Below, one piece after another: positions 1-64,000 of a stretch of DNA of 64,000 nt. The first letter of the stretch is position 1; every line of letters starts with the position of its first letter. The translations under genes were made by a program, and so were the position numbers. A model generated the notes under the pieces. That model saw only the letters and a list, made by a program, of their open reading frames with translations, was not told where the DNA came from and did no database searches. Origin of the DNA: Jiangella gansuensis DSM 44835 (GTDB lineage: Bacteria > Actinomycetota > Actinomycetes > Jiangellales > Jiangellaceae); NCBI RefSeq assembly GCF_000515395.1, contig NZ_KI911782.1, positions 1,279,090 to 1,343,089 on the forward strand. The letters are read 5' to 3'.

Positions 1-1
1 G

Positions 2-568
2 GTCCTCGACAGCGGCCGGACGGTGTTCGCCGCCGGGCTCGACCCCGAGCCGCTGCGCGAGCTGCACCTGCTCACCGCGAAGCCGTTCCTGTACGTGTTC
101 AACATGGACGACGAGGAACTGTCCGACGACGCACTCAAGGCCGAGCTGCGCGAGCTGGTGGCGCCCGCCGAGGCGATCTTCCTGGACGCCCAGATCGAGG
201 CCGAGCTGGCCGAACTGGACGAGGCCGAGGGGCTGGAGCTGCTGCAGTCCATGGGGCAGGACGAGTCCGGCCTGGACATGCTGGCCAGGGTCGGGTTCGA
301 CACCCTCGGCCTGCAGACCTACCTGACCGCCGGGCCCAAGGAGGCCCGCGCCTGGACCATCCCCAAGGGCGCCACCGCGCCCGAGGCCGCCGGCGTCATC
401 CACACCGACTTCCAGAAGGGCTTCATCAAGGCCGAGGTGGTGTCGTTCGACGATCTTGTAGCCACCGGCTCCATGGCCGAGGCCCGGTCCAAGGGCCTGG
501 TCCGCATGGAGGGCAAGGACTATGTCATGGCCGACGGCGACGTCGTCGAGTTCCGGTTCAACGTGTAG
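2..568 (+). CDS. ychF: Redox-regulated ATPase YchF (Obg-like), C-terminal part
   Basis: The gene enters from the left edge, so only about the last 188 codons are present. What is visible is the helical region followed by the TGS domain of YchF, a ribosome-associated P-loop ATPase of the Obg family. The segments LTAKPFLYVFN, ARAWTIPKGATAPEAAGVIHTDFQKGFIKAE (read here in pieces) and the ending VEFRFNV are the standard YchF terminus, so the gene is intact at its 3' end. The G-domain motifs lie outside the window. The last eight codons recur, with only synonymous changes, at 1116-1139, which is treated as a separate feature. Confidence 0.93.
   Translation, partial: VLDSGRTVFAAGLDPEPLRELHLLTAKPFLYVFNMDDEELSDDALKAELRELVAPAEAIFLDAQIEAELAELDEAEGLELLQSMGQDESGLDMLARVGFDTLGLQTYLTAGPKEARAWTIPKGATAPEAAGVIHTDFQKGFIKAEVVSFDDLVATGSMAEARSKGLVRMEGKDYVMADGDVVEFRFNV
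545..568 (+). repeat. Left copy of duplicated ychF 3' end
   Basis: The last eight codons of ychF (VEFRFNV-stop). This 24-bp stretch matches 1116-1139 at 21 of 24 positions, and all three differences are in third codon positions (CGG/CGC, GTG/GTT, TAG/TAA). It marks one edge of the 570-bp interval containing the DUF1801 gene. Confidence 0.7.
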
Positions 569-612
569 CGACCCCGCCGCGCCCGAGCCACGCGAATCTG
601 CGGCAGAGGTCC

Positions 613-969
613 TCAGCCGTCAACATGCTTGCGTGATGCTCGTGCGAGCCGTATCACGAGATCATCCGGGACCGGCTTGCGCGGCGGGAAGGTGATGCCG
701 GTCTTGCTCGCTCTGAGGCCCGCTTCTGCGATCTCTTCGGCATGATCTGAGATCGCAGGTGCGAGAACGTACAGCCCGACCTGCTTGCTGAACGCCGCGT
801 AGCTCGCAACGACCGTGCCACGAATCCTGAACCCCGGCATGTTGTACGCCGTCATCTCCTCTGCATCCGGGAGAGCCTTACGCAGGAGGTCCCGGAGGTG
901 GTCGAGAACCGGGCGGAACGCCTCCGGCGCAGCGGCGATGTAGGAGTCGTGGTCAGCGATTGTTGCCAT
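613..969 (-). CDS. DUF1801 (YdhG-like) family protein
   Basis: A 118-residue soluble protein with the DUF1801 pattern: an N-terminal helix (SYIAAAPEAFRPVLDHLRDL), the TAYNMPGFRIRG strand region, a YAAFSKQVGLYVL core and a TITFPPRKPVPDDLVIRL-like C-terminal segment (here TGITFPPRKPVPDD). The family adopts a frataxin-like or SCP2-like small fold and is often annotated as an iron chaperone, but its biochemical role is not settled. It points towards ychF and lies between the genuine ychF terminus and the extra copy of that terminus, so it may have arrived with an inserted segment. The start at 969 has purine-rich GGAAGG about 11 bases upstream. Confidence 0.75.
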   Translation of the reverse strand: MATIADHDSYIAAAPEAFRPVLDHLRDLLRKALPDAEEMTAYNMPGFRIRGTVVASYAAFSKQVGLYVLAPAISDHAEEIAEAGLRASKTGITFPPRKPVPDDLVIRLARASRKHVDG

Positions 970-1115
970 GTCTCTCTGCCTTCCTCTCAGGTGTGGAAAC
1001 TCTAGCTGCGTCCGTTCGGCGGTCTCCTGAGGTGAGTCTGGGGGAGGCGGACGTGATCGGTGCGGCTCACCTAGCCAGGCCCGATCACTCAGATGGTTCT
1101 CCGTGCTGGAACGCG

Positions 1116-1139
1116 GTCGAGTTCCGCTTCAACGTTTAA
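1116..1139 (+). repeat. Right copy of ychF 3' end (orphan, VEFRFNV-stop)
   Basis: An orphan copy of the last eight ychF codons with its own stop codon. Because the differences from 545-568 are synonymous, this copy looks like the tail of a diverged ychF allele rather than a chance match. It is either the far border of an insertion into the ychF 3' end or the relic of a recombination event. The stretch 970-1347 holds no convincing complete gene: this repeat, the 5' region of the DUF1801 gene and a minus-strand open frame are all I can see. Confidence 0.65.
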
Positions 1140-1467
1140 GAGGCTGGCCAGTGCCTGTTTCGGGTGTCCCCTGCCCTTGGTAGGTCGAGGACCGCGCGTC
1201 GAGCTTCTCCCGGCGCCACTCGATCACGTCCCTGAGCCATTGCCGTTCCGTCGCGGCGTGGTACTCCCTGACACGAGGCGGCATCGCTTCGGCGTGGCGG
1301 TGTACGTTTGGCCAGACAGCATTGCACTTGGAATGGGCGAGGTTGTCATGGAACCTGGCGAGGCTCCGGAACTCACTGTCGTGGCGCCGGGTGAAGGAGT
1401 GCAGCGCGATCTCGGAAGCATCGGGGTCGTCTTCAAGCTCTTCGGTGAACAGACCAACGGCCAGCTC
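1129..1467 (-). pseudogene. Possible minus-strand coding remnant
   Basis: A minus-strand frame is open for 113 codons between TGA at 1470-1468 and TGA at 1131-1129. It has strong G/C third positions where no plus-strand gene competes (1129-1330) and reads as a hydrophilic helical protein (for example PRVREYHAATERQWLRDVIE). Its only ATG, at 1284, would give 51 residues and has no good ribosome binding site. The upstream half is antisense to the cupin gene and could be a shadow. I do not recognise the family; a truncated gene left beside the ychF duplication is the simplest reading. Confidence 0.25.
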
Positions 1468-1863
1468 TCAATCGTCGAACACCCATTCCCCGTCGGTGCC
1501 TGCGTGCTGCCTCACCGTCACACTCGTGAGGACGAGTACTCCATCGTGACCGAAGGCGAGATCGGCTTCCGGTCCGAGGACAATGAGGTCGTCCTTGCGG
1601 CTGGCGGCTACATCATCAAGCCGCGCGGGGAAACCCACGCCATGTGGAATGCCGGGAGCAAACCCGCGCGCATGATCGAGATCATGAGCCCTGCTGGTTT
1701 CGAACACTTCTTCTGGGCGCTCGGCGGACTCATGGAGCTCGGAGGTCCCGCACCGGAGGACGTCATGGCCCTCGCCGAGAGGCACGGGCTGGTTTTCGAG
1801 AACCCACCCTGGTTCGGCGACGTCATCGCGCGTTACGACCTCAACCCCCCACCCAGAAGCTGA
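1348..1863 (+). CDS. Cupin-domain protein
   Basis: A 171-residue single-domain cupin. The first cupin motif is around LPHRHTREDEYSIVTEGEIGF (metal-type HxH plus E) and the second around GGYIIKPRGETHAMWN, giving the usual 2-His/Glu/His metal site. After the barrel a helical tail continues to NPPPRS, with the FEHFFWALG segment common in sugar-epimerase-like or quercetinase-like small cupins. I place the start at ATG 1348, which has GGGCGAGG 5-6 bases upstream; ATG 1333 and a frame open back to 1093 exist but translate as non-protein-like sequence. The substrate is not predictable. Confidence 0.78.
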   Translation: MEPGEAPELTVVAPGEGVQRDLGSIGVVFKLFGEQTNGQLSIVEHPFPVGACVLPHRHTREDEYSIVTEGEIGFRSEDNEVVLAAGGYIIKPRGETHAMWNAGSKPARMIEIMSPAGFEHFFWALGGLMELGGPAPEDVMALAERHGLVFENPPWFGDVIARYDLNPPPRS

Positions 1864-1891
1864 CGCCTCGGGGTCGTGAACCGAGACCGGT

Positions 1892-2089
1892 TCAGTCCTG
1901 CGCACCAGGCGAGGCCTGTGCATCAGGCGACAGTGACGAGGGTGCCGGTGGAACAGGGTCTGCGAGCGTCGGAGAGCGCCACGGAGCCCGCCATTCGGCG
2001 GCGTCCCACGCTTCCATGATGTAAATGCGTTCGCGCGCGAACTCCCAGTGGCGCTTCAACTGGCGCCACAGTTCCGTTTCGTCCAGCAT
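1892..2089 (-). CDS. Small hypothetical protein (65 aa)
   Basis: No family recognised. The start ATG at 2089 has an almost ideal Shine-Dalgarno, AAGGAGG, six bases upstream, which is the main reason for calling it. The first half (MLDETELWRQLKRHWEFARE, then RIYIMEAWDAAEWRAPW) is amphipathic and rich in Trp and charged residues; the second half is Pro/Ser-rich and probably disordered. It faces the cupin gene convergently (28 bp between stops) and is transcribed alone. Confidence 0.55.
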   Translation of the reverse strand: MLDETELWRQLKRHWEFARERIYIMEAWDAAEWRAPWRSPTLADPVPPAPSSLSPDAQASPGAQD

Positions 2090-2160
2090 CCGGTGCCTCC
2101 TTGACTCGAGGATTCCAGAGTGTGCCGGCGGATGGATGAGGCCGTTCGGTGTCCACCTAC

Positions 2161-2215
2161 GTTGATCATGGCGGGGTTTGTGTCGTCAGAGCAGCACAAA
2201 ACCCGCCATGATCAA
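2161..2215. repeat. GATC-tipped palindrome / bidirectional hairpin
   Basis: Left arm TTGATCATGGCGGG (2162-2175) then GTTTGTG; right arm CACAAAA then CCCGCCATGATCAA (2202-2215). 20 of 21 stem positions pair around a 12-base loop. It begins three bases after the stop codon of the CGNR gene and so may end its transcription, but the long GATC-containing arms resemble the intergenic palindromes elsewhere in this window, especially 55858-55909 (TGATCATGGCGC arms). Confidence 0.8.
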
Positions 2216-2218
2216 GAC

Positions 2219-2797
2219 TCAGGCCTGCTCATTCGCCCGGGCGCGGTGCCCGCGGACCTTGGCGAGGTTGCCGCAGCGCTGCATCGAGCACCAGCGGCGC
2301 CGGCCGGGCCGGGAGGTGTCGACGAGGAGCAGGCCGCAGGTCGGTGACGCGCAGACCCTGACCCGCGCGGCCAGCGGCCCGCCGAACAGCTCGATCGCGT
2401 CCCGGGCCAGGGTGGACAGAGCGCCGGCGACGTCCGGCGCCGCCACGTCACGTGTGCCGTCCGCGCGCAGCCGCGGAATCAGCGGTGGGCCCGCTGCGGC
2501 AGCGTTGATGACGTCGACGTCGGCCGTGTTGAGCGAGCCGCCGGCCGCGAGCGTGCGGGCGGCTCGGGTGATCGCGGCTCGCAGGGCACGTGCCGTGTCC
2601 AGGTCTGCCGCCGAGCCGACGGGGATGCCGTCCACCTCGAGGATGACGCCGAGCCAGCGGGACAGATCGGCCTGGCCATGCAGGATCTCCCACACCGCGT
2701 ACTCGCCTTCGCCTCCGGTGTGGGTGAAGTCCAGTGACACCCGTCCGCTGAGGAACCGCCGCCGCACGTCCGGCGGGAGGTCAGCACGTCGTTGCAT
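2219..2797 (-). CDS. CGNR zinc-finger transcriptional regulator (ABATE domain)
   Basis: A 192-residue protein: an N-terminal ABATE (stress-induced, DUF1470) ligand-sensing domain to about residue 140, then a C-terminal CGNR zinc finger with Cys149, Cys154, Cys170 and the diagnostic Cys-Gly-Asn at 175-177, followed by a basic tail (KVRGHRAR) that binds DNA in this family. Divergently transcribed from the RidA gene across a 30-bp region that carries both promoters and a palindrome, so it very likely regulates that neighbour and itself. The ATG at 2797 has a TAAAAT hexamer six bases upstream, indicating a leaderless transcript. Confidence 0.88.
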   Translation of the reverse strand: MQRRADLPPDVRRRFLSGRVSLDFTHTGGEGEYAVWEILHGQADLSRWLGVILEVDGIPVGSAADLDTARALRAAITRAARTLAAGGSLNTADVDVINAAAAGPPLIPRLRADGTRDVAAPDVAGALSTLARDAIELFGGPLAARVRVCASPTCGLLLVDTSRPGRRRWCSMQRCGNLAKVRGHRARANEQA

Positions 2798-2827
2798 GAA
2801 ACCATTTTAACTGGTTACAGTCTTCGC
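2794..2827. promoter_or_regulatory. Divergent leaderless promoters with central operator palindrome
   Basis: Between the CGNR and RidA starts. On the plus strand TTGCAT (2792-2797, overlapping the CGNR start codon) and TACAGT (2816-2821) are 18 bp apart, with the RidA ATG six bases past the -10. On the minus strand TAAAAT (complement of 2804-2809) lies six bases before the CGNR ATG. The palindrome AACCA-TTTTAAC-TGGTT (2800-2816) covers both -10 regions and is the obvious site for the CGNR repressor. Confidence 0.55.
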
Positions 2828-3244
2828 ATGACGATCGTGACACACATCAATCCCGAAACGCTGCACTCCAGCCCAGCGTTCACCCAGGTCGTGCGGGTCT
2901 CGACGACGGCAGACCTCGTCTACGTCGGCGGCCAGAACGGCGTGGACTCCGCGGGCGTCGTCGTCGGGCCGGACCTCGCGAGCCAGACCCGGCAGGCCCT
3001 GGCCAACCTGCGCACCTGCCTGGCCGCTGCGGGCGCGGGTCCCGAGCACGTGGTGAAGTGGACCATCCTCATCCGCGAGGGGGAGTCGTTGGAGGAGGGC
3101 TTCGCCGCGTTCGGTCAGGAGTGGGGCATGCGGCCCGACCCGCCGGTCATCACCTCCGCGTTCGTGTCCGGGCTCGCGGTGCCCGGAGCGCTGGTGGAGA
3201 TCGAGGCGGTCGCGGCGGTCCCGGCTGTCGGAGCCGCCGACTAG
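2828..3244 (+). CDS. RidA/YjgF family enamine/imine deaminase-like protein
   Basis: A 138-residue RidA-superfamily protein (TITHINPETLHSSPAFTQ-like N-terminus, VYVGGQNGVDSAG strand, AGAGPEHVVKWTILIREG, and a C-terminal PGALVEIEAVA strand). Canonical RidA proteins hydrolyse 2-aminoacrylate and other reactive enamines using an Arg in the C-terminal strand region; that Arg is not evident here (VSGLAVPGALVEIEAVAAV), so this is probably a RidA-like subgroup with another role. ATG 2828 is preferred to the earlier ATG 2792 because the latter would overlap the divergent gene and the promoter. Followed after 10 bp by the DinB-like gene. Confidence 0.82.
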   Translation: MTIVTHINPETLHSSPAFTQVVRVSTTADLVYVGGQNGVDSAGVVVGPDLASQTRQALANLRTCLAAAGAGPEHVVKWTILIREGESLEEGFAAFGQEWGMRPDPPVITSAFVSGLAVPGALVEIEAVAAVPAVGAAD

Positions 3245-3254
3245 CCTGAGCCGC

Positions 3255-3836
3255 ATGCCGGACGAGAAGGACACGCTCACCAGATACCTGCGCGCCGGAC
3301 GCGAAGCGCTGCTGTGGAAGCTCGACGGGTTGAGCGAACGTGACGCCCGGTGGCCGTTGACCCCGACCGGCACCAACCTGCTCGGCCTGGTCAAACACGT
3401 CGGCAGCATGGAATACGACTACTTCGGCCTGGTGTTCGGCCGGCCGAAACCCGAGCCGATGCCGTGGCTCGAGGACGGCGCCGAGGACAACGCCGACCTG
3501 TGGGCGACGGCCGAGCAGTCCCGCGAGTGGGTCGTCGACTTCTACGGTCGTGCCTGCGCGCACGCCGACGCCACCATCGAGGCACTCGACCTCGACGCGC
3601 CGGGCAGCGTGCCGTGGTGGTCGCCCGACCGCAAGGACGTCACCCTGCACACGATCCTCGTGCACATGATCGCCGAGACGCAGCGGCACGCCGGCCACGC
3701 CGACATCCTCCGCGAGACGCTCGACGGCCGCATCGGCATGCGGGAGACCAACACCAACCTGCCCGACCACGACGCCCAGTGGTGGGCCGCCTACGTGCAG
3801 AAGCTGAAGGACATCGCCGAGCAGGCCGGACCCTGA
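3255..3836 (+). CDS. DinB-family protein (DUF664-type thiol transferase-like)
   Basis: A 193-residue four-helix-bundle protein of the DinB/YfiT superfamily. Three conserved histidines expected for a divalent metal site are visible: His in GLVKHVGSMEYDYF and two in AETQRHAGHADIL. In actinobacteria many DUF664 members are mycothiol- or bacillithiol-dependent S-transferases, consistent with the mshB gene elsewhere in this window, but the substrate is unknown. It lies 10 bp after the RidA-like gene and probably shares its transcript; about 140 bp of unremarkable sequence follows before the convergent exporter genes. Confidence 0.8.
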   Translation: MPDEKDTLTRYLRAGREALLWKLDGLSERDARWPLTPTGTNLLGLVKHVGSMEYDYFGLVFGRPKPEPMPWLEDGAEDNADLWATAEQSREWVVDFYGRACAHADATIEALDLDAPGSVPWWSPDRKDVTLHTILVHMIAETQRHAGHADILRETLDGRIGMRETNTNLPDHDAQWWAAYVQKLKDIAEQAGP

Positions 3837-3978
3837 ACGAGCTGCTGCGGTTGCGCAGCCGGATCGCCCACCACGAGCAGATCCACAGCACGGAGCAGCG
3901 CCCTCGCACGCAACCTCGACCGCCGCGATTGCTCGGCCCAATCCGGCCCCGGCGGCTGACAGCGACGACGCCCAGGGC

Positions 3979-5760
3979 TCAGCCGGGGTGCTCGCCGTGC
4001 CACGACAGCCACAGCGCGGCGTACGCCCCGCCGGCCGCCACCAGTTCGTCGTGCGAGCCCAGCTCCACGATCCGGCCGCCGTCCATGACGGCCACCCGGT
4101 CCGCGTCGTGGGCGGTGTGCAGACGGTGTGCGATCGCGATGACGGTCCGCCCGGTCAGCACCGCGCCCAGCGAGCGTTCGAGATGCCGGGCCGCCCGCGG
4201 ATCCAGCAGTGACGTCGCCTCGTCGAGCACCAAGGTGTGCGGGTCTACCAGCACCAGCCGAGCCAGCGCGAGCTGTTGCGCCTGCGCCGGCGTCAGCTCG
4301 ACCGCACCGGTTCCCAGCACGGTCCCGAGCCCGAGCGCCGACGCCCAGCCCCACGCGTCGACCGCCCGCAATGCCTGTTCGACGGCGTCGTCGCCGGCGT
4401 CCGGGCGGCCGAGCACCACGTTGTCGCGCAATGTGCCGCGGAACACGTGGTGCTCCTGGGTGACCAGTGCGATCGACGAGCGCAGCCGTGCCAGCGGCAG
4501 CCGCCCGACCGGGACGCCGTCGACGGTGATGGAGCCGGCCCGCGGCGGGTGAACGCCGGCCAGCAGCTTCCCCAGCGTGGACTTGCCGGCGCCGGACGGC
4601 CCGACGATCGCCAGCCGCTCACCAGGCGTGATGGTCAGGTCGACGTCATGCAGCACGTCCCGGCCGTCGCGGTAGGCGTAGCTCACACCGCGCACGTCGA
4701 TCCCGCGCACGTCGATCCCGCGTGCCGGATCACCGCTGACGGGCTCGGCTCGCGGATGGTCCGGCTCAGCACCGGCGGGCTCGCCGTCGTCCGGTTCCCG
4801 GCTCACCCCGCGCAGCCGGGCCATCGCCGCCCCGCCGATCTGCAGCTCGTTCAGCCAGAACAGCAGCAGGTCGACCGGCGCGATCAGCTGTTGCGTGTAC
4901 AGCGTCGCCGCGGTCACGGCGGCCAGGGAGACCATGCCCTCCAGGTACAGCAGCCCGCCGATGACCAGGGTGGCGACGATCGGGAGCACGAACGAGGTGT
5001 CGATGGTGGGCAGGTACACCGTCCGCAGGCGCAGGGTGTATCGCTCGGCCGCGTAGGAGCCGGCGATGTCGCCGTTGATCCGCTCGAACCGCCGGTCGCC
5101 GAGCCTCAGCGCGTCGACCGTCCGGGCGCCGTCGACCGTCTCGGACAGGCCCTGGGCGATCCGCGAGTACGACGCGTTCTCACGCAGGTAGCCGGCGTGT
5201 GCGCGGGCCAGGTACCAGCGGGTCGCCGCCCACAGGCTCGGCACCGCGACCAGGCACGGCAGCGCCAGCAGCGGCCCGAGCAGCACGAGGCCGCCCAGTG
5301 TCAGGATGATCGTGACCGCGCTGACGAGGGTTTCCGGGATGGCGTAGCGGACCGCGCTGGCGAGCAGGTCGACGTCGCGGGTGGTGCGGGTGATGAGGTC
5401 ACCGGTGCCGGCCTGCTCGACCGTCCCCAGGGGGAGCCGCAGGGCGCCGTCGACGAACTCCTCGCGCAGCCGGGCCAGGACCTTCTCGCCCAGCCGGGCT
5501 GCCGCATACATCGCCAGGCCGGTCAGTACTGCCTGAGCGACGATGAACGTGCAGATGAGCGCCGTCAGCCGAGTCACGTCGTCGATGCCGCGAGTGACGT
5601 CCTCGACCACCTGGCCCAGCAGCCAGGGCCCGGCCAGCCCGGATGCCGCCGCCAGGCTGTACAGGCCGACGACGAGGGCGAGCTCGCCCGGGTAGGACCG
5701 GGCCAAGCGGCGCGCCCGGGCCCGCACGTCGCGCATCGAGGCCACCGGCAGGTCGTTCAC
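3979..5760 (-). CDS. ABC exporter half-transporter, catalytic subunit
   Basis: A 593-residue type IV ABC half-exporter: about six membrane helices (residues 25-310) then an ATPase domain. Walker A is intact (GPSGAGKST, 387-395), as are Walker B (TLVLDEATS, about 509-517) and the switch His545. The signature motif is degenerate: LTPAQAQQ replaces LSGGQ. The partner gene 5757-7574 is the mirror image, keeping SGGQ but losing Walker A, so the heterodimer has one working composite ATP site. Start overlaps the partner's stop by 4 bp (ATGA). A 15-bp in-frame duplication (RGIDV twice) sits in the linker near 4690-4723. Substrate unknown; drug or lipid-like compounds are typical. Confidence 0.9.
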   Translation of the reverse strand: MNDLPVASMRDVRARARRLARSYPGELALVVGLYSLAAASGLAGPWLLGQVVEDVTRGIDDVTRLTALICTFIVAQAVLTGLAMYAAARLGEKVLARLREEFVDGALRLPLGTVEQAGTGDLITRTTRDVDLLASAVRYAIPETLVSAVTIILTLGGLVLLGPLLALPCLVAVPSLWAATRWYLARAHAGYLRENASYSRIAQGLSETVDGARTVDALRLGDRRFERINGDIAGSYAAERYTLRLRTVYLPTIDTSFVLPIVATLVIGGLLYLEGMVSLAAVTAATLYTQQLIAPVDLLLFWLNELQIGGAAMARLRGVSREPDDGEPAGAEPDHPRAEPVSGDPARGIDVRGIDVRGVSYAYRDGRDVLHDVDLTITPGERLAIVGPSGAGKSTLGKLLAGVHPPRAGSITVDGVPVGRLPLARLRSSIALVTQEHHVFRGTLRDNVVLGRPDAGDDAVEQALRAVDAWGWASALGLGTVLGTGAVELTPAQAQQLALARLVLVDPHTLVLDEATSLLDPRAARHLERSLGAVLTGRTVIAIAHRLHTAHDADRVAVMDGGRIVELGSHDELVAAGGAYAALWLSWHGEHPG

Positions 5761-7574
5761 GCCTCGTCCTCCTCGCGGGCGACCAGCGCCCGGTAGCGGT
5801 GGTCGCCCATCAGCTCCGCGTGGGTTCCGGCGGCGACGGCGACGCCGTCCTCGACGAGCACCACCCGGTCGGCGTGGTCCAGCATGATCGGGCTGGTGCT
5901 GAAGACGACGGTGGTGCGCCCGGCCCTCTCGGTGGCCAGCTGAGCGGCGATCCGGGCTTCGGTGTGCGCGTCGACGGCGCTCGTGGGCTCGACCAGGACG
6001 AGCACGTCGGGGTCGACTGTCAGCGCCCGGACCAGCCGCAGCCGCTGCTGCTGGCCGCCGGAGAACTCCCGGCCGGACTGTTCGATCACGGTGTTCAGTC
6101 CGTCGGGCAGAGCCTCGACGATGTCGGCGGCGGCCGCGACGTGGACGGCCCGCTCCACCCGGTGGTCGTCGCCGGTGCCGCCCGGGTCCAGTTCGTCGCG
6201 CAGGACGCCGGAGAACAGCCGGGCGTCGTTGCCGACCACGAGGATGCGCCGCCGGACGTCGTCGAGGTCGGCGTGCCGGAGCGCTCGGCCGTCGTAGGTG
6301 ACGTCGGAGTCGTGGTAACGGCCCAGGCGATCGGCGACGGCATCGGCGTCAGCCGGGTGGGTGCAGGCCACGGCGGTGAACCGACCACCGTCGACGACCA
6401 GGCCCGACGCCGGGTCGTGCAGGTGCGACACCGGCTCGCCCAGCCGCGCCTGGCCGGAGGTGAGCTCCGGCTCCAGCGCCAGCAGACCGACGACTCGCCG
6501 GGCCGCTACGAACGCCTTCATCACGATGCCGGCGGCGAGGGTGATGCGCCGGACCGGAAGTGCGAGGTACACCGCGTAGCCGTAGAACGCGACCAGTTGG
6601 CCGCCGGTGAGCTCGCCGGCGAGCACGGATCGCGCACCGAGGTAGACCACGAGCGCGACCAGCAGGCCGGGCAGCAGCATCCGCGCGCTCTCCAGAACCG
6701 TCTCGACGCGCGCCACCCGCACCCCGGCCTTCCGAACCTGCTGCGAGTCGTCGCGGTAACGCGCGGCGAACATCTCCTCGCCCCCGATGCCGCGTAGCAC
6801 CCGCAGCCCGCCGACGATGTCGACCGCTCGCGCCGTCAGCTCGGCCTGCTGGTCGCGCAACCTGGTCTGCCGGTCGATCAGCGGGCGCAGCAGGAGCGAC
6901 AAGACCCACAGCATGACGGGAACGCCGGTCAGCACGACCAGCCCCAGCTGCCGCGACGCGTCGAGCATGATGGCGGCGATGACGACGATCGTGACGGCCG
7001 CCCCGATGGCACGGGAGGAGATGTCCAGCGCGCGGCCGATCTGCGTCACGTCGGCCACGCCCACGTTCATGACCTCGCCGGCGGACACCCGGCGCGGCAA
7101 CGTGGCCCCGAGCCGGGCGGCCTGGCGGGTCACCAGTTGTAGCGTCCGGTACCGCGCGCTGAGGGAGTTGGCCAGCGCACAGCGGTCCTGCAGGATGCCG
7201 GACGCCGCTTGGATCAGGCCGAGGGCGAGGACTGCGCCGCCCCAGAGCATGAGGCTGTGGCGGTCGCGGGCGGCCAGGCCGTCGTCGATGGCGCGCCCGA
7301 CGGCGTAGGGCACCAGCGCCTGCGCCAGCGGCCAGAGGCAGCCGTAGAACGCACCGAGCAGGACCACACCGGATTGCTGGCGGGTCAGCCAGAGGAGGTA
7401 GTGGCCGGGTGTGAGGCGGTCGGGTGTGCCGGGATCTGGTTCGGGAAAGCGCCGCACAAGACGCAGGAGCTTAACCGTGGCGCCGACGGGCGGCAACGCA
7501 TTATCGGTGGTCGTGGCGGTGGACCTTGACCGCGGCCCGCCGGCACCGCGACGATCATCGGTGATGGACGACAT
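5757..7574 (-). CDS. ABC exporter half-transporter, degenerate-site subunit
   Basis: A 605-residue partner of the downstream half-exporter. The membrane domain spans about residues 65-340. In the ATPase domain the Walker A position reads CTHPADADA (about 404-412) with no glycines or lysine, Walker B is VLVLVEPTS with Val for the Asp, and the switch His is replaced (FSTSP, near 559). The signature FSGGQQQR (504-511) is intact. It therefore cannot hydrolyse ATP itself but supplies the signature to the partner's site. The listed ATG overlaps the divergent KTSC gene by 11 bp, so the true start may lie a little downstream; the first 30 residues are low-complexity. Confidence 0.88.
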   Translation of the reverse strand: MSSITDDRRGAGGPRSRSTATTTDNALPPVGATVKLLRLVRRFPEPDPGTPDRLTPGHYLLWLTRQQSGVVLLGAFYGCLWPLAQALVPYAVGRAIDDGLAARDRHSLMLWGGAVLALGLIQAASGILQDRCALANSLSARYRTLQLVTRQAARLGATLPRRVSAGEVMNVGVADVTQIGRALDISSRAIGAAVTIVVIAAIMLDASRQLGLVVLTGVPVMLWVLSLLLRPLIDRQTRLRDQQAELTARAVDIVGGLRVLRGIGGEEMFAARYRDDSQQVRKAGVRVARVETVLESARMLLPGLLVALVVYLGARSVLAGELTGGQLVAFYGYAVYLALPVRRITLAAGIVMKAFVAARRVVGLLALEPELTSGQARLGEPVSHLHDPASGLVVDGGRFTAVACTHPADADAVADRLGRYHDSDVTYDGRALRHADLDDVRRRILVVGNDARLFSGVLRDELDPGGTGDDHRVERAVHVAAAADIVEALPDGLNTVIEQSGREFSGGQQQRLRLVRALTVDPDVLVLVEPTSAVDAHTEARIAAQLATERAGRTTVVFSTSPIMLDHADRVVLVEDGVAVAAGTHAELMGDHRYRALVAREEDEA

Positions 7575-7809
7575 CAGGCGGTGGCCGGTCTCGTCGTCGG
7601 CGCTGCGGTCGGTCGGCTACGAGCCGCGATCGCGGACGCTCGAGGTCGAGTTCGCCTCCGGCCAGATCTACCGGTACTTCGACGTCGACCAGTTGGACGT
7701 CGACGCCCTTCTGGTCGCCGACAGCATGGGCGCGTACGTGAACGAGGAGATCAAGCCGCACCACGACTACGTCCATGTCACGGCGCCGGACTCCCATGAC
7801 TCGCCATGA
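7564..7809 (+). CDS. KTSC-domain protein
   Basis: An 81-residue single-domain protein. The pattern RWPVSSSALRSVGYEPRSRTLEVEF, GQIYRYFDV and MGAYVNEEIK is the KTSC domain, a small fold found alone or fused to nucleases, lysyl-tRNA synthetase-like and phage proteins; its function is not established, though RNA or nuclease contexts are common. Start ATG 7564 (or GTG 7561) gives the usual N-terminus just before the VSSS motif. It is transcribed away from the ABC exporter, with which it shares a very short or overlapping 5' region. Confidence 0.8.
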   Translation: MDDIRRWPVSSSALRSVGYEPRSRTLEVEFASGQIYRYFDVDQLDVDALLVADSMGAYVNEEIKPHHDYVHVTAPDSHDSP

Positions 7810-7811
7810 CC

Positions 7812-7851
7812 ATCAAGAGTTTGCCCGGCTATGACCGGGTCAACCCTTGAT
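7812..7851. terminator. Imperfect hairpin between convergent genes
   Basis: ATCAAG (7812-7817), TTG and CCGG pair with CCGG, CAA and CTTGAT on the right side, interrupted by small bulges, with a central loop CTATGA. It lies between the KTSC stop and the convergent AraC-type gene, overlapping the latter's last codons, and is followed by TGATCATGAG. It could end transcription from both sides and belongs to the GATC-associated palindromes of this window. Confidence 0.5.
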
Positions 7852-8811
7852 GATCATGAGGAGGGCGGCGAGGCCGCCGTTGTCCAGCGGCGACGGCGGC
7901 GCCGCCTCGGGAGCGGCCGACCGGAACGCGCTGGGCGCCACGCCGTACACGGCGCGGAAGCGACGCGAGAAGTGGTAGGCGTCGGCGAAGCCACACTGTG
8001 CCGCGATCGCGTTCAGCGAGAGGTTGCTCGTCCAGAGCAGGGGTTCGGCGCGAGCCAGCCGCAGCCGTTCCAGCGCACCCACCGGGCCGATGCCGAACTG
8101 GCGCCGGAACAGGCGGCACAGGGTGCTGACGGAGACGCCGGCGGCGTCGGCGAGGTCCTCCAAGGCGACCGGGCGGGCCACGCCGCCGGACCACGCCCGT
8201 CGCACGGCCTCCATGGCGGCCACGATCGGTTCCGGCAGGGCGGCCGGTCCGGTGCCGCGGCCGGCCGGTGGTGGCGGGGCGGCGAACGTGAGCACCAGCA
8301 GCCGCAGCGTCTCGCAGGCGTGCCGGCGCCAGGCCGGCGGGCAGGACGAGCTCAGCCAGAGCAGGTACTGGCACAACGCACCCATCGGTTCCGGCCGGCC
8401 GGTGAGGTCACGCACGACGGGCCAGGTGACGGAGTCGGCCGCGGGCCCGGAGAGCCGGAAGTGGACGTAGGCGTGCCGGGTCGGGCGGCGCGGGTCCCAG
8501 TGGAAGGAGTCGCGCATGCCGGGCCGGACCAGCAGCAGCGTGCCCGGCGTCAGCGGCACCGTCATGTCGTCCCAGTGCCAGGTGGCGCTGCCGCTGAGCA
8601 GCCAGACGAACTCGTAGGTCTGCGCGAGCCGCGGCCCGAACGTGGAACCGGGTGGGTAGTCGGCGACGGCGGGCCCGAGCCGCGGAACGAGCTGGACCCG
8701 CAGGTCGGCACCGACGTCGTCGCCACCACCGCCACCGACGGCGTCGCCACCGGCACCGGCGGCGACGCCACCGGCACCGTCCACGTCCAGCGAGCCCGCC
8801 GTTCGAGTCAC
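7840..8811 (-). CDS. AraC-family transcriptional regulator with cupin sensor domain
   Basis: A 323-residue regulator: N-terminal cupin-like sensing domain (FVWLLSGSATWHWDD, TPGTLLLVRPGMRDSFHWD, about residues 30-160) and C-terminal double helix-turn-helix (VALEDLADAAGVSVSTLCRLFRRQFG and LNAIAAQCGFADAYHFSRRF). I start it at GTG 8811, which overlaps the dioxygenase stop by 4 bp (GTGA); the frame is open further upstream but only as antisense to other reading. The coupling means sensor and enzyme are made together, and the regulator probably controls the dioxygenase operon. Residues 10-45 are Gly/Ala/Asp-rich. Confidence 0.85.
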   Translation of the reverse strand: MTRTAGSLDVDGAGGVAAGAGGDAVGGGGGDDVGADLRVQLVPRLGPAVADYPPGSTFGPRLAQTYEFVWLLSGSATWHWDDMTVPLTPGTLLLVRPGMRDSFHWDPRRPTRHAYVHFRLSGPAADSVTWPVVRDLTGRPEPMGALCQYLLWLSSSCPPAWRRHACETLRLLVLTFAAPPPPAGRGTGPAALPEPIVAAMEAVRRAWSGGVARPVALEDLADAAGVSVSTLCRLFRRQFGIGPVGALERLRLARAEPLLWTSNLSLNAIAAQCGFADAYHFSRRFRAVYGVAPSAFRSAAPEAAPPSPLDNGGLAALLMIIKG

Positions 8812-9683
8812 CGGTCGCAGCCGCCCTCGCGGTCGGGGCGAATGCGCGGCCGGCGGCGCTCCTCGGTGCCCTTGTACGCGTACGGATCGCGGCCGGCCAC
8901 CAGGACGACGTCGCGGAAGTCGGCCTGTGCCATCGTCGTCCCCTCGTCGGGCAGCGTCCACGGCAGCAGCGATTCGGCGCTCATGTAGTGGTTGGCGAGT
9001 GCTCGCCGGTAGCCGTGCCGGCCGGTGTTGGGCAGCGACTTGTGCAGCAGGTAGCCGTTGAACAGCAGCACCGACCCGGCGCTGAGCTGGACCGGGACGG
9101 CGTCGGTGTCGGAGTACGGGAAGTCGTAGGACTCGACGGTGCAGTCGTAGCGAGGGTCGTCGTGCTCGCGGTTGGGGTAGATGATGCCGGGGCGGTGCGA
9201 CCCGGGCAGCACCCACAGGCAGCCGTTCTCGACGGTGGCGTCGTCGAGGGCGATCCAGGCGGCGGTCAGCGAGCGGTCGCGGGTGGGGATGAACATCTCG
9301 TCCTGGTGCCAGGCCTGGCCGGGCTTGCCCTCGGCCTTCACGAACAGCATCGACTGCATCGCCTTGACGTTCGGCCCGATCACCTGGGTGAGGGCGTCGA
9401 CGACGACGGGATGGCGCATCGTGGCGAGCATCAGGTCGGACAGCTTGTGCGGGTAGTGGACGCACAGGAACCGGCGGATGACCTCGTCGTCGGTGTCGGC
9501 GGGGGACGACGGCACGGCACCGTCGATCTCGCCGAGTTCGCCGCGGCAGATCCGGACCGTCTCGGCGAGTAGCGCGTCCAGCTCGGAGCGGTCGAGCACG
9601 TTCTCCAGAATGACGTATCCATCCTGGTCGTAGCGGTCGGCGAGGCTTCCGCTCACTTGTGCCGAGGCGGTTGCGAGGGTCAT
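8808..9683 (-). CDS. Phytanoyl-CoA dioxygenase (PhyH) family enzyme
   Basis: A 291-residue Fe(II)/2-oxoglutarate-dependent oxygenase of the PhyH family. The metal triad is visible as His126-x-Asp128 (AWHQDEMF) and His214 (YLLHKSLPN), with the 2-oxoglutarate-binding Arg in GRHGYRRA. WVLPGSHRPG is typical of the family. Members hydroxylate CoA-linked lipids, ectoine or natural products; without a biosynthetic neighbour the substrate cannot be named. The start ATG 9683 has GGAAAGGGG about six bases upstream; the longer frame to 9839 is antisense to the next gene's promoter. Translationally coupled to the AraC regulator downstream. Confidence 0.85.
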   Translation of the reverse strand: MTLATASAQVSGSLADRYDQDGYVILENVLDRSELDALLAETVRICRGELGEIDGAVPSSPADTDDEVIRRFLCVHYPHKLSDLMLATMRHPVVVDALTQVIGPNVKAMQSMLFVKAEGKPGQAWHQDEMFIPTRDRSLTAAWIALDDATVENGCLWVLPGSHRPGIIYPNREHDDPRYDCTVESYDFPYSDTDAVPVQLSAGSVLLFNGYLLHKSLPNTGRHGYRRALANHYMSAESLLPWTLPDEGTTMAQADFRDVVLVAGRDPYAYKGTEERRRPRIRPDREGGCDR

Positions 9684-9850
9684 GGTCGGCCCCTTTCCGT
9701 GTGGGTGCGGCGCGGGTTGTGCTGCCAGGTCGATCGTGCGTCGACCGGCCCCGCCGCGGCCATGGCTCCACCGTGCACGCGCATGGCGAATCATGTCATG
9801 GCGGTGACACGCCGCACCGGGCACGGTGGCTCCTGACAAGATCTGTGACC

Positions 9851-12334
9851 ATGCGTGCCCTCGCCCCGCCCGTCGTCGTCGGATTCGTCATCGCACTGGC
9901 CGCCTGTGGGGGCGGTGGTGGTGACGGTGACGGCCAGGACGATTCCTCCGACGCGGTGACGCCCGCGGTCCCGGCCGCGCTGTCCGCGACCGTCGAGCGA
10001 GTGTTGCCGGACGTTAGCAGTCCGCTGGTGCCCGGCGACGGTGACCAGCGGCTGGAGCTGGCGGCGGTGGCGGCGGCCGGCGGCGAGATCGTCGCGGCGG
10101 GTGCGCGCCACGGCGCCGACGGATCCGCTCAGGGCGCGGTGCTGCTGCGCTCTGCCGATGGGAGGGAATGGGCCGACGTCGAGCTGCCGGGCGACCTGGC
10201 CGCCGGGACGATCACGGCCGCGACGGCGGTGGCCGACGCCGTACTGGTGGTCGGTGACACCGAGGCCGGCGCGCCCGTGGCCGCCCGTTACAGCGACGGC
10301 GGCGCCGAACCGGTCGAGCTGGCCTTCCCCGACCCGGGCGGCAGCGGCAGGCCGGCGGGCGTGCGGGCGGTGGCCGCCACGGGGGAGCGGGTTTTCGTCG
10401 CCGGGGTCGGGTTGGAAGGTACCGACGATCCCGGCTCGGCCGTCGCCGCGCTGTCGGTGCTGTTCTCCGACGACGCCGGCGCCTCGTGGACGGCGCTGAC
10501 CCTTCCGGAGGACCTGCGCGTCGTGGACACGGGTGCCGCGGTCATCGAGCAGGGCCGGCCCGGTGAGATCGGCCTCGTCCTCCATGACGGTGCGCCGGTG
10601 CTGTCCGTGGCGGTGCCCGGCGCGGACGGTGTCACCACCACCCTGTGGTCCGCCGGCCCGGACGGTGAGGACTGGACCGCGCTGGGCACGGCGGCGGACC
10701 TCTTCGACGGGCAGGCGCTGGACCTGCTGCACAGCCACGGCGACACCCTGCTCGCGTTCACCCGCGGCGGTGACGACGCCACCGTGTGGCGTAGTGGCGA
10801 CGTCGGCGCCGGCTTCAGCCGGATCGAGACCGACCCCTGGGTCTTCGGTGGCGGTGGCCGGCAGTCCGTCGACGCCGCGCTCACCCTCGGCTCCGGCGCG
10901 CTCGTCGTCGCCGGCGTCACCGAGGGCGAGGCCCGCAACGGGCGGCGGCCCGGTCAGCTGGAGCTGTGGCTGACGCCGGATCTGGCGACCTGGCACCGTC
11001 AGCTCGACGACGCCGCCCTGACCGGCTCCGGTCGCCAGCTGGCGGTCGGGCTCGTGGCGCTCGGCGAGCAGGCCGTGGTGATCGGCACCGATCAGCGCTC
11101 GCCGTTGGAGGAGGAGGCGGAGGATCCACAGGTGTCGCTGGCCATGCACGGCGCCAGCTGGATCGTCTCCGTGGAGGCTGCCGACGCCGTCGAGCCCCCG
11201 GTGACCGTCGCGCCGCTCGAGGTGTCGGGCTTCACCGGCGACGTGACCGTCAACGCTCTGCTGGCCGTCGGGGACGGGCTGCTCGCCCTCGGTGCGGTCG
11301 AGTCCGGCGACGTGTCCACACCGGCGGCCTGGACCTCCGCGGACGGGGCAGCCTGGACGCCGGTCGACGCGCCCGCGCTGGCCGACCTGCCCGGCGAGAT
11401 CCGGGCCGCGACCACGACGACCGACGGTGCCATCGTCGCTGTCGGCGACGTGAGCGGCGCCGACCCCGACGACGATGACGGCGACCGGCTCGGTGTCTGG
11501 ACCTCTCCGGACGGCACGGCGTGGCAGCGCGTCGATCTCACGGGCTCCGAGTTCGCGGGCGCCATCGCGTACGGGGTCGCGCCGGCGGGTGACGCCCTGG
11601 TCGCCGTCGGCACCAGCGAGCCGGAGGGACGCGACTACCGCGACGTGGGCATCTGGCGTTCCACCGACGCCGGCGCGACCTGGGCCGCCGTGCCGACCGC
11701 CGAAGCGCCGTTCCGGGCGCGGAACGTCGAGGTGCTGTCCGGTATCGGCGTGCGTGAGGACGGTGCCGTCGTCGCGGTGGGCCACGCGGGCGACGCCGAG
11801 GACGACGACGGCGGCGGCTTCCGGTACAGCCCGGAGCCGTACGCCGTCGAGTCCGCCGACGGGCAGACCTGGACGGCACTGCCCCAGCCGTTCGGCGAGG
11901 TGGACTTCGGCGAGCTGTATGCGGCCGCGCGGTTGGACGGCGGGTTCGCGGCGCTGGGTACCAGTGGGTCGACGCTCGACCTGCCGAATGTCGACGGACC
12001 TGTGTTCGGGTCCGCGCTCGCCCGGCAGGCCGACGACGGCTGGGAGGTCTCCGACCGGCGCTTCCGGCACCGCCCGTCGGTCCGAGTGGCAGTTGACTCA
12101 TCCGCCGCGACGGTCCTCGTCGGCCACTGGCACCGGCTCGGCGCGGGCACTGACCCCCTGATCGCGGTGGAGCGCGATGGTGAGCTGGTTCCCGCCGACC
12201 GCAGCCTGCTCGCCGAGGGCGACCAGAGCGCCGTCGCCGCCGCCGCATTGGGGGATCAGCTCATCGTGCTGGGCGCGGACTCCACCGACGAGGACGCCAC
12301 GGTGGTTCTGGGCTGGTCGGTGTCCGCGCGCTGA
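9851..12334 (+). CDS. Secreted lipoprotein with BNR/Asp-box beta-propeller repeats
   Basis: An 827-residue predicted lipoprotein: a short signal (MRALAPPVVVGFVIALAAC) with an LAAC lipobox, an acidic/Gly linker, then a long repetitive region. Asp-box-like motifs recur, such as SADGREW, SDDAGASW, TSADGAAW, TSPDGTAW, STDAGATW and SADGQTW, so the protein is probably one or two sialidase-like beta-propellers anchored outside the membrane. Catalytic residues of sialidases are not evident, so it is more likely a binding or scaffolding protein. It lies upstream of the LacI operon and is transcribed divergently from the PhyH gene. ATG 9851 is chosen over GTG 9845. Confidence 0.7.
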   Translation: MRALAPPVVVGFVIALAACGGGGGDGDGQDDSSDAVTPAVPAALSATVERVLPDVSSPLVPGDGDQRLELAAVAAAGGEIVAAGARHGADGSAQGAVLLRSADGREWADVELPGDLAAGTITAATAVADAVLVVGDTEAGAPVAARYSDGGAEPVELAFPDPGGSGRPAGVRAVAATGERVFVAGVGLEGTDDPGSAVAALSVLFSDDAGASWTALTLPEDLRVVDTGAAVIEQGRPGEIGLVLHDGAPVLSVAVPGADGVTTTLWSAGPDGEDWTALGTAADLFDGQALDLLHSHGDTLLAFTRGGDDATVWRSGDVGAGFSRIETDPWVFGGGGRQSVDAALTLGSGALVVAGVTEGEARNGRRPGQLELWLTPDLATWHRQLDDAALTGSGRQLAVGLVALGEQAVVIGTDQRSPLEEEAEDPQVSLAMHGASWIVSVEAADAVEPPVTVAPLEVSGFTGDVTVNALLAVGDGLLALGAVESGDVSTPAAWTSADGAAWTPVDAPALADLPGEIRAATTTTDGAIVAVGDVSGADPDDDDGDRLGVWTSPDGTAWQRVDLTGSEFAGAIAYGVAPAGDALVAVGTSEPEGRDYRDVGIWRSTDAGATWAAVPTAEAPFRARNVEVLSGIGVREDGAVVAVGHAGDAEDDDGGGFRYSPEPYAVESADGQTWTALPQPFGEVDFGELYAAARLDGGFAALGTSGSTLDLPNVDGPVFGSALARQADDGWEVSDRRFRHRPSVRVAVDSSAATVLVGHWHRLGAGTDPLIAVERDGELVPADRSLLAEGDQSAVAAAALGDQLIVLGADSTDEDATVVLGWSVSAR

Positions 12335-12373
12335 CCCGCGCGTTCCACGCGCCCCGGCCCCGCCGCGCCGGGG

Positions 12374-12445
12374 GTTGATCTTGGAGTAACGGCGGAATCG
12401 CGGGGCGAAATGTCCGATGGATTCCGCGGTTTCTCCAAGATCAAC
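12374..12445. repeat. 72-bp palindromic element, copy 1
   Basis: Outer arms GTTGATCTTGGAG and (C)TCCAAGATCAAC, inner arms GCGGAATC and GATTCCGC, and a central unpaired segment containing GGGGCGAAATGTCC. The total length is exactly 72 bp in all three copies (see 18113-18184 and 23637-23708). This copy lies between the propeller lipoprotein and the lacI promoter. Arms and central segment are conserved while the bases flanking the inner right arm vary, as expected for a structured mobile or processed element rather than a simple terminator. Confidence 0.85.
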
Positions 12446-12482
12446 GGGGTCGGAGGGGCGCGGACTCCGTGACGAGTTCCGC

Positions 12483-12540
12483 TTGACGTCCCCGAAACGT
12501 CGCCGTTACAGTCAACCATCGTTCGACTTTATACGTATTA
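12483..12540 (+). promoter_or_regulatory. Promoter and LacI-type operator of the sugar operon
   Basis: TTGACG (12483-12488) and TACAGT (12507-12512) form a -35/-10 pair with an 18-bp spacer. Downstream, TTATACGTATTA (12529-12540) contains the palindrome ATACGTAT with the central CpG typical of LacI-family operators. It lies between the -10 and the ribosome binding site GAAGGAGC, so binding would block elongation of the operon that begins with the lacI-type gene itself. Confidence 0.6.
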
Positions 12541-12553
12541 GAAGGAGCGCCCC

Positions 12554-13633
12554 GTGAGCGGTAGCGGACGACGCCGGCGGCCCACCCAGGTGGACATCGC
12601 CCGGCGCGCCGGCGTCTCCCAGGCCACGGTCTCGCTGGTCATCAGCGGTGGCGCGGCCGCGGACCAGATCGCCGAGCCCACCCGGCAGGCCGTCCTGGCC
12701 GCCGCTGCCGAGCTCGGGTACGCCGCGAACGTCGCCGCGCGCAGCCTCAAGGGCGGCCGCAACCACCTGCTCGGGCTCTACACGTTCGAGCCGGTGTTCC
12801 CGACCGACCAGCGCGACTTCTACTACCCGTTCCTGCTCGGGGTCGAGGAAGAGACCGCCGCCCAGGGGTACGACCTACTGCTGTTCAGCTCCGTCTCGTC
12901 GGCGGCCGACCGGTCCATCTACGCCGGCGGCGGCAACCGGCTCAAGCTGGCCGACGGGTGCGTCCTGCTCGGCCGCAACGTGCGCCGAGAAGAGCTGGCC
13001 GCGCTCGTGCAGGAGGACTTCCCGTTCGTCTTCATCGGCCGCCGCGAGGTCGAGGAAGGCCAGCTGTCCTATGTCGGCGCCGACTACGTGGCCGCCACCA
13101 GCGACGTCGTCGGCGAGCTGACCCGCCTGGGCCACCGGCGCATCCTGTACCTGCGGGCCATCGAGGACACCGAGCCCACCCGCGACCGTGAACAGGGCTA
13201 CCGCGAGGGCCTCGCCGCCGCCGGCCTCGAAGTCGACGAATCGCTGATCCAGGGCCTCGACGACCCCGCCGAACTGTCCGCCGAGCACGTCGAGCACTGG
13301 ATCGGTGTCTACGGCGTGACCGCCATCCTGGTCGAGCCGACCGAGGACAACCGGCTGGTCGACGCGCTCACGGCGATGACCGACGGCGAGCGGGTCCGGT
13401 TCCCGGAAGACTGCTCCATCGCGCTGCTCGGTGACCCGCCGTCGTGGACGCCGGAGCAGCGCGACTGGACCCGGTTCTCCCTGCCGCGCTCGCAGATGGC
13501 CCGTGAGGCGGTGCGCATGCTCGTCGACCTGCTGGGGGAGCCTCAGCCGACGTCGCGGCAGCTCACCGTTCCCTGCACGTATGTGCCCGGCGACTCCGTC
13601 GGCCCGGCACCCGTGCGGGAGGAGCTGCCGTGA
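12554..13633 (+). CDS. LacI-family transcriptional regulator
   Basis: A 359-residue repressor-type protein. The N-terminal helix-turn-helix (TQVDIARRAGVSQATVSLVI, about residues 11-30) and hinge helix (AANVAARSLKGGR) precede a periplasmic-binding-protein-like sensor domain that presumably recognises the sugar imported by the downstream transporter. GTG 12554 is the start, with GAAGGAG 8 bases upstream. It is the first gene of a tightly packed operon: its stop overlaps the permease start by 4 bp (GTGA). An operator-like palindrome in its own leader suggests autoregulation of the whole operon. Confidence 0.9.
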   Translation: MSGSGRRRRPTQVDIARRAGVSQATVSLVISGGAAADQIAEPTRQAVLAAAAELGYAANVAARSLKGGRNHLLGLYTFEPVFPTDQRDFYYPFLLGVEEETAAQGYDLLLFSSVSSAADRSIYAGGGNRLKLADGCVLLGRNVRREELAALVQEDFPFVFIGRREVEEGQLSYVGADYVAATSDVVGELTRLGHRRILYLRAIEDTEPTRDREQGYREGLAAAGLEVDESLIQGLDDPAELSAEHVEHWIGVYGVTAILVEPTEDNRLVDALTAMTDGERVRFPEDCSIALLGDPPSWTPEQRDWTRFSLPRSQMAREAVRMLVDLLGEPQPTSRQLTVPCTYVPGDSVGPAPVREELP

Positions 13634-14559
13634 TCAAGATCATCCTGCGCCGGCTGCTCATCGGCCTGTTCGTCATCTGGGGCGCCGCCTCGCTGATCTT
13701 CGTGATCGTCCGGGTGGCACCGGGCGACCCGGCCACCGTCATGCTCGGCCCGGACGCCGACCCCGAGCAGGTCGCCCGGCTGCGCGAGACCCTCGGCCTG
13801 GACCGGTCGATGCTCGCGCAGTACTTCAGCTTCCTCGGCGACGTCGTCCGGCTCGACTTCGGCGACTCCCACCGGCTGGGCCGGCCGGCCATGGACGCGG
13901 TGTTCGACCGGCTGCCAGCCACCATCGAACTGACGCTGGCGGCCACCGCCATCGCCGTCGTCGCCGGGTTGGCTCTGGGCCTGCTGGCCGGTGGGCGTCC
14001 CGGCGGCCTGGTCGACCGAGTCGTGTCGGCCGGCACCATCGCGCTGCAGTCGTTCCCGACGTTCTGGGTCGGCATCATGCTGATCTTGGTGTTCGCGCTG
14101 GGTCTGCGTCTGCTGCCCAGCGCCGGAGTCGGCACACCGGCGCACATGGTGCTGCCCGCGGTCACGCTGTCGTTGCCGTTCACCGCCATCGTCGCGCGGC
14201 TGACCCGCAGCAGCGTCGCGGAGGCGATGCGCGAGCCATACGTACAGACCGCGCGCTCCAAGGGCCTCACCGAGCCGCAGGTCCTGCTCGGGCACGCGCT
14301 GCGCAACTCGCTGATCCCGGTGGTGACCATCGTCGGGCTCCAGATGGGTGCGCTGATGGGCGGCGCGGTCATCGTGGAGAACGTCTTCGCCTGGCCCGGG
14401 CTCGGCTCACTCGTCGTCGACGCGGTCGCCAACCGCGACTACGCCGTCGTCCAGGCCGTGACGTTGCTCATCGCGGCCATCGTCATGGTGCTCAACCTCG
14501 TCGCGGACCTGCTGTACACACAGCTGGACCCGCGCATCCGGATGGAGGGTGCGTCGTGA
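13630..14559 (+). CDS. Peptide/glycan-type ABC importer permease (DppB-like)
   Basis: A 309-residue inner-membrane permease of the DppB/OppB family: N-terminal IILRRLLIGLFVIWG helix, the periplasmic APGDP motif, six predicted helices and the cytoplasmic coupling (EAA) region EPYVQTARSKGLTEPQVLLGHALRNSLIP. GTG start overlaps the lacI stop. Together with the next gene it forms the channel. Family-5 importers of this type carry peptides but also oligosaccharides and sialic acid; the enzymes in this operon favour a saccharide. Confidence 0.9.
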   Translation: MIKIILRRLLIGLFVIWGAASLIFVIVRVAPGDPATVMLGPDADPEQVARLRETLGLDRSMLAQYFSFLGDVVRLDFGDSHRLGRPAMDAVFDRLPATIELTLAATAIAVVAGLALGLLAGGRPGGLVDRVVSAGTIALQSFPTFWVGIMLILVFALGLRLLPSAGVGTPAHMVLPAVTLSLPFTAIVARLTRSSVAEAMREPYVQTARSKGLTEPQVLLGHALRNSLIPVVTIVGLQMGALMGGAVIVENVFAWPGLGSLVVDAVANRDYAVVQAVTLLIAAIVMVLNLVADLLYTQLDPRIRMEGAS

Positions 14560-15455
14560 CCGATCTCGCGACCCTGCCCGAGCCGGCCACGGTTCCGGGC
14601 CCGCTACCCGGGCCGCGCCGCCGCGGTCCCGGCCGGTTCCTCGGCCGGGTCCCGTACGTCGTCATCGGGATCTACCTGCTCGTCGCCCTGGTGGGGCCGC
14701 TGCTCATCGACTACGACCCGGTGCGCACGCCGCTGGAGGACCGGCTGCTCGCGCCGGGCTCCACGACGGCCGACGGCGGCACCGCCTGGCTCGGTACGGA
14801 CGACCTCGGGCGCGACATCCTCGCCCAGATCGTCTACGGCGCCCGCACGTCGGTGCTCATCGGAGCGGCGACCGTCGGGGTGGCGACGGTGGTCGGCGTC
14901 GCGCTCGGCGCCGTCGCCGGGTTCGTGCGGGGCTGGCTGGACGCCGTCCTCGCCCGGATCTTCGACGTCCTGCTGGCGTTCCCGGCCATCCTGCTGGCCA
15001 TCGTCATCGCCGGCGCGTTCGACCGCAGTGTCCTGCTGGTCGTGGTCGCGTTGTCGGCGACGGCGTGGATCTCGTTCGCCCGCGTCACCCGCAGCGTCGC
15101 GCTGTCGCTGCGGGAACGGGCCTGGGTCGACGCGGCCCGGGTGCTGGGCGTGCCCGGCCGGTCCATCCTGCTGAGGCACGTCCTGCCGTTCACCGCCGGC
15201 CCGATCGTGGCCCTGGCAACGCTGGAGTTCGCCCTCGTCGTCCTCGCCGAGGCCGGGCTGAGCTTCCTCGGCATCGGGCTGCCCACGTCCACGGTCTCGT
15301 GGGGGCAGACCATCGCCAATGGCAAGACGTACCTGGAGACGGCGTGGTGGATCTCCACTCTCCCGGGCATCGCCTTGTCCCTGCTGATCATCAACGTCGG
15401 CATCCTCGGCGACCAGCTCACCGCCCGCTACGGGCGGGGGCGCCGGGTCTCGTAG
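14556..15455 (+). CDS. Peptide/glycan-type ABC importer permease (DppC-like)
   Basis: A 299-residue DppC-like permease: a Pro/Arg-rich cytoplasmic N-terminus, first membrane helix at YVVIGIYLLVALVGPLLI, the LGTDDLGRDILAQIVYGAR motif that defines DppC proteins, and the coupling region RERAWVDAARVLGVPGRSILLRHVLP. GTG 14556 overlaps the preceding stop by 4 bp, which is why this start is chosen although the frame is open much further upstream. The binding-protein gene follows after 22 bp with its own ribosome binding site (AACAGGAGC). Confidence 0.9.
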   Translation: MTDLATLPEPATVPGPLPGPRRRGPGRFLGRVPYVVIGIYLLVALVGPLLIDYDPVRTPLEDRLLAPGSTTADGGTAWLGTDDLGRDILAQIVYGARTSVLIGAATVGVATVVGVALGAVAGFVRGWLDAVLARIFDVLLAFPAILLAIVIAGAFDRSVLLVVVALSATAWISFARVTRSVALSLRERAWVDAARVLGVPGRSILLRHVLPFTAGPIVALATLEFALVVLAEAGLSFLGIGLPTSTVSWGQTIANGKTYLETAWWISTLPGIALSLLIINVGILGDQLTARYGRGRRVS

Positions 15456-15477
15456 ACCTCATCGAACAGGAGCATCC

Positions 15478-17025
15478 ATGACAGACATCCGTGGGCGCGG
15501 CATCAGGCGCCTGACCACGGTCGCCGCCGCGGCGACCCTACTGCTCGCCGCCTGCTCCACGACGTCCGGCAGCGACGACGACGGCGCCCAGGCCGACCCC
15601 GAGGGCACCGCCGGCGGCGACATCACCGCGGCCGGCACGTACCCGATCGAGAGCCTCGACCCGCACGGTGCCCAGGGTGCATCCACCGGCACCCAGTTCG
15701 CCGGCCAGGCCATCTTCAGCCGCCTGGTGCGGCCGGCGCCGGACGGCTCGCTCGTCGGCGACCTGGCCGAGTCGTGGGAGCCCAACGCCGACGTGTCGGA
15801 GTGGACGTTCACGCTGCGCGACGATGCCACCTTCTCCGACGGCGAGCCGGTGACGGCCGAGGACGTCGTCGCGTCGTTCGAGCGCATGATCACCCTCGAC
15901 GGCCCGAACGCCGGCAACTTCCCCGAGTACACGATGGCCGTCACGTCGGACACCGAAGTGACCATCAGCATGCCGGCGCCGGACGCGTCGGTCCCGGGCA
16001 AGCTGCTCATCTTCTACGTGCTGCCGGCCGAGGTGGCGCCGGACGACACCGCCTTCTTCGCCGACCCGGTCGGTTCCGGCCCGTTCACCGTCGAGTCGTT
16101 CACGCCGGGCGAAGCGCTTGAGCTGGTGCCGAACGACACCTACTGGGGTGACGTACCGCAGATGGACAGCGTGACGCTGCGGAACATTCCGGAGCTGTCG
16201 GCCCGGCTGACCGCGCTGCGCACCGGTGAGATCGACGTCGTCTGGGGCATCCCCGACGACCAGCTCGCCGCGCTGCAGGGCGAGGACGCGCTGACGGTCG
16301 AGACCGTGCCCAGCACCGCCGTCTACACGATGTGGTTCAACTCCTCCATCCCGGCGCTGGCGACGCCGGAGGTCCGGCGGGCGCTGTGGCAGGCCGTCGA
16401 CTTCGAGACGATCATCTCCACCCTCTACCCGGAGACCGGCGAACTGTCCGAGGCGCCGGTGTCGCCGCTGGTGCTCGGCTACTCGCCGCAGGAGCCGGTC
16501 GGCTACGACCCGGATGCCGCCCGGGCCGCCCTGGACGCGGCCGGGTTCGACTTCACCCAGACCCTGCGGCTGCAGTTCGCCAACGCCGAGTTCCGCTCGT
16601 TCGTCCAGGCTGTCGTCTCGGACCTCGCGGAGGTCGGCGTCCAGGTCGAGCCGCTGGAGAAGGAGCAGGCCGTCTTCACCGAGGACCTGCTGGCGCTGAA
16701 CTGGGACATCAACTTCCAGCAGCTCGCCACGCCGACCTACGACGCGGCGAGCAACCTGGGCCGGCTCTACCCGTGCGCGGCCGGCCGCAACGGCTACTGC
16801 AACGCCGAGCTGGACAGCCTGCTGGCCGCGGCCGGCGCCACTGCCGACGAGGCCGAGCGGACCGAACTGTACGGCCAGGCCAGCGAGATCATCTGGCGTG
16901 ACGCGGTCGGCATGTACCCGATGGCGGTCAGCATCGCCTACGCGTGGAACAGCGACCTCGAGGGCTTCACCCCCGATGCCAGCGGCCTGCCGGACTTCTC
17001 GACGGTGACGGTCTCGGGGTCGTGA
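15478..17025 (+). CDS. ABC importer solute-binding lipoprotein (family 5)
   Basis: A 515-residue extracellular substrate-binding protein of the DppA/OppA family (SBP_bac_5). The signal ends in the lipobox LLLAAC, so it is anchored to the outer face of the membrane. Family marks include QAIFSRLVRPAPDGSLVGDLAESWE, the FSDGEPVTAEDVVASFERM segment and PVGSGPF. It determines the specificity of the importer encoded around it. It overlaps the next gene by 4 bp; unlike the three binding-protein genes elsewhere in this window there is no hairpin after it. Confidence 0.92.
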   Translation: MTDIRGRGIRRLTTVAAAATLLLAACSTTSGSDDDGAQADPEGTAGGDITAAGTYPIESLDPHGAQGASTGTQFAGQAIFSRLVRPAPDGSLVGDLAESWEPNADVSEWTFTLRDDATFSDGEPVTAEDVVASFERMITLDGPNAGNFPEYTMAVTSDTEVTISMPAPDASVPGKLLIFYVLPAEVAPDDTAFFADPVGSGPFTVESFTPGEALELVPNDTYWGDVPQMDSVTLRNIPELSARLTALRTGEIDVVWGIPDDQLAALQGEDALTVETVPSTAVYTMWFNSSIPALATPEVRRALWQAVDFETIISTLYPETGELSEAPVSPLVLGYSPQEPVGYDPDAARAALDAAGFDFTQTLRLQFANAEFRSFVQAVVSDLAEVGVQVEPLEKEQAVFTEDLLALNWDINFQQLATPTYDAASNLGRLYPCAAGRNGYCNAELDSLLAAAGATADEAERTELYGQASEIIWRDAVGMYPMAVSIAYAWNSDLEGFTPDASGLPDFSTVTVSGS

Positions 17026-18062
17026 GCGAGGTGCGGACGGTTCGGACCGGCCAGACGACGGCCGGCGGTGCTACGGCGCCGCCGGCCGGGGAGGGCGCGC
17101 TGCTGCGGGTGGACGGATTAACCGTCGACCTGCCGGGGACACGCGGCGACGTCCGCGTCGTCGACGGGGTGTCGTTCGACGTCGAGGCCGGCACCACCGT
17201 CGGGCTGATCGGCGAGTCGGGCAGCGGCAAGACGATGACCGCGCAGGCGATCATCGGGCTGCTGCCCGAGGGTGCCGTCACCGGTGGCCGGTTGCTGTGG
17301 CGCGGGGAAGACCTGCTCCAGGCCGACACCGTCCGCCGTCGCAAGGCCCGCGGGCACGAGATCTCGATGATCTTCCAGGACCCGCTGGCCGCGCTCAACC
17401 CCACGCAGCGCATCGGCCGGCAGGTGGGTGAGATCCTGCGCCGCGACGGCGTCGGACGAACGGAGCTACGGCGCCGGGTCGTCGAACTGCTGGATCGGGC
17501 CGGCATCCCGGACCCCGAGCGGCGCGCCGACAACTACCCGCACGAGTTCTCCGGTGGGCTGCGGCAACGGGCGATGATCGCGCTGGCACTGGCCGGCAAC
17601 CCCGCGCTCCTGCTGGCCGACGAGCCGACCACGGCCCTGGACGTCACGGTCCAGGCGCGCATCCTCGCGCTGCTGCGCTCGATCCAGCAGGACGAGGGCT
17701 TGGCGATGCTGCTGGTCAGCCACGACCTGCGGGTGGTCGCCAACGTGGCGGCGCAGGTGGTCGTGATGTACGCCGGGCGGGTCGCCGAACGCGGCCCGGC
17801 CCGCCAGGTGCTGCGCCGGCCCGCGCACCCCTACACTCGGGCGCTGGTCCGCAGCGTGCCGGCGGTGCGCACGAAGACGGCGCTGGCCGATCCGCTGCCG
17901 GGAGCTCCGGCCACGCCGGCGAACCGGCCGGCAGGGTGCCCGTTCCACCCGCGCTGCCCGATCGCTCAGGACCGCTGCCGGGTGGATGTGCCGCCGGTGC
18001 GCGAGGTCGCGCCCGGCCGGTTCAGCGCCTGCCACTTCGCCGAAGAGGTGCTCGCCCCATGA
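17022..18062 (+). CDS. ABC importer ATPase (OppD/DppD-like), contains a TTA codon
   Basis: A 346-residue ATPase: Walker A GESGSGKT, signature FSGGLRQR, Walker [13 protein letters not shown], and the C-terminal OppD extension with its cysteine-bearing iron-sulfur/zinc motif [19 protein letters not shown] 17022 overlaps the binding-protein stop by 4 bp. Codon 33 (17118-17120) is TTA, the rarest leucine codon in such genomes; in Streptomyces such genes depend on the bldA tRNA. An unused ATGA at its stop (18059-18062) suggests the next ATPase was once directly coupled here, before a 72-bp palindrome intervened. Confidence 0.92.
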
Positions 18063-18067
18063 GCCGC

Positions 18068-18110
18068 GTCGCCCGCCCATCCCGCTCGGCCCGGGTCGCC
18101 CGCCCATCCC
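18068..18110 (+). repeat. 16-bp direct repeat, 27-bp period
   Basis: GTCGCCCGCCCATCCC occurs at 18068-18083 and again at 18095-18110. It fills the space between the OppD-like stop and the 72-bp palindrome, so the whole 139-bp gap at this junction is repeat-derived sequence, whereas most other junctions in the operon overlap by 4 bp. Confidence 0.75.
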
Positions 18111-18112
18111 TT

Positions 18113-18184
18113 GTTGATCTTGGAGTAACGGCGGAATCGCGGGGCGAAATGTCCGGAAGATTCCGCGAAAACTCCAAGATCAAC
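18113..18184. repeat. 72-bp palindromic element, copy 2 (inside an operon)
   Basis: Same length and architecture as 12374-12445: identical through its first 44 bases, differing mainly near the inner right arm (GGAAGATTCCGCGAAAA). It lies between the two ATPase genes of the importer and separates OppD-like from OppF-like by 139 bp. Whether it lets transcription through is unclear; the second ATPase has its own ribosome binding site just after it. Confidence 0.85.
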
Positions 18185-18201
18185 GGTGAGGGGGAGTGGG
18201 G

Positions 18202-19014
18202 GTGCACGCCGTGACGGACCCACTGCTGGAGGTACGGGACCTGCGGGTGACGTTCGGCGGCAGCCGCCGGCGGGCCGGCTTCGTCGCCGTCGACGGGGTG
18301 AGTCTCACAGTCGGCGCGGAGGAGACGCTCGGGCTGGTCGGCGAGTCCGGGTCCGGCAAGACGACGGTGGCGCGGTGCGTCGCCGGGCTCATCCGGCCCG
18401 ACGTCGGCACCGTGACGTTCGAGGGCCAGCGGCTCGAGCGGGTCGGGCGCCGCCCGGCCGAGTTGCAGCGCGCGGTGCAGATGGTGTTCCAGGACCCGCG
18501 CTCGTCGCTGAACCCGCGGATGAGCGTCGCGTCGGTCATCGGCGAGGCGTGGCGCACCCACCCGGCGGCCGCACCGTCCGGCGACCGGACCGCGGCGCTG
18601 CACGCACTGCTGGCCGACGTCGGGCTGGACGCGGAGGTCGCGGACCGACGTGCCGGTGACCTGTCCGGTGGGCAGTGCCAGCGGGTCAGCATCGCCCGGG
18701 CGCTGGCGGTCCGTCCGCGCCTGTTGGTGTGCGACGAGGCCGTGTCCGCGCTGGACGTGTCGGTGCAGGCGCAGATCCTGCGGCTGCTGGCCGACCTGCG
18801 CCGAACCCACCACCTGGCGATGCTGTTCATCACGCACGACCTCGGCGTGGTGCACCAGATCGCCGACCGGGTCGCGGTGATGCGCCGTGGCCAGCTGGTC
18901 GAGGAGGGCCCGGCCGGCGACGTGCTCGGCGCTCCGCGACACGAGTACACGAAGGCGCTGCTCGACGCGGCGCTCGATCTCGACGACGCCGACGGTGAGC
19001 AGGTGCCCGCATGA
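18202..19014 (+). CDS. ABC importer ATPase (OppF/DppF-like)
   Basis: A 270-residue ATPase, shorter than usual OppF proteins because the C-terminal zinc-motif tail is missing (it ends DADGEQVPA). Walker [11 protein letters not shown]-loop VFQDPRSSLNPRM, signature LSGGQCQR and Walker B LLVCDEAVSALD are intact. The start is uncertain: GTG 18196, 18202 and 18211 are in frame, and 18202 has GAGGGGGAG at the best spacing. It overlaps the glycosidase gene by 4 bp (ATGA). It works with the preceding ATPase to power the importer. Confidence 0.9.
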   Translation: MHAVTDPLLEVRDLRVTFGGSRRRAGFVAVDGVSLTVGAEETLGLVGESGSGKTTVARCVAGLIRPDVGTVTFEGQRLERVGRRPAELQRAVQMVFQDPRSSLNPRMSVASVIGEAWRTHPAAAPSGDRTAALHALLADVGLDAEVADRRAGDLSGGQCQRVSIARALAVRPRLLVCDEAVSALDVSVQAQILRLLADLRRTHHLAMLFITHDLGVVHQIADRVAVMRRGQLVEEGPAGDVLGAPRHEYTKALLDAALDLDDADGEQVPA

Positions 19015-21041
19015 CGACCCCAGGACCGAGCGTGCCCGCCGCCACCGGCTGGAACACCTGGGACGTGCGCACCCACACCGGTATGGCGCACCTGCCCTCC
19101 GGGCTGCGGGTGCGCTTCGGCCTGCTCGGTGCGGACGGCGGCCCGGTGCTGGACGGCTTCACCTGGCGCCACGGCCTGGTGCGGCTCGGCCACCACACCG
19201 TCGACGGTTCCTTCGCGGAGGTGAGCGTCGAGGTCGACGGCGTCGAGCTGCGGCTGGCCATGGCCGGCGGGCCGGGCGACGAACTGTACGTGCGCGCTGA
19301 GTCGGCCGGGACCGTCGTCGCCGACGTCGCCACCGGGTGGGACGCCGACGCGCAACCGTGGCCGGACGCGACACCGGGGGACTGGCGGCTGGACCGTTCC
19401 GGCGACGACTTCCTGGTCGCCCCGGCCGGGTCGAGCGCCACGGCGGCCGACGCCGCCGTCGTCGTCGAGACCCGGCGGGCCGCGGCCGAGGCGGCACGGC
19501 CACGTTCCGGCGGCTGGTTCCGCGACGCCGCGGACGCGCTCACCCGCGCCGTCACGTGGAACACGATCCACGCGCCGGACCTCGGCCGCGTCCTGACGCC
19601 GACCTCCCGCGACTTCGTCTCCGTGGAGCGCCAGGGGTTCTACGGCAGCTGGGCGCTGCATGCCTGGGACACGTTCTTCACCGGGCTGGTCGCCGGGGTC
19701 ATCGACCGCGACTACGCCCGCGGCATCCTCGGTCAGATCCTGCCGTTCGCCGACGCCGCCGGCATGATCCCGAACCGGGTCAGCGACGAACGCGGCCGCA
19801 CCGACGACAGGTCGCAACCTCCCGTCGGTGCGCTCACCGTCCTGAACGCCTACCTGGCCGGCGGTCTCACCGACGCCACCCGCGACCGGCGGCTGTTGGA
19901 GGAGACCTATCCGGCGCTGCTGGCCTGGCACGACTGGTGGCCGGCGCACCGCACCGGGCCGCACGGCCTGCTCGCCTGGGGTTCCGACCCCGTCGAGGGT
20001 GACCCGGAGTCCGCGACGCTGGACCGCACCAAGCGGGAGTCCGGCCTGGACGACTCGCCGATGTACGACGAGGCCAGCTACGACCCCGCGACGCACACCA
20101 TGGACGTCGCCGACGCCGGCCTGAACGCCCTGCACGTCGCCGACGCCGAGGCGCTGGCCGCCATCGCGTCGCGGGTGGGCGACGACGCGACGGCGACCCG
20201 GCTGGCCACCGAGGCCGGCGCCGCCCGGGAGGCCGCGGCGAAGCAGTTCTGGTCCGCCGACCACGGCGGCTACCGGAACCTGCGTGCCGACGGCTCCCAC
20301 GACCCGCACGTCTCGCCGACGCTGCTGTACCCGCTGGTGGCCGGGTTCCCAGACGCCGCGACGGCACAGGCCGTGGCCGACGCCATGCTGCGCCCGGACG
20401 TCCTCGGCGGCGAGCGCCCAATGCCCAGCGTCGCCCGCGACGACCCCGGCTTCGCCGCCACCTACTGGCGTGGCCGGATCTGGGCGCCGATGGCCTACCT
20501 CGCGGTCCAGGGGCTGCGCCGCTACGGTCTGACCGAGCACAGCCGCGCCGTCAGCGCGGCGCTGCTGGAGCTGTTCCTGGCCGAGTGGGAGACGCACAGC
20601 CATGTGCGCGAGAACTACCCGGCGCACGCCGGTGAGAACCTGACCGGGTTCCAGCAACGCTCCGACGGGCTCATGGCGTGGGGCGGGCTGCTGGCCCACC
20701 TGGCTTTCGGCGAGCTGGCCGAGGCCCGGCCGGACGGCTGGCGCTTCGCCCATCCCGGCCGCCCGGCCGAGCTGGCGAACCTGCCGCTCGGCGAGGGCCG
20801 GCTCAGCGTGACCGCCGCCGGCCGGCTGGTGGTCTCGCTGGACGGCAGGGTCCTGCTCGACGCGGCGCCCGGGGTCGTCGTCAGCGGCTACGAGCGGACC
20901 GGCGACGTGGTCCGGATGGCCGTCAGCGGCGTCGGCGACATCCTCATCACCTCGCCCGGCGCCGACCGGGCACCTGTCACCGTCACCGTCGACGGCGGAA
21001 CCCGGCGTGTGCAGACAGACAGAGAGGGAACCATCGCGTGA
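19011..21041 (+). CDS. (alpha/alpha)6-barrel glycoside hydrolase (GH63/MGH1-like)
   Basis: A 676-residue protein with an N-terminal beta domain (1-165), a catalytic (alpha/alpha)6 toroid (about 170-560) and a small C-terminal beta domain. GSWALHAWDTFF, LLAWGSDP and ATYWRGRIWAPMAYLAVQG are typical of GH63/glucosylglycerate-hydrolase-like enzymes; the acidic residues in AWDTFF and in the region around ESGLDDSPMYDE are the likely catalytic ones. There is no signal peptide, so it acts in the cytoplasm on an oligosaccharide brought in by the importer. Overlaps both neighbours by 4 bp. Confidence 0.8.
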   Translation: MTTPGPSVPAATGWNTWDVRTHTGMAHLPSGLRVRFGLLGADGGPVLDGFTWRHGLVRLGHHTVDGSFAEVSVEVDGVELRLAMAGGPGDELYVRAESAGTVVADVATGWDADAQPWPDATPGDWRLDRSGDDFLVAPAGSSATAADAAVVVETRRAAAEAARPRSGGWFRDAADALTRAVTWNTIHAPDLGRVLTPTSRDFVSVERQGFYGSWALHAWDTFFTGLVAGVIDRDYARGILGQILPFADAAGMIPNRVSDERGRTDDRSQPPVGALTVLNAYLAGGLTDATRDRRLLEETYPALLAWHDWWPAHRTGPHGLLAWGSDPVEGDPESATLDRTKRESGLDDSPMYDEASYDPATHTMDVADAGLNALHVADAEALAAIASRVGDDATATRLATEAGAAREAAAKQFWSADHGGYRNLRADGSHDPHVSPTLLYPLVAGFPDAATAQAVADAMLRPDVLGGERPMPSVARDDPGFAATYWRGRIWAPMAYLAVQGLRRYGLTEHSRAVSAALLELFLAEWETHSHVRENYPAHAGENLTGFQQRSDGLMAWGGLLAHLAFGELAEARPDGWRFAHPGRPAELANLPLGEGRLSVTAAGRLVVSLDGRVLLDAAPGVVVSGYERTGDVVRMAVSGVGDILITSPGADRAPVTVTVDGGTRRVQTDREGTIA

Positions 21042-22651
21042 GCAGTGAGACGGCAGTATCGACCGACATCCTCGTGGTCGGCGGCGGACTCGGCGGTGTT
21101 GCCGCGGCCCTGGCGGCACTGCGGCGAGGCAGGTCGGTCCTGCTCACCGAGGAGACCGACTGGATCGGCGGGCAGCTGACCAGTCAGGGTGTCCCACCGG
21201 ACGAGCACGCCTGGATCGAGCAGTTCGGCAGCACTCGCACCTACCGTGAACTGCGCGAGAACATCCGCGCCTACTACCGCACCTGGTACCCGCTGACCGA
21301 GGAGGCCCGCACCGCCCGCGACCTCAACCCCGGCCAGGGCCGGGTCAGCCGGCTGTGCCACGAGCCGCGCGTCGGCGCCGCCGTGCTGGAGGCGATGGTG
21401 GCGCCCTGGGTGGCGGCCGGCCGCCTCTCCATCCTGTACCGGCACCGCCCGGTGGCCGCCGCCGTCGACGGCGACCGGGTGAGCGGCGTCGTGGTCGAGG
21501 GTCCCGACGGGCATCGCCTCGAGGTCAGCGCTCGGTACGTGCTCGACGCGACAGAGCTCGGGGACCTGCTCCCGCTGACCGATGCCGAGCACGTCACCGG
21601 CTTCGAGTCGCGGCACGACACCGGCGAACCGAGCGCGCCGGACGTCGCGCAGCCGGACAACATGCAGGCGTTCTCCTGGGTGTTCGCCGTCGACCACCGC
21701 GACGGTGAGGACCACACCATCGACCGGCCGGCCGGGTACGCCGCCTGGCGGGCCTACCAGCCGCCGAAGTGGCCGAACCCGCTGATCAGCCTGCGTGCAC
21801 CGGACCCGCGCACGCTGGAGCCGTTCGAACGGGCCTTCATCCCCAACGGCGACTCCGGCCCCGTCGTCGCCGACCAGAGCAAGGACCCCGGCGACCGCGA
21901 GCTGTGGGCGTTCCGGCGCATCGTGGCCCGGTCGGTGTTCCGGCCCGGCTTCGCGGCCAGCGACGTCACCGTCGTCAACTGGCCGATGATCGACTACCTG
22001 CCGGGGCCGCTCATCGGGGTCAGCGACGCCGAACGCGACAAGCATCTGGCCGGCGCCCGGGAACTGAGCATGTCGATGCTGTACTGGCTGCAGACCGAGG
22101 CCCCGCGGCCCGACGGCGGCACCGGCTGGCCCGGGCTGCGCCTGCGCGGCGACGTCATGGGCACCACCGACGGCCTGGCGATGGCGCCGTACATCCGTGA
22201 GTCGCGGCGCATCGTCGCGCGCCGGCGTGTGGTCGAGCAGGACCTGTCGCTGGCTGTGCGGGGAGCCGACGGGGCCGTCCAGTACCCCGACAGCGTCGGC
22301 GTCGGCATGTACCGCATCGACCTGCACCCGTCCACCGGCGGCGACACTTACATCGACGTGGCCAGCAGCCCGTTCCAGATCCCGCTCGGCGCGCTGGTGC
22401 CGGTTCGACTGCGCAACCTGCTGCCGGCGGCGAAGAACATCGGCACCACCCACATCACCAACGGCTGCTACCGCCTGCACCCGGTCGAATGGAACATCGG
22501 CGAGGTGGCCGGCGCCCTCGCCGCGCACTGCCTGGACGGTGGGCTGGAGCCGCAGCAGGTGCACGGCGACGCCGCCCGGCTGACCGCCTTCCAGGACGAG
22601 CTGGCCGCCGACGGCGTCGAGCTGGCCTGGCCCGAGATCAAGGGGTACTGA
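21038..22651 (+). CDS. FAD-dependent oxidoreductase (FAD_oxidored, PF12831-like)
   Basis: A 537-residue cytoplasmic flavoprotein. The N-terminal Rossmann motif is DILVVGGGLGGVAAALAALRRG, followed by TDWIGGQLTSQGVPPDE, which is characteristic of the FAD_oxidored group; the C-terminal part carries the second FAD motif GALVPVRLRNLLPAAKNIG and TNGCYRLHPVEWNIGE. These enzymes recur in bacterial glycan-utilisation clusters and probably oxidise a sugar or sugar acid, but few have been characterised. GTG 21038 overlaps the glycosidase stop and has AGAGAGGGA upstream; the long open frame further upstream is a shadow. Confidence 0.85.
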   Translation: MSSETAVSTDILVVGGGLGGVAAALAALRRGRSVLLTEETDWIGGQLTSQGVPPDEHAWIEQFGSTRTYRELRENIRAYYRTWYPLTEEARTARDLNPGQGRVSRLCHEPRVGAAVLEAMVAPWVAAGRLSILYRHRPVAAAVDGDRVSGVVVEGPDGHRLEVSARYVLDATELGDLLPLTDAEHVTGFESRHDTGEPSAPDVAQPDNMQAFSWVFAVDHRDGEDHTIDRPAGYAAWRAYQPPKWPNPLISLRAPDPRTLEPFERAFIPNGDSGPVVADQSKDPGDRELWAFRRIVARSVFRPGFAASDVTVVNWPMIDYLPGPLIGVSDAERDKHLAGARELSMSMLYWLQTEAPRPDGGTGWPGLRLRGDVMGTTDGLAMAPYIRESRRIVARRRVVEQDLSLAVRGADGAVQYPDSVGVGMYRIDLHPSTGGDTYIDVASSPFQIPLGALVPVRLRNLLPAAKNIGTTHITNGCYRLHPVEWNIGEVAGALAAHCLDGGLEPQQVHGDAARLTAFQDELAADGVELAWPEIKGY

Positions 22652-22655
22652 TCGT

Positions 22656-23576
22656 ATGGGTGTCGATGGTCGGGCGTTGCTGAGCGGCGTGATGGCGCCG
22701 CTGGTGACGCCGATGGAACGGCCGGGCGTCCCGTCCGCCGCGGCGGCGCCGCCGTTGTTGGAGTCGCTGGCCGCGGCGGGGGTGCGCAGCCTGATGCTGT
22801 TCGGCAGCAACGGCGAGGGTCCGCTGCTGCCGACGTCGGCGCTGGGAGTGTTCTGCGCCGAGGTGGCAGCCCGCTGGCGGTCGCTGACCGGGGACGGCCC
22901 CGTACTGGTCAACGTCACCGCGGCCGGTACCGCCGAGGCGCTGGAGCGGGTGTCAGCCGTCGCCGATGCCGGGCCGGACGCCGTCGTCGTCAGCCCACCC
23001 ATCTACTACCGGCACCGCACCGACGAACTCGTCGCCCACTACGCGGCGTTCGCGGCGCAGCCGGTGCCGGTCGTGGCCTACAACGTGCCCCGTTACAGCA
23101 ACCCGTTCACCCCGGAGCTCATCGACGAGGTGCTGGCGATGCCGCACGTCGTCGGCGTCAAGGACAGCTCCGGCGACCTCGCGCTGTTCGGGCTGCTCGT
23201 CGCGGCCGCGCGCCGCCGCCGGGACGTCGGTGTCAGCCAGGGTAGTGAGACCCAGCTGGTGGCCGGCCTGGAAGGCGGCGCCGACGGCATCGTGCCCGGA
23301 GTGGCGAACCTCGCCCCCCGGTTGTGCACCGAACTGTACGCCGCCTACCGCGACGGACGGGTCGTCGCCGCCGACACCGCCCAGGAGACCGTGGACACAC
23401 TGCTCGCGCTGCACACCGTGCGGCCCGGGGTCCCGGCCGTGAAAGCAGTGCTGGACGCGCGCGGGCTGTGCCCACCGCACGTCGCCGCGCCGCTCGCCCC
23501 GTGCTCGGCGGCGGAACGTGCCGCTCTGCTCGACCTGCTCGCCCCGCTGGAGGAACACCTGATCGCTCGCCCCTGA
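22656..23576 (+). CDS. Dihydrodipicolinate synthase/N-acetylneuraminate lyase family aldolase
   Basis: A 306-residue class I TIM-barrel aldolase. The Schiff-base lysine is Lys169 (GVKDSSGD) and the catalytic tyrosine Tyr142 (VVAYNVPRYS); the substrate-carboxylate loop reads GSNGEGP (50-56), where DapA usually has GTTGE. A catabolic retro-aldol role, splitting a 2-keto-3-deoxy sugar acid or a sialic-acid-like compound to pyruvate, fits its place in the operon better than lysine synthesis. It starts four bases after the FAD gene and is the last gene before a 202-bp gap holding palindrome copy 3. Confidence 0.85.
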   Translation: MGVDGRALLSGVMAPLVTPMERPGVPSAAAAPPLLESLAAAGVRSLMLFGSNGEGPLLPTSALGVFCAEVAARWRSLTGDGPVLVNVTAAGTAEALERVSAVADAGPDAVVVSPPIYYRHRTDELVAHYAAFAAQPVPVVAYNVPRYSNPFTPELIDEVLAMPHVVGVKDSSGDLALFGLLVAAARRRRDVGVSQGSETQLVAGLEGGADGIVPGVANLAPRLCTELYAAYRDGRVVAADTAQETVDTLLALHTVRPGVPAVKAVLDARGLCPPHVAAPLAPCSAAERAALLDLLAPLEEHLIARP

Positions 23577-23636
23577 TCGTCCTGGAATCCGTCGCCTGCC
23601 GTTCCACTGTCCGGCTCTGCTCCACCGCCCAGCCCC

Positions 23637-23708
23637 GTTGATCTTGGAGTAAGCGCGGAATCACCGGGGGAAATGTCCCATTGATTCCGCGGAAACTCCA
23701 AGATCAAC
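23637..23708. repeat. 72-bp palindromic element, copy 3
   Basis: Same outer arms GTTGATCTTGGAG / CTCCAAGATCAAC and same total length as copies 1 and 2, but with more changes inside (AAGCGCGGAATCACCGGGGG). It lies between the aldolase stop and the sialidase-like gene, so it may end the operon or reduce read-through into the sialidase gene. The rest of 23577-23778 shows only the ribosome binding site before 23779. Confidence 0.85.
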
Positions 23709-23778
23709 GGGGCTGGGGCGGACGAAGCCGTCAGGCGGCGGGTCGCGGGGAATCTGCCCGATCTCGAAGGAGAGAACC

Positions 23779-25446
23779 GTGGACCACACTCCGATCAGCC
23801 GCCGCACCCTCGTCCTGGGAACCGCCGCGACCGCGGCCGGTACCGCCACCATCAGCGCCCTCGCGTCCGCGCCCGCCGCCGCCTCGACCCGGTCCGCGGC
23901 CGCGGATGCCGGCGAGTTCCACGAGTCGCTGGTCTTCCAGGCCGGTGACGACGACCTCGAGGTGTTCCACGTCTTCGGCCTGACGACGACGGTGGCCGGC
24001 TCGGTGCTGGCGTTCGCTGAGGCCAGGATCACCGCGCACGACGCGGACCCGCACCACCTGGCCGTGCGCCGCAGCCGCGACGGCGGCCGGACCTGGGAAC
24101 CGCTGCGGTACGCGCGCCGGTCCGACGGCGTCCAGTCGTTCGTCAACCCGACACCGGTGGTCGACCGCGCCTCCGGCCGGATCCACCTGTTCCACTCCGA
24201 GTGCTTCCGCGACCCCGGCAACACCGGCGGGTCGCCGGACAGGTCCCGGTTCTACGTCGTGACCAGCGACGACGACGGCGAGACGTGGTCGGACCCGGTG
24301 GAACTCACGCACCTGTTCGACGGCGACCCGCACGAGCAGACGCTGCACATGCCGGGCCCCGGCCACGGCATCCAGCTCGCCGACGGCCGACTGGTGCTGC
24401 AGGTCTGGCACCGGCGGGCCATCGCCTTCCCGGTGGCGCAGCGGCGCTACGGCGTGACCGTGATCATCAGCGACGACGGCGGCGCGACCTGGCAGGCCGG
24501 TGGCGGGGTGCCGCTGGACGGCGCGTACCCGCTGAACGAGGCCAGGCTGATCGAGCGGCCGGACGGCTCCCTTGTGGTGCTGGGCCGGTACGCCTCCGGC
24601 GGCACCCATCCGCGCATCGTGTCGGTCAGTACCGACCGCGGGATGACCTGGTCGCCGCCGGTGCTGGACGCGTCGGCCCGCCCGGTGAACGCCATCGACA
24701 CCGGGCTGGTCCGGCTGCCCGGGCAGGGCTCCGACGACACCAGCCGGATCGTGTTCTCCCGGGTCGACTCGCCGACACGCCGCAACATGACCGTGTCGAT
24801 CTCGTACGACGAAGGCATGACCTGGCCGTACAGCCGGGTGCTCACCGAGGGCCCGGCGTCGTACTCCGACACGGTCGCGCTTCCGGACGGGAAGGTCGGC
24901 GTCCTGTACGGCCGCGAGCACGCGCCCGGCGTCACCACGAGCTTCTCCCGCGACGTCGTCTTCGCGGTGTTCGACCTGGCCTGGCTGACCTCGGGGGTGG
25001 ACACCGGCCGGCGCGGTCCGCAGACCCGGTTCGGCTTCGAGGTCGAGGACCTGCCGTTCACCGCCACCAGCGGAGTTGGAGTGTCGACGGTGTCCGACCC
25101 GGCCGCGAGCGGCGGGCGGCGGGTCGAGGTGGCCGCCACCGACTACGGCCATTACCTGGAGGCGACCATCGAGGTCACCCGGGCCGAGACCTTCGACGTG
25201 TTCGCGCGGTTCCGGCACCTGCCGAACGGCGGCGTCGTGACGGTGGACGTGGACGGCGAGCGGCTGGGCGGGCCGATGGACACGTCCACGGTGTCGGTGC
25301 GGGCGTTCCGCACGGAACCGCTGGGCCGGCTGCGGCTGGGCCGGGGCGCGCACACCGTCCGGTTCACCGTGGTCGACAAGCACACCGACTCCAGCGGCGT
25401 CCGGTTCAGCCCCGACCTCATCTCCCTTGCCGCCATCCCGAAATGA
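23779..25446 (+). CDS. Exported sialidase-fold enzyme (Tat substrate)
   Basis: A 555-residue protein beginning with a twin-arginine signal (SRRTLVLGTAATAAG) and an Ala-rich cleavage region, so it is exported folded. The body is a six-bladed propeller with Asp-boxes SRDGGRTW, SDDDGETW, SDDGGATW, STDRGMTW and SYDEGMTW, as in exo-alpha-sialidases; residues after about 415 form an extra beta-sandwich, probably carbohydrate-binding. The N-terminal Arg of the sialidase triad may be in LAVRRSRDGG. Starts at GTG 23779 with GAAGGAGAG upstream. It would release the sugar taken up by the operon to its left; sialic acid is possible but unproven. Confidence 0.78.
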   Translation: MDHTPISRRTLVLGTAATAAGTATISALASAPAAASTRSAAADAGEFHESLVFQAGDDDLEVFHVFGLTTTVAGSVLAFAEARITAHDADPHHLAVRRSRDGGRTWEPLRYARRSDGVQSFVNPTPVVDRASGRIHLFHSECFRDPGNTGGSPDRSRFYVVTSDDDGETWSDPVELTHLFDGDPHEQTLHMPGPGHGIQLADGRLVLQVWHRRAIAFPVAQRRYGVTVIISDDGGATWQAGGGVPLDGAYPLNEARLIERPDGSLVVLGRYASGGTHPRIVSVSTDRGMTWSPPVLDASARPVNAIDTGLVRLPGQGSDDTSRIVFSRVDSPTRRNMTVSISYDEGMTWPYSRVLTEGPASYSDTVALPDGKVGVLYGREHAPGVTTSFSRDVVFAVFDLAWLTSGVDTGRRGPQTRFGFEVEDLPFTATSGVGVSTVSDPAASGGRRVEVAATDYGHYLEATIEVTRAETFDVFARFRHLPNGGVVTVDVDGERLGGPMDTSTVSVRAFRTEPLGRLRLGRGAHTVRFTVVDKHTDSSGVRFSPDLISLAAIPK

Positions 25447-25453
25447 TCACGTC

Positions 25454-25515
25454 CACCATGTGTCCTCCCGCTCCACCAGGAATGCTTGACCGGTGAAGCG
25501 GGAGGACACATGGTG
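25454..25515. repeat. Second palindrome family, copy A
   Basis: Left arm CACCATGTGTCCTCCCGCT pairs perfectly with AGCGGGAGGACACATGGTG, with a further CACC/GGTG after one mismatch, around the loop AGGAATGCTTGACC. It begins seven bases after the sialidase stop and ends 20 bases before the methyltransferase start. The reverse complement of 63924-63993 is clearly related, sharing CCCGCTCCACCAGGAATGCT in one run. TGATCACGT immediately precedes it. Confidence 0.85.
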
Positions 25516-25534
25516 CCGTCCGTAGAGTGGGCGT

Positions 25535-26122
25535 GTGGCAGCGAAACCGACACGCTGGGTGACCGACACGAAGCCCGGCCACTCCCAGTGGTACATCGAC
25601 CGCTTCCGCACCATGGCCGCCGAGGGCGCCGACCTCGGCGGCGAGGCGCGGCTCGTCGACGCGATGGTGGCGCCCGCCTCCCGGGTGCTCGACGCGGGCT
25701 GCGGCACCGGTAGGACATCGGCGGTACTGCACGAGCGCGGGCACACCGTCGTCGGCGTCGATGCGGACCCGGAGCTGATCGCGGCGGCCGCACACGACCA
25801 CCCAGGCCCGCGGTTCGTCGTCGCCGACCTGGCCGAGCTGGACCTGGGCGAACAGTTCGACGCCGCCCTACTGGCCGGCAACGTCATGGTCTTCCTGGCG
25901 CCCGGGACCGAGACCGAGGTGCTGCGCCGGGTGTCCGGTCACGTGCGACCGGACGGCCCGATCCTCGTCGGCTTCCACGTGAACCGGCACCTGTCGCTGG
26001 CCGACTTCGACCGGTACGTCGACGACGCCGGCCTGCGGGTGGAGCACCGGTTCGCGACCTGGGACCTGCGCGCCTGGCACGACGACGCCGACTTCGCCGT
26101 CACCGTCCTGCGACACCGCTGA
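25535..26122 (+). CDS. SAM-dependent methyltransferase (class I)
   Basis: A 195-residue Rossmann-fold methyltransferase: motif I VLDAGCGTGRTS (residues 50-61), an acidic residue ending strand 2 (VVGVDADPE) and VVADLAELDL as motif II region. The acceptor-binding part is short, so it is a small stand-alone enzyme of unknown substrate. GTG 25535 follows a TAGAGT hexamer by six bases, suggesting a leaderless transcript. It is convergent with the kinase-isomerase gene, with only three bases between stop codons. Confidence 0.8.
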   Translation: MAAKPTRWVTDTKPGHSQWYIDRFRTMAAEGADLGGEARLVDAMVAPASRVLDAGCGTGRTSAVLHERGHTVVGVDADPELIAAAAHDHPGPRFVVADLAELDLGEQFDAALLAGNVMVFLAPGTETEVLRRVSGHVRPDGPILVGFHVNRHLSLADFDRYVDDAGLRVEHRFATWDLRAWHDDADFAVTVLRHR

Positions 26123-26125
26123 CCG

Positions 26126-28336
26126 TCATACCGGCGGGCGGCACAACAGCACCTCCAGGCCGGCCGCCCGCTCCAGGGAGCACGCCCCGGCGGCGTACGG
26201 CAGCAGCACCGACTGCCCGGGGGTGACCGGCAGCCGCGCTCCGCTGCCGGTCACCAGCTCCGCGCTCCCGGCGACGACGACGAGGACGGCGAAGCCCGCC
26301 GCCCAGGACACCTCGCCGCGCCGACGTTCGACCCGGAAGAACTCCGAAGCGGCCGGGATCAGGTCACCGACGGTGGAGTCGCGCGCCGTCCGCAGCGCCT
26401 CGACCTCCGCGCGGCTGCGGCCGGCGCGTTCGACCGCGCCCAGCGCAGCCGGGTAGCCGATGCCCAGGTGACCGTCACGGGGCCCGTCGATGGCGAAGCC
26501 GTCCCACTCCAGCAGCACCGACAGGTCGGTCGGCTCCTGCAGCTCCACCAGGAACGCGCCGGCGCCGATCGCGTGCGGCAGGCCGGCCGGCACGAACACC
26601 GCGTCACCGCGCTCCAGCCGCAGCGTGTGCATCGCGGCCAGCATCGCGTCGACGTCCTGGCGCTCCACCCATCCGGCCAGCTCGGCGGCGTCGACGTCGC
26701 GGTTCCAGCCCAGCCGCACCTCGGCGGGCTCGAGCATCACCCACGCCTCCGTCTTCCCGTGGCCGAGCCCCAGGTGCTCGTGCGCGAACGGGACGTCCGG
26801 GTGCACGTGCACGGGCAACCGTTCGCCGGCGTCGAGCAACTTGACCAGCAGCGCGGTGTCCGCGCCGCGGGTCGTGACGTGCCGTGGACCCAGCCACCAC
26901 CGCGGATCGCGGCGGACCGCCTCGGCCAGCAGGTCTCCGTCCGGCAGCCGGGTCAGACCGACGTCGCCCTGGCCGAAGACCGCGGTGGTGGACGCGACCC
27001 AGTCCTCCGGCTCCCGGCCGGCACCGGGCGCACTGCCGCGGAACCGCGCGATGCGCTCGCCGCCACGGTAGAACCGGTCGGCCGGCTGGTTGGCGGGCAG
27101 CACGACGGGTTCGGCCCGCGGCACCGCCGGGCCGGCGTGCGGCGCCGCGTCGGGTGTCGTCAGCGCCGCGAGGAAGCCGCCCACGAACGTGTCGCCCAAG
27201 CCGATGTTCGTTGGGTGCGCGGTGTCCAGGACGTACGCCGGTACGCCGCGGGCGGACGCACCGAACGCCGCGTGCACGGCCTCGACGACGGCGGCGCCGC
27301 CCGGGTGCGGCGGCCGGTGCGCGACAGCCCGGTAGTCGGCCGCGGTCAGGTCGTCGCCGGCTAGGTAGCGCGCGCTGGCCAGCGCGATGCCGCCGCGTAG
27401 CGCGTCCTCGAACCGTCCGGCGTCCGGCCCCAGTGCGATGGACCAGTACTTGGTGTGCACGACGACCACCGGCGCCGGCACGGCGGCGCTCAGCTCCTTC
27501 GCCGCCCGGACCACCTGGGCCGGGTCCAGCAGGTCGACGGTCCGGCCGATCCGCTCCTGCAGCTCGTCCTCGTTCATCGAGTACACGTCGACCAGGCCGA
27601 GGACGCCGTCGCGCGCGGCGGCGGCGATCTCCGGGACGTGGTACCCGGCGTCCTCGTAGAACGTCAGCGCCCCTGCCGGTAGCCGGCCGGCGAATCCGCG
27701 CAGCTCCCGTAGCCGTTCGGTCAGGACCGCCGGGTCCTGGATCGAGTTGAGCCCCGAGATCAGGAACGCGTCGGCACGGGCCAGCGCGTCGCCCAGGCCG
27801 GAATGCAGGCGCAGGTCGCGGTTGGGCGGGTCGTGGACGTAGATCAGGCGGTTCGAGTGCGGAGCACACAGATCCAGGCCGTTCGCCCGGACGCGGGCAC
27901 CGGCCGGGAACTGCACGATCAGGTGCGGGTCGAGGGAGTCCTTCGCGGCGCTGCACAGGTAGGAGATGTCCGGCGGCAGCAGCCGGCGCACGTGGTCGTC
28001 GATGCTCACCAGGTGCACCGTGCTGCCGACGCCGATGGTGGCCATCGCCAGCGCGGCCCGCACACACGTGCCGCCCAGGGTGACCCTGGTGTCGAACCGG
28101 TCCGCGAGCGCGGTGACGATGTCGGAGGACGCGACGAAACGCTCCCCGCCGACACCGTCGCGAACGAAGGCCAGCAACGTGATCAGCAGCGACCGCTCGC
28201 TGTCGATCGGGACCGATGTCGACAACTCGCCAGCACGGATGTCGTGCTCGAGCACCAGCCGCTCGATGGTGGGGCCGTCCCAGGCGATCTCGTAGTCGAC
28301 GGTCCCGCCCAGGCCCAGCACCACCCGTTCGTTCAT
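26126..28336 (-). CDS. Fused ADP-dependent-type sugar kinase and class I phosphomannose isomerase
   Basis: A 736-residue bifunctional protein. Residues 1-400 resemble the ADP-dependent phosphofructokinase/glucokinase family: GGTCVRAALAMATIG near 88-102, the NxxE-type motif NEDE at 255-258 and the catalytic GLGD at 379-382. Residues about 430-736 are a class I mannose-6-phosphate isomerase: zinc ligands His510-x-His512 (LPVHVHPD), Glu530 (GKTEAW) and His588 (PAGLPHAIG). Both halves keep their key residues, so mannose-6-phosphate to fructose-6-phosphate to the bisphosphate in one protein is plausible. It is followed in the pathway by the adjacent class II aldolase (10 bp away) and fed by the importer in the same cluster. 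Confidence 0.78.
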   Translation of the reverse strand: MNERVVLGLGGTVDYEIAWDGPTIERLVLEHDIRAGELSTSVPIDSERSLLITLLAFVRDGVGGERFVASSDIVTALADRFDTRVTLGGTCVRAALAMATIGVGSTVHLVSIDDHVRRLLPPDISYLCSAAKDSLDPHLIVQFPAGARVRANGLDLCAPHSNRLIYVHDPPNRDLRLHSGLGDALARADAFLISGLNSIQDPAVLTERLRELRGFAGRLPAGALTFYEDAGYHVPEIAAAARDGVLGLVDVYSMNEDELQERIGRTVDLLDPAQVVRAAKELSAAVPAPVVVVHTKYWSIALGPDAGRFEDALRGGIALASARYLAGDDLTAADYRAVAHRPPHPGGAAVVEAVHAAFGASARGVPAYVLDTAHPTNIGLGDTFVGGFLAALTTPDAAPHAGPAVPRAEPVVLPANQPADRFYRGGERIARFRGSAPGAGREPEDWVASTTAVFGQGDVGLTRLPDGDLLAEAVRRDPRWWLGPRHVTTRGADTALLVKLLDAGERLPVHVHPDVPFAHEHLGLGHGKTEAWVMLEPAEVRLGWNRDVDAAELAGWVERQDVDAMLAAMHTLRLERGDAVFVPAGLPHAIGAGAFLVELQEPTDLSVLLEWDGFAIDGPRDGHLGIGYPAALGAVERAGRSRAEVEALRTARDSTVGDLIPAASEFFRVERRRGEVSWAAGFAVLVVVAGSAELVTGSGARLPVTPGQSVLLPYAAGACSLERAAGLEVLLCRPPV

Positions 28337-28346
28337 CGGCGGGATC

Positions 28347-29207
28347 CTAGTAGAGCGACGCTTTGCCGGCGGCGTCGAACAGGTCGATCTTGTGCGCCGC
28401 GACGACCTTCATGGCCTCGATACACGGCGGCTGAATCGAGTTCGGCTCCCGCAGGGAGGTATCCGCCAGGACCTCGCGCATCTTCTGGTGGTAGGCCACC
28501 TTGATGTCGGACGAGATGTTGATCTTGTTGATGCCCAGCTTCACCGACTGGCCGATCTCGTCGTCGGGGTTGCCGGAGCCGCCGTGCAGCACCAGCGGCA
28601 GGCTGACCTTCGCCGTGATCCGCTGCAACAGATCGAGCTTCAGCTCCGGCTTCATGTGCGCCGGGTAGATGCCGTGGCTGGTGCCGATGGCGATGGCCAG
28701 CGAGTCGACGCCGGTGTCCGCGACGAAGGTCACCGCGTCGTCCGGTTCGGTGTAGATGATGGAGGCCGCACCGTCCTCGGCTTCGTCGTCGGTACGGCCG
28801 ATCGTGCCGAGCTCGCCCTCGACGGAGACGCCCACAGCGTGCGCGGCTTCGACGACCTTCCTGGTGATGGCGACGTTCTCGGCGAACGGCAGCATCGAGC
28901 CGTCGATCATCACCGAGGTGAACCCGGTCTGGATGGCCAGCAGGATCTGCTCGAACGTCGCGCCGTGGTCGAAGTGGACCGCGACCGGCACCGAGGCACG
29001 GTGCGAGCGTGCGATGATCGACTCCATGATGTCGACGCCGGTGTGGCGTAGCTCGTCCGGGTGGATCGCGATGATCAGCGGAGCGTCCTTCTCCTCGCTG
29101 ATCTCGACGACGCCGTTCAACATGGCGTAGTCGCTGATGTTGAACGCCGGCACGGCGAAATTGTTCTCGTGCGCCACGGACAGCAGCTCTCGGCCGTTCA
29201 CCAGCAT
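28347..29207 (-). CDS. Class II ketose-bisphosphate aldolase (FbaA/GatY-like)
   Basis: A 286-residue zinc-dependent aldolase. Catalytic Asp80 and zinc ligands His81 (VHFDHGAT), His178 (GTSHGIYP) and His208 (LHGGSG) are present, with Glu130/132 in VEGELGT and the phosphate-binding NKINISSD. The length and loops fit the tagatose/fructose-bisphosphate aldolase group. It would cleave the product of the fused kinase-isomerase to glycolytic triose units. ATG 29207 has AAGGAGACC just upstream. Part of the six-gene minus-strand cluster governed by the DeoR-type regulator. Confidence 0.9.
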   Translation of the reverse strand: MLVNGRELLSVAHENNFAVPAFNISDYAMLNGVVEISEEKDAPLIIAIHPDELRHTGVDIMESIIARSHRASVPVAVHFDHGATFEQILLAIQTGFTSVMIDGSMLPFAENVAITRKVVEAAHAVGVSVEGELGTIGRTDDEAEDGAASIIYTEPDDAVTFVADTGVDSLAIAIGTSHGIYPAHMKPELKLDLLQRITAKVSLPLVLHGGSGNPDDEIGQSVKLGINKINISSDIKVAYHQKMREVLADTSLREPNSIQPPCIEAMKVVAAHKIDLFDAAGKASLY

Positions 29208-29258
29208 GTCTTGGTCTCCTTGTTCCTGGGGGGTATGAGGGCGGTCGTCGAAAAAGGC

Positions 29259-30104
29259 TCAGATCTTTACGGCACCAGCACTCATCCCTCCGATGAAGAA
29301 ACGCTGGAAGAACAGGAAGAGAATCAGGATCGGGATGCACCCCAGCACGCTCATGGCCATCATCTCGTTCCATTCGTACGAGTGCTGTCCCATGAGCAGC
29401 TGAATGCCGATGGGGACGGTGCGCATGTTCTCGGTGCGGGTCAGCGTCAGCGCGAACAGGAATTCGTTCCACGCGATCATGAAGGTGTAGAGGCCCACCG
29501 ATACCAGCCCCGGCACCGAAATGGGTACGAGAATGCGCCACAGAGCCGTGAGCGGGCCGGCGCCGTCGACCTTGACCGCCTCGTCCAGTTCCCTCGGCAG
29601 CGTGTTGAAGTACCCCGTCATCATGATGATCGCGTAGGGCAGTGTGAACACCATGTAGGTGAGGATGAGACCCGGATAGGTGTTGTACAGCCCGAGCGTG
29701 ACCATGAGGCCGAAGTACGGGATCAGCAGGGTGATCGGCGGCACCGCCTGCACGCTGATGACGACCACGTTGAGCACCCGCTTGAGCGGGAAGTCGTACC
29801 GGCTGAACGCGTACGCGGCGAAGATCGCCACCACAAGCGTCAACGCTGCCACCGACAGGCCGATGACGTAACTGTTCAGGAAGAACCGCAGCTTGGTCGG
29901 ATCGGTCAGGATGGTCGTGTAGGCGTCCAGCGAGAAGTTGTCGGTGAGCAGGCGCGGCGGGTACTCGAAGATCTCGCTGTTGGACTTGAACGAGCTCAGT
30001 GCCATCCAGAGGACCGGCAGGCCGGCGAACATCGCGCCGACGACGAGAGCGGCGATGACCCCGGTCCGCTTCAGGCCGCGGTGGCGCACATTGGGCAGGT
30101 CCAT
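29259..30104 (-). CDS. Sugar ABC importer permease (MalG-like)
   Basis: A 281-residue inner-membrane permease of the carbohydrate-uptake type 1 family with six helices and the EAA coupling loop ELDEAVKVDGAGPLTALWRI. It pairs with the MalF-like gene ending one base upstream. No ATPase gene is in the cluster, so the importer presumably borrows a shared MsmK/MalK-type ATPase encoded elsewhere, which is common in actinobacteria. Confidence 0.92.
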   Translation of the reverse strand: MDLPNVRHRGLKRTGVIAALVVGAMFAGLPVLWMALSSFKSNSEIFEYPPRLLTDNFSLDAYTTILTDPTKLRFFLNSYVIGLSVAALTLVVAIFAAYAFSRYDFPLKRVLNVVVISVQAVPPITLLIPYFGLMVTLGLYNTYPGLILTYMVFTLPYAIIMMTGYFNTLPRELDEAVKVDGAGPLTALWRILVPISVPGLVSVGLYTFMIAWNEFLFALTLTRTENMRTVPIGIQLLMGQHSYEWNEMMAMSVLGCIPILILFLFFQRFFIGGMSAGAVKI

Positions 30105-30105
30105 G

Positions 30106-31056
30106 TCAATCCCGCGCTCTCTGATGCCGGACGTAGAAGAAGGCCAGGATCATCGACAGGACGAGGATCACGACGGCGCTGGTGGACGCCATCGAGAACT
30201 CGTACCGGCTGAAAGCCAACTTGTACGTGAACGTGCTGAGCATTTCCGTGACGTTGATCGGCCCGCCGCCGGTGGTCATCCAGATGAGTGCGAACTGTTG
30301 CGTCGTCCAGATGAAGTCCAGCAGGGCCATGCTGATGATGATGGGTTTCAGTTGGGGGATCGTGACGTTCCAGAACTGCTTGACCGCGTTCGCGCCGTCG
30401 ACCCTGGCCGCCTCGTAGAGATCCTTCGGGATGCCCTGCAATCCGGCCAGGATGCTGATCATGAAGAACGGATAGCCGCACCAGATGTTGATGAACGTGA
30501 CCGCGTGCAGCGCCGTGTCCGGGTTGGCCAGCCACTCGACGTTGGAATCGATGAAGCCGGTGACGTCGAGCAGATAGTTGAGGACGCCGTTCGGGTTCAT
30601 GATCAGCCGCCACAGCACGGCCACGACGGCGATGGTGAACAGCCAGGGCAGCACGTAGACCGCGCGGAACAGCGCCCTGGTGCGCCGTCCCACGAACGCG
30701 CTGTTCAGCAACAGTGCGAAGGCCAACCCCAGGATCAGGTGCGCCAGCACGCTCACGCAGGTGAAGTACAGGGTGTTGCGCACCGCGGTGTGGAACACCG
30801 GGTCGGTGATGACGTCGACGTAGTTCGACAGCCCGACCGACTGCGGGTTCTGGTTCGTTATGACGTTGTCCATCAGCGAGTAGCCGATGACCATCACGAT
30901 CGGCACGACCATGAGCACGACCAGCAACACGGCGGTCGGCAACAGGTACAGGTAGGGCGTCAGCAGGCGCCGGAACCGGCCGCGGCGGGCGGCGGGACGG
31001 CGAGTTTCGGCCGGCCCGTCGTCAGTGGGTGGTCTTCGCGTCGTCAGCTGGGACAA
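30106..31056 (-). CDS. Sugar ABC importer permease (MalF-like)
   Basis: A 316-residue permease: Arg-rich cytoplasmic N-terminus, first helix at LYLLPTAVLLVVLMVVPIV, and the EAA loop DLYEAARVDGANAVKQFWNVTIP. The start is TTG at 31056 preceded by AGGAGAC; no closer ATG or GTG gives a sensible N-terminus. It forms the channel with the MalG-like protein. A perfect 13-bp hairpin lies between it and the binding-protein gene upstream. Confidence 0.9.
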   Translation of the reverse strand: MSQLTTRRPPTDDGPAETRRPAARRGRFRRLLTPYLYLLPTAVLLVVLMVVPIVMVIGYSLMDNVITNQNPQSVGLSNYVDVITDPVFHTAVRNTLYFTCVSVLAHLILGLAFALLLNSAFVGRRTRALFRAVYVLPWLFTIAVVAVLWRLIMNPNGVLNYLLDVTGFIDSNVEWLANPDTALHAVTFINIWCGYPFFMISILAGLQGIPKDLYEAARVDGANAVKQFWNVTIPQLKPIIISMALLDFIWTTQQFALIWMTTGGGPINVTEMLSTFTYKLAFSRYEFSMASTSAVVILVLSMILAFFYVRHQRARD

Positions 31057-31083
31057 GGAAACCGTCTCCTGGGGTGTCGGCCA

Positions 31084-31120
31084 GGCGCCGGGTCCGGTGC
31101 GTGGTCACGGACCCGGCGCC
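31084..31120 (-). promoter_or_regulatory. Intra-operon hairpin after binding-protein gene
   Basis: GGCGCCGGGTCCG (31084-31096) pairs perfectly with CGGACCCGGCGCC (31108-31120) around an 11-base loop. It lies between the binding-protein stop and the MalF-like start with no T-run, so it is more likely to stabilise the upstream message or attenuate than to terminate fully. Such an element would keep binding protein in excess over permeases. Confidence 0.65.
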
Positions 31121-31138
31121 CGCCGTGCCTGCGTGGCG

Positions 31139-32419
31139 TCAGAACTCTTCGAGCCAGCGGTCCTGGGCAGTTTGCAGCGCGTCGTCGACGGACTGGTCGC
31201 CGTCGAGTGCACGCTGGAACTCCTCGCCGAACATGCGCATCAGTTCCTCGGCAACCGGCAGCCCGGTGAACTCGTTGGCCGGGTAGCCGCTCTGGTAGAT
31301 CTCGAAGGCGGCGGAGAACAGTTCGTCGCCCTCCACGAAGTCCGGCACCGACGACGTGTTGCCCGGGAACGCGTTGGCGAGTGTCGAGAGCTCGGCGTTG
31401 ACGTCCTCCCCGAAGAGGAACTCGACCAGCTTCCAGGCCTCGGCCTTGTGCTCGCTGTTCTCGGCCACGCCGATGCCCCAGGACGCGTAGGGGATGCCGC
31501 GCGCGTCGGTGTAGGAGTCCTCGGCGGGGATGGCGGAGATGCTGAAGTTCAGGTCCGGGTTTGCCTCACGGATCGTGTTCACGTGCGCGAGCGAGCTGAT
31601 CGCCATGCCGACCCGGCCGTTCGTGAACTCCTCGACCTTGTCCTGTTCCTTCATCGTGAAAGCGCCCGGCGCGATGGCGCCGTCGTCCCACAGGCTCTTG
31701 ACGTACTCCGCGGCGCTCGTGACCTCGTCATTGGTGAGGTCGGGCTGGCCGTCGGCGAGCATGCTGCCACCGGAGGCCCACACCCAGGACATGACGTCGT
31801 TCTGGATGCCGTTCGGTGTCTCCAGCGACAGCGGGAGCGCCCAGCCGCTCACGTTGTCACCCAGGCCGCTCAGCGCGGTCGCGGCCGCGGCGAACTCGGT
31901 GCGGTTGGTGGGCGGTGCGGTGATGCCGGCCTGGGCGAGCAGGTCGTCGTTGGTGAAGAGCGGGTAGACGAAGTTGACGACCGGGAGCATGTAGGTGGAG
32001 CCCTCGAGCTCGACCTGCGAGGCCAGGACGCTGTCGTCGAAGCCGGCCTCGTCCATCAGGTCGCTCAGGCTCGCGATGGACCCCTGGTTGACGAAGTCGC
32101 TGACCCAGGCTCCGTCGAGGCCGACGACGTCGGACATGGTGCCGGCGGCGGCGCCGGCCACGACCTGCTCCTTCGTCGACGCGTACGGGCCGCTGATCAG
32201 TTCGACGGTGATGCCGGGATTCTGCTCCTCGAACTCGTCCATGAGGGCGCGCAGCGAGCCTTCGGGCAGCTCGGGCTCCCACCACTGGCTGAACTCGAGG
32301 GTCACCTCACCGCTCGCCGCATCGTCCCCGGAGCCGCCGCCACACGCCGCGGTCAGCGCGAGGGCCGATGCACCGAGGACGGCGAGTGCCCGCCGTCTCG
32401 CGATGGCGCCGTTGCTCAT
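31139..32419 (-). CDS. Sugar ABC importer solute-binding lipoprotein
   Basis: A 426-residue extracellular solute-binding protein (SBP_bac_1 type). The signal ends in the lipobox ALTAAC after an Arg-rich start (ARRRALAVLGASALAL). Family features include LEFSQWWEPEL near the N-terminus, NPGITVELISGPYAS, and the AAAGTMSDVVGLDG hinge region. It is the first gene of the cluster and has a strong ribosome binding site, AAGGAGAG, seven bases before ATG 32419. The phased repeats at 32446-32485 lie directly upstream. Confidence 0.92.
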   Translation of the reverse strand: MSNGAIARRRALAVLGASALALTAACGGGSGDDAASGEVTLEFSQWWEPELPEGSLRALMDEFEEQNPGITVELISGPYASTKEQVVAGAAAGTMSDVVGLDGAWVSDFVNQGSIASLSDLMDEAGFDDSVLASQVELEGSTYMLPVVNFVYPLFTNDDLLAQAGITAPPTNRTEFAAAATALSGLGDNVSGWALPLSLETPNGIQNDVMSWVWASGGSMLADGQPDLTNDEVTSAAEYVKSLWDDGAIAPGAFTMKEQDKVEEFTNGRVGMAISSLAHVNTIREANPDLNFSISAIPAEDSYTDARGIPYASWGIGVAENSEHKAEAWKLVEFLFGEDVNAELSTLANAFPGNTSSVPDFVEGDELFSAAFEIYQSGYPANEFTGLPVAEELMRMFGEEFQRALDGDQSVDDALQTAQDRWLEEF

Positions 32420-32445
32420 CTCGTCACTCTCCTTCGAGCTCTGTA

Positions 32446-32485
32446 TGCGAGATAGTGCGACTTACTGCAACTTTCTGCTTGGTGT
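32446..32485. promoter_or_regulatory. 10-bp-phased TGC repeats: likely DeoR-family operator
   Basis: Four consecutive 10-bp units begin with TGC: TGCGAGATAG (32446), TGCGACTTAC (32456), TGCAACTTTC (32466) and TGCTTGGTGT (32476). The period is one helical turn, so the repeats present the same face of DNA, as multimeric DeoR-type repressors require. The array lies 26-66 bases upstream of the binding-protein start, where the promoter must be (on the minus strand TTGCAG and CATACA are 17 bp apart within it). Confidence 0.6.
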
Positions 32486-32805
32486 GGGGACTGTAGTCCC
32501 CGGTTCGGGGCGCGTCAAGGTGTGGACGGGCCGCGCACGCGTCGGCGGCCCGCTGAATCGGGCGGGCGCGCGAGGGGTTCTCTACCTGCGATGATGTTGA
32601 GATTCGGGCCGAACCGATACCGGCATGGCTAGGAATGCGCTCGCCCGCCGCCCCGAAGGGCGGCTGCCAGTACCTGCGGCATGATGCGTGATCACGCGGG
32701 TTTGTCCGTGGCTGGCTGACCTCATCCGCGTCGCTGACGCGGGATCGCACCGTTCCTCACCGCCGTGGTCACCCACTCGGTGCGGTTATGTGCTAGAAAA
32801 CTCGC
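32486..32805. other. Intergenic region between divergent sugar cluster and DeoR gene
   Basis: No gene seen. It contains the palindrome GGGGACT-GT-AGTCCCC (32486-32501), directly beyond the phased repeats, and a perfect stem GCCGCCC-CGAA-GGGCGGC (32647-32664) with no T-run. Near the DeoR start, TGCGGTTATG (32781) and TGCTAGAAAA (32791) again space TGC by 10 bp and may let the regulator bind its own promoter; TAGAAA ends six bases before ATG 32806. Confidence 0.45.
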
Positions 32806-33645
32806 ATGGCCGCGCAGACAACCGCAGGGAATGACGCGAACGGTCAGCCCCGCCGACTACCCGCCGGGCGCAAGGCCGCGCTGGCGGCGTACGTGACCGA
32901 GCTCGGGCAGGTCACCGTCGCCCAGCTCGCCGAGCGCTTCGACGTCTCGCCGGACACCATCCGGCGCGACCTCGACCAGCTCGACTCCGAAGGTGTGCTC
33001 ATCCGCACCCACGGCGGCGCCGTCAGCCCTTCCGCCGTCCCCCGGCCCGAGACCGGGCTTGACATCCGCCTACGGATGCAGACCTCGGCCAAGGAGAAGA
33101 TCGGCGCCCTGGCTGCCAGCCTGGTCACCGACGGCGCCGCCATCGTGGTCAACGGCGGTACCACCACGCTCGCGCTGGTCCGGCACCTGCGCGAACATCG
33201 CGAACTCACCGTCGCCACCAACAGCCTGCGCATCCCGGCCGAGATCTCCCCCGACGCCTACCGGGACCTCTACGTGTTCGGGGGACAGGTGCGCCACGTA
33301 TCGCAGGCCACCGTCGGGCCGGTCAGCTTCCAGCGCATGTCCGCCCGCGACGACGTCCAGATCCAGTGCGACCTCGCGCTGATCGCCGTCGGCGCTGTGG
33401 ACGGCGAGAGCGGCTACACCACCAGCAACTTCTCCGAGGCCGCCATGATGGCGGAGATGATGGACCGCGCCTCCCGGGTGGCGGTCCTGGCCGACCGTTC
33501 CAAGTTCGACCGGCGGCTGTTCGCCCAGGTCGCCGAGCTGGGCCGGGCCGATTACCTCGTCACCGACTCCGCGCCGTCACAGGATCTGTCCCGGGCGCTG
33601 GAAGCGGCCGGCGTGAAGGTACTGATCGCCGACGGCGACGGCTGA
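32806..33645 (+). CDS. DeoR-family transcriptional regulator
   Basis: A 279-residue regulator with the N-terminal DeoR helix-turn-helix (VTVAQLAERFDVSPDTIRRD, about residues 36-55), the VLIRTHGGAV wing and a C-terminal sugar-phosphate-sensing domain (VNGGTTTLALVRHL, VATNSLRIPAEI). DeoR proteins respond to phosphorylated sugars, matching the kinase-isomerase product made by the divergent cluster. It is therefore the likely repressor of that cluster. No good ribosome binding site precedes ATG 32806. Confidence 0.9.
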   Translation: MAAQTTAGNDANGQPRRLPAGRKAALAAYVTELGQVTVAQLAERFDVSPDTIRRDLDQLDSEGVLIRTHGGAVSPSAVPRPETGLDIRLRMQTSAKEKIGALAASLVTDGAAIVVNGGTTTLALVRHLREHRELTVATNSLRIPAEISPDAYRDLYVFGGQVRHVSQATVGPVSFQRMSARDDVQIQCDLALIAVGAVDGESGYTTSNFSEAAMMAEMMDRASRVAVLADRSKFDRRLFAQVAELGRADYLVTDSAPSQDLSRALEAAGVKVLIADGDG

Positions 33646-33650
33646 CCGCT

Positions 33651-33706
33651 CGTGATCGACAGGCAGGAGCTACCCCCACAGGGGTGCGAACGCCCTGTCG
33701 ATCACG
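33651..33706. terminator. GATC-bearing hairpin between convergent genes
   Basis: CGTGATCGACAGG (33651-33663) pairs perfectly with CCTGTCGATCACG (33694-33706); nested inside is ACCCC-CACA-GGGGT. It follows the DeoR-type stop by five bases and overlaps the last codons of the convergent dehydratase gene, so it can serve both as terminator. Confidence 0.75.
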
Positions 33707-33998
33707 CCGCGTGGTTGCGGGTCACGATCTCGTCGATGGTGCCGGCCAGCTCGATGTCCTTCCCGGTGACGCCGCCCTCGGAGTGCGTGGCCAGCGTGAA
33801 CGTGACATCACGCCAGCGGATGTCGATGTCCGGGTGGTGATCCGCCGCCTCCGCCGCAGCCGCGACGTCGTCGACGATCCGGATGCCGGTCATGAAGTCC
33901 GGCGCATGGACCGTGCGGCTGATGGACGACGTGTCGCCGGACCAGTGCGGCAGCCCGGCCAGCGCCAGCCGGACGCCGTCGTCGTCAAGTAGAGCCAT
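33702..33998 (-). CDS. Pterin-4a-carbinolamine dehydratase family protein
   Basis: A 98-residue single-domain protein with the family core HWSGDTSSISRTVHAPDF, the active-site HHPDIDIRWRDVTFTL pattern (here ADHHPDIDIRW) and THSEGGVTGKDIELA. Canonical members dehydrate 4a-hydroxytetrahydropterin; in bacteria without phenylalanine hydroxylase they may act in molybdopterin metabolism or as regulators. ATG 33998 has CGGAGG eight to nine bases upstream; the longer frame into the sdhB gene is a shadow. Confidence 0.88.
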   Translation of the reverse strand: MALLDDDGVRLALAGLPHWSGDTSSISRTVHAPDFMTGIRIVDDVAAAAEAADHHPDIDIRWRDVTFTLATHSEGGVTGKDIELAGTIDEIVTRNHAA

Positions 33999-34033
33999 GG
34001 GGGTGAGCCTCCGATCGTGCATGCCGCACCTGA

Positions 34034-34822
34034 TCAATCTCCAGGTGCGCGGGGGACCTGGGCCTCGGGGAGCTGGTCGCGGCGGAAGATCTTGCGGCCC
34101 AGCCAGGTGATCGGGTCGTAGGACCGGTCTACCACGCGCTCCTTCATCGGGATGATCGCGTTGTCGGTGATCTTGATGCCCTCGGGGCAGACCTCGGTGC
34201 AGCACTTCGTGATGTTGCACAGGCCGATACCGGCCTGCTCGCGGGCCAGCTCACGACGGTCGTTGGTGTCCAGCGGGTGCATGTCCAGCTCGGCGTAGCG
34301 CAGGAAGAACCGGGGACCGGAAAACGCCGGTTTGTTCTCCTCGTGGTCGCGGATGACGTGGCACACCGTCTGGCACAGGAAACACTCGATGCACTTGCGG
34401 AACTCCTGGCCGCGCTCCACGTCCACCTGCTGCATGCGGTAGGCGCCGTCAGCGGGCCGCGGCTCCGGCGCGAAGGGCGGCACCGTCTCGGCGACCTTGT
34501 AGTTGTACGACACGTCCGTGACGAGGTCGCGCACCACCGGGAACGTCCGCAGCGGCGTCACCGTCACCGTCTCGCCCTGCTCGAACGTCGAGAGGCGGGT
34601 CATGCAGGCCAACCGCGGCTTGCCGTTGATCTCCGTGCTGCACGAGCCGCACTTGCCGGCCTTGCAGTTCCACCGCACCGCGAGGTCGCCGGCCTGCGTC
34701 GCCTGGATGCGGTGGAGGGCGTCGAGGACCACCTCGCCTTCCTCGACCTCGACGGTGAAATCGACCAGCTCACCGCCGCTGGCGTCGCCGCGCCAGACCT
34801 TCATGTCCAGGTCGTATCCCAT
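34034..34822 (-). CDS. sdhB: Succinate dehydrogenase/fumarate reductase iron-sulfur subunit
   Basis: A 262-residue electron-transfer subunit. The [2Fe-2S] ligands are Cys53, Cys58, Cys61 and Cys73; the C-terminal clusters are carried by CIECFLCQTVC (144-154) and CNITKCCTEVCP (202-212). It carries electrons from the flavoprotein (upstream gene) to the membrane quinone site. The tail ends with an extra 35 residues after the last cluster. The order anchor-flavoprotein-iron-sulfur matches the non-classical actinobacterial Sdh1 type rather than the four-subunit enzyme. Confidence 0.93.
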   Translation of the reverse strand: MGYDLDMKVWRGDASGGELVDFTVEVEEGEVVLDALHRIQATQAGDLAVRWNCKAGKCGSCSTEINGKPRLACMTRLSTFEQGETVTVTPLRTFPVVRDLVTDVSYNYKVAETVPPFAPEPRPADGAYRMQQVDVERGQEFRKCIECFLCQTVCHVIRDHEENKPAFSGPRFFLRYAELDMHPLDTNDRRELAREQAGIGLCNITKCCTEVCPEGIKITDNAIIPMKERVVDRSYDPITWLGRKIFRRDQLPEAQVPRAPGD

Positions 34823-34866
34823 TCACGCCTCCTCGGCGGTCATGCGTGGTTGTCGTTCCGCTGCGC

Positions 34867-36687
34867 TCAGCCGAACAGCTCGCGCAGGTCGTCGGGCATC
34901 TGCGGCAGCGGCTCCCTGGTGACTGTGACCCGGAAACCGTCACCGGCTGCGTCCTCGGGGGTCAGCCGGCAGTGCAGGTTGATGGATCCCCAGGTGTCGT
35001 CGGTGGCCGGGAAGTCGTCGCGAGTGTGCCCGCCGCGGCTCTCGGTCCGTTCGAGCGCGGCACGGGCGATGCACTCGGACACCCGCAGCATGTTGTGCAG
35101 GTCGAGGGCCAGGTGCCAGCCGGGGTTGTACTGGCGGTGGCCCTCGACGCTGAGCCGCCCGATGCGCTCTTTGAACTTCGTCAGCTCACTCAGCGCCTGC
35201 TCCATCTCGTCCGAGCGGCGGATGATGCCGACGAGGTTGTGCATGACCTCCTGCAGGTCCTGCTGCACGGCATACGGGTTCTCGCCGCCCTCGACGCCGA
35301 ATGGCGCCAGCGCCGCCTCGGACGCCGCGCGGACGTCGTCGTCGCTGATGGACGGGCGAGAGCTCCGCCGGGCCGCGGCGTAGGCGGCGTTGAGGCCGGT
35401 GCGCCGGCCGAACACCAACAGATCGGACAGCGAGTTGCCGCCCAGGCGGTTCGCGCCGTGCATGCCGCCGGCCACCTCGCCGGCCGCATAGAGGCCCGGC
35501 ACGGACGACTCACCCGTGTCCGGGTCGACCGCCACGCCGCCCATGACGTAATGGCAGGTGGGCCCGACCTCCATCGGCTCGGCGGTGATGTCGACGTCGG
35601 CCAGTTCCTTGAACTGGTGGTACATCGACGGCAGCCGACGCTGGATGTACTCCTGGGAGCGGCGCGACGCGATGTCGAGGAAGACACCGCCGTGCGGTGA
35701 CCCGCGACCGGCCTTGACCTCGGAGTTGATGGCCCGCGCCACCTCGTCACGGGGCAGCAGTTCCGGCGGCCGGCGGTTGTTCGTCTTGTCCTCGTACCAG
35801 CGGTCGGCCTCCTCCTCGGAGTCCGCCGTCTCGGCCTTGAAGAACTCGGGGATGTAGTCGAACATGAACCGGCGGCCCTCGCTGTTGCGCAGCACGCCGC
35901 CGTCGCCGCGGACCGACTCGGTGACCAGGATCCCCTTCACCGACGGCGGCCACACCATGCCGGTCGGGTGGAACTGCACGAACTCCATGTTCACCAGGCT
36001 GGCGCCGGCCTGCAGAGCGAGCGCGTGGCCGTCGCCGGTGTACTCCCACGAGTTCGACGTCACCTTGTACGACTTGCCGATGCCGCCCGTGGCCAGCACG
36101 ACCGACGGCGCCTCGAACAGGATGAACCGGCCGGACTCGCGCCAGTAGCCGAACGCGCCGGAGATCCGTCCATCCTCCTTGAACAGCTCGGTGACGGTGC
36201 ACTCCATGAACACCTCGATGCCGAGGGCCACGGCGCGCTGCTGCAGCGTGCGGATGAGCTCGAGGCCGGTGCGGTCGCCGACGTGTGCCAGCCGGGCGTA
36301 GCGGTGGCCGCCGAAGTCGCGCTGCGAGATGAGGCCGTCGGGCGTGCGGTCGAACAGCGCGCCCCATTCCTCGAGCTCGCGGACGCGGTCGGGTGCCTCC
36401 TGCGCGTGCAGTTGAGCCATGCGCCAGTGGTTGAGCATCTTCCCGCCACGCATGGTGTCGCGGAAGTGCACCTTCCAGTTGTCCTCCTGCCACACGTTGG
36501 CCATGGCCGCGGCGATGCCGCCCTCGGCCATGACGGTGTGCGCCTTGCCGAGCAGCGACTTGCAGACGATGCCGACCTTGGCTCCGGCGTCGTGGGCGGC
36601 GATGGCCGCACGCAGCCCCGCACCGCCGGCGCCGACGACGAGGACGTCGAAGCTGTGACGTTCGATCTCAGTCATGGTGGTGCTCAT
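34867..36687 (-). CDS. sdhA: Succinate dehydrogenase/fumarate reductase flavoprotein subunit
   Basis: A 606-residue catalytic subunit. The FAD-binding Rossmann motif is FDVLVVGAGGAGLRAAI; the covalent FAD histidine is in KAHTVMAEGGI; the substrate-site regions FVQFHPTGM and GANRLGGNSLSDLLVFGRRTG are intact. It oxidises succinate (or reduces fumarate) at the cytoplasmic face. Start is uncertain: ATG 36687 has AGGAG only one base away and ATG 36675 lies 13 bases from it; both give a normal N-terminus. The frame continues upstream only as antisense or overlap with the anchor gene. Confidence 0.93.
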   Translation of the reverse strand: MSTTMTEIERHSFDVLVVGAGGAGLRAAIAAHDAGAKVGIVCKSLLGKAHTVMAEGGIAAAMANVWQEDNWKVHFRDTMRGGKMLNHWRMAQLHAQEAPDRVRELEEWGALFDRTPDGLISQRDFGGHRYARLAHVGDRTGLELIRTLQQRAVALGIEVFMECTVTELFKEDGRISGAFGYWRESGRFILFEAPSVVLATGGIGKSYKVTSNSWEYTGDGHALALQAGASLVNMEFVQFHPTGMVWPPSVKGILVTESVRGDGGVLRNSEGRRFMFDYIPEFFKAETADSEEEADRWYEDKTNNRRPPELLPRDEVARAINSEVKAGRGSPHGGVFLDIASRRSQEYIQRRLPSMYHQFKELADVDITAEPMEVGPTCHYVMGGVAVDPDTGESSVPGLYAAGEVAGGMHGANRLGGNSLSDLLVFGRRTGLNAAYAAARRSSRPSISDDDVRAASEAALAPFGVEGGENPYAVQQDLQEVMHNLVGIIRRSDEMEQALSELTKFKERIGRLSVEGHRQYNPGWHLALDLHNMLRVSECIARAALERTESRGGHTRDDFPATDDTWGSINLHCRLTPEDAAGDGFRVTVTREPLPQMPDDLRELFG

Positions 36688-36692
36688 GCTCC

Positions 36693-37490
36693 TCAGAAGA
36701 ACCGCGGGTCGGACCAGGTGCCGGAGGCGACCATCCAGATGTAGAAGTCGGTGAACGCCACCCACAGCAGCGACGCCCACGCGATCTGGGCGTGCCGGCC
36801 GTTGAGCACCGACACCATGCCCCAGGCGCGATAGCGCACCGGATGCTTGGAGAAGTTGCGCAACCGCCCGCCGATGATGTGCCGGCACGAGTGGCACGAC
36901 AGGCTGTAGAGCGCGAGCAACACCGCGTTGACGACCAGGATGAGTGATCCCAAGCCCATGTGGCCCCACTCGCCCTCCGGCGATTTGAAGCTCATCACCG
37001 CGTCGTAGGTCAGCAGCACGTTGTACGCCAACGCGATGTAGAGCGCGTACCGGTGGACGTTCTGCAGGATCAGCGGCAACCGGGTCTCACCGGTGTAGCC
37101 GCGGTGCGGCTCGGCCACGGCGCAGGCCGGGGGCGACATCCAGAACGAGCGGTAGTACGCCTTGCGGTAGTAATAGCAGGTCAGCCGCAGGCTCAGCGGG
37201 ATGACGAGGATCAGCACCGCCGGCGAGAGCGGCCACCAGTCGCCCACCCAGGTGCCCAGGTGAGCCGAGCCCTCCACGCATTCGGTGGTGATGCACGGCG
37301 AGTAGAACGGCGTCAGGTACGGCTCGGCGAAGTAGTGATCGCCGGAGAAGGCCCGGAACGTCGCATAGGCGACGAAGGCGAGCAGCACCAGCGCGGTCAC
37401 GGTGGGGTAGACCCACCAGCGATCGGTGCGCAGGGTGCGTGCGGCGATGCGGGCCCGGGTCGGAGATTGGGTTCCCGTGGGGGCGGCCAT
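36693..37490 (-). CDS. sdhC: Succinate dehydrogenase membrane anchor subunit (Sdh1 type)
   Basis: A 265-residue membrane protein with about five hydrophobic helices (residues 28-48, 88-106, 143-165, 175-200, 235-255) and conserved histidines (NVHRYALYIA, SCHSCRHIIGG) suited to haem or quinone binding. It resembles the single anchor of the mycobacterial Rv0247c-Rv0249c type complex, not the paired SdhC/SdhD. First of three genes, five bases before the flavoprotein start. Symbol assigned by role. Confidence 0.8.
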   Translation of the reverse strand: MAAPTGTQSPTRARIAARTLRTDRWWVYPTVTALVLLAFVAYATFRAFSGDHYFAEPYLTPFYSPCITTECVEGSAHLGTWVGDWWPLSPAVLILVIPLSLRLTCYYYRKAYYRSFWMSPPACAVAEPHRGYTGETRLPLILQNVHRYALYIALAYNVLLTYDAVMSFKSPEGEWGHMGLGSLILVVNAVLLALYSLSCHSCRHIIGGRLRNFSKHPVRYRAWGMVSVLNGRHAQIAWASLLWVAFTDFYIWMVASGTWSDPRFF

Positions 37491-37649
37491 CTATGCGCTC
37501 TTTCGGCAGGACTGGACGGGGCGGACGTGTGTGTTCTGGGGCGTACCCCGATGCGGCGGTGGATCGCGGCTACGGGGGCGACGTGCTGGCAGGCACCGAC
37601 CGGACGTGCACGGTCCGGACGGGTCTGGCGCGGGAGGAGCGGACGACGG

Positions 37650-37937
37650 TCACGGCGCCCGCCGGTCCGGGGCTCCGAGCCCCTCGTCTTCCGCGCCCGC
37701 CCACATGCTCGGGTCGTACGGCTCGTCGGGGACGATCTCCAGCTGGCGGACCGGCTCCGGCCGGTGTCCGGGCAGGGGGTCGCCGAGCTCGGCGAGGTCG
37801 TCACCGAGCCTGGCCACATCGCTGACCAGCCGGCGCACCCCCAGGGTGTCGCCGTAGTACCGGCGCAGCGTCTCCACCGCGGTTTCCAGGGCGGACAGGG
37901 CCTCGGCCACTGCGGCCCGGCTCTCGGGTACTCCCAT
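37650..37937 (-). CDS. Small hypothetical acidic protein (95 aa)
   Basis: No family recognised. A helical N-terminal half (ALSALETAVETLRRYYGDTLGVRRLVSDVARLGDDL in pieces) is followed by a Pro/Asp-rich tail with VPDEPYDPSMWAGAEDEG. The start ATG 37937 has GGGAGG six bases upstream, and codon use is typical, so I consider it real. It stands 159 bp upstream of the sdh operon on the same strand and may be co-transcribed; the gap shows nothing else. A cytoplasmic accessory protein is a guess only. Confidence 0.6.
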   Translation of the reverse strand: MGVPESRAAVAEALSALETAVETLRRYYGDTLGVRRLVSDVARLGDDLAELGDPLPGHRPEPVRQLEIVPDEPYDPSMWAGAEDEGLGAPDRRAP

Positions 37938-38129
37938 GTGCTGCCTCCCGCGAGCGTCGGCGGTCGCGATAGGGCGCAGCCTGGCACGGCTCGCCCACCG
38001 AATCCAGGGGTTGCGGGCGATGCGACCTACTTCACACGACCAAGCTCTAGGATTTTCTGAACGATCTTGTTATGTAATTCCGCTCCGGCTTCCGCTGCCG
38101 GTGTCGGCGGCCCGCTCCGCCAGCGTGCT

Positions 38130-38512
<383 letters not shown>

Positions 38513-38693
38513 ACCGAAGGATTTCCGGGGAGGTTCGTGTCCGATCCGTTGTGATTCCGTAGCCTGCGGCCGGAATTGGGTTTCAGGTCAGTAACAGCAA
38601 GCGTGCCGACCTTGTGTCTTCGCAAGTAGCGGTGATGGTCTTAGCCACATTCATTCTGCGATCCTTGCGATCCGACACACTAGGAGTCAGACC

Positions 38694-40466
38694 TTGACCA
38701 CCAAGCGCAGGGGTACGGCGTTCTTCGCTGTCCTCGCCGCCGGCGCGCTCACGCTGGCCGCGTGTGGCAGCGACGACGACGGCGAGGAGCCCGGGGCCAA
38801 CCGTTCCGAGTCCGAAGAGCCGGCGCAGTCCGAAGGCACCATTCCCGGTAGCACCATCACCGTCGCCGTCAACGAGGACTACACGGCCTACAACGACGAC
38901 ACCGCCACCGGCAACGGTACGTGGAACACGCTGATCAACAACGGCATCAAGCTGGACTTCTGGTCCTACGGTGCCGACGGCAGCGTGGTGCGCGAAGAGG
39001 ACTTCGGGACGTACGAGCTGGTGAGCGAGGACCCGCTCACCGTCGAGTACACGATCAACGACGAGGCCGTCTGGTCCGACGGCACGCCGATCGACTGCGA
39101 CGACATCCTGCTCGAGTGGGCTGCGTTGTCCGGCACCATGGTGGACGCCGCGGGCGAGAACATCTTCAACTCCGCCTCGAACAACGGCTACGAGCTGATC
39201 GAGAAGCCGGAGTGCGCCGCCGGTGACAAGGAGTTCACCGCGGTCTACTCCCAGCCGTACATCGACTGGGAGCTGATCTTCCAGGGCGGTTCGAACCCCG
39301 CGCACATAGCGGCGCAGCAGGGCGGGCTCACCGAGGAAGAACTCATCACGGCCATCCAGAACGACGACATCGCGGCGCTCACGCCGGTCGCCGAGTTCTG
39401 GAACAACGGCTGGCAGTTCAACCCCGGCGAACTGCCGGACCCGACGCTGATCCCGTCGTCGGGGCCGTACCTGCTCACCGATTGGGTGGCCGGTCAGTCG
39501 ATCACCCTGACGGCCAACCCCGACTTCTACGGCCCGCCGCCGCCCACCGAGACCATCGTGCTGCGTGTCCTGGACGGCGCCCAGCAGGTCGCCGCGCTGC
39601 AGAACGGCGAGGTCGACGTCATCAACCCGAGCAACCCGACCGTGGACACGATGTCCCAGCTCGAGAGCATGGGTGACCAGATCGAACTGATCACAGGCGG
39701 CAACCTGACCTGGAGCCACATCGACTTCCAGATGGGCCCGGGCCGGCCTTTCGAGCAGCTGGAGGTCCGGCAGGCGTTCGCCAAGTGCGTGCCTCGGGAG
39801 CTCATCGTCGAGAACCTGGTCCGTCCGGCCAACCCGGACGCGGTCGTGCAGGACCTGCGTGAGTTCTTCCCGGTCGACGAGGACTACGAGGCCGCCCGTG
39901 AAGCTGCCTTCCCGGCCGACATGTACGGCGAGCAGGACATCGCCGGCGCGCAGGAGCTGCTGACCCAGGCCGGCGTCACGCAGCCGCTGGAGGTCGTCCT
40001 GATGCACGCCGACGACCCGGTCCGCAACGACCTCGCCGCGCTGACGAAGGACGCCTGCGACCAGGCCGGCTTCAACGTCGTCGACTTCACCCCGCCGGAC
40101 TGGGGTCAGCGCATCACCGCCGACGTCGGCTCCTACGACGCGGTCATGTTCGGCTGGGCAGGCTCCGGCAACATCGCCTCCGGTCAGTCCCTGTACGTCA
40201 GCGACGGCGACCAGAACCCGTACGGCTACTCGAACCCGCGGGTCGACGAGCTCTGGGACCAGGTCGTCAGCAGTGCCGACCGGGAGGCCGCGCGCGAACT
40301 GCTCGTCGAGATGGAGACGGAGCTCTGGAACGACGTGTTCAGCATCCCGCTGTACACCAATGCGAACGTCGTGGCAGTCGCCGCGGGCATCGAGGGCGTC
40401 GAGGTCAACGCCGCCCAGACCGGTGTGACGTTCAACATGGACGAGTGGGTTCCGGCACAGTCCTGA
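38694..40466 (+). CDS. Oligopeptide-type ABC solute-binding lipoprotein (system 1)
   Basis: A 590-residue family-5 binding protein. The signal ends in the lipobox LTLAAC, followed by an acidic linker. AVWSDGTPIDCDDILLEW, PSSGPYLLTDW and the long C-terminal lobe are typical of OppA/DppA proteins. The start is TTG 38694 with TAGGAG eight bases upstream. A 9-bp tandem repeat, TGCGATCC[T/G] (38657-38674), lies just before the ribosome binding site. First gene of a five-gene importer; separated from its permease by a strong hairpin. Confidence 0.92.
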   Translation: MTTKRRGTAFFAVLAAGALTLAACGSDDDGEEPGANRSESEEPAQSEGTIPGSTITVAVNEDYTAYNDDTATGNGTWNTLINNGIKLDFWSYGADGSVVREEDFGTYELVSEDPLTVEYTINDEAVWSDGTPIDCDDILLEWAALSGTMVDAAGENIFNSASNNGYELIEKPECAAGDKEFTAVYSQPYIDWELIFQGGSNPAHIAAQQGGLTEEELITAIQNDDIAALTPVAEFWNNGWQFNPGELPDPTLIPSSGPYLLTDWVAGQSITLTANPDFYGPPPPTETIVLRVLDGAQQVAALQNGEVDVINPSNPTVDTMSQLESMGDQIELITGGNLTWSHIDFQMGPGRPFEQLEVRQAFAKCVPRELIVENLVRPANPDAVVQDLREFFPVDEDYEAAREAAFPADMYGEQDIAGAQELLTQAGVTQPLEVVLMHADDPVRNDLAALTKDACDQAGFNVVDFTPPDWGQRITADVGSYDAVMFGWAGSGNIASGQSLYVSDGDQNPYGYSNPRVDELWDQVVSSADREAARELLVEMETELWNDVFSIPLYTNANVVAVAAGIEGVEVNAAQTGVTFNMDEWVPAQS

Positions 40467-40494
40467 TCGTCCGGAACGTATGACCCTCGAGGTA

Positions 40495-40538
40495 GACGAG
40501 GGGTCGGCAGGAGAAGAACGCCCGGCCGGCCCCTCGTC
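40495..40538 (+). promoter_or_regulatory. Hairpin between binding-protein and permease genes (system 1)
   Basis: GACGAGGGG (40495-40503) pairs with CCCCTCGTC (40530-40538), extended inward by CGGC/GCCG after one mismatch. A smaller alternative stem, GACCCTCG/CGAGGGGTC (40482-40505), shares its left arm, so two mutually exclusive hairpins can form. It probably attenuates transcription into the permease genes. Confidence 0.6.
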
Positions 40539-40623
40539 CGCTGCCCAGGACCTCTGACCGCGGCCCGACCGGCCGGCGTCGGGTACGGTGTGCAGCGACC
40601 TTTCGTAAAGGAGCAGGTACGAC

Positions 40624-42156
40624 GTGCTCGCCTTCATCGTGCGCAGGTTGGTCGTCTCCGCGGGCGTGCTCTTGGCCGGTACCTTCCTGGCCTATGTCCT
40701 CGTCGCGCTGTCCGGTGACCCGCTGGCGCGGCTGCGTGAGGACAATTCGCCCGGCGCTGAGGACCGCATGGCGGATCTCTCCGACCGCCTCAACCTCGAC
40801 ACTCCCGTGCCGCTGCGCTACCTGCAGTGGCTCGGGGCCGCGTCGAAGTGCCTCGTCCCGTTCGCCGCGCAGTGCGACCTCGGCCAGTCCGTACAGGGGC
40901 AGGACGTCACGTTCCTGCTCAGCAACGCCGTCACCGCGACGCTGCAGCTCATCACCGTGGCCACGTTCTCGGCCATGCTGCTCGGCGTCATCATCGGCAT
41001 CGTCACCGCGCTGCGGCAGTACTCCCGGCTCGACTACGCCACCACGCTGGCGTCGTTCTTCTTCGTCTCGCTGCCGCTGTTCTGGTTCGCCGTGCTGCTC
41101 AAGCAGTACGTTGCGATCGACCTGAACGACTGGCTGGCCGACCCGACGGTGTCGCTGCCCGCCGCGGCCGTCGTCGGCGTCATCAGCGGGCTCATCTGGG
41201 CGTCGGCCATCGGCGGGGACCGCCGGCGGGTCTGGACGTCGTTCGGTATCGCCTTCGCCGCCACCGCCGGTGCACTGCTGGTGCTCTCGGCCACCGGGTG
41301 GTTCGCCAGCCCCGGCCTCGGTCCGGTCGTCGTCATCGTCGTCGGCGCGGCTTCCGCGCTCGGACTGACGGCACTGCTGGCGGGGTTCCGCTACCGCCAC
41401 GTCCTCTACGCCGCATCGGCCACCGCCGCGGTCGGCATCGTCCTGTACTTCGCGCTCGACCCGGTGCTGCGCGACCCGGGCTACCTGACGCTGTTCGGAC
41501 TGTTGCTGTTGGCGATCGCCATCGCCGGCGGCATCGGGTACCTGCTGGGTGGCCTGCAGCGAAAACAGGCGATCCAGACGTCCATCGGCGTCGCGCTCAT
41601 CATGTCGGTGACCGTGCTCATCGACAAGGTCCTCAGCGCCTGGGACAACTACTACGAGGCGGTCGGCGGCCGGGTGGTGGCCACGTTCGGCTCCCGGACG
41701 CCCAACTACGACGGCGGGACCTGGGGCAATCTGCTGGACACCGCCACCCACCTGATGTTGCCGACCATCGCGCTGATGCTCGTCTCCATCGCCACGTACA
41801 GCCGATACACCCGGGCCAGCATGCTCGAGGTGATGAACCAGGACTACGTGCGCACGGCCCGCTCGAAGGGGCTGACCGAACGGACCGTCATCGTCCGGCA
41901 CGCGTTCCGCAACGGCCTGATCCCCATCACCACGCTGATGGCCTTCGACGTCGCCGGTCTCATGGGCGGCGCAGTCATCACCGAGACGGTGTTCGCCTGG
42001 CAGGGCATGGGCTTCATGTTCGTGCAGGCCCTCCGCAACGTCGACCCCAACCCGGCGATGGCGTTCTTCCTGGTCACCGGCATAACGGCTGTCGTGTTCA
42101 ACATGCTGGCCGATATCGCGTACGCCTACCTCGACCCACGGATCCGGCTGTCGTGA
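40624..42156 (+). CDS. Oligopeptide-type ABC permease with large membrane insertion
   Basis: A 510-residue OppB/DppB-type permease, about 180 residues longer than usual. Residues 1-165 and 340-510 are standard (IVRRLVVSAGVLLAGTFLAY; coupling loop QDYVRTARSKGLTERTVIVRHAFRNGLIP). Between them, at about 170-335, lie some five or six extra hydrophobic helices (for example AAAVVGVISGLIWASAIG and LFGLLLLAIAIAGGIGYLLG). GTG 40624 is the start, with AAAGGAG about ten bases upstream. The insertion is in frame and has normal codon use, so it is not an assembly error on its face. Confidence 0.9.
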   Translation: MLAFIVRRLVVSAGVLLAGTFLAYVLVALSGDPLARLREDNSPGAEDRMADLSDRLNLDTPVPLRYLQWLGAASKCLVPFAAQCDLGQSVQGQDVTFLLSNAVTATLQLITVATFSAMLLGVIIGIVTALRQYSRLDYATTLASFFFVSLPLFWFAVLLKQYVAIDLNDWLADPTVSLPAAAVVGVISGLIWASAIGGDRRRVWTSFGIAFAATAGALLVLSATGWFASPGLGPVVVIVVGAASALGLTALLAGFRYRHVLYAASATAAVGIVLYFALDPVLRDPGYLTLFGLLLLAIAIAGGIGYLLGGLQRKQAIQTSIGVALIMSVTVLIDKVLSAWDNYYEAVGGRVVATFGSRTPNYDGGTWGNLLDTATHLMLPTIALMLVSIATYSRYTRASMLEVMNQDYVRTARSKGLTERTVIVRHAFRNGLIPITTLMAFDVAGLMGGAVITETVFAWQGMGFMFVQALRNVDPNPAMAFFLVTGITAVVFNMLADIAYAYLDPRIRLS

Positions 42157-42179
42157 GCGCGCTCGGAGGAGGAGATCCC

Positions 42180-43157
42180 GTGACCACACCGGGCGGCGCG
42201 GCGGCACCAGCCGCCGACGCGCAGGGCATGACCATCGTCGCGCGCACCCAGGCGCAGCTGGTGCGACGGCGCTTCTTCCGGCACCGGGCCGCGATGATCT
42301 CGCTGGTGCTGTTCGTGCTGGTGTTGCTGTTGTCGTTCAGTGCCACCGGCATCGGCCCCATCCCGGGCTGGTGGAAGCACGACTACACCACCGTTGCCTC
42401 AGTCGTCGACGGCGGCCGGCCGACCCTGTCGGTGGTGCCCACGTTCCTCGGCGGCGACGGCATACACCTCGGTGAGCATCCGTTCGGCCAGGACAACAAG
42501 GGCATCGACTACTTCGCGCTGACCATGCGCGGCACCCAGATCTCGATCATGATCGCGTTCATCGTCGGCGCGCTCGGCACCCTGATCGCCGTGGTGATCG
42601 GTGCCGCGGCCGGGTTCTTCCGCGGCTGGACCGAGACCATCCTGATGCGGCTCACCGACATCATCATCGTGCTGCCGCTGCTGGCCATCGTCGCGGTGAT
42701 CGCCAACCGGGTCGGCAACGCCGGGCCGTTCTGGCTGGCCGTGGTCATCGCGCTGTTCACCTGGACCGGGCTGGCACGTATCGTGCGCGGCGAGTTCCTG
42801 TCCCTGCGGGAGAAGGAGTTCATCGAGGCCGCGCGTGCTGCCGGCACACCGGCGTGGCGCATCATCCGCAAGCACATCCTGCCCAACACCATCGGCGTGA
42901 TCATCGTGAGCGCCACGCTGAGCATCGCGAGTGCGGTGCTGCTCGAGACCGCGTTGTCGTATCTCGGCTTCGGCGTGAAGCCCCCGGACACCTCGCTCGG
43001 CCGGCTCATCAGCGACTACCAGTCCGCCTTCGGCAGCCGGCCCTGGCTGTTCTTCTGGCCGGGCGCGTTCATCGTGCTGATCGCCTTGACCGTCAACTTC
43101 ATCGGCGACGGCCTGCGCGACGCGTTCGACCCTCGACAGAACAAGGTGCGGAGCTGA
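42180..43157 (+). CDS. Oligopeptide-type ABC permease (DppC/OppC-like, system 1)
   Basis: A 325-residue permease with a cytoplasmic N-terminus, first helix at AMISLVLFVLVLLLSFS, a periplasmic loop around GDGIHLGEHPFGQDNKGIDYFA in which the usual LGTDxxGRD motif appears as HPFGQDNKGIDYF, and the coupling loop KEFIEAARAAGTPAWRIIRKHILPN. GTG 42180 is preferred because GGAGGAGGAG lies five bases upstream; GTG 42153, overlapping the previous stop, is the alternative. The ATPase genes follow immediately. Confidence 0.88.
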   Translation: MTTPGGAAAPAADAQGMTIVARTQAQLVRRRFFRHRAAMISLVLFVLVLLLSFSATGIGPIPGWWKHDYTTVASVVDGGRPTLSVVPTFLGGDGIHLGEHPFGQDNKGIDYFALTMRGTQISIMIAFIVGALGTLIAVVIGAAAGFFRGWTETILMRLTDIIIVLPLLAIVAVIANRVGNAGPFWLAVVIALFTWTGLARIVRGEFLSLREKEFIEAARAAGTPAWRIIRKHILPNTIGVIIVSATLSIASAVLLETALSYLGFGVKPPDTSLGRLISDYQSAFGSRPWLFFWPGAFIVLIALTVNFIGDGLRDAFDPRQNKVRS

Positions 43158-43158
43158 C

Positions 43159-44336
43159 ATGACGACGCCTACTTCTGACGACCCGTTCCGCGACCCGCGG
43201 TCCATGGGGTCGGCCGGCTCCGACCCGCTCGACGTGCCGAAGGCCGCCCGCACCGAGCAAGAGCGTTCGGACGAGCGGGCCCACGTCGGCCACCTCGGCG
43301 TGTCCGCGGTCGGCACTGAGGAGCTGCTGCGAGTCGAGGACCTGCATGTCGACTTCCCCACCGACGACGGTGTCGTGCACGCCGTCCGCGGTGTCTCGTA
43401 CAGCCTGAACGTCGGCGAGGTGCTCGGCATCGTGGGGGAGTCCGGCTCCGGTAAGTCGGTGTCCTCGATGGCGGTCCTGGGGCTGCTGCCGAAGAGCGCG
43501 CGCATCCGCGGCTCCATCCGCTACCGCGGCGACGACGTGTTGAGCATGTCGCTGGCGGCTCAGCGGAGTCTGCGCGGCCGGCGCATCGCGATGATCTTCC
43601 AGGACCCGATGACGGCCATGAACCCGGTGCACACGATCGGCGACCAGCTGGCCGAGGCGGTGCTGTCGCACGAGCTCATGCCGCGCAAGCAGGCGATGGC
43701 GCGCGCCGAGGAGGCGCTGGCCCTCGTGGGTATCCCGCAGCCGAAGACCCGGCTGCGCAGCTATCCGCACGAGTTCTCCGGCGGCATGCGGCAGCGGGCC
43801 ATGATCGCGATGGCGATCATCAACAACCCCGACGTCATCATCGCCGACGAACCGACGACGGCGCTCGACGTCACGGTCCAGGCGCAGATCCTGGAGAAAC
43901 TGGTCGAGGTCAAGGACGCGGTCGGTGCGGCGATCGTGCTGATCACCCATGACCTCGGGGTGGTCGCGGGCATGGCACACCGCGTCCTGGTCATGTACGC
44001 CGGTCGCCCGGTCGAGCTCGGCGAGACCGACGACGTGTTCTACAACGCCCGGATGCCCTACACGGCCGGCCTGCTCGGGTCCATCCCGACGCTGGAGTCG
44101 GGCGACAACGGCCGGCTGCGGCCGATCAAGGGCGCCCCGCCCTCGCTGATCAACCTGCCGCGAGGCTGCCCGTTCTCGCCGCGTTGCCCATTGGCCACCG
44201 ACGTGTGCCGCGAGGAGGAGCCGGCGCTGCTGGCCACCGACTCGATGGGCCATCTCGCCGCCTGCCACCACTGGGACCAGCTGGCCGCGGTCGACGACCC
44301 GACGGCGTTCTTCCGTGCCGAGAGTGAGGCCTCGCG

Positions 44337-44340
<4 letters not shown>
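43159..44340 (+). CDS. Oligopeptide-type ABC ATPase (OppD/DppD-like, system 1)
   Basis: A 393-residue ATPase with an unusual 55-residue N-terminal extension before the core. Walker A GESGSGKS, signature FSGGMRQR, Walker [13 protein letters not shown] and the C-terminal cysteine motif [16 protein letters not shown] are intact. ATG 43159 lies one base after the permease stop. Overlaps the next ATPase by 4 bp (ATGA). The two ATPases form the heterodimer that drives import. Confidence 0.92.
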
Positions 44341-45404
<1,064 letters not shown>

Positions 45405-45430
45405 AGTTCCGCAGTGGATCGCATGTCCAG

Positions 45431-45445
45431 TTGACGGCCGGTCAA
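45431..45445. promoter_or_regulatory. Short palindrome upstream of BCCT gene
   Basis: TTGAC-GGCCG-GTCAA is a 15-bp interrupted palindrome, 78 bp before the BCCT start. The left half could double as a -35 box. The size and position fit a dimeric repressor site, but nothing else supports it. Confidence 0.25.
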
Positions 45446-45522
45446 GGGACGCGACACGGTGGACGCTGCCCGGTACGGCGTGGTGCCTGGCGTGTTCGCG
45501 TTCCCGACACGAGAGAGGCGTC

Positions 45523-47364
45523 ATGAGCCGAATCTCCGACCGTTCCGATCGCGGGTCCTCCCCGCCGCCGCTGCGGACAACCCGCGGCGGTGTCGCGCCC
45601 GGAGTGTTCTACCCCGCGATGGTCATCGTCGGGCTGGCGGTCATCGTGACCATCGCCTTCCCCGACGACATCGGATCAGCGCTGAGCGAGATCCAGACGG
45701 ACATCGTCGGCGGCTTCGGTTGGTACTACGTGCTGGTCGTGGCGGCCTTCGTGATCTTCGCGATCTGGATGGGCGTCAGCCGATTCGGAGACATCAAGCT
45801 CAGCAAGGACGACGAGGAGCCGGAGTTCAGCCTCGTCGCCTGGTTCGCGATGCTGTTCGCGGCCGGCATGGGCATCGGACTGGTCTTCTGGGGCGCTGCC
45901 GAGCCGCTGATCCACTACGACACGCCCAGGCCCGGCACCAACGGTGGCGGCGCCGTCGACGGCGACGGCCACGGCATGGAGGGCATCGGCGCCGACGGCG
46001 CCGATCTCGCGCAGCAGGCGATGGCCCAGACGTTCCTGCACTGGGGCTTCCACGCGTGGGGCATCTACGTCGTCGTGGGCTTGGCGCTGGCCTATGCGAT
46101 CCACCGGAAGGGCCGCCCGGTGTCGATCCGCTGGGCCCTGGAACCACTGTTCGGCGATCGGGTCCGCGGGTGGATCGGCGACGTCATCGACACCGTCGCG
46201 GTGATCGGCACCCTGTTCGGCGTGGCGACGTCACTCGGCCTCGGGGTGAGCCAGATCGCGGCCGGCCTGGTGTCGATGGGTGTCATCGACGACGCCGGGG
46301 ACGGCACCCTCGTCACCCTGATCATCGTCATCACGGCCATCGCCACCGTCTCCGTGGTCACCGGAGTCGGGAAGGGCATCAAGTGGCTGTCCAACGCCAA
46401 CCTCGGGCTCGCGGCCATCTTCCTGGTGTTCATGTTGATCGTCGGCCCGACGGTCTTCCTGCTGCGTGAGTCCGTCCAGTCCATCGGCGTCTACCTGCAG
46501 AACGTCCTCCCGATGACGTTCCACACCAGCACCTTCACCGGTGATGACGGTCAGGCCTGGCAGGGCGTGTGGACCACGTTCTACTGGGGCTGGTGGATCT
46601 CGTGGGCGCCGTTCGTCGGCGTGTTCATCGCCCGGATCTCGCGCGGGCGCACCATCCGGGAGTTCGTCGCCGGAGTCCTGATCGTCCCGACGACGGTCAC
46701 CTTCCTCTGGTTCGCCGTGCTCGGCGGCAGCGCCCTGCACCGGCAGCTCTTCGGCGAGGGTGGCCTGGTCGATCAGTCCCAGGACGCGATGTTCGACCGG
46801 GTCGTCTCCGAGAACGTCCTGTTCGACCTGGTGGGTGACCTGCCGCTCGGCGGCATCCTGAGCGTCGTCGTCGTGCTCCTGGTGGCGATCTTCTTCGTGA
46901 CGTCGTCCGACTCCGGTTCGCTGGTGGTCGACATGCTGGCCTCCGGCGGCGATCCCGATCCGCCAACGTGGAGCCGGGTCCTGTTCGCCGTCCTCGAAGG
47001 TGCCATCGCCGTGGCGCTGCTGCTGGCAGGTGGCCTGGCCGCGCTGCAGACCGGCGCCATCGTCACCGCACTGCCGTTCAGCGTGGTGATGATCCTGATG
47101 ATGGTGGCGACCTACCGGGCGCTGAAGGCGGAGCACCGGGTGCTGCAGGCCGCCCAGCGGCGCCAGCGCCGGGAAGAGCTGCGCCGCCAGATCCAGGAGC
47201 ACGTCACCGACGACCTCACCGGGAACTTCGACGAGCACTTCGGTGAGCAGGTCGACGATCGCATCGACCGCGCTTTGGAGGGTGTCAGCGGGGCGCCGGA
47301 CGACGGCGCCCCGGTCGACGGTGCGGGAGGTCGCTGGCACCGCCGGCGCCGGAGCAAGAACTGA
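45523..47364 (+). CDS. BCCT family betaine/choline/carnitine transporter
   Basis: A 613-residue sodium- or proton-coupled compatible-solute transporter with about twelve helices. The family signature GWWISWAPFVGVFIARISRGRTIREF and the glycine stretch AAGMGIGLVFWGAAEP are clear. The region between helices 3 and 4 is enlarged by a Gly/Asp-rich insert (GTNGGGAVDGDGHGMEG). After the last helix, about 90 residues form a charged coiled coil and disordered tail, similar in kind to the osmosensing C-terminus of BetP. ATG 45523 has GAGAGAGG upstream. It stands alone between a peptide importer and typA. Confidence 0.92.
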   Translation: MSRISDRSDRGSSPPPLRTTRGGVAPGVFYPAMVIVGLAVIVTIAFPDDIGSALSEIQTDIVGGFGWYYVLVVAAFVIFAIWMGVSRFGDIKLSKDDEEPEFSLVAWFAMLFAAGMGIGLVFWGAAEPLIHYDTPRPGTNGGGAVDGDGHGMEGIGADGADLAQQAMAQTFLHWGFHAWGIYVVVGLALAYAIHRKGRPVSIRWALEPLFGDRVRGWIGDVIDTVAVIGTLFGVATSLGLGVSQIAAGLVSMGVIDDAGDGTLVTLIIVITAIATVSVVTGVGKGIKWLSNANLGLAAIFLVFMLIVGPTVFLLRESVQSIGVYLQNVLPMTFHTSTFTGDDGQAWQGVWTTFYWGWWISWAPFVGVFIARISRGRTIREFVAGVLIVPTTVTFLWFAVLGGSALHRQLFGEGGLVDQSQDAMFDRVVSENVLFDLVGDLPLGGILSVVVVLLVAIFFVTSSDSGSLVVDMLASGGDPDPPTWSRVLFAVLEGAIAVALLLAGGLAALQTGAIVTALPFSVVMILMMVATYRALKAEHRVLQAAQRRQRREELRRQIQEHVTDDLTGNFDEHFGEQVDDRIDRALEGVSGAPDDGAPVDGAGGRWHRRRRSKN

Positions 47365-47379
47365 TCGGGGCCGGTTCTG

Positions 47380-47427
47380 TACGGTGCGGGTTCACTGTCG
47401 TCGCAGCGACAGCGAACCCGCACCGTA
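47380..47427. terminator. Strong 21-bp hairpin before typA
   Basis: TACGGTGCGGGTTC-A-CTGTCG (47380-47400) pairs with CGACAG-C-GAACCCGCACCGTA (47407-47427), only one mismatch in 21 positions, six-base loop. It follows the BCCT stop by 16 bases and precedes typA by 42 bases, so it ends BCCT transcription and may insulate typA. Confidence 0.8.
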
Positions 47428-47469
47428 AGATGGGGTGTCATCTCCCCCAGCCAGGAACGAGACCTTCGC

Positions 47470-49344
<1,875 letters not shown>

Positions 49345-49348
49345 GGAA

Positions 49349-49380
49349 GCCCGCGGCGCGGTCCTGGCCTCGCCGCGGGC
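49349..49380 (+). terminator. typA terminator hairpin
   Basis: GCCCGCGGCG (49349-49358) pairs perfectly with CGCCGCGGGC (49371-49380) around a 12-base loop, starting four bases after the typA stop codon. No T-run follows, which is usual in high-GC actinobacteria. Confidence 0.75.
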
Positions 49381-49645
49381 GCCCTTGAGTGCGGCCCGGC
49401 CATGTGTGGATTTTCCCGTCATCAGCCCTGGTAGACAGGAGCATCACGGGCATCTGCCAGGCAGGTCACATTCTGGTTGCGGAACCGTCATGTCCTGGCG
49501 CAAAGTCTTGCCGCGGCGGGGTCTCGCACATAGAAAGAAGGTCGCACCGGACTGACCGTGCCCCATCCAGGGCACCGCCGGTGCGGCGACGCATCGACCG
49601 GTGTTGTCGTGTGTCCTTACCTCAGGAAGACCCCAGGAGGCATCC
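49381..49645 (+). promoter_or_regulatory. Leader/promoter region of peptide transporter system 2
   Basis: No gene seen in this stretch. TTGCCG (49508-49513) and TAGAAA (49531-49536) are 17 bp apart and form the best promoter candidate, giving a leader of about 100 bases before ATG 49646. The ribosome binding site is AGGAGG six bases before the start. A GTG/ATG frame from 49601 only extends the real gene by 15 codons of unlikely sequence. Confidence 0.4.
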
Positions 49646-51295
49646 ATGCGAGTCTCTGCTCGCAAGACTGCGCTGGTCGGTGCCGCGGCGCTGGCGCTCG
49701 CGCTCAGCGCGTGCGGCGGTGACGACGACGGCGGCGATGACGGCGCGGCGAGTGGCGACGGCGGCGGCTCGGTCACCGTTCGCGGCTGTAACCCGGAGAA
49801 CCCGCTCGTCCCGGTCAACACCAACGAGACCTGCGGCGGCGACGTTCTCGACCAGCTCTTCTCGAAGCTCGTGCGGTACGACCCGGAGACGGCGGAGCCG
49901 TCCAACGAGATCGCGGAGTCCATCGAGTCCGAAGACAACGTGACGTGGACCATCACGCTGAACGACGGCTGGACCTTCCACGACGGCACCCCGATCACCG
50001 CGCAGAGCTTCGTCGACGCGTGGAACTACGGCGCCTACGGCCCCAACGGCAACCTGAACTCGTACTTCTTCGAGCCCATCGTGGGCTACACGGAGGTGGC
50101 GGGCCAGGTCGACGACGCCGGCGCCTACATCGAGGGTTCGGCCACCGCCGAGACCATGTCCGGCCTCCAGGTCGTCGACGACCTCACCTTCACCGCCACC
50201 CTGGTGTCGCCGCAGTCGTCGTTCCCGCTGCGCCTCGGCTACACCGCCTACGCGCCGATGCCGGAGGCCTTCTTCGCCGACCCGGAGGCGTTCGGTGAGG
50301 CGCCCATCGGCTCCGGCCCGTTCCAGTTCGAGTCGTGGGAGCCGAACGTCGAGATCCGGCTGTCGGCCTACGAGGACTACCCGGGCGAGCGGCAGCCGTC
50401 GATCGACGAGGTCACGTTCCGGATCTACGAGAACTTCGACGCCGCCTACAACGACCTGCAGGCCGACCAGCTCGACATCATGCAGGAGCTGCCGACCTCC
50501 GCACTGGCGGGCGACACCTACCAGAACGACCTCGGCGACCGGTGGAACGACCGCGCCGTCGGCGTCTACCAGTCGATGACCTTCGCGCCGGAGGCTGTCG
50601 ACCCGTCGCTGGCCAACCCGACGCTGCGGCAGGCCATCTCGATGGCGATCGACCGCGACACCATCGTCGAGCAGATCTTCTCCGGCACCCGCGAGCCGGC
50701 CACCGGCTGGGTCTCCCCGGTGGTCGCCGGCTACGAGGCCGGTGCCTGCGGTGAGTACTGCGAGTTCAACCCCGACCGGGCGCAGGAGCTGCTCGACGAG
50801 GCCGGCGGCTACACCGGCACGCTGACGCTGTCGTACAACGCCGACGCCGACCACCAGGGCTGGGTCGACGCCGTGTGCAACAGCATCAGCCAGACCCTGG
50901 GCATCGAGTGCGTCGGCCAGGGCGTCGTGGACTTCGCCACCTTCCGGTCGCAGATCAACGCCCGCGAGATGACGGGCATCTTCCGCACCGGCTGGCAGAT
51001 GGACTACCCATCGGCCGAGAACTTCCTGGTCCCGCTGTACTCGACCGGCGCGTCGTCCAACGACGGCGACTACAGCAACCCGGAGTTCGACGCCGCCGTC
51101 CAGGAGGCCGCCACCCTGCAGGACGAGGAGGCCCAGGCCAAGTACAACGAGGCCGAGGCGATGCTCGCCGCGGACATGCCGGCCGTGCCCCTGTGGCACA
51201 ACCGCGTCGTCGCAGGTTGGTCGACCAACGTCGAGAACGTGCAGATCACGCCGTTCGGCACGATCGACATGCTCGGAGTGACCACGACCAGCTGA
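49646..51295 (+). CDS. Oligopeptide-type ABC solute-binding lipoprotein (system 2)
   Basis: A 549-residue OppA-like protein. The lipobox is LALSAC, followed by a Gly/Asp linker. DQLFSKLVRYDPETAEPSNEIAESIE, the WTFHDGTPITAQSFVDAWNYG segment and PIGSGPFQFESW identify it; paired cysteines (CGEYCEF, CNSISQTLGIEC) are present. The size and motifs favour oligopeptides. Its position straight after typA resembles, from memory, that of lipoprotein LpqW in mycobacteria and of BldKB-like proteins in streptomycetes. A perfect hairpin follows the stop. Confidence 0.93.
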   Translation: MRVSARKTALVGAAALALALSACGGDDDGGDDGAASGDGGGSVTVRGCNPENPLVPVNTNETCGGDVLDQLFSKLVRYDPETAEPSNEIAESIESEDNVTWTITLNDGWTFHDGTPITAQSFVDAWNYGAYGPNGNLNSYFFEPIVGYTEVAGQVDDAGAYIEGSATAETMSGLQVVDDLTFTATLVSPQSSFPLRLGYTAYAPMPEAFFADPEAFGEAPIGSGPFQFESWEPNVEIRLSAYEDYPGERQPSIDEVTFRIYENFDAAYNDLQADQLDIMQELPTSALAGDTYQNDLGDRWNDRAVGVYQSMTFAPEAVDPSLANPTLRQAISMAIDRDTIVEQIFSGTREPATGWVSPVVAGYEAGACGEYCEFNPDRAQELLDEAGGYTGTLTLSYNADADHQGWVDAVCNSISQTLGIECVGQGVVDFATFRSQINAREMTGIFRTGWQMDYPSAENFLVPLYSTGASSNDGDYSNPEFDAAVQEAATLQDEEAQAKYNEAEAMLAADMPAVPLWHNRVVAGWSTNVENVQITPFGTIDMLGVTTTS

Positions 51296-51304
51296 CGGTC
51301 AGCG

Positions 51305-51341
51305 CAGCCGGCCTGCCGACCCCGTGTCGGCAGGCCGGCTG
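51305..51341 (+). terminator. Perfect 16-bp hairpin after binding-protein gene (system 2)
   Basis: CAGCCGGCCTGCCGAC (51305-51320) pairs without error with 51326-51341 around the loop CCCGT, ten bases after the stop codon. It should end or strongly reduce transcription before the permease genes, 93 bp further on, which then need read-through or a promoter of their own. Confidence 0.8.
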
Positions 51342-51434
51342 TGCCCCGTCAGCACTACTTCCCGACGACGCAGCTCGACGCGGTTCGCCGTACAGTGGGG
51401 TCCGGCGCGCCGCCGATCGGGTGAAGGAAGGACC

Positions 51435-52355
51435 ATGGGTCGCTACGTCATCCGGCGCCTGTTGCAGATGGTGCCGGTGGTCATCGGAACCACGTTCCTG
51501 ATCTTTACGCTGGTGTGGTCGTTGCCGGGCGACCCGTTCGCCGCCAAGTGCGGCGACCGGCCGTGCCCGCCCGCGTACATCGAGCGGATGACCAACGAGT
51601 ACAACCTCGACGATCCGCTGTTCATCCAGTACGCCAAGTACATGGCGAACATCCTCACCGGCGACTTCGGCCAGACGTTCTCCGGCGTCGACATCGCCGA
51701 CGAGCTCATCAGCCGGTACCCGACGACGGCGCAGCTCGCGCTGATCGCCATCGGCGTCGAGGTCCTCATCGGCATCACCGCGGGCGTGCTCGCCGCGCTG
51801 CGCCGCGGCGGCTTCGTCGACAACCTGGTGCTGGTCAGCACGCTCATCGTGGTGTCCATTCCGGTCTTCGTCATCGGCCTGCTGGCGCAGATCACCTTCG
51901 GCGTCCAGCTCGGCTGGTTCCCGGTCACGTCCGACGGCACGTTCTACTCACTGCTGTTGCCGGGTTTCGTGCTGGGCAGCCTGTCACTGGCGTTCGTCGC
52001 CCGGCTGATGCGCACCAACCTGGTCGAGAACCTGCGGGCGGACTACGTGCGCACCGCCACCGCCAAGGGCATGCCGCGCAAGCGGGTCATCGGTGTCCAC
52101 GCGCTACGCAACTCGCTGATCCCGGTGATCACGTTCATCGGGGCCGACTTCGGGGCACTGCTCGGCGGTGCCATCGTCACCGAGGGCATCTTCAACGTCC
52201 CGGGCGTCGGCAACATGATCTTCCGTGGTATCAACCAGCACGAGGGCGCCACGGTGACAGCGGCGGTGACGGTTCTGGTGCTGGTGTTCCTGCTCGTGAA
52301 CCTGCTCGTCGATCTGCTGTACGCAGTGCTCGACCCGAGGATTCGCTATGACTAG
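51435..52355 (+). CDS. Oligopeptide-type ABC permease (OppB-like, system 2)
   Basis: A 306-residue permease of normal size: YVIRRLLQMVPVVIGTTFLIF, periplasmic LPGDPFAAKCGDRPCPP (two cysteines that may form a disulfide), and coupling loop ADYVRTATAKGMPRKRVIGVHALRNSLIP. ATG 51435 has GAAGGAAGG six bases upstream. Its stop overlaps the next permease start by 8 bp. Confidence 0.93.
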   Translation: MGRYVIRRLLQMVPVVIGTTFLIFTLVWSLPGDPFAAKCGDRPCPPAYIERMTNEYNLDDPLFIQYAKYMANILTGDFGQTFSGVDIADELISRYPTTAQLALIAIGVEVLIGITAGVLAALRRGGFVDNLVLVSTLIVVSIPVFVIGLLAQITFGVQLGWFPVTSDGTFYSLLLPGFVLGSLSLAFVARLMRTNLVENLRADYVRTATAKGMPRKRVIGVHALRNSLIPVITFIGADFGALLGGAIVTEGIFNVPGVGNMIFRGINQHEGATVTAAVTVLVLVFLLVNLLVDLLYAVLDPRIRYD

Positions 52356-53328
52356 TCCCCTCACACCGGCCGGCTCCACCTCGGAGTCGTCGGGCGGCGT
52401 GCCGCTGCCCGACGAAGAACTGGACACCGAGCGGCACGGTACGCCGGAGGACACCGGCGAGAAGGCCCGGTCCCTCGCCGGCGACGCCTGGCGAGACCTT
52501 CGCCGCAGCCCGATCTTCCTGATCTCCGCCGTCATCATCGCGATCCTGGTGGTGATGGCGGTGGTGCCGAGTCTGTTCACCAACGCCGACCCGAACCGCT
52601 GCCTGCTGGAGAACTCCCGCGGCGGGCCCAGCGCCCAGGCGTGGTTCGGTTACGACCTGCAGGGCTGCGACGTCTACGCGCGCACCGTCTACGGCGCCCG
52701 GGCGTCCATCCTGGTCGGTGTCTTCACCACCATCGGCGTTGCCGTCCTGGGCGGCATCATCGGCATGCTCGCTGGCTACCACGGTGGCTGGGCGGACTCT
52801 CTGCTGTCGCGGCTCACCGACATCTTCTTCGGCATCCCGCTGCTGCTGGGCGCCATCATCGTGCTGGCCACGTTCCCGTCGACCGTGGGCACGCCGGCTT
52901 GGCAGACCATCGGCAAGGTGGTGATGGCGCTGAGCGTGCTCGGCTGGACCAGCGTCGCGCGCATCATGCGCTCGACCGTCATCCAGATCAAGCACGCCGA
53001 CTACGTCCAGGCCGCCAAGGCGCTGGGTGGCGGATCGCGCCGGATTCTGCTGCGGCACATCCTGCCCAACGCCGTCGCGCCGGTCATCGTGTACTCCACG
53101 ATCGTCCTGGGCGTGTTCGTCGCGCTGGAGGCCACGCTGTCGTTCCTCGGCATCGGGCTGCAGGCGCCGGTCATCTCCTGGGGGATCGCCATCGACCAGG
53201 CTCAGACATATGTCCGGCAGTCGCCGCATATGCTGTTGTTCCCGAGTGCGTTCCTGTCAGTGACGGTGCTGGCGTTCATCATGCTCGGTGACGCGGTCCG
53301 CGACGCGTTCGATCCCAAGCTGCGCTGA
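52348..53328 (+). CDS. Oligopeptide-type ABC permease (OppC-like, system 2)
   Basis: A 326-residue permease: an acidic cytoplasmic N-terminus of 50 residues, the first helix IFLISAVIIAILVVMAVVPS, a loop with CLLENSRGGPSAQAWFGYDLQGCDVYARTVYGAR in which FGYDLQGCD replaces LGTDxxGRD, and the coupling loop ADYVQAAKALGGGSRRILLRHILPN. The variant loop motif and cysteine pair are shared with BldK-type OppC proteins as far as I recall. Overlaps the preceding gene by 8 bp. Confidence 0.92.
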   Translation: MTSPLTPAGSTSESSGGVPLPDEELDTERHGTPEDTGEKARSLAGDAWRDLRRSPIFLISAVIIAILVVMAVVPSLFTNADPNRCLLENSRGGPSAQAWFGYDLQGCDVYARTVYGARASILVGVFTTIGVAVLGGIIGMLAGYHGGWADSLLSRLTDIFFGIPLLLGAIIVLATFPSTVGTPAWQTIGKVVMALSVLGWTSVARIMRSTVIQIKHADYVQAAKALGGGSRRILLRHILPNAVAPVIVYSTIVLGVFVALEATLSFLGIGLQAPVISWGIAIDQAQTYVRQSPHMLLFPSAFLSVTVLAFIMLGDAVRDAFDPKLR

Positions 53329-53356
53329 CGGCGAGAAACCGCGAGGAGGGCAAAGA

Positions 53357-54380
<1,024 letters not shown>

Positions 54381-54406
<26 letters not shown>

Positions 54407-54521
54407 TGAAGTGGTGCCCGGAGGGGAATGCCAGGCCGAGTGTGAGCGGGTGTTGGATGCCTCCACGAGCGGTCGAGATGTCGTGGCGTGGGAGCTCGAT
54501 GAACAGGCGGTTCTGGCATGA
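54381..54521 (+). CDS. Possible 46-aa linker ORF between ATPase genes
   Basis: GTG 54381 overlaps the end of the OppD-like gene by 26 bp and the frame ends in TGA overlapping the next ATPase start (ATGA). The product begins [12 protein letters not shown] and contains two cysteines (GGECQAECE). AGGAGG lies nine bases upstream. The 13-bp sequence GATGAAGTGGTGC within it (54405-54417) is repeated at 54530-54542 in the ATPase gene, so the ORF may be the old ATPase start cut off by an inserted segment rather than a true gene. Confidence 0.3.
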
Positions 54522-55537
54522 CCGGACAAGATGAAGTGGTGCTCGATGTCCAGGGCCTCGTCAAGCACTTCCCACTGACCACGGGCATCGTCCTCAAACG
54601 CCAGGTCGGCGCCGTCAAGGCGGTCGACGGTGTCTCGTTGCAGTTGCACAAGGGTGAGACGCTGGGCATCGTCGGCGAGTCCGGCTGCGGCAAGTCCACT
54701 CTGGCGAAGCTGCTCATGCGGTTGGAGGAACCGACCGCCGGCAAGGCGCTGTACAAGGGCAGCAACATCTACGACCTGCAGGGCAAGGCACTGCGCGAAC
54801 TGCGCCGCAACATCCAGATCGTGTTCCAGGACCCGTACGCGTCGCTCAACCCGCGGATGACCGTCGGCGACATCGTCGGCGAGCCATTCGACATCCACCC
54901 CGAGGTGGCGCCGCGGGGCGAGCGTCGTCGCCGGGTGCAGGAGCTGCTCGAGGTCGTGGGCCTCAGCCCCGAGCACATCAACCGCTACCCGCACCAGTTC
55001 TCCGGCGGCCAGCGGCAACGCATCGGGATCGCCCGCGGGCTCGCGCTGCGGCCGGAGATCATCATCTGCGACGAGCCGGTGTCGGCGCTGGACGTGTCGG
55101 TGCAGGCGCAGGTGGTGAACCTGCTCGAGAGCCTGCAAGACGAGTTCGGCCTCTCGTACATCTTCATCGCGCACGACCTCTCGGTGGTGCGGCACATCTC
55201 CGACCGGGTCGCGGTCATGTACCTGGGCCGTATTGCCGAGATCGGCACCGACGCGGAGATCTACGAGAAGCCCACCCACCCGTACACGCAGGCGCTGCTG
55301 TCCGCGGTGCCGGTGCCGGACCCGTCCGTGCGCGGGCAGCGGCAGCAGATCATCCTGAGCGGCGACGTACCCAGCCCGGCCAATCCGCCCAGCGGGTGCC
55401 GGTTCCGCACCCGCTGCTGGAAGGCCACCGAGAAGTGCGCCGAAGAGACCCCCGAGCTGGTGGTCCGGCCCGGCAGCGACCACCCGTCGGCGTGCCACTA
55501 CGCGGCCGTGCGCGAGGACGTCGTCGTCCACCACTGA
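54518..55537 (+). CDS. Oligopeptide-type ABC ATPase (OppF-like, system 2)
   Basis: A 339-residue ATPase: Walker [11 protein letters not shown]-loop [13 protein letters not shown], signature FSGGQRQR, Walker [14 protein letters not shown]-terminal [18 protein letters not shown] 54518 overlaps the small upstream frame; there is no strong ribosome binding site of its own, so translation may depend on coupling to that frame. Last gene of system 2. Confidence 0.93.
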
Positions 55538-55550
55538 TCGGCGCCCAGGT

Positions 55551-55713
55551 CACCTGATCTCCGATGTGTCACCTGATCGTTCCGCGCGGAGCGATCAGGT
55601 GCACATGGCCGCCGCTGCGGCCCGAGCGGGTCGCCTGATCGCCTCCGGGATGCGGACAGCAAACGATCAGGTGACCTAACGCGGCCGTGTTCCGCGGATG
55701 AGTCACCTGATCG
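55551..55713. repeat. Cluster of CACCTGATC inverted and direct repeats
   Basis: Six copies of CACCTGATC or its complement (one slightly altered) lie at about 55551, 55570, 55592 (inverted), 55634, 55664 (inverted) and 55704. The second and third form a near-perfect 32-bp palindrome, CACCTGATCG-T-TCCGCGCGGA-G-CGATCAGGTG (55570-55601). No gene is visible. The cluster begins 13 bases after the OppF-like stop. A further CACCTGATC occurs at 61372. Confidence 0.8.
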
Positions 55714-55723
55714 ACACGAGAAG

Positions 55724-55754
55724 AGCCCGCCAAGGCAGTTCGACCGGGCGGGCT
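55724..55754 (+). terminator. GC-rich hairpin
   Basis: AGCCCGCC (55724-55731) pairs perfectly with GGCGGGCT (55747-55754) around a 15-base loop. A second GGGCGGG/CCCGCCC pairing follows within 55758-55790. Together with the repeat cluster these may end transcripts of peptide transporter system 2. The rest of 55755-55857 shows no gene. Confidence 0.5.
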
Positions 55755-55857
55755 ATGGGCGGGCTGGGTTTGATGGGCGGCCCGCCCGGTCGTGAGATGA
55801 GGGTAGGCGACCAGACGTTGCAGCAGCGTTGCGAGCGGCCGTCACCGGGCCCCTGCT

Positions 55858-55909
55858 TGATCATGGCGCCCTTCGTACCGCGGTAGCGACATGAACCGCG
55901 CCATGATCA
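55858..55909. repeat. GATC-tipped palindrome related to 2161-2215
   Basis: TGATCATGGCGC (55858-55869) pairs perfectly with GCGCCATGATCA (55898-55909) around a 28-base loop. The arms share TGATCATGGCG with the palindrome at 2161-2215. It lies 24 bases beyond the 3' end of the convergent GAF regulator. Confidence 0.75.
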
Positions 55910-55932
55910 TGACCGGCACCCTGGCCGTGGTC

Positions 55933-57216
55933 TCAGCCGACGTGACCGAGGGTTTCGTCCAAGTCGGCGACGACGGCGGCCGCTTCGGCCCGATGCGGCG
56001 ACGTGGGGGAGAGCCGGTCGAGGACGGCCCGCCAGATCTGCGCGTCCTCGCGGCCGGCCGGCGACTGCGCATACTGCCGTAGGGTCTCGGTGTCGGCGTG
56101 CTGCAGCAGCATGTTGCGCAGCCAGCCGTGCAGGCGGTACCGCATGGTCACGACACCGGGCGCGGACGACCGAGGCAGCAGCTCGCCGCGGTACAGCCGG
56201 ACCGCGTCGCGATGGTCGCCGTCGGACAACCGGTCGGCGACGTCGTCCGCATCGGTCCGCAGCTCGGTGCGCAGCCGGTAGCTGCCGGCCGGGGAGACGA
56301 GCTCCGGCACGGCCTTGCGCAGCCGCGACATCTCCGCCCGGACGGTGACCTCGGCGGCGTCGTGTTCGTACAGCTGCCACGCCAGTTCGCTGGCCGACAG
56401 TCCGTCGGGATTGGCCGCGAGCAGGAGCAACAGCTCGGTGTGCCGCAGGCTCAGCTCCACCGGGCGGCCGCCGAGGACCAGCAGGCCACGGTCGCGGCCG
56501 AGCACCTCCAGGCGGCCGGCGGCGCGCGGCGCGTCGGCGCCCGCGCCGGCGCCGGTGAGCAGACGCAGCTCGGATTCCATGACCGCCACCACCGACCGGA
56601 CCAGGATCGCCGACTGCGGCTCGACCACCGACGGGCCGCCGGTGATGTCGAGCACACCGAGGAGGGCGCCGGTATGCGGGTCGCGGATGGGCGAGGCGGT
56701 GCAACTCCAGGGCTGCACGGTGCGGGTGAAATGCTCGCTGCCGAAAACCTGGACGGTCTCGCCGACCGTCAGCGCGGTCCCGATGGCGTTGGTGCCGATG
56801 TCGCCCTCGCCCCAGGCCGTCCCGGCCATGAGCCGGATGCGCTCGGCCCGGCGGCGCAGGTCGGCGTCGCCTTCGGACCACAGGATGCGCCCGTGCGTGT
56901 CGGCGACGATGACCAGCACTCCGGTGTCGTCGGCGTCGTCGACCAGGAGCTTGCGGACGACGGGCATGACCTGGTTCAGCGGGTGGGCGGCACGTGCCTC
57001 GTCCAGCGCGTCGTCGTGCAGGACGACGGGGGAGGCCGTGCGGTCCGGGTCGACCTGCAGGGCAGCCGAACGCCGCCACGAGTCGAGGACCAGCGGACGC
57101 ACCTCGGTGCTGGTGCCGGCCTCGGCGCGCAGGAACGACTCGTGTGCCCGCGCCGTGACGCGCCACCGGGTGACCGGATCGACGCCGTGCGGGAGCGCAA
57201 GCGAGACTCGGGGCAT
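55933..57216 (-). CDS. GAF-domain transcriptional regulator (AcoR-like sensor, winged-helix output)
   Basis: A 427-residue protein. The N-terminal part matches AcoR/DhaR-type activators: SHESFLRA-like ARAHESFLRAE, RPLVLDSWRRS, and a GAF domain with GTAWGEGDIGTNAIGTAL and WSCTASPIRDPHTGALLGVLDITG. Instead of the sigma-54 AAA+ domain it has a C-terminal winged-helix-like region (RHTELLLLLAANPDGLSASELAWQLYEHDAAEVTVRAEMSRLRK in pieces) and a helical tail. It probably senses a small metabolite and activates sigma-70-type promoters. ATG 57216 has GGGAGGAG five bases upstream. Divergent from mshB. Confidence 0.82.
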   Translation of the reverse strand: MPRVSLALPHGVDPVTRWRVTARAHESFLRAEAGTSTEVRPLVLDSWRRSAALQVDPDRTASPVVLHDDALDEARAAHPLNQVMPVVRKLLVDDADDTGVLVIVADTHGRILWSEGDADLRRRAERIRLMAGTAWGEGDIGTNAIGTALTVGETVQVFGSEHFTRTVQPWSCTASPIRDPHTGALLGVLDITGGPSVVEPQSAILVRSVVAVMESELRLLTGAGAGADAPRAAGRLEVLGRDRGLLVLGGRPVELSLRHTELLLLLAANPDGLSASELAWQLYEHDAAEVTVRAEMSRLRKAVPELVSPAGSYRLRTELRTDADDVADRLSDGDHRDAVRLYRGELLPRSSAPGVVTMRYRLHGWLRNMLLQHADTETLRQYAQSPAGREDAQIWRAVLDRLSPTSPHRAEAAAVVADLDETLGHVG

Positions 57217-57334
57217 GTCGCTCCTCCCGGGGAGGTGGCCGCTGACACGCATAGCCTAGGTGCAAAGGACATCCGGCGAGCACGAAGGCGATGATCCTCC
57301 GACCCTGTTGGAGGACCTGATTAGGCTGGCAACC

Positions 57335-58258
57335 ATGCCTGTCGAGCTCCCCCGCCGCCGCCTCCTGCTGGTGCACGCCCACCCCGACGACGAATCCATC
57401 GGCACCGCCGCCACCATGGCCCGGTACGTCGCCGAAGGTGCCCACGTCACGCTGGTCACCTGCACGCAGGGCGAACAGGGCGAGATCCTGGTCCCGGAGC
57501 TGGCGCACCTGGCGCCCGAGCACGACGACACCCTCGGCCTGCACCGTGCCGGTGAGCTGGCCGACGCGATGGCGGAGCTGAAGGTCACCGACTACCGCTT
57601 CCTCGGCGGGCCCGGGCGCTACCGCGACTCCGGCATGGTCTGGGGCGACGAGGGCCGCCGCGCGGTGGCGCCCGAGCAGATCGACCCGCGCAGCTTCTGG
57701 GCGGCCGACCTGCGCGAGGCGTCCGACCACCTGGTCGAGGTCCTGCGTGAGATCCGCCCGCAGGTGCTGGTCACCTACGACGAGAACGGCGGCTACGGCC
57801 ACCCCGACCACATCCAGGCGCACCGCGTCGCCACCTACGCCGCGGCGCTGGCGGCCGTGCCGACCTACCGCACCGACCTCGGCCCGGCCTGGCAGGTGGC
57901 CAAGGTGTACTGGTCGGCCACCCCACGCTCGGTTCTCCAGGGCGCCCTCGAGGCCGCCCGCGACCGCGGGGACACCCTGTTCGACGGCGTCACCTCCGCG
58001 GACGACCTCGGCTTCGTTGTCGACGACGCCGACATCACCGCCGTCGTGGACGGCTCGGACCACATCGACGCGAAGATGGCCGCCATGCGGGCGCACGCCA
58101 CTCAGATCGACGTGCACTGGCCGTACTTCGCGCTCTCCGACCGCGTCGGCCAGCCCATCTGGGCGCAGGAGTACTTCCGGCTCGCCGCCGGTGTCGCGGG
58201 CCCGGCCGACCCGCGGACGGGGTACGAGACCGACCTGTTCGCCGGCCTCGACGTCTGA
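57335..58258 (+). CDS. mshB: N-acetyl-1-D-myo-inosityl-2-amino-2-deoxy-alpha-D-glucopyranoside deacetylase (mycothiol synthesis)
   Basis: A 307-residue zinc deacetylase of the LmbE/PIG-L fold. The zinc and base residues are His16, Asp18 and Asp19 (HAHPDDE) and the second-shell HPDH (156-159) in [13 protein letters not shown]. It removes the acetyl group from GlcNAc-inositol, the second dedicated step of mycothiol synthesis. ATG 57335 follows TAGGCT (57322-57327) by seven bases and lacks a ribosome binding site, indicating a leaderless mRNA. The gene confirms that the host makes mycothiol. Confidence 0.93.
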
Positions 58259-58269
58259 GCGCGGCTCCG

Positions 58270-58659
58270 ATGTCGGTTCGGGGGCGCGCCCGGCGGTCGC
58301 GCGTGCACTGGTGGTCGCTCGCCGGCCTGGTCGGGCTGGCGCCGATCGCGGTCGTCGTCGCGGTGTCGGGCGCGTTCGTGCACCGTTGGGCCAGCCCAGT
58401 GGGGTTGCTGCTGGCGCTGGGCGGTGTCATCGGCCTGGCTGTCCTGGCCCGGGTGTGTGCCCGAAGCCGGATCGGACTCGGGGTGGTCGCCCTGCTGTGG
58501 TTGGCGCCAGTGCTCGCGCTGGCTCAGGGTCCGGCTGGCGAGGACCGCATCGTCGGCGGCGACGAAGCCGGCCTGGTGTTCCTTTTCGGCGGGACGATGA
58601 GCCTGGCCATCGCGCTGGGACGGGGCGTCGAGGCGAGATCGACTCGACGCGTCACGTAG
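58270..58659 (+). CDS. Small integral membrane protein (DUF6113-like)
   Basis: A 129-residue protein with four predicted helices (about 15-35, 43-61, 68-86, 98-115) and a basic N-terminus. It starts 11 bp after the mshB stop, and a small membrane protein in this position is, from memory, conserved in actinobacteria (Rv1171 in mycobacteria). The GEDRIVGGDEAGLVFLFGG segment is characteristic. Function unknown; co-transcription with mshB is likely. Confidence 0.72.
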   Translation: MSVRGRARRSRVHWWSLAGLVGLAPIAVVVAVSGAFVHRWASPVGLLLALGGVIGLAVLARVCARSRIGLGVVALLWLAPVLALAQGPAGEDRIVGGDEAGLVFLFGGTMSLAIALGRGVEARSTRRVT

Positions 58660-58722
58660 GATGCGCGAGGCAAGACTTGACCATTGACGCATTGCGCATA
58701 TTCAACCGATAGGTGTCCGAGC

Positions 58723-61332
58723 GTGACCGATAAGCCATCCAGCCGCGGCGACGCTGCTGCGGGTTCTGCAGACCCGGGCGCGGCTGTCGACGCCACCGTG
58801 GAGGACGCTGCGCTCGCCGCAGACTTTACCTCTGCGGCCGACGCGACCGACGCCGACCCCTCGAGTGAGACGAACGACACAGCCGACACAGCCGAGGCCG
58901 CCGCGGCGGACCGTGACGGTGACGACGCCGCCCCCAGCCCGGCCGACGGCGCGGCGGCCGATTCCGTCGGCAACGCCGGCGATGGCCGTTCCGTGCCCGG
59001 CGCTGAAGGGCGGAACGACTCGCCCGAAGACACCGCCACCTTCGTGGCGGCCGTGACGGCAGCGCTCACGCGCGCCGAATCCGAGGGCGCGACCAACGGC
59101 AGCGCCTCGGAACCGCCGACCACTCCACCCGGCGGCGGCTCCGCAGCGTCGACCCCTCCGGTGGACGGCGCCGCAGCTCCGATGGACCGCAGCGCCGCGT
59201 CGGCGGGCGGCTCCGATGCGGCGGCTGCTCCGGTGGACGGCGCCGATGCGTCGGCTGCCCCGGTGGACCGCGCCGAGGCACCCATCGCACCTGCCAGGCG
59301 GCAGGGTGCGGCCGATCGCCGCCCCAGGACCGCCACTGCGGCCACCGGAGCGGGTGCCGGCGCTGCTGCCGCGGCGGCCGGTTCGCCGCTGTCCGCAGCG
59401 GCTGCGCCTGCCGCTGCGGGTGCCTCGGCGCCGGCCGCTGCCGCCACCACCGTCAGCGCTACTACCGTCAGCGCCACCGCCGTCCGCGGCCCCGACGCGC
59501 AGAGCGGCGACGCGCAGAGCGGCGCGGGCACGGGCGGCGGCGCGACCGGTGGAGACGGCCCCAGTGGTGACGACACCAGTGGGGACGACACCGGGTCGTC
59601 GCGTCGCGGCAAGGCGGTGGTCATCGCGCTGGCGGCGGTCGTCGTCGTGCTCGGCATCGCCTACGGCGTCGCGTATGCCGTGGCCGGCGACTCGCTCGCC
59701 CGGGGCGCCACCGTCGCGGGCATCGAGGTCGGCGGCATGACGCCGGAGGAGGCCGAGGCCGCCCTGACCGAGCAGCTGCCCGAGGTCGTCGACCAGCCGA
59801 TCCACCTGGTTCTCGGCGACGGTGAGACGACGTACGAGATCGTGCCGTCCGCTGCCGGACTCACGGTGGATGTGCCCGCCACGGTCGGCGACATCCCGGG
59901 CGGCAGCGCCAACCCGGTCTCGCTGTTCCAGGCGCTGCTCGGCGCCGGGGAGACCGACCCGGTGCCGTCGGTCGACCAGGCCGCGCTGGAGGCGACCCTG
60001 ACCGAGATCGCCGAGCAGGCCAACACCGAGCCGGTCAACGGAGCGGTCGCGTTCGACGGCGGCGCGGTGGTCACCAGCGAGCCACAGATCGGCCGGGCCG
60101 TCGACGTCGAGGCAACCAGTGAGCAACTGCGGGCGGCGTTCTTCGGCGACGGGGCCACGCTGCCGGTCGGCGACGTCCCGCTGGTCGTCGCCGAGGTCCA
60201 GCCTGCCGTCAGCGCCGAAGAGGTGCAGCGCGCCGTCGCGGAGTTCGCCGAGCCGGCCATGTCCGCGCCGGTCACCGTCGTGGCCGGCGAGCAGAGCGTC
60301 GACCTGTCGCCGGAGCTGATCGGGCAGGCGCTCACGTTGACGCCCGACGACGCCGGGACGCTGCAGCCCGCGCTCGACGGGGCCGCTCTCACCGATATCG
60401 CGCGTGACGAACTCGCCGAAATCGGACAGGAGGGCCGCAACGCCACCATCACCATCGAGAACGGCGCACCGGTCGTGGTGCCCGCCGAGATGGGTCAGGG
60501 CATCGCGCCAGACGCGTTGAGTGCCGCGGTCCTACCTGCGTTGACCGAGCAGGGTGACGCCCGCCAGGCGCCGGTGGAGCTGACCGAGGTCGACCCGGAG
60601 CTCACCACGGCGGCGGCCGAGGAGCTCGGCGTCACCGAGGTCGTCGCGGAATTCACCACGCGCTTCCCACACGCCGAGTACCGCAACGTCAACATCGGCA
60701 CCGCCGCCGAGCGCATCGACAACACGCTGATCCTGCCGGGTGAGGAGTTCAGCCTCAACGGCATCGTCGGCGAGCGGACCGAGGCGAACGGGTTCACCTC
60801 CGGCACCATCATCAACGGCGGACGGCTGGAAGAGTCGCTGGGCGGCGGGGTGTCCCAGGTGGCCACCACGACGTTCCATGCGGCCTTCCTCGCCGGCCTC
60901 GACGACGTCGAACACTGGCCGCACTCGATCTACTTCGACCGCTACCCGCTGGGTCAGGAGGCCACCGTCGCGTGGGGCGCGAAGGACATGCGGTTCGGCA
61001 ACGACACCCCGTACGGCGTCGTCGTCGACACCAGTTTCACGGCGAGCACCCCGGGCAACCAGGGCTCGCTCACGGTGCGCATCTGGAGCACGCAGCACTA
61101 CCGGGTCGAGACGTCGGTGTCGGAGCGATCCAACTTCACCTCCCCCCAGACCATCTACGACACCTCGTCCAACTGCCAGGCGCAGGGCGGCAGCCAGGGT
61201 TTCGACGTCACCTCGTACCGCCAGGTGTGGGGTCCCGACGGCACCCTGGTGAAGGACGAGGCCGACCCTTGGACCTACAACCCCAACCACCGGGTCATCT
61301 GCGGGCCGGAGCCAGGTCAGGGCGGCGACTGA
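58723..61332 (+). CDS. VanW-family envelope protein with long disordered cytoplasmic region
   Basis: An 869-residue membrane-anchored protein. Residues 1-295 are Ala/Asp/Ser/Pro-rich, low-complexity and probably disordered, with imperfect repeats such as APVDGADASAAPVDRAEAP. One membrane helix (about 297-322, VVIALAAVVVVLGIAYGVAYAV) is followed outside by two peptidoglycan-binding-type (PG_binding_4) domains and, at about 640-775, a VanW domain (RNVNIGTAAERIDNTLILPGEEFSLN in pieces, GGGVSQVATTTFHAAF). Such proteins act at the cell wall; the exact reaction is unknown. Starts at GTG 58723; TTGACC and TTGACG boxes lie 35-45 bases upstream. Confidence 0.85.
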   Translation: MTDKPSSRGDAAAGSADPGAAVDATVEDAALAADFTSAADATDADPSSETNDTADTAEAAAADRDGDDAAPSPADGAAADSVGNAGDGRSVPGAEGRNDSPEDTATFVAAVTAALTRAESEGATNGSASEPPTTPPGGGSAASTPPVDGAAAPMDRSAASAGGSDAAAAPVDGADASAAPVDRAEAPIAPARRQGAADRRPRTATAATGAGAGAAAAAAGSPLSAAAAPAAAGASAPAAAATTVSATTVSATAVRGPDAQSGDAQSGAGTGGGATGGDGPSGDDTSGDDTGSSRRGKAVVIALAAVVVVLGIAYGVAYAVAGDSLARGATVAGIEVGGMTPEEAEAALTEQLPEVVDQPIHLVLGDGETTYEIVPSAAGLTVDVPATVGDIPGGSANPVSLFQALLGAGETDPVPSVDQAALEATLTEIAEQANTEPVNGAVAFDGGAVVTSEPQIGRAVDVEATSEQLRAAFFGDGATLPVGDVPLVVAEVQPAVSAEEVQRAVAEFAEPAMSAPVTVVAGEQSVDLSPELIGQALTLTPDDAGTLQPALDGAALTDIARDELAEIGQEGRNATITIENGAPVVVPAEMGQGIAPDALSAAVLPALTEQGDARQAPVELTEVDPELTTAAAEELGVTEVVAEFTTRFPHAEYRNVNIGTAAERIDNTLILPGEEFSLNGIVGERTEANGFTSGTIINGGRLEESLGGGVSQVATTTFHAAFLAGLDDVEHWPHSIYFDRYPLGQEATVAWGAKDMRFGNDTPYGVVVDTSFTASTPGNQGSLTVRIWSTQHYRVETSVSERSNFTSPQTIYDTSSNCQAQGGSQGFDVTSYRQVWGPDGTLVKDEADPWTYNPNHRVICGPEPGQGGD

Positions 61333-61338
61333 GTTCGT

Positions 61339-61374
61339 GTGAGTTCTTCCGTGCCATGCCGCGGAGGAACTCAC
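61339..61374. terminator. Hairpin between convergent VanW and GNAT genes
   Basis: GTGAGTTCTTCCG (61339-61351) pairs with CGGAGGAACTCAC (61362-61374), one G-T type mismatch in 13, ten-base loop. CACCTGATCATGG overlaps its right edge, again linking a terminal hairpin with GATC. Suited to stop transcripts from both sides. Confidence 0.7.
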
Positions 61375-61385
61375 CTGATCATGGG

Positions 61386-62369
61386 TCAGGCGCGCAGCCG
61401 CCGGTAGTGGTACGCGTGGTGCTCGGCGAAGCCCACCCGGCGGTACGCGGCCTGCGCAGGGGTGTTGGGCTCCGCGACCTGGAGGTACGCCTCCTGGGCG
61501 CCGAGGCCGGCGGCCCACTCGGCCAGGCCGGCGACGATGTGGCTGCCGAGCCCCCGCCGCCGTGCGGACGGCGCCACCTCGACGGCGGTGACGCCCAGCC
61601 AGCGCCGCCCGCTCGGGGCGTCGCTGACGGCGCCCCGGGCGATCGCGACCCGGGTGCCGGCCTCGTCGACCGACGCGAACCCCACGGACCTCGCGTTGAC
61701 CAGGACGTCGACCGCATGCGCGGGCAGGTCGCCGCCTCGGTAGTGGTACCCGGCCAGCCACGCATCGTCGGGCCGTGCGTCGACGCGGACCGGCGGCAAC
61801 CCGTCGCGGGCCGCGCCCCGAGCGTCGTCGATCGTCGCCGTCATGACCAGCGTCCGGTGCTCCACAGGCGGCCAGCCGCGAGCGTCGAGCACCGGACCCA
61901 ACGCCACACCCAGCGGCTCGGGCACCTGGAACGCCGGTATCAGGCCGCGGTCGCGGTACCACCGCTCGACGTGGGCGACGGCTTCCGACAGCGGCCGGCC
62001 CGGGTCGTCCAGCGGCATGCACGAGTTGGCCCGGCCGGTGAACCCACCGGCGGCCCGCAGCAGCCAGCCGCCGAGCCACTCGGTTTCCAGCGCCTGCCAG
62101 CCGTGCACCGCGGCGCTCTCCAGGTCGCGAACGTCGCGGCGGGTGACGGTCCGCGCCGGCACCGCCTTGACGGCGACGACGTCGGGCTCGGCGACCTCCA
62201 GCCGGTCGCTGCCGCGGTCGGGCCGGATCCGCAGAACGCCGTCGGACCACGACTCGAGCGTCCCGAGCACGTCGGTCGCGCCGAAGACGTCGTCATGCAG
62301 CCGGTAGCGGACCACGACGCGCCGTCCTACCAGCGCGGATGCGTCGGGATGAACCCTGGGCTGTCTCAT
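61386..62369 (-). CDS. GNAT-family N-acetyltransferase with N-terminal SH3-like domain
   Basis: A 327-residue protein. Residues 1-75 (VGRRVVVRYRLHDDVFGATDVLGTLES region) look like a small beta-barrel; then comes a two-part GNAT region whose C-terminal half has the acetyl-CoA motif VAPSARRRGLGSHIVAGLAEW and the NTPAQAAYRRVGFAEHHAYHYR tail. Acceptor unknown. ATG 62369 is chosen; GTG 62387 is the alternative. The same arrangement beside fdxA/dapC is, as I recall, common in actinobacteria. Confidence 0.85.
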   Translation of the reverse strand: MRQPRVHPDASALVGRRVVVRYRLHDDVFGATDVLGTLESWSDGVLRIRPDRGSDRLEVAEPDVVAVKAVPARTVTRRDVRDLESAAVHGWQALETEWLGGWLLRAAGGFTGRANSCMPLDDPGRPLSEAVAHVERWYRDRGLIPAFQVPEPLGVALGPVLDARGWPPVEHRTLVMTATIDDARGAARDGLPPVRVDARPDDAWLAGYHYRGGDLPAHAVDVLVNARSVGFASVDEAGTRVAIARGAVSDAPSGRRWLGVTAVEVAPSARRRGLGSHIVAGLAEWAAGLGAQEAYLQVAEPNTPAQAAYRRVGFAEHHAYHYRRLRA

Positions 62370-62437
62370 AGGCTGACCTTGGTGCACGATGGACGAGGGG
62401 CACCGCGATACTAGGTGCGGGACCCGCGTGACTGTTC

Positions 62438-62457
62438 AGCCGGCTCAGTCGCCGGCT
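62438..62457 (+). promoter_or_regulatory. Hairpin in the fdxA leader
   Basis: AGCCGGC (62438-62444) pairs perfectly with GCCGGCT (62451-62457) around six bases, directly before the AGGAGG ribosome binding site of fdxA. It could influence fdxA expression or mRNA stability; there is no further support. Confidence 0.35.
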
Positions 62458-62477
62458 TTCGATAGGAGGACATCGCC

Positions 62478-62807
62478 GTGACGTACGTCATCGCGCAGCC
62501 TTGCGTCGATCTCAAGGACCTCGCGTGCGTCGAGGAATGCCCGGTCGACTGCATCTACGAGGGCGAGCGGATGCTCTACATCCACCCGGATGAGTGCGTC
62601 GACTGTGGGGCCTGCGAGCCGGTCTGCCCGGTGGAGGCGATCTTCTACGAGGACGACGTGCCTGGGGAGTGGAAGGACTACTACACAGCGAACGTCGAGT
62701 TCTTCGACGACCTCGGCTCGCCCGGTGGGGCCGCCAAGCTGGGCGCCATCGCCAAGGACCACCCGCTCGTCGCCGCCCTGCCGCCGCAGGAGACCGGGGA
62801 GCACTGA
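62478..62807 (+). CDS. fdxA: Seven-iron ferredoxin (3Fe-4S/4Fe-4S)
   Basis: A 109-residue FdxA/FdxC-type ferredoxin. Cluster ligands are Cys9, Cys17, Cys21, Cys25, Cys40, Cys43, Cys46 and Cys50 (CVEECPVDC and [12 protein letters not shown]). It shuttles electrons in the cytoplasm. GTG 62478 has TAGGAGGA eight bases upstream. Followed four bases later by dapC, a pairing conserved in actinobacteria (Rv1177/Rv1178 in mycobacteria, from memory). Confidence 0.95.
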
Positions 62808-62811
62808 GCAC

Positions 62812-63900
62812 GTGCCACGGTTGCCCGATTTCCCGTGGGACTCGCTGGTGCCCTTCGGGGAACGGGCCCGGCAGCACCCTGACGGCGTCGTCGACCTGTC
62901 CGTCGGGACCCCGGTCGACCCGACGCCCGACGTCGTCCAGCACGCTTTGTCCGCGGCGGCCGATGCCCCGGGGTACCCGACGACGCTCGGGACGGCGGCG
63001 CTGCGCGAGGCGGCGGTGCGCTGGCTCGGGCGACGGGCAGGGGCGCCGGGGCTCGACCCCGGCGCCGTCGTTCCCACCGTCGGTTCGAAGGAACTGGTGG
63101 CGTGGCTGCCGACCCTGCTCGGACTGGGCGCGGGCGACGCCGTCGTTTTCCCGGAACTGGCGTACCCGACCTACGACATCGGCGCCCGGCTGGCCGGCGC
63201 CGACCCCGTCGCCAGCGACTCCGTCACCGCGCTCGGCCCGCGCCGGGTCGGCCTGATCTGGGTCAACTCGCCGGCCAACCCACACGGCCGGGTGCTGCCG
63301 GCGGCGCATCTGGCGAAGGTGGTCGCCTGGGCGCGGGAGCGCGGCGCAGTGGTTGCCTCCGACGAGTGCTACCTCGAACTGGGCTGGGACGCGGCTCCGG
63401 TGTCCGTGCTCGACCCCGCCGTCAACGGTGGGTCGTTGGACGGTGTGCTCGCCGTTCACTCGCTGTCCAAACGCTCTAACCTGGCCGGCTACCGGGCCGG
63501 CTTCGTCACCGGCGATCCGGCGTTGGTCAAGCGCGTGCTGGACGTGCGCAAGCACGCCGGTTTGATGGTCCCGGCGCCCGTCCAGGCGGCCATGACCGCG
63601 GCCCTCGAGGACGACGCCCACGTGGACCAGCAGCGCGAGCGCTACCGGCGCCGGCGTGACGTGCTGCGGCCGGCCCTGGTGGGAGCGGGATTCCGCATCG
63701 ACCACTCCGAAGCCGGGCTGTACCTGTGGGCCACCCGCGACGAGCCCTGCTGGGACACCGTCGGTTGGCTCGCGGAGCGCGGGATCCTGGTGGCGCCCGG
63801 CAGCTTCTACGGCGCGGGCGGCGGCTCGCACGTACGGGTGGCGCTCACGGCCACCGACGAGCGCATCGACGCCGCCGCCAAGCGCCTCTCCGCCGGCTGA
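62812..63900 (+). CDS. dapC: Succinyldiaminopimelate aminotransferase (DapC-type)
   Basis: A 362-residue fold-type I PLP aminotransferase. The PLP lysine is Lys220 (HSLSKRSNLAGYR), the pyridine-nitrogen Asp is in ASDECYLEL (184) and NSPANPHG binds the phosphate region. DapC transaminates N-succinyl-2-amino-6-ketopimelate in the lysine/peptidoglycan pathway. GTG 62812 follows the fdxA stop by four bases; the frame is open upstream inside fdxA but only as a shadow. Confidence 0.9.
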   Translation: MPRLPDFPWDSLVPFGERARQHPDGVVDLSVGTPVDPTPDVVQHALSAAADAPGYPTTLGTAALREAAVRWLGRRAGAPGLDPGAVVPTVGSKELVAWLPTLLGLGAGDAVVFPELAYPTYDIGARLAGADPVASDSVTALGPRRVGLIWVNSPANPHGRVLPAAHLAKVVAWARERGAVVASDECYLELGWDAAPVSVLDPAVNGGSLDGVLAVHSLSKRSNLAGYRAGFVTGDPALVKRVLDVRKHAGLMVPAPVQAAMTAALEDDAHVDQQRERYRRRRDVLRPALVGAGFRIDHSEAGLYLWATRDEPCWDTVGWLAERGILVAPGSFYGAGGGSHVRVALTATDERIDAAAKRLSAG

Positions 63901-63923
63901 CTCCCGCCGCCCGCCAGCGGCAC

Positions 63924-63993
63924 AGCAGGCGTCCTCCCGCACCCACAGGCAAGCATTCCTGGTGGAGCGGGTACACGCATGGTCCACGTGACG
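63924..63993. repeat. Second palindrome family, copy B (inverted relative to copy A)
   Basis: The reverse complement matches 25446-25515 over about 70 bp at roughly three quarters of positions, including the continuous block CCCGCTCCACCAGGAATGCT. The hairpin is less perfect here (GCGTCCTCCCGC against GCGGGTACACGC). It follows the dapC stop by 23 bases, and copy A follows a stop codon by seven. Confidence 0.7.
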
Positions 63994-64000
63994 CTTCTAT

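Follow-up and report, generated by a model that had tools for sequence, protein, structure and literature searches.

A rare fusion of an ADP-dependent-kinase homologue and a phosphomannose isomerase-like domain in Jiangella joins neighbours of a conserved actinobacterial sugar transport operon

The genome of Jiangella gansuensis consists of one contig of 5.586 Mb, and we analyzed a stretch of 64,000 nucleotides of it (the window). On the minus strand of the window, an open reading frame of 736 codons without interruption encodes an ADP-dependent-kinase homologue fused to a phosphomannose isomerase (PMI)-like domain. It belongs to an operon read in the order solute-binding protein (SBP), permease, permease, aldolase, and kinase-PMI, with spacings of 82, 1, 51, and 10 bp, and a gene for a DeoR-family regulator is divergent from it. 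The features, with the basis of each assignment, are as follows.

26126..28336, minus strand: fused kinase and PMI-like protein, 736 aa (open reading frame; full-length homologue in Jiangella aurantiaca, 79%)
27161..28336, minus strand: kinase part, aa 1-392, PF04587, ending just past the GLGD motif (D382) (Pfam, PDB profile, AlphaFold [AF2] model)
27110..27160, minus strand: linker, about aa 393-409 (alignment with J. aurantiaca and unfused homologues)
26129..27109, minus strand: PMI-like part, aa ~410-736, with cupin metal site H510, H512, E530, H588 (TIGR00218 below cut-off, 1qwr profile, AF2 model, residue counts)
28347..29207, minus strand: class II aldolase, PF01116 (E 7.1e-92), PRK08185-like (400.3 bits, cut-off 405) (profiles; site comparison with GatY and YdjI)
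29259..30104, minus strand: second sugar ABC transporter permease (PF00528)
30106..31056, minus strand: first sugar ABC transporter permease (PF00528)
31139..32419, minus strand: SBP, the N terminus of which resembles a lipobox on visual inspection (PF01547; the named PDB relatives are mostly sugar binders)
32806..33645, plus strand: divergent DeoR-family regulator (PF00455 and PF08220)

Pfam, profile searches, and AF2 folds agree that domains of the ADP-dependent-kinase and PMI families share the one chain. An initial annotation made from the letters had read the locus in this way, with a class II aldolase next to the fusion, and the domain search bears out the family that it gave the N-terminal half: PF04587 (ADP_PFK_GK) covers residues 4 to 260 (E 4.7e-20, 72.1 bits against a Pfam cut-off of 27). 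All 30 aligned kinase members match PF04587 at an E value of 0.001 or less, and a profile search of the kinase part against the ADP kinases of the PDB gave an E value of 4.5e-15. The AF2 model of residues 1 to 399 (pLDDT 91.5) is closest to the ADP-dependent glucokinase 5o0j (Z 35.8, rmsd 3.4, 388 residues aligned); the first 17 rows of the structure comparison with VIA-align are all ADP-dependent kinases (Z 28.5 to 35.8), and the next row scores 24.0. For the C-terminal half, a profile search found the Bacillus subtilis PMI 1qwr with an E value of 2.9e-24, while the single-sequence match was weak. MPI_cupin_dom scored 27.6 against a cut-off of 27 when this part was scanned alone and 24.5, below the cut-off, in the whole chain. 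TIGR00218 (manA) remained under its equivalog cut-off of 116.2 bits, with 35.6 bits (E 5.6e-9) for the whole chain and 39.9 for the half alone. The model of residues 400 to 736 (pLDDT 91.6; the two halves were modelled separately, not as one fused chain) matches the PMI 1zx5 best (Z 33.2, rmsd 2.3, 292 aligned), the first 16 structure matches being PMIs (Z 29.2 to 33.2) and the next row scoring 15.5. By alignment, 17 residues link the halves in the window protein and 12 in that of J. aurantiaca. The base composition by codon position is gene-like and in phase across the junction, which, together with the full-length J. aurantiaca fusion, makes a frameshift or an assembly artefact unlikely. The 736-codon frame is a real kinase-PMI fusion.

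We scanned 84,980 species genomes and found 178 stretches with a relative of the kinase part, a lower bound because the scan starts from exact peptide patterns. Eighty of the 178 were compared as named loci; 80 loci are not 80 genomes, since one Arthrobacter strain contributes three contigs. Gene order was counted from tblastn matches, as gene calling with an ORF script was crude and missed some genes. The aldolase gene lies directly upstream of the kinase gene in all 80 loci, which are actinobacterial, each permease is present in 76, the SBP in 74, and the divergent DeoR gene in 72. Eight loci are short of some gene. Six of these (L081, L090, L104, L109, L117, and L121) start near a contig end, the available sequence beginning no more than about 4.3 kb from the kinase; true exceptions to the operon gene set are L064, where the DeoR gene points the other way, and L110. 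Beyond the operon genes, each neighbour family is confined to at most 16 of the 80 loci. A PMI gene is separate and on the same strand in 42 loci, fused in one (L062, J. aurantiaca), and absent from the kinase strand in 37, three of which end near the kinase and two of which (L064 and L108) have a PMI gene on the other strand. Where the ORF script called kinase-PMI pairs, 18 of 31 overlap by 4 bp. The isomerase, missing from many operons and from some Jiangella relatives, is an optional module of the operon.

The same pair of domains was found elsewhere as the full-length fusion of J. aurantiaca. The kinase part is present in 6 of 22 genomes sampled from the family and fused in two of these six, namely, the window and J. 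aurantiaca. No match spanning both domains was seen in 398 genomes of one related family and 186 of another, where scoring covered the top two, or at most five, candidates of each genome. The 52 records from a plasmid search all covered less than 80% of the query, and among the matches listed it was the PMI half that matched. PF04587 itself was detected in 9 of 393 genomes sampled from the class, six of the nine from the family of the window, and among 14 control genomes only in two archaea. The fusion is a rare join of operon neighbours, and the operon is the larger finding. Among the matches listed in the open-access full-text literature, outside which most subscription papers lie, there was no description of this operon, kinase branch, or fusion, in keeping with the remark in the initial annotation that the fusion is not known as a described enzyme. 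At two further places, G908:C1:3003927-3006148 and G538:C18:14537-16692, the match to the kinase contains one stop and overlaps the match to the PMI; these are perhaps separate overlapping genes and a possible prefusion step.

In the Jiangella anatolica operon, the kinase is unfused and has no PMI part. Its stop codon lies at about the start of the linker, and the gene abuts a converging methyltransferase gene, the same gene whose end adjoins the fusion in the window. A kinase tree of 32 of the 81 rows groups the unfused J. anatolica kinase with the fused one of J. aurantiaca (100/97) and leaves the window outside, which fits a fusion with later loss of the PMI part, two separate fusions, or transfer. 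Kinases without a PMI part stand beside this methyltransferase gene at L059:10001-11227 and in L045 (genome G006), possibly through clean loss of the PMI domain. In the window, the methyltransferase gene belongs to a converging cluster on the plus strand (19011-26122) that further encodes a glycoside hydrolase with an MGH1-like domain (PF22422, E 2.3e-42), an FAD oxidoreductase (PF12831), a DapA-family protein, and a BNR-repeat protein; the glycoside hydrolase might release mannose or glucose. Parts of this cluster also flank the operon of G006, J. anatolica, and J. aurantiaca, and the remaining named loci have none of it. In J. aurantiaca, a second, distant sugar ABC transporter set adjoins the operon (L062:13211-16259).

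Residues of the kinase were counted in 81 rows, the window plus the 80 loci. By profile alignment, positions 136, 138, 163, and 169 correspond to ancMT 180, 182, 207, and 213, and these were equated with K179, N181, R206, and R212 of AncMsPFK on an inferred constant offset of one. According to PMC7948494, K179 and R212 hold the substrate phosphate in ADP-dependent phosphofructokinase (PFK), and the KM of AncMsPFK for fructose 6-phosphate (F6P) is some 1000 times higher in K179A and some 200 times higher in N181A and R212A. The position of Lys179 is acidic in 80 of the 81 kinases (D 79, E 1, N 1), that of Arg212 is Asp in every one, and that of Asn181 is always His; the window protein has D136, D169, and H138 at these places. 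The same paper calls R206 essential, gives His in place of N181 in glucokinase, and describes Glu at E90 as conserved solely in glucokinases and bifunctional enzymes. Both of these glucokinase residues (Glu90 and His181 in AncMsPFK numbering) are found in 81/81 rows as E65 and H138, with E65 aligned to the Glu of the AAE segment in the mouse and Pyrococcus glucokinases. The catalytic residues R163, E228, N255, E258, G379, G381, and D382 are each kept in all 81 kinases, and the GXGD and NXXE motifs are present. The HXE motif retains its Glu in 81/81 and its His in none, and the family-wide N32 is replaced by G10 throughout (81/81; position inferred from the spacing to D14). The acceptor site looks glucokinase-like, without the phosphate ligands for F6P. 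As the HXE His is lost, we speak of an ADP-dependent-kinase homologue and not of a proven ADP-dependent kinase; with the changes at HXE and N32, the enzyme may depart from the known ADP-dependent kinases beyond its acceptor. To judge by homology, ADP would probably be the phosphoryl donor.

The PMI counts cover 64 rows, made up of the window, 44 operon-locus rows (one of the 45 PMI-bearing loci was excluded for a short match), and 19 rows from elsewhere, one of which, L165, turned out to adjoin an operon. Numbered within the half, K100, H111, H113, K129, E131, H189, E199, and D205 are kept in 64/64. The PMI fold is retained, as are in every row the metal ligands His, His, Glu, and His and both active-site lysines; the position of ManA Gln97 is His. 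The position of ManA Arg274, ten residues past E199, is Leu in all 45 operon and window rows and Leu (16), Met (2), or Phe (1) in the 19 others. This Leu stands as far from the Glu264 and Asp270 equivalents as Arg274 does in ManA, and the Arg is present in the comparison sequences E. coli ManA and 1qwr. Arg274 is an active-site residue that was chosen for mutation in Salmonella ManA (entry title 5zvr). The best structural match, Archaeoglobus fulgidus 1zx5, a "putative PMI" by its title, has no Arg here either, so the loss need not exclude activity as a mannose 6-phosphate (M6P) isomerase. The view that both catalytic sets of the fusion are intact holds only in part, since the HXE His of the kinase and the Arg274 equivalent of the PMI half are missing.

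The aldolase site was compared in 77 rows, the window plus 76 loci, four of the 80 having been dropped for short matches. The enzymes are members of PF01116 without the DPR motif of bisphosphate aldolases, which is present in GatY and in the Thermus fructose-bisphosphate aldolase (FBA). DPR of GatY is EPN in the window (EP in 77/77, N in at least 90%), and TPGT of GatY is HPDE in 77/77. E. coli YdjI is likewise without DPR and is annotated as an octuluronate-1-phosphate aldolase, whose substrate is a ketose-1-phosphate and not a bisphosphate. The DPR and HPDE segments are presumably the holders of the C6 phosphate, DPR providing its Arg. Within the same genome, another aldolase (L169) retains DPR. 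The genome of the window has a single PF04587 gene, a canonical manA (232 bits, TIGR00218), one PfkA-type PFK (PF00365 family), and three PF01116 aldolases with that of the operon included; a PF01238 search gave no match, missed the canonical manA as well, and was not used as evidence. With manA, PFK, and the other aldolases at hand, the cell would hardly need the operon for ordinary glycolysis.

With a confidence that falls just short of even, we propose that the fused protein would carry out two successive catalytic steps in a DeoR-linked operon, through which a free sugar would be imported, isomerized, phosphorylated at C1, and cleaved. We infer every reaction from gene order, domain identity, and residue conservation, which are observed. 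The ABC transporter would import a monosaccharide (or glycoside), and a mutarotase-like DUF4432 enzyme, where present, would balance its anomers. The PMI-like half would convert the free aldose to a 2-ketose (mannose to fructose, or an analogue). The kinase half would add a phosphate to C1 of this ketose, with ADP as the probable donor; the proposal is weakest in this regiochemistry and in the use of ADP. The class II aldolase would then split the ketose-1-phosphate into dihydroxyacetone phosphate (DHAP) and an aldehyde. More tentatively, the sugar may be a free aldohexose or ketohexose, with this bacterial branch of the archaeal-type ADP-dependent kinases as a ketohexokinase and a PMI-derived isomerase for unphosphorylated sugars, the two forming a bifunctional protein in two Jiangella.

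That the sugar would remain free until the kinase step is favoured by the loss of sugar-6-phosphate features in three enzymes and by a DUF4432 gene in 15 of the 80 loci, which weakly resembles 3ty1, a "hypothetical aldose 1-epimerase" (E 3.5e-6). PMI relatives beside PfkB kinases (L055, and L151 with DUF4432) were counted on the same side. Several observations count against the free-sugar pathway. The PMI gene is missing from the kinase strand in 37 of 80 loci. Transporters with this SBP type often carry oligosaccharides, and the conserved operon includes no glycoside hydrolase. The kinase half resembles glucokinases, and the ADP-glucokinases known so far act on C6 of glucose, not on C1 of a ketose. 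No gene for handling the released aldehyde was recognized in the operon, and some PMI relatives lie beside unrelated genes, a 2-hydroxyacid dehydrogenase in L057 and an MFS gene and a phosphogluconate-dehydrogenase-like gene in L157.

For PMI relatives away from the operon, 26 surrounding regions (10 + 16) were retrieved, and the neighbours scanned in 14 of them serve as leads, not statistics. A LacI-family gene lies within two genes in 8 of the 14 and a PfkB kinase gene beside the PMI relative in the two named above; at L151:4671-8828, PfkB kinase, PMI-like, DUF4432, and LacI genes form an analogous module in which PfkB replaces the PF04587 kinase. Other neighbours are a GH2 protein (L049), a rhamnosidase-like protein (L156), and a Gfo/Idh protein (L152), and the scan assigned no family in L155 and L161. 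L049:6220-14375 is from J. anatolica, where this other PMI-like gene (47%) stands beside LacI, the GH2 protein, and an SBP_bac_5-type transporter.

The main rival is a 6-phosphate route, in which the kinase half would make mannose (or glucose) 6-phosphate, the PMI half would convert it to F6P, the housekeeping PFK would form fructose 1,6-bisphosphate (F1,6BP), and the operon aldolase would split this. The glucokinase-type acceptor residues, the retained PMI fold and metal site, and the PfkA-type PFK of the genome speak for it, but the PMI half is without an Arg274 equivalent, the aldolase is without DPR, and the genome already has a canonical manA and two other PF01116 aldolases; we consider this route unlikely. 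The same chemistry on an unusual sugar, such as a uronic acid, 6-deoxy sugar, pentose, or longer ketose, as for E. coli YdjH/YdjI, would agree with the HPDE and EPN segments that set the aldolase apart from GatY, with the missing DPR as in YdjI, and with the lack of a recognized glyceraldehyde-handling gene in the operon. Nothing specific points there, however: no extra neighbour family is frequent among the loci, and the extra neighbours scanned in L095 (GMP synthase, glycosyltransferase, sigma factor, nucleotidase) are not genes for such sugars, and we rate this reading as quite unlikely. Sulfoquinovose, which follows the same logic in the sulfoglycolytic Embden-Meyerhof-Parnas (sulfo-EMP) pathway, was considered and rejected, as no sulfonate gene was recognized at the operon and the enzymes of that pathway are named otherwise in PMC12890257 and PMC8873060 (YihS/YihV/YihT or SqvD/SqiK/SqiA). 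The initial annotation had sketched a route from hexose phosphate to triose phosphates, with M6P turned to F6P by the PMI half, F6P to F1,6BP by the kinase half as an ADP-PFK, and F1,6BP cleaved by the aldolase. Domain families and gene adjacency are compatible with it, but the phosphate-binding Lys and Arg positions of PFK are acidic in 80 and 81 of the 81 kinases, and the changes at Arg274 and DPR weigh in the same direction, which makes it highly unlikely. That the PMI-like half is a sensor or passenger and not a pathway enzyme, as its absence from many operons and that of J. anatolica and its lost Arg might suggest, is scarcely credible given metal ligands and lysines kept in 64/64 rows and free-standing neighbour copies in 42/80 loci.

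Most of what is known of ADP-dependent sugar kinases concerns archaeal glycolysis and animal ADPGK. A branch that occurs in many Actinomycetota and is linked to a single conserved operon for transport and cleavage would give the family a new role and perhaps a new acceptor. Phosphofructokinase and mannose-6-phosphate isomerase are probably not the right names for these genes. That the two domains are fused in nature hints at an isomerase and a kinase acting one after the other on one sugar, and the operon supplies enzymes open to direct assay.

Each domain belongs to a known superfamily. The kinase half is alike in fold to the ADP-dependent glucokinases of Pyrococcus horikoshii and Thermococcus litoralis, the bifunctional PFK/glucokinase of Methanocaldococcus jannaschii, and mouse ADPGK (Z 28.5 to 35.8), and it shares with them NXXE, GXGD, the HXE glutamate, the R206-type Arg, and the Glu and His of glucokinases. 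It differs in that the HXE histidine is not kept, in an identity of 15 to 20% in structural alignments, in length (~392 aa against roughly 430 to 490 aa for those in the PDB), and in its place in a bacterial transport operon, fused to a PMI-like domain. With type I PMIs (ManA, TIGR00218; 1qwr and Salmonella ManA), the PMI half has in common the fold, the His/Glu/His metal ligands, and both active-site lysines, but it has His for Gln97 and Leu for Arg274, scores 35.6 against 116.2 bits, and is fused to a kinase. The operon aldolase shares PF01116 and the DH and LHG(G/A)S segments with GatY, FBA, and YdjI, at 38% identity to GatY and 37% to YdjI; it has KINISSDIK where GatY has KINVATELK, together with HPDE and EPN, and is without DPR, as is YdjI. 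E. coli ydjHI, in which YdjH is a PfkB-type kinase, and sulfo-EMP have no PMI-like fusion, and no sulfonate or uronate gene was recognized at the Jiangella operon. The overall logic proposed here is nevertheless a known one, as in both systems a free ketose is converted to a ketose-1-phosphate and then to DHAP and an aldehyde.
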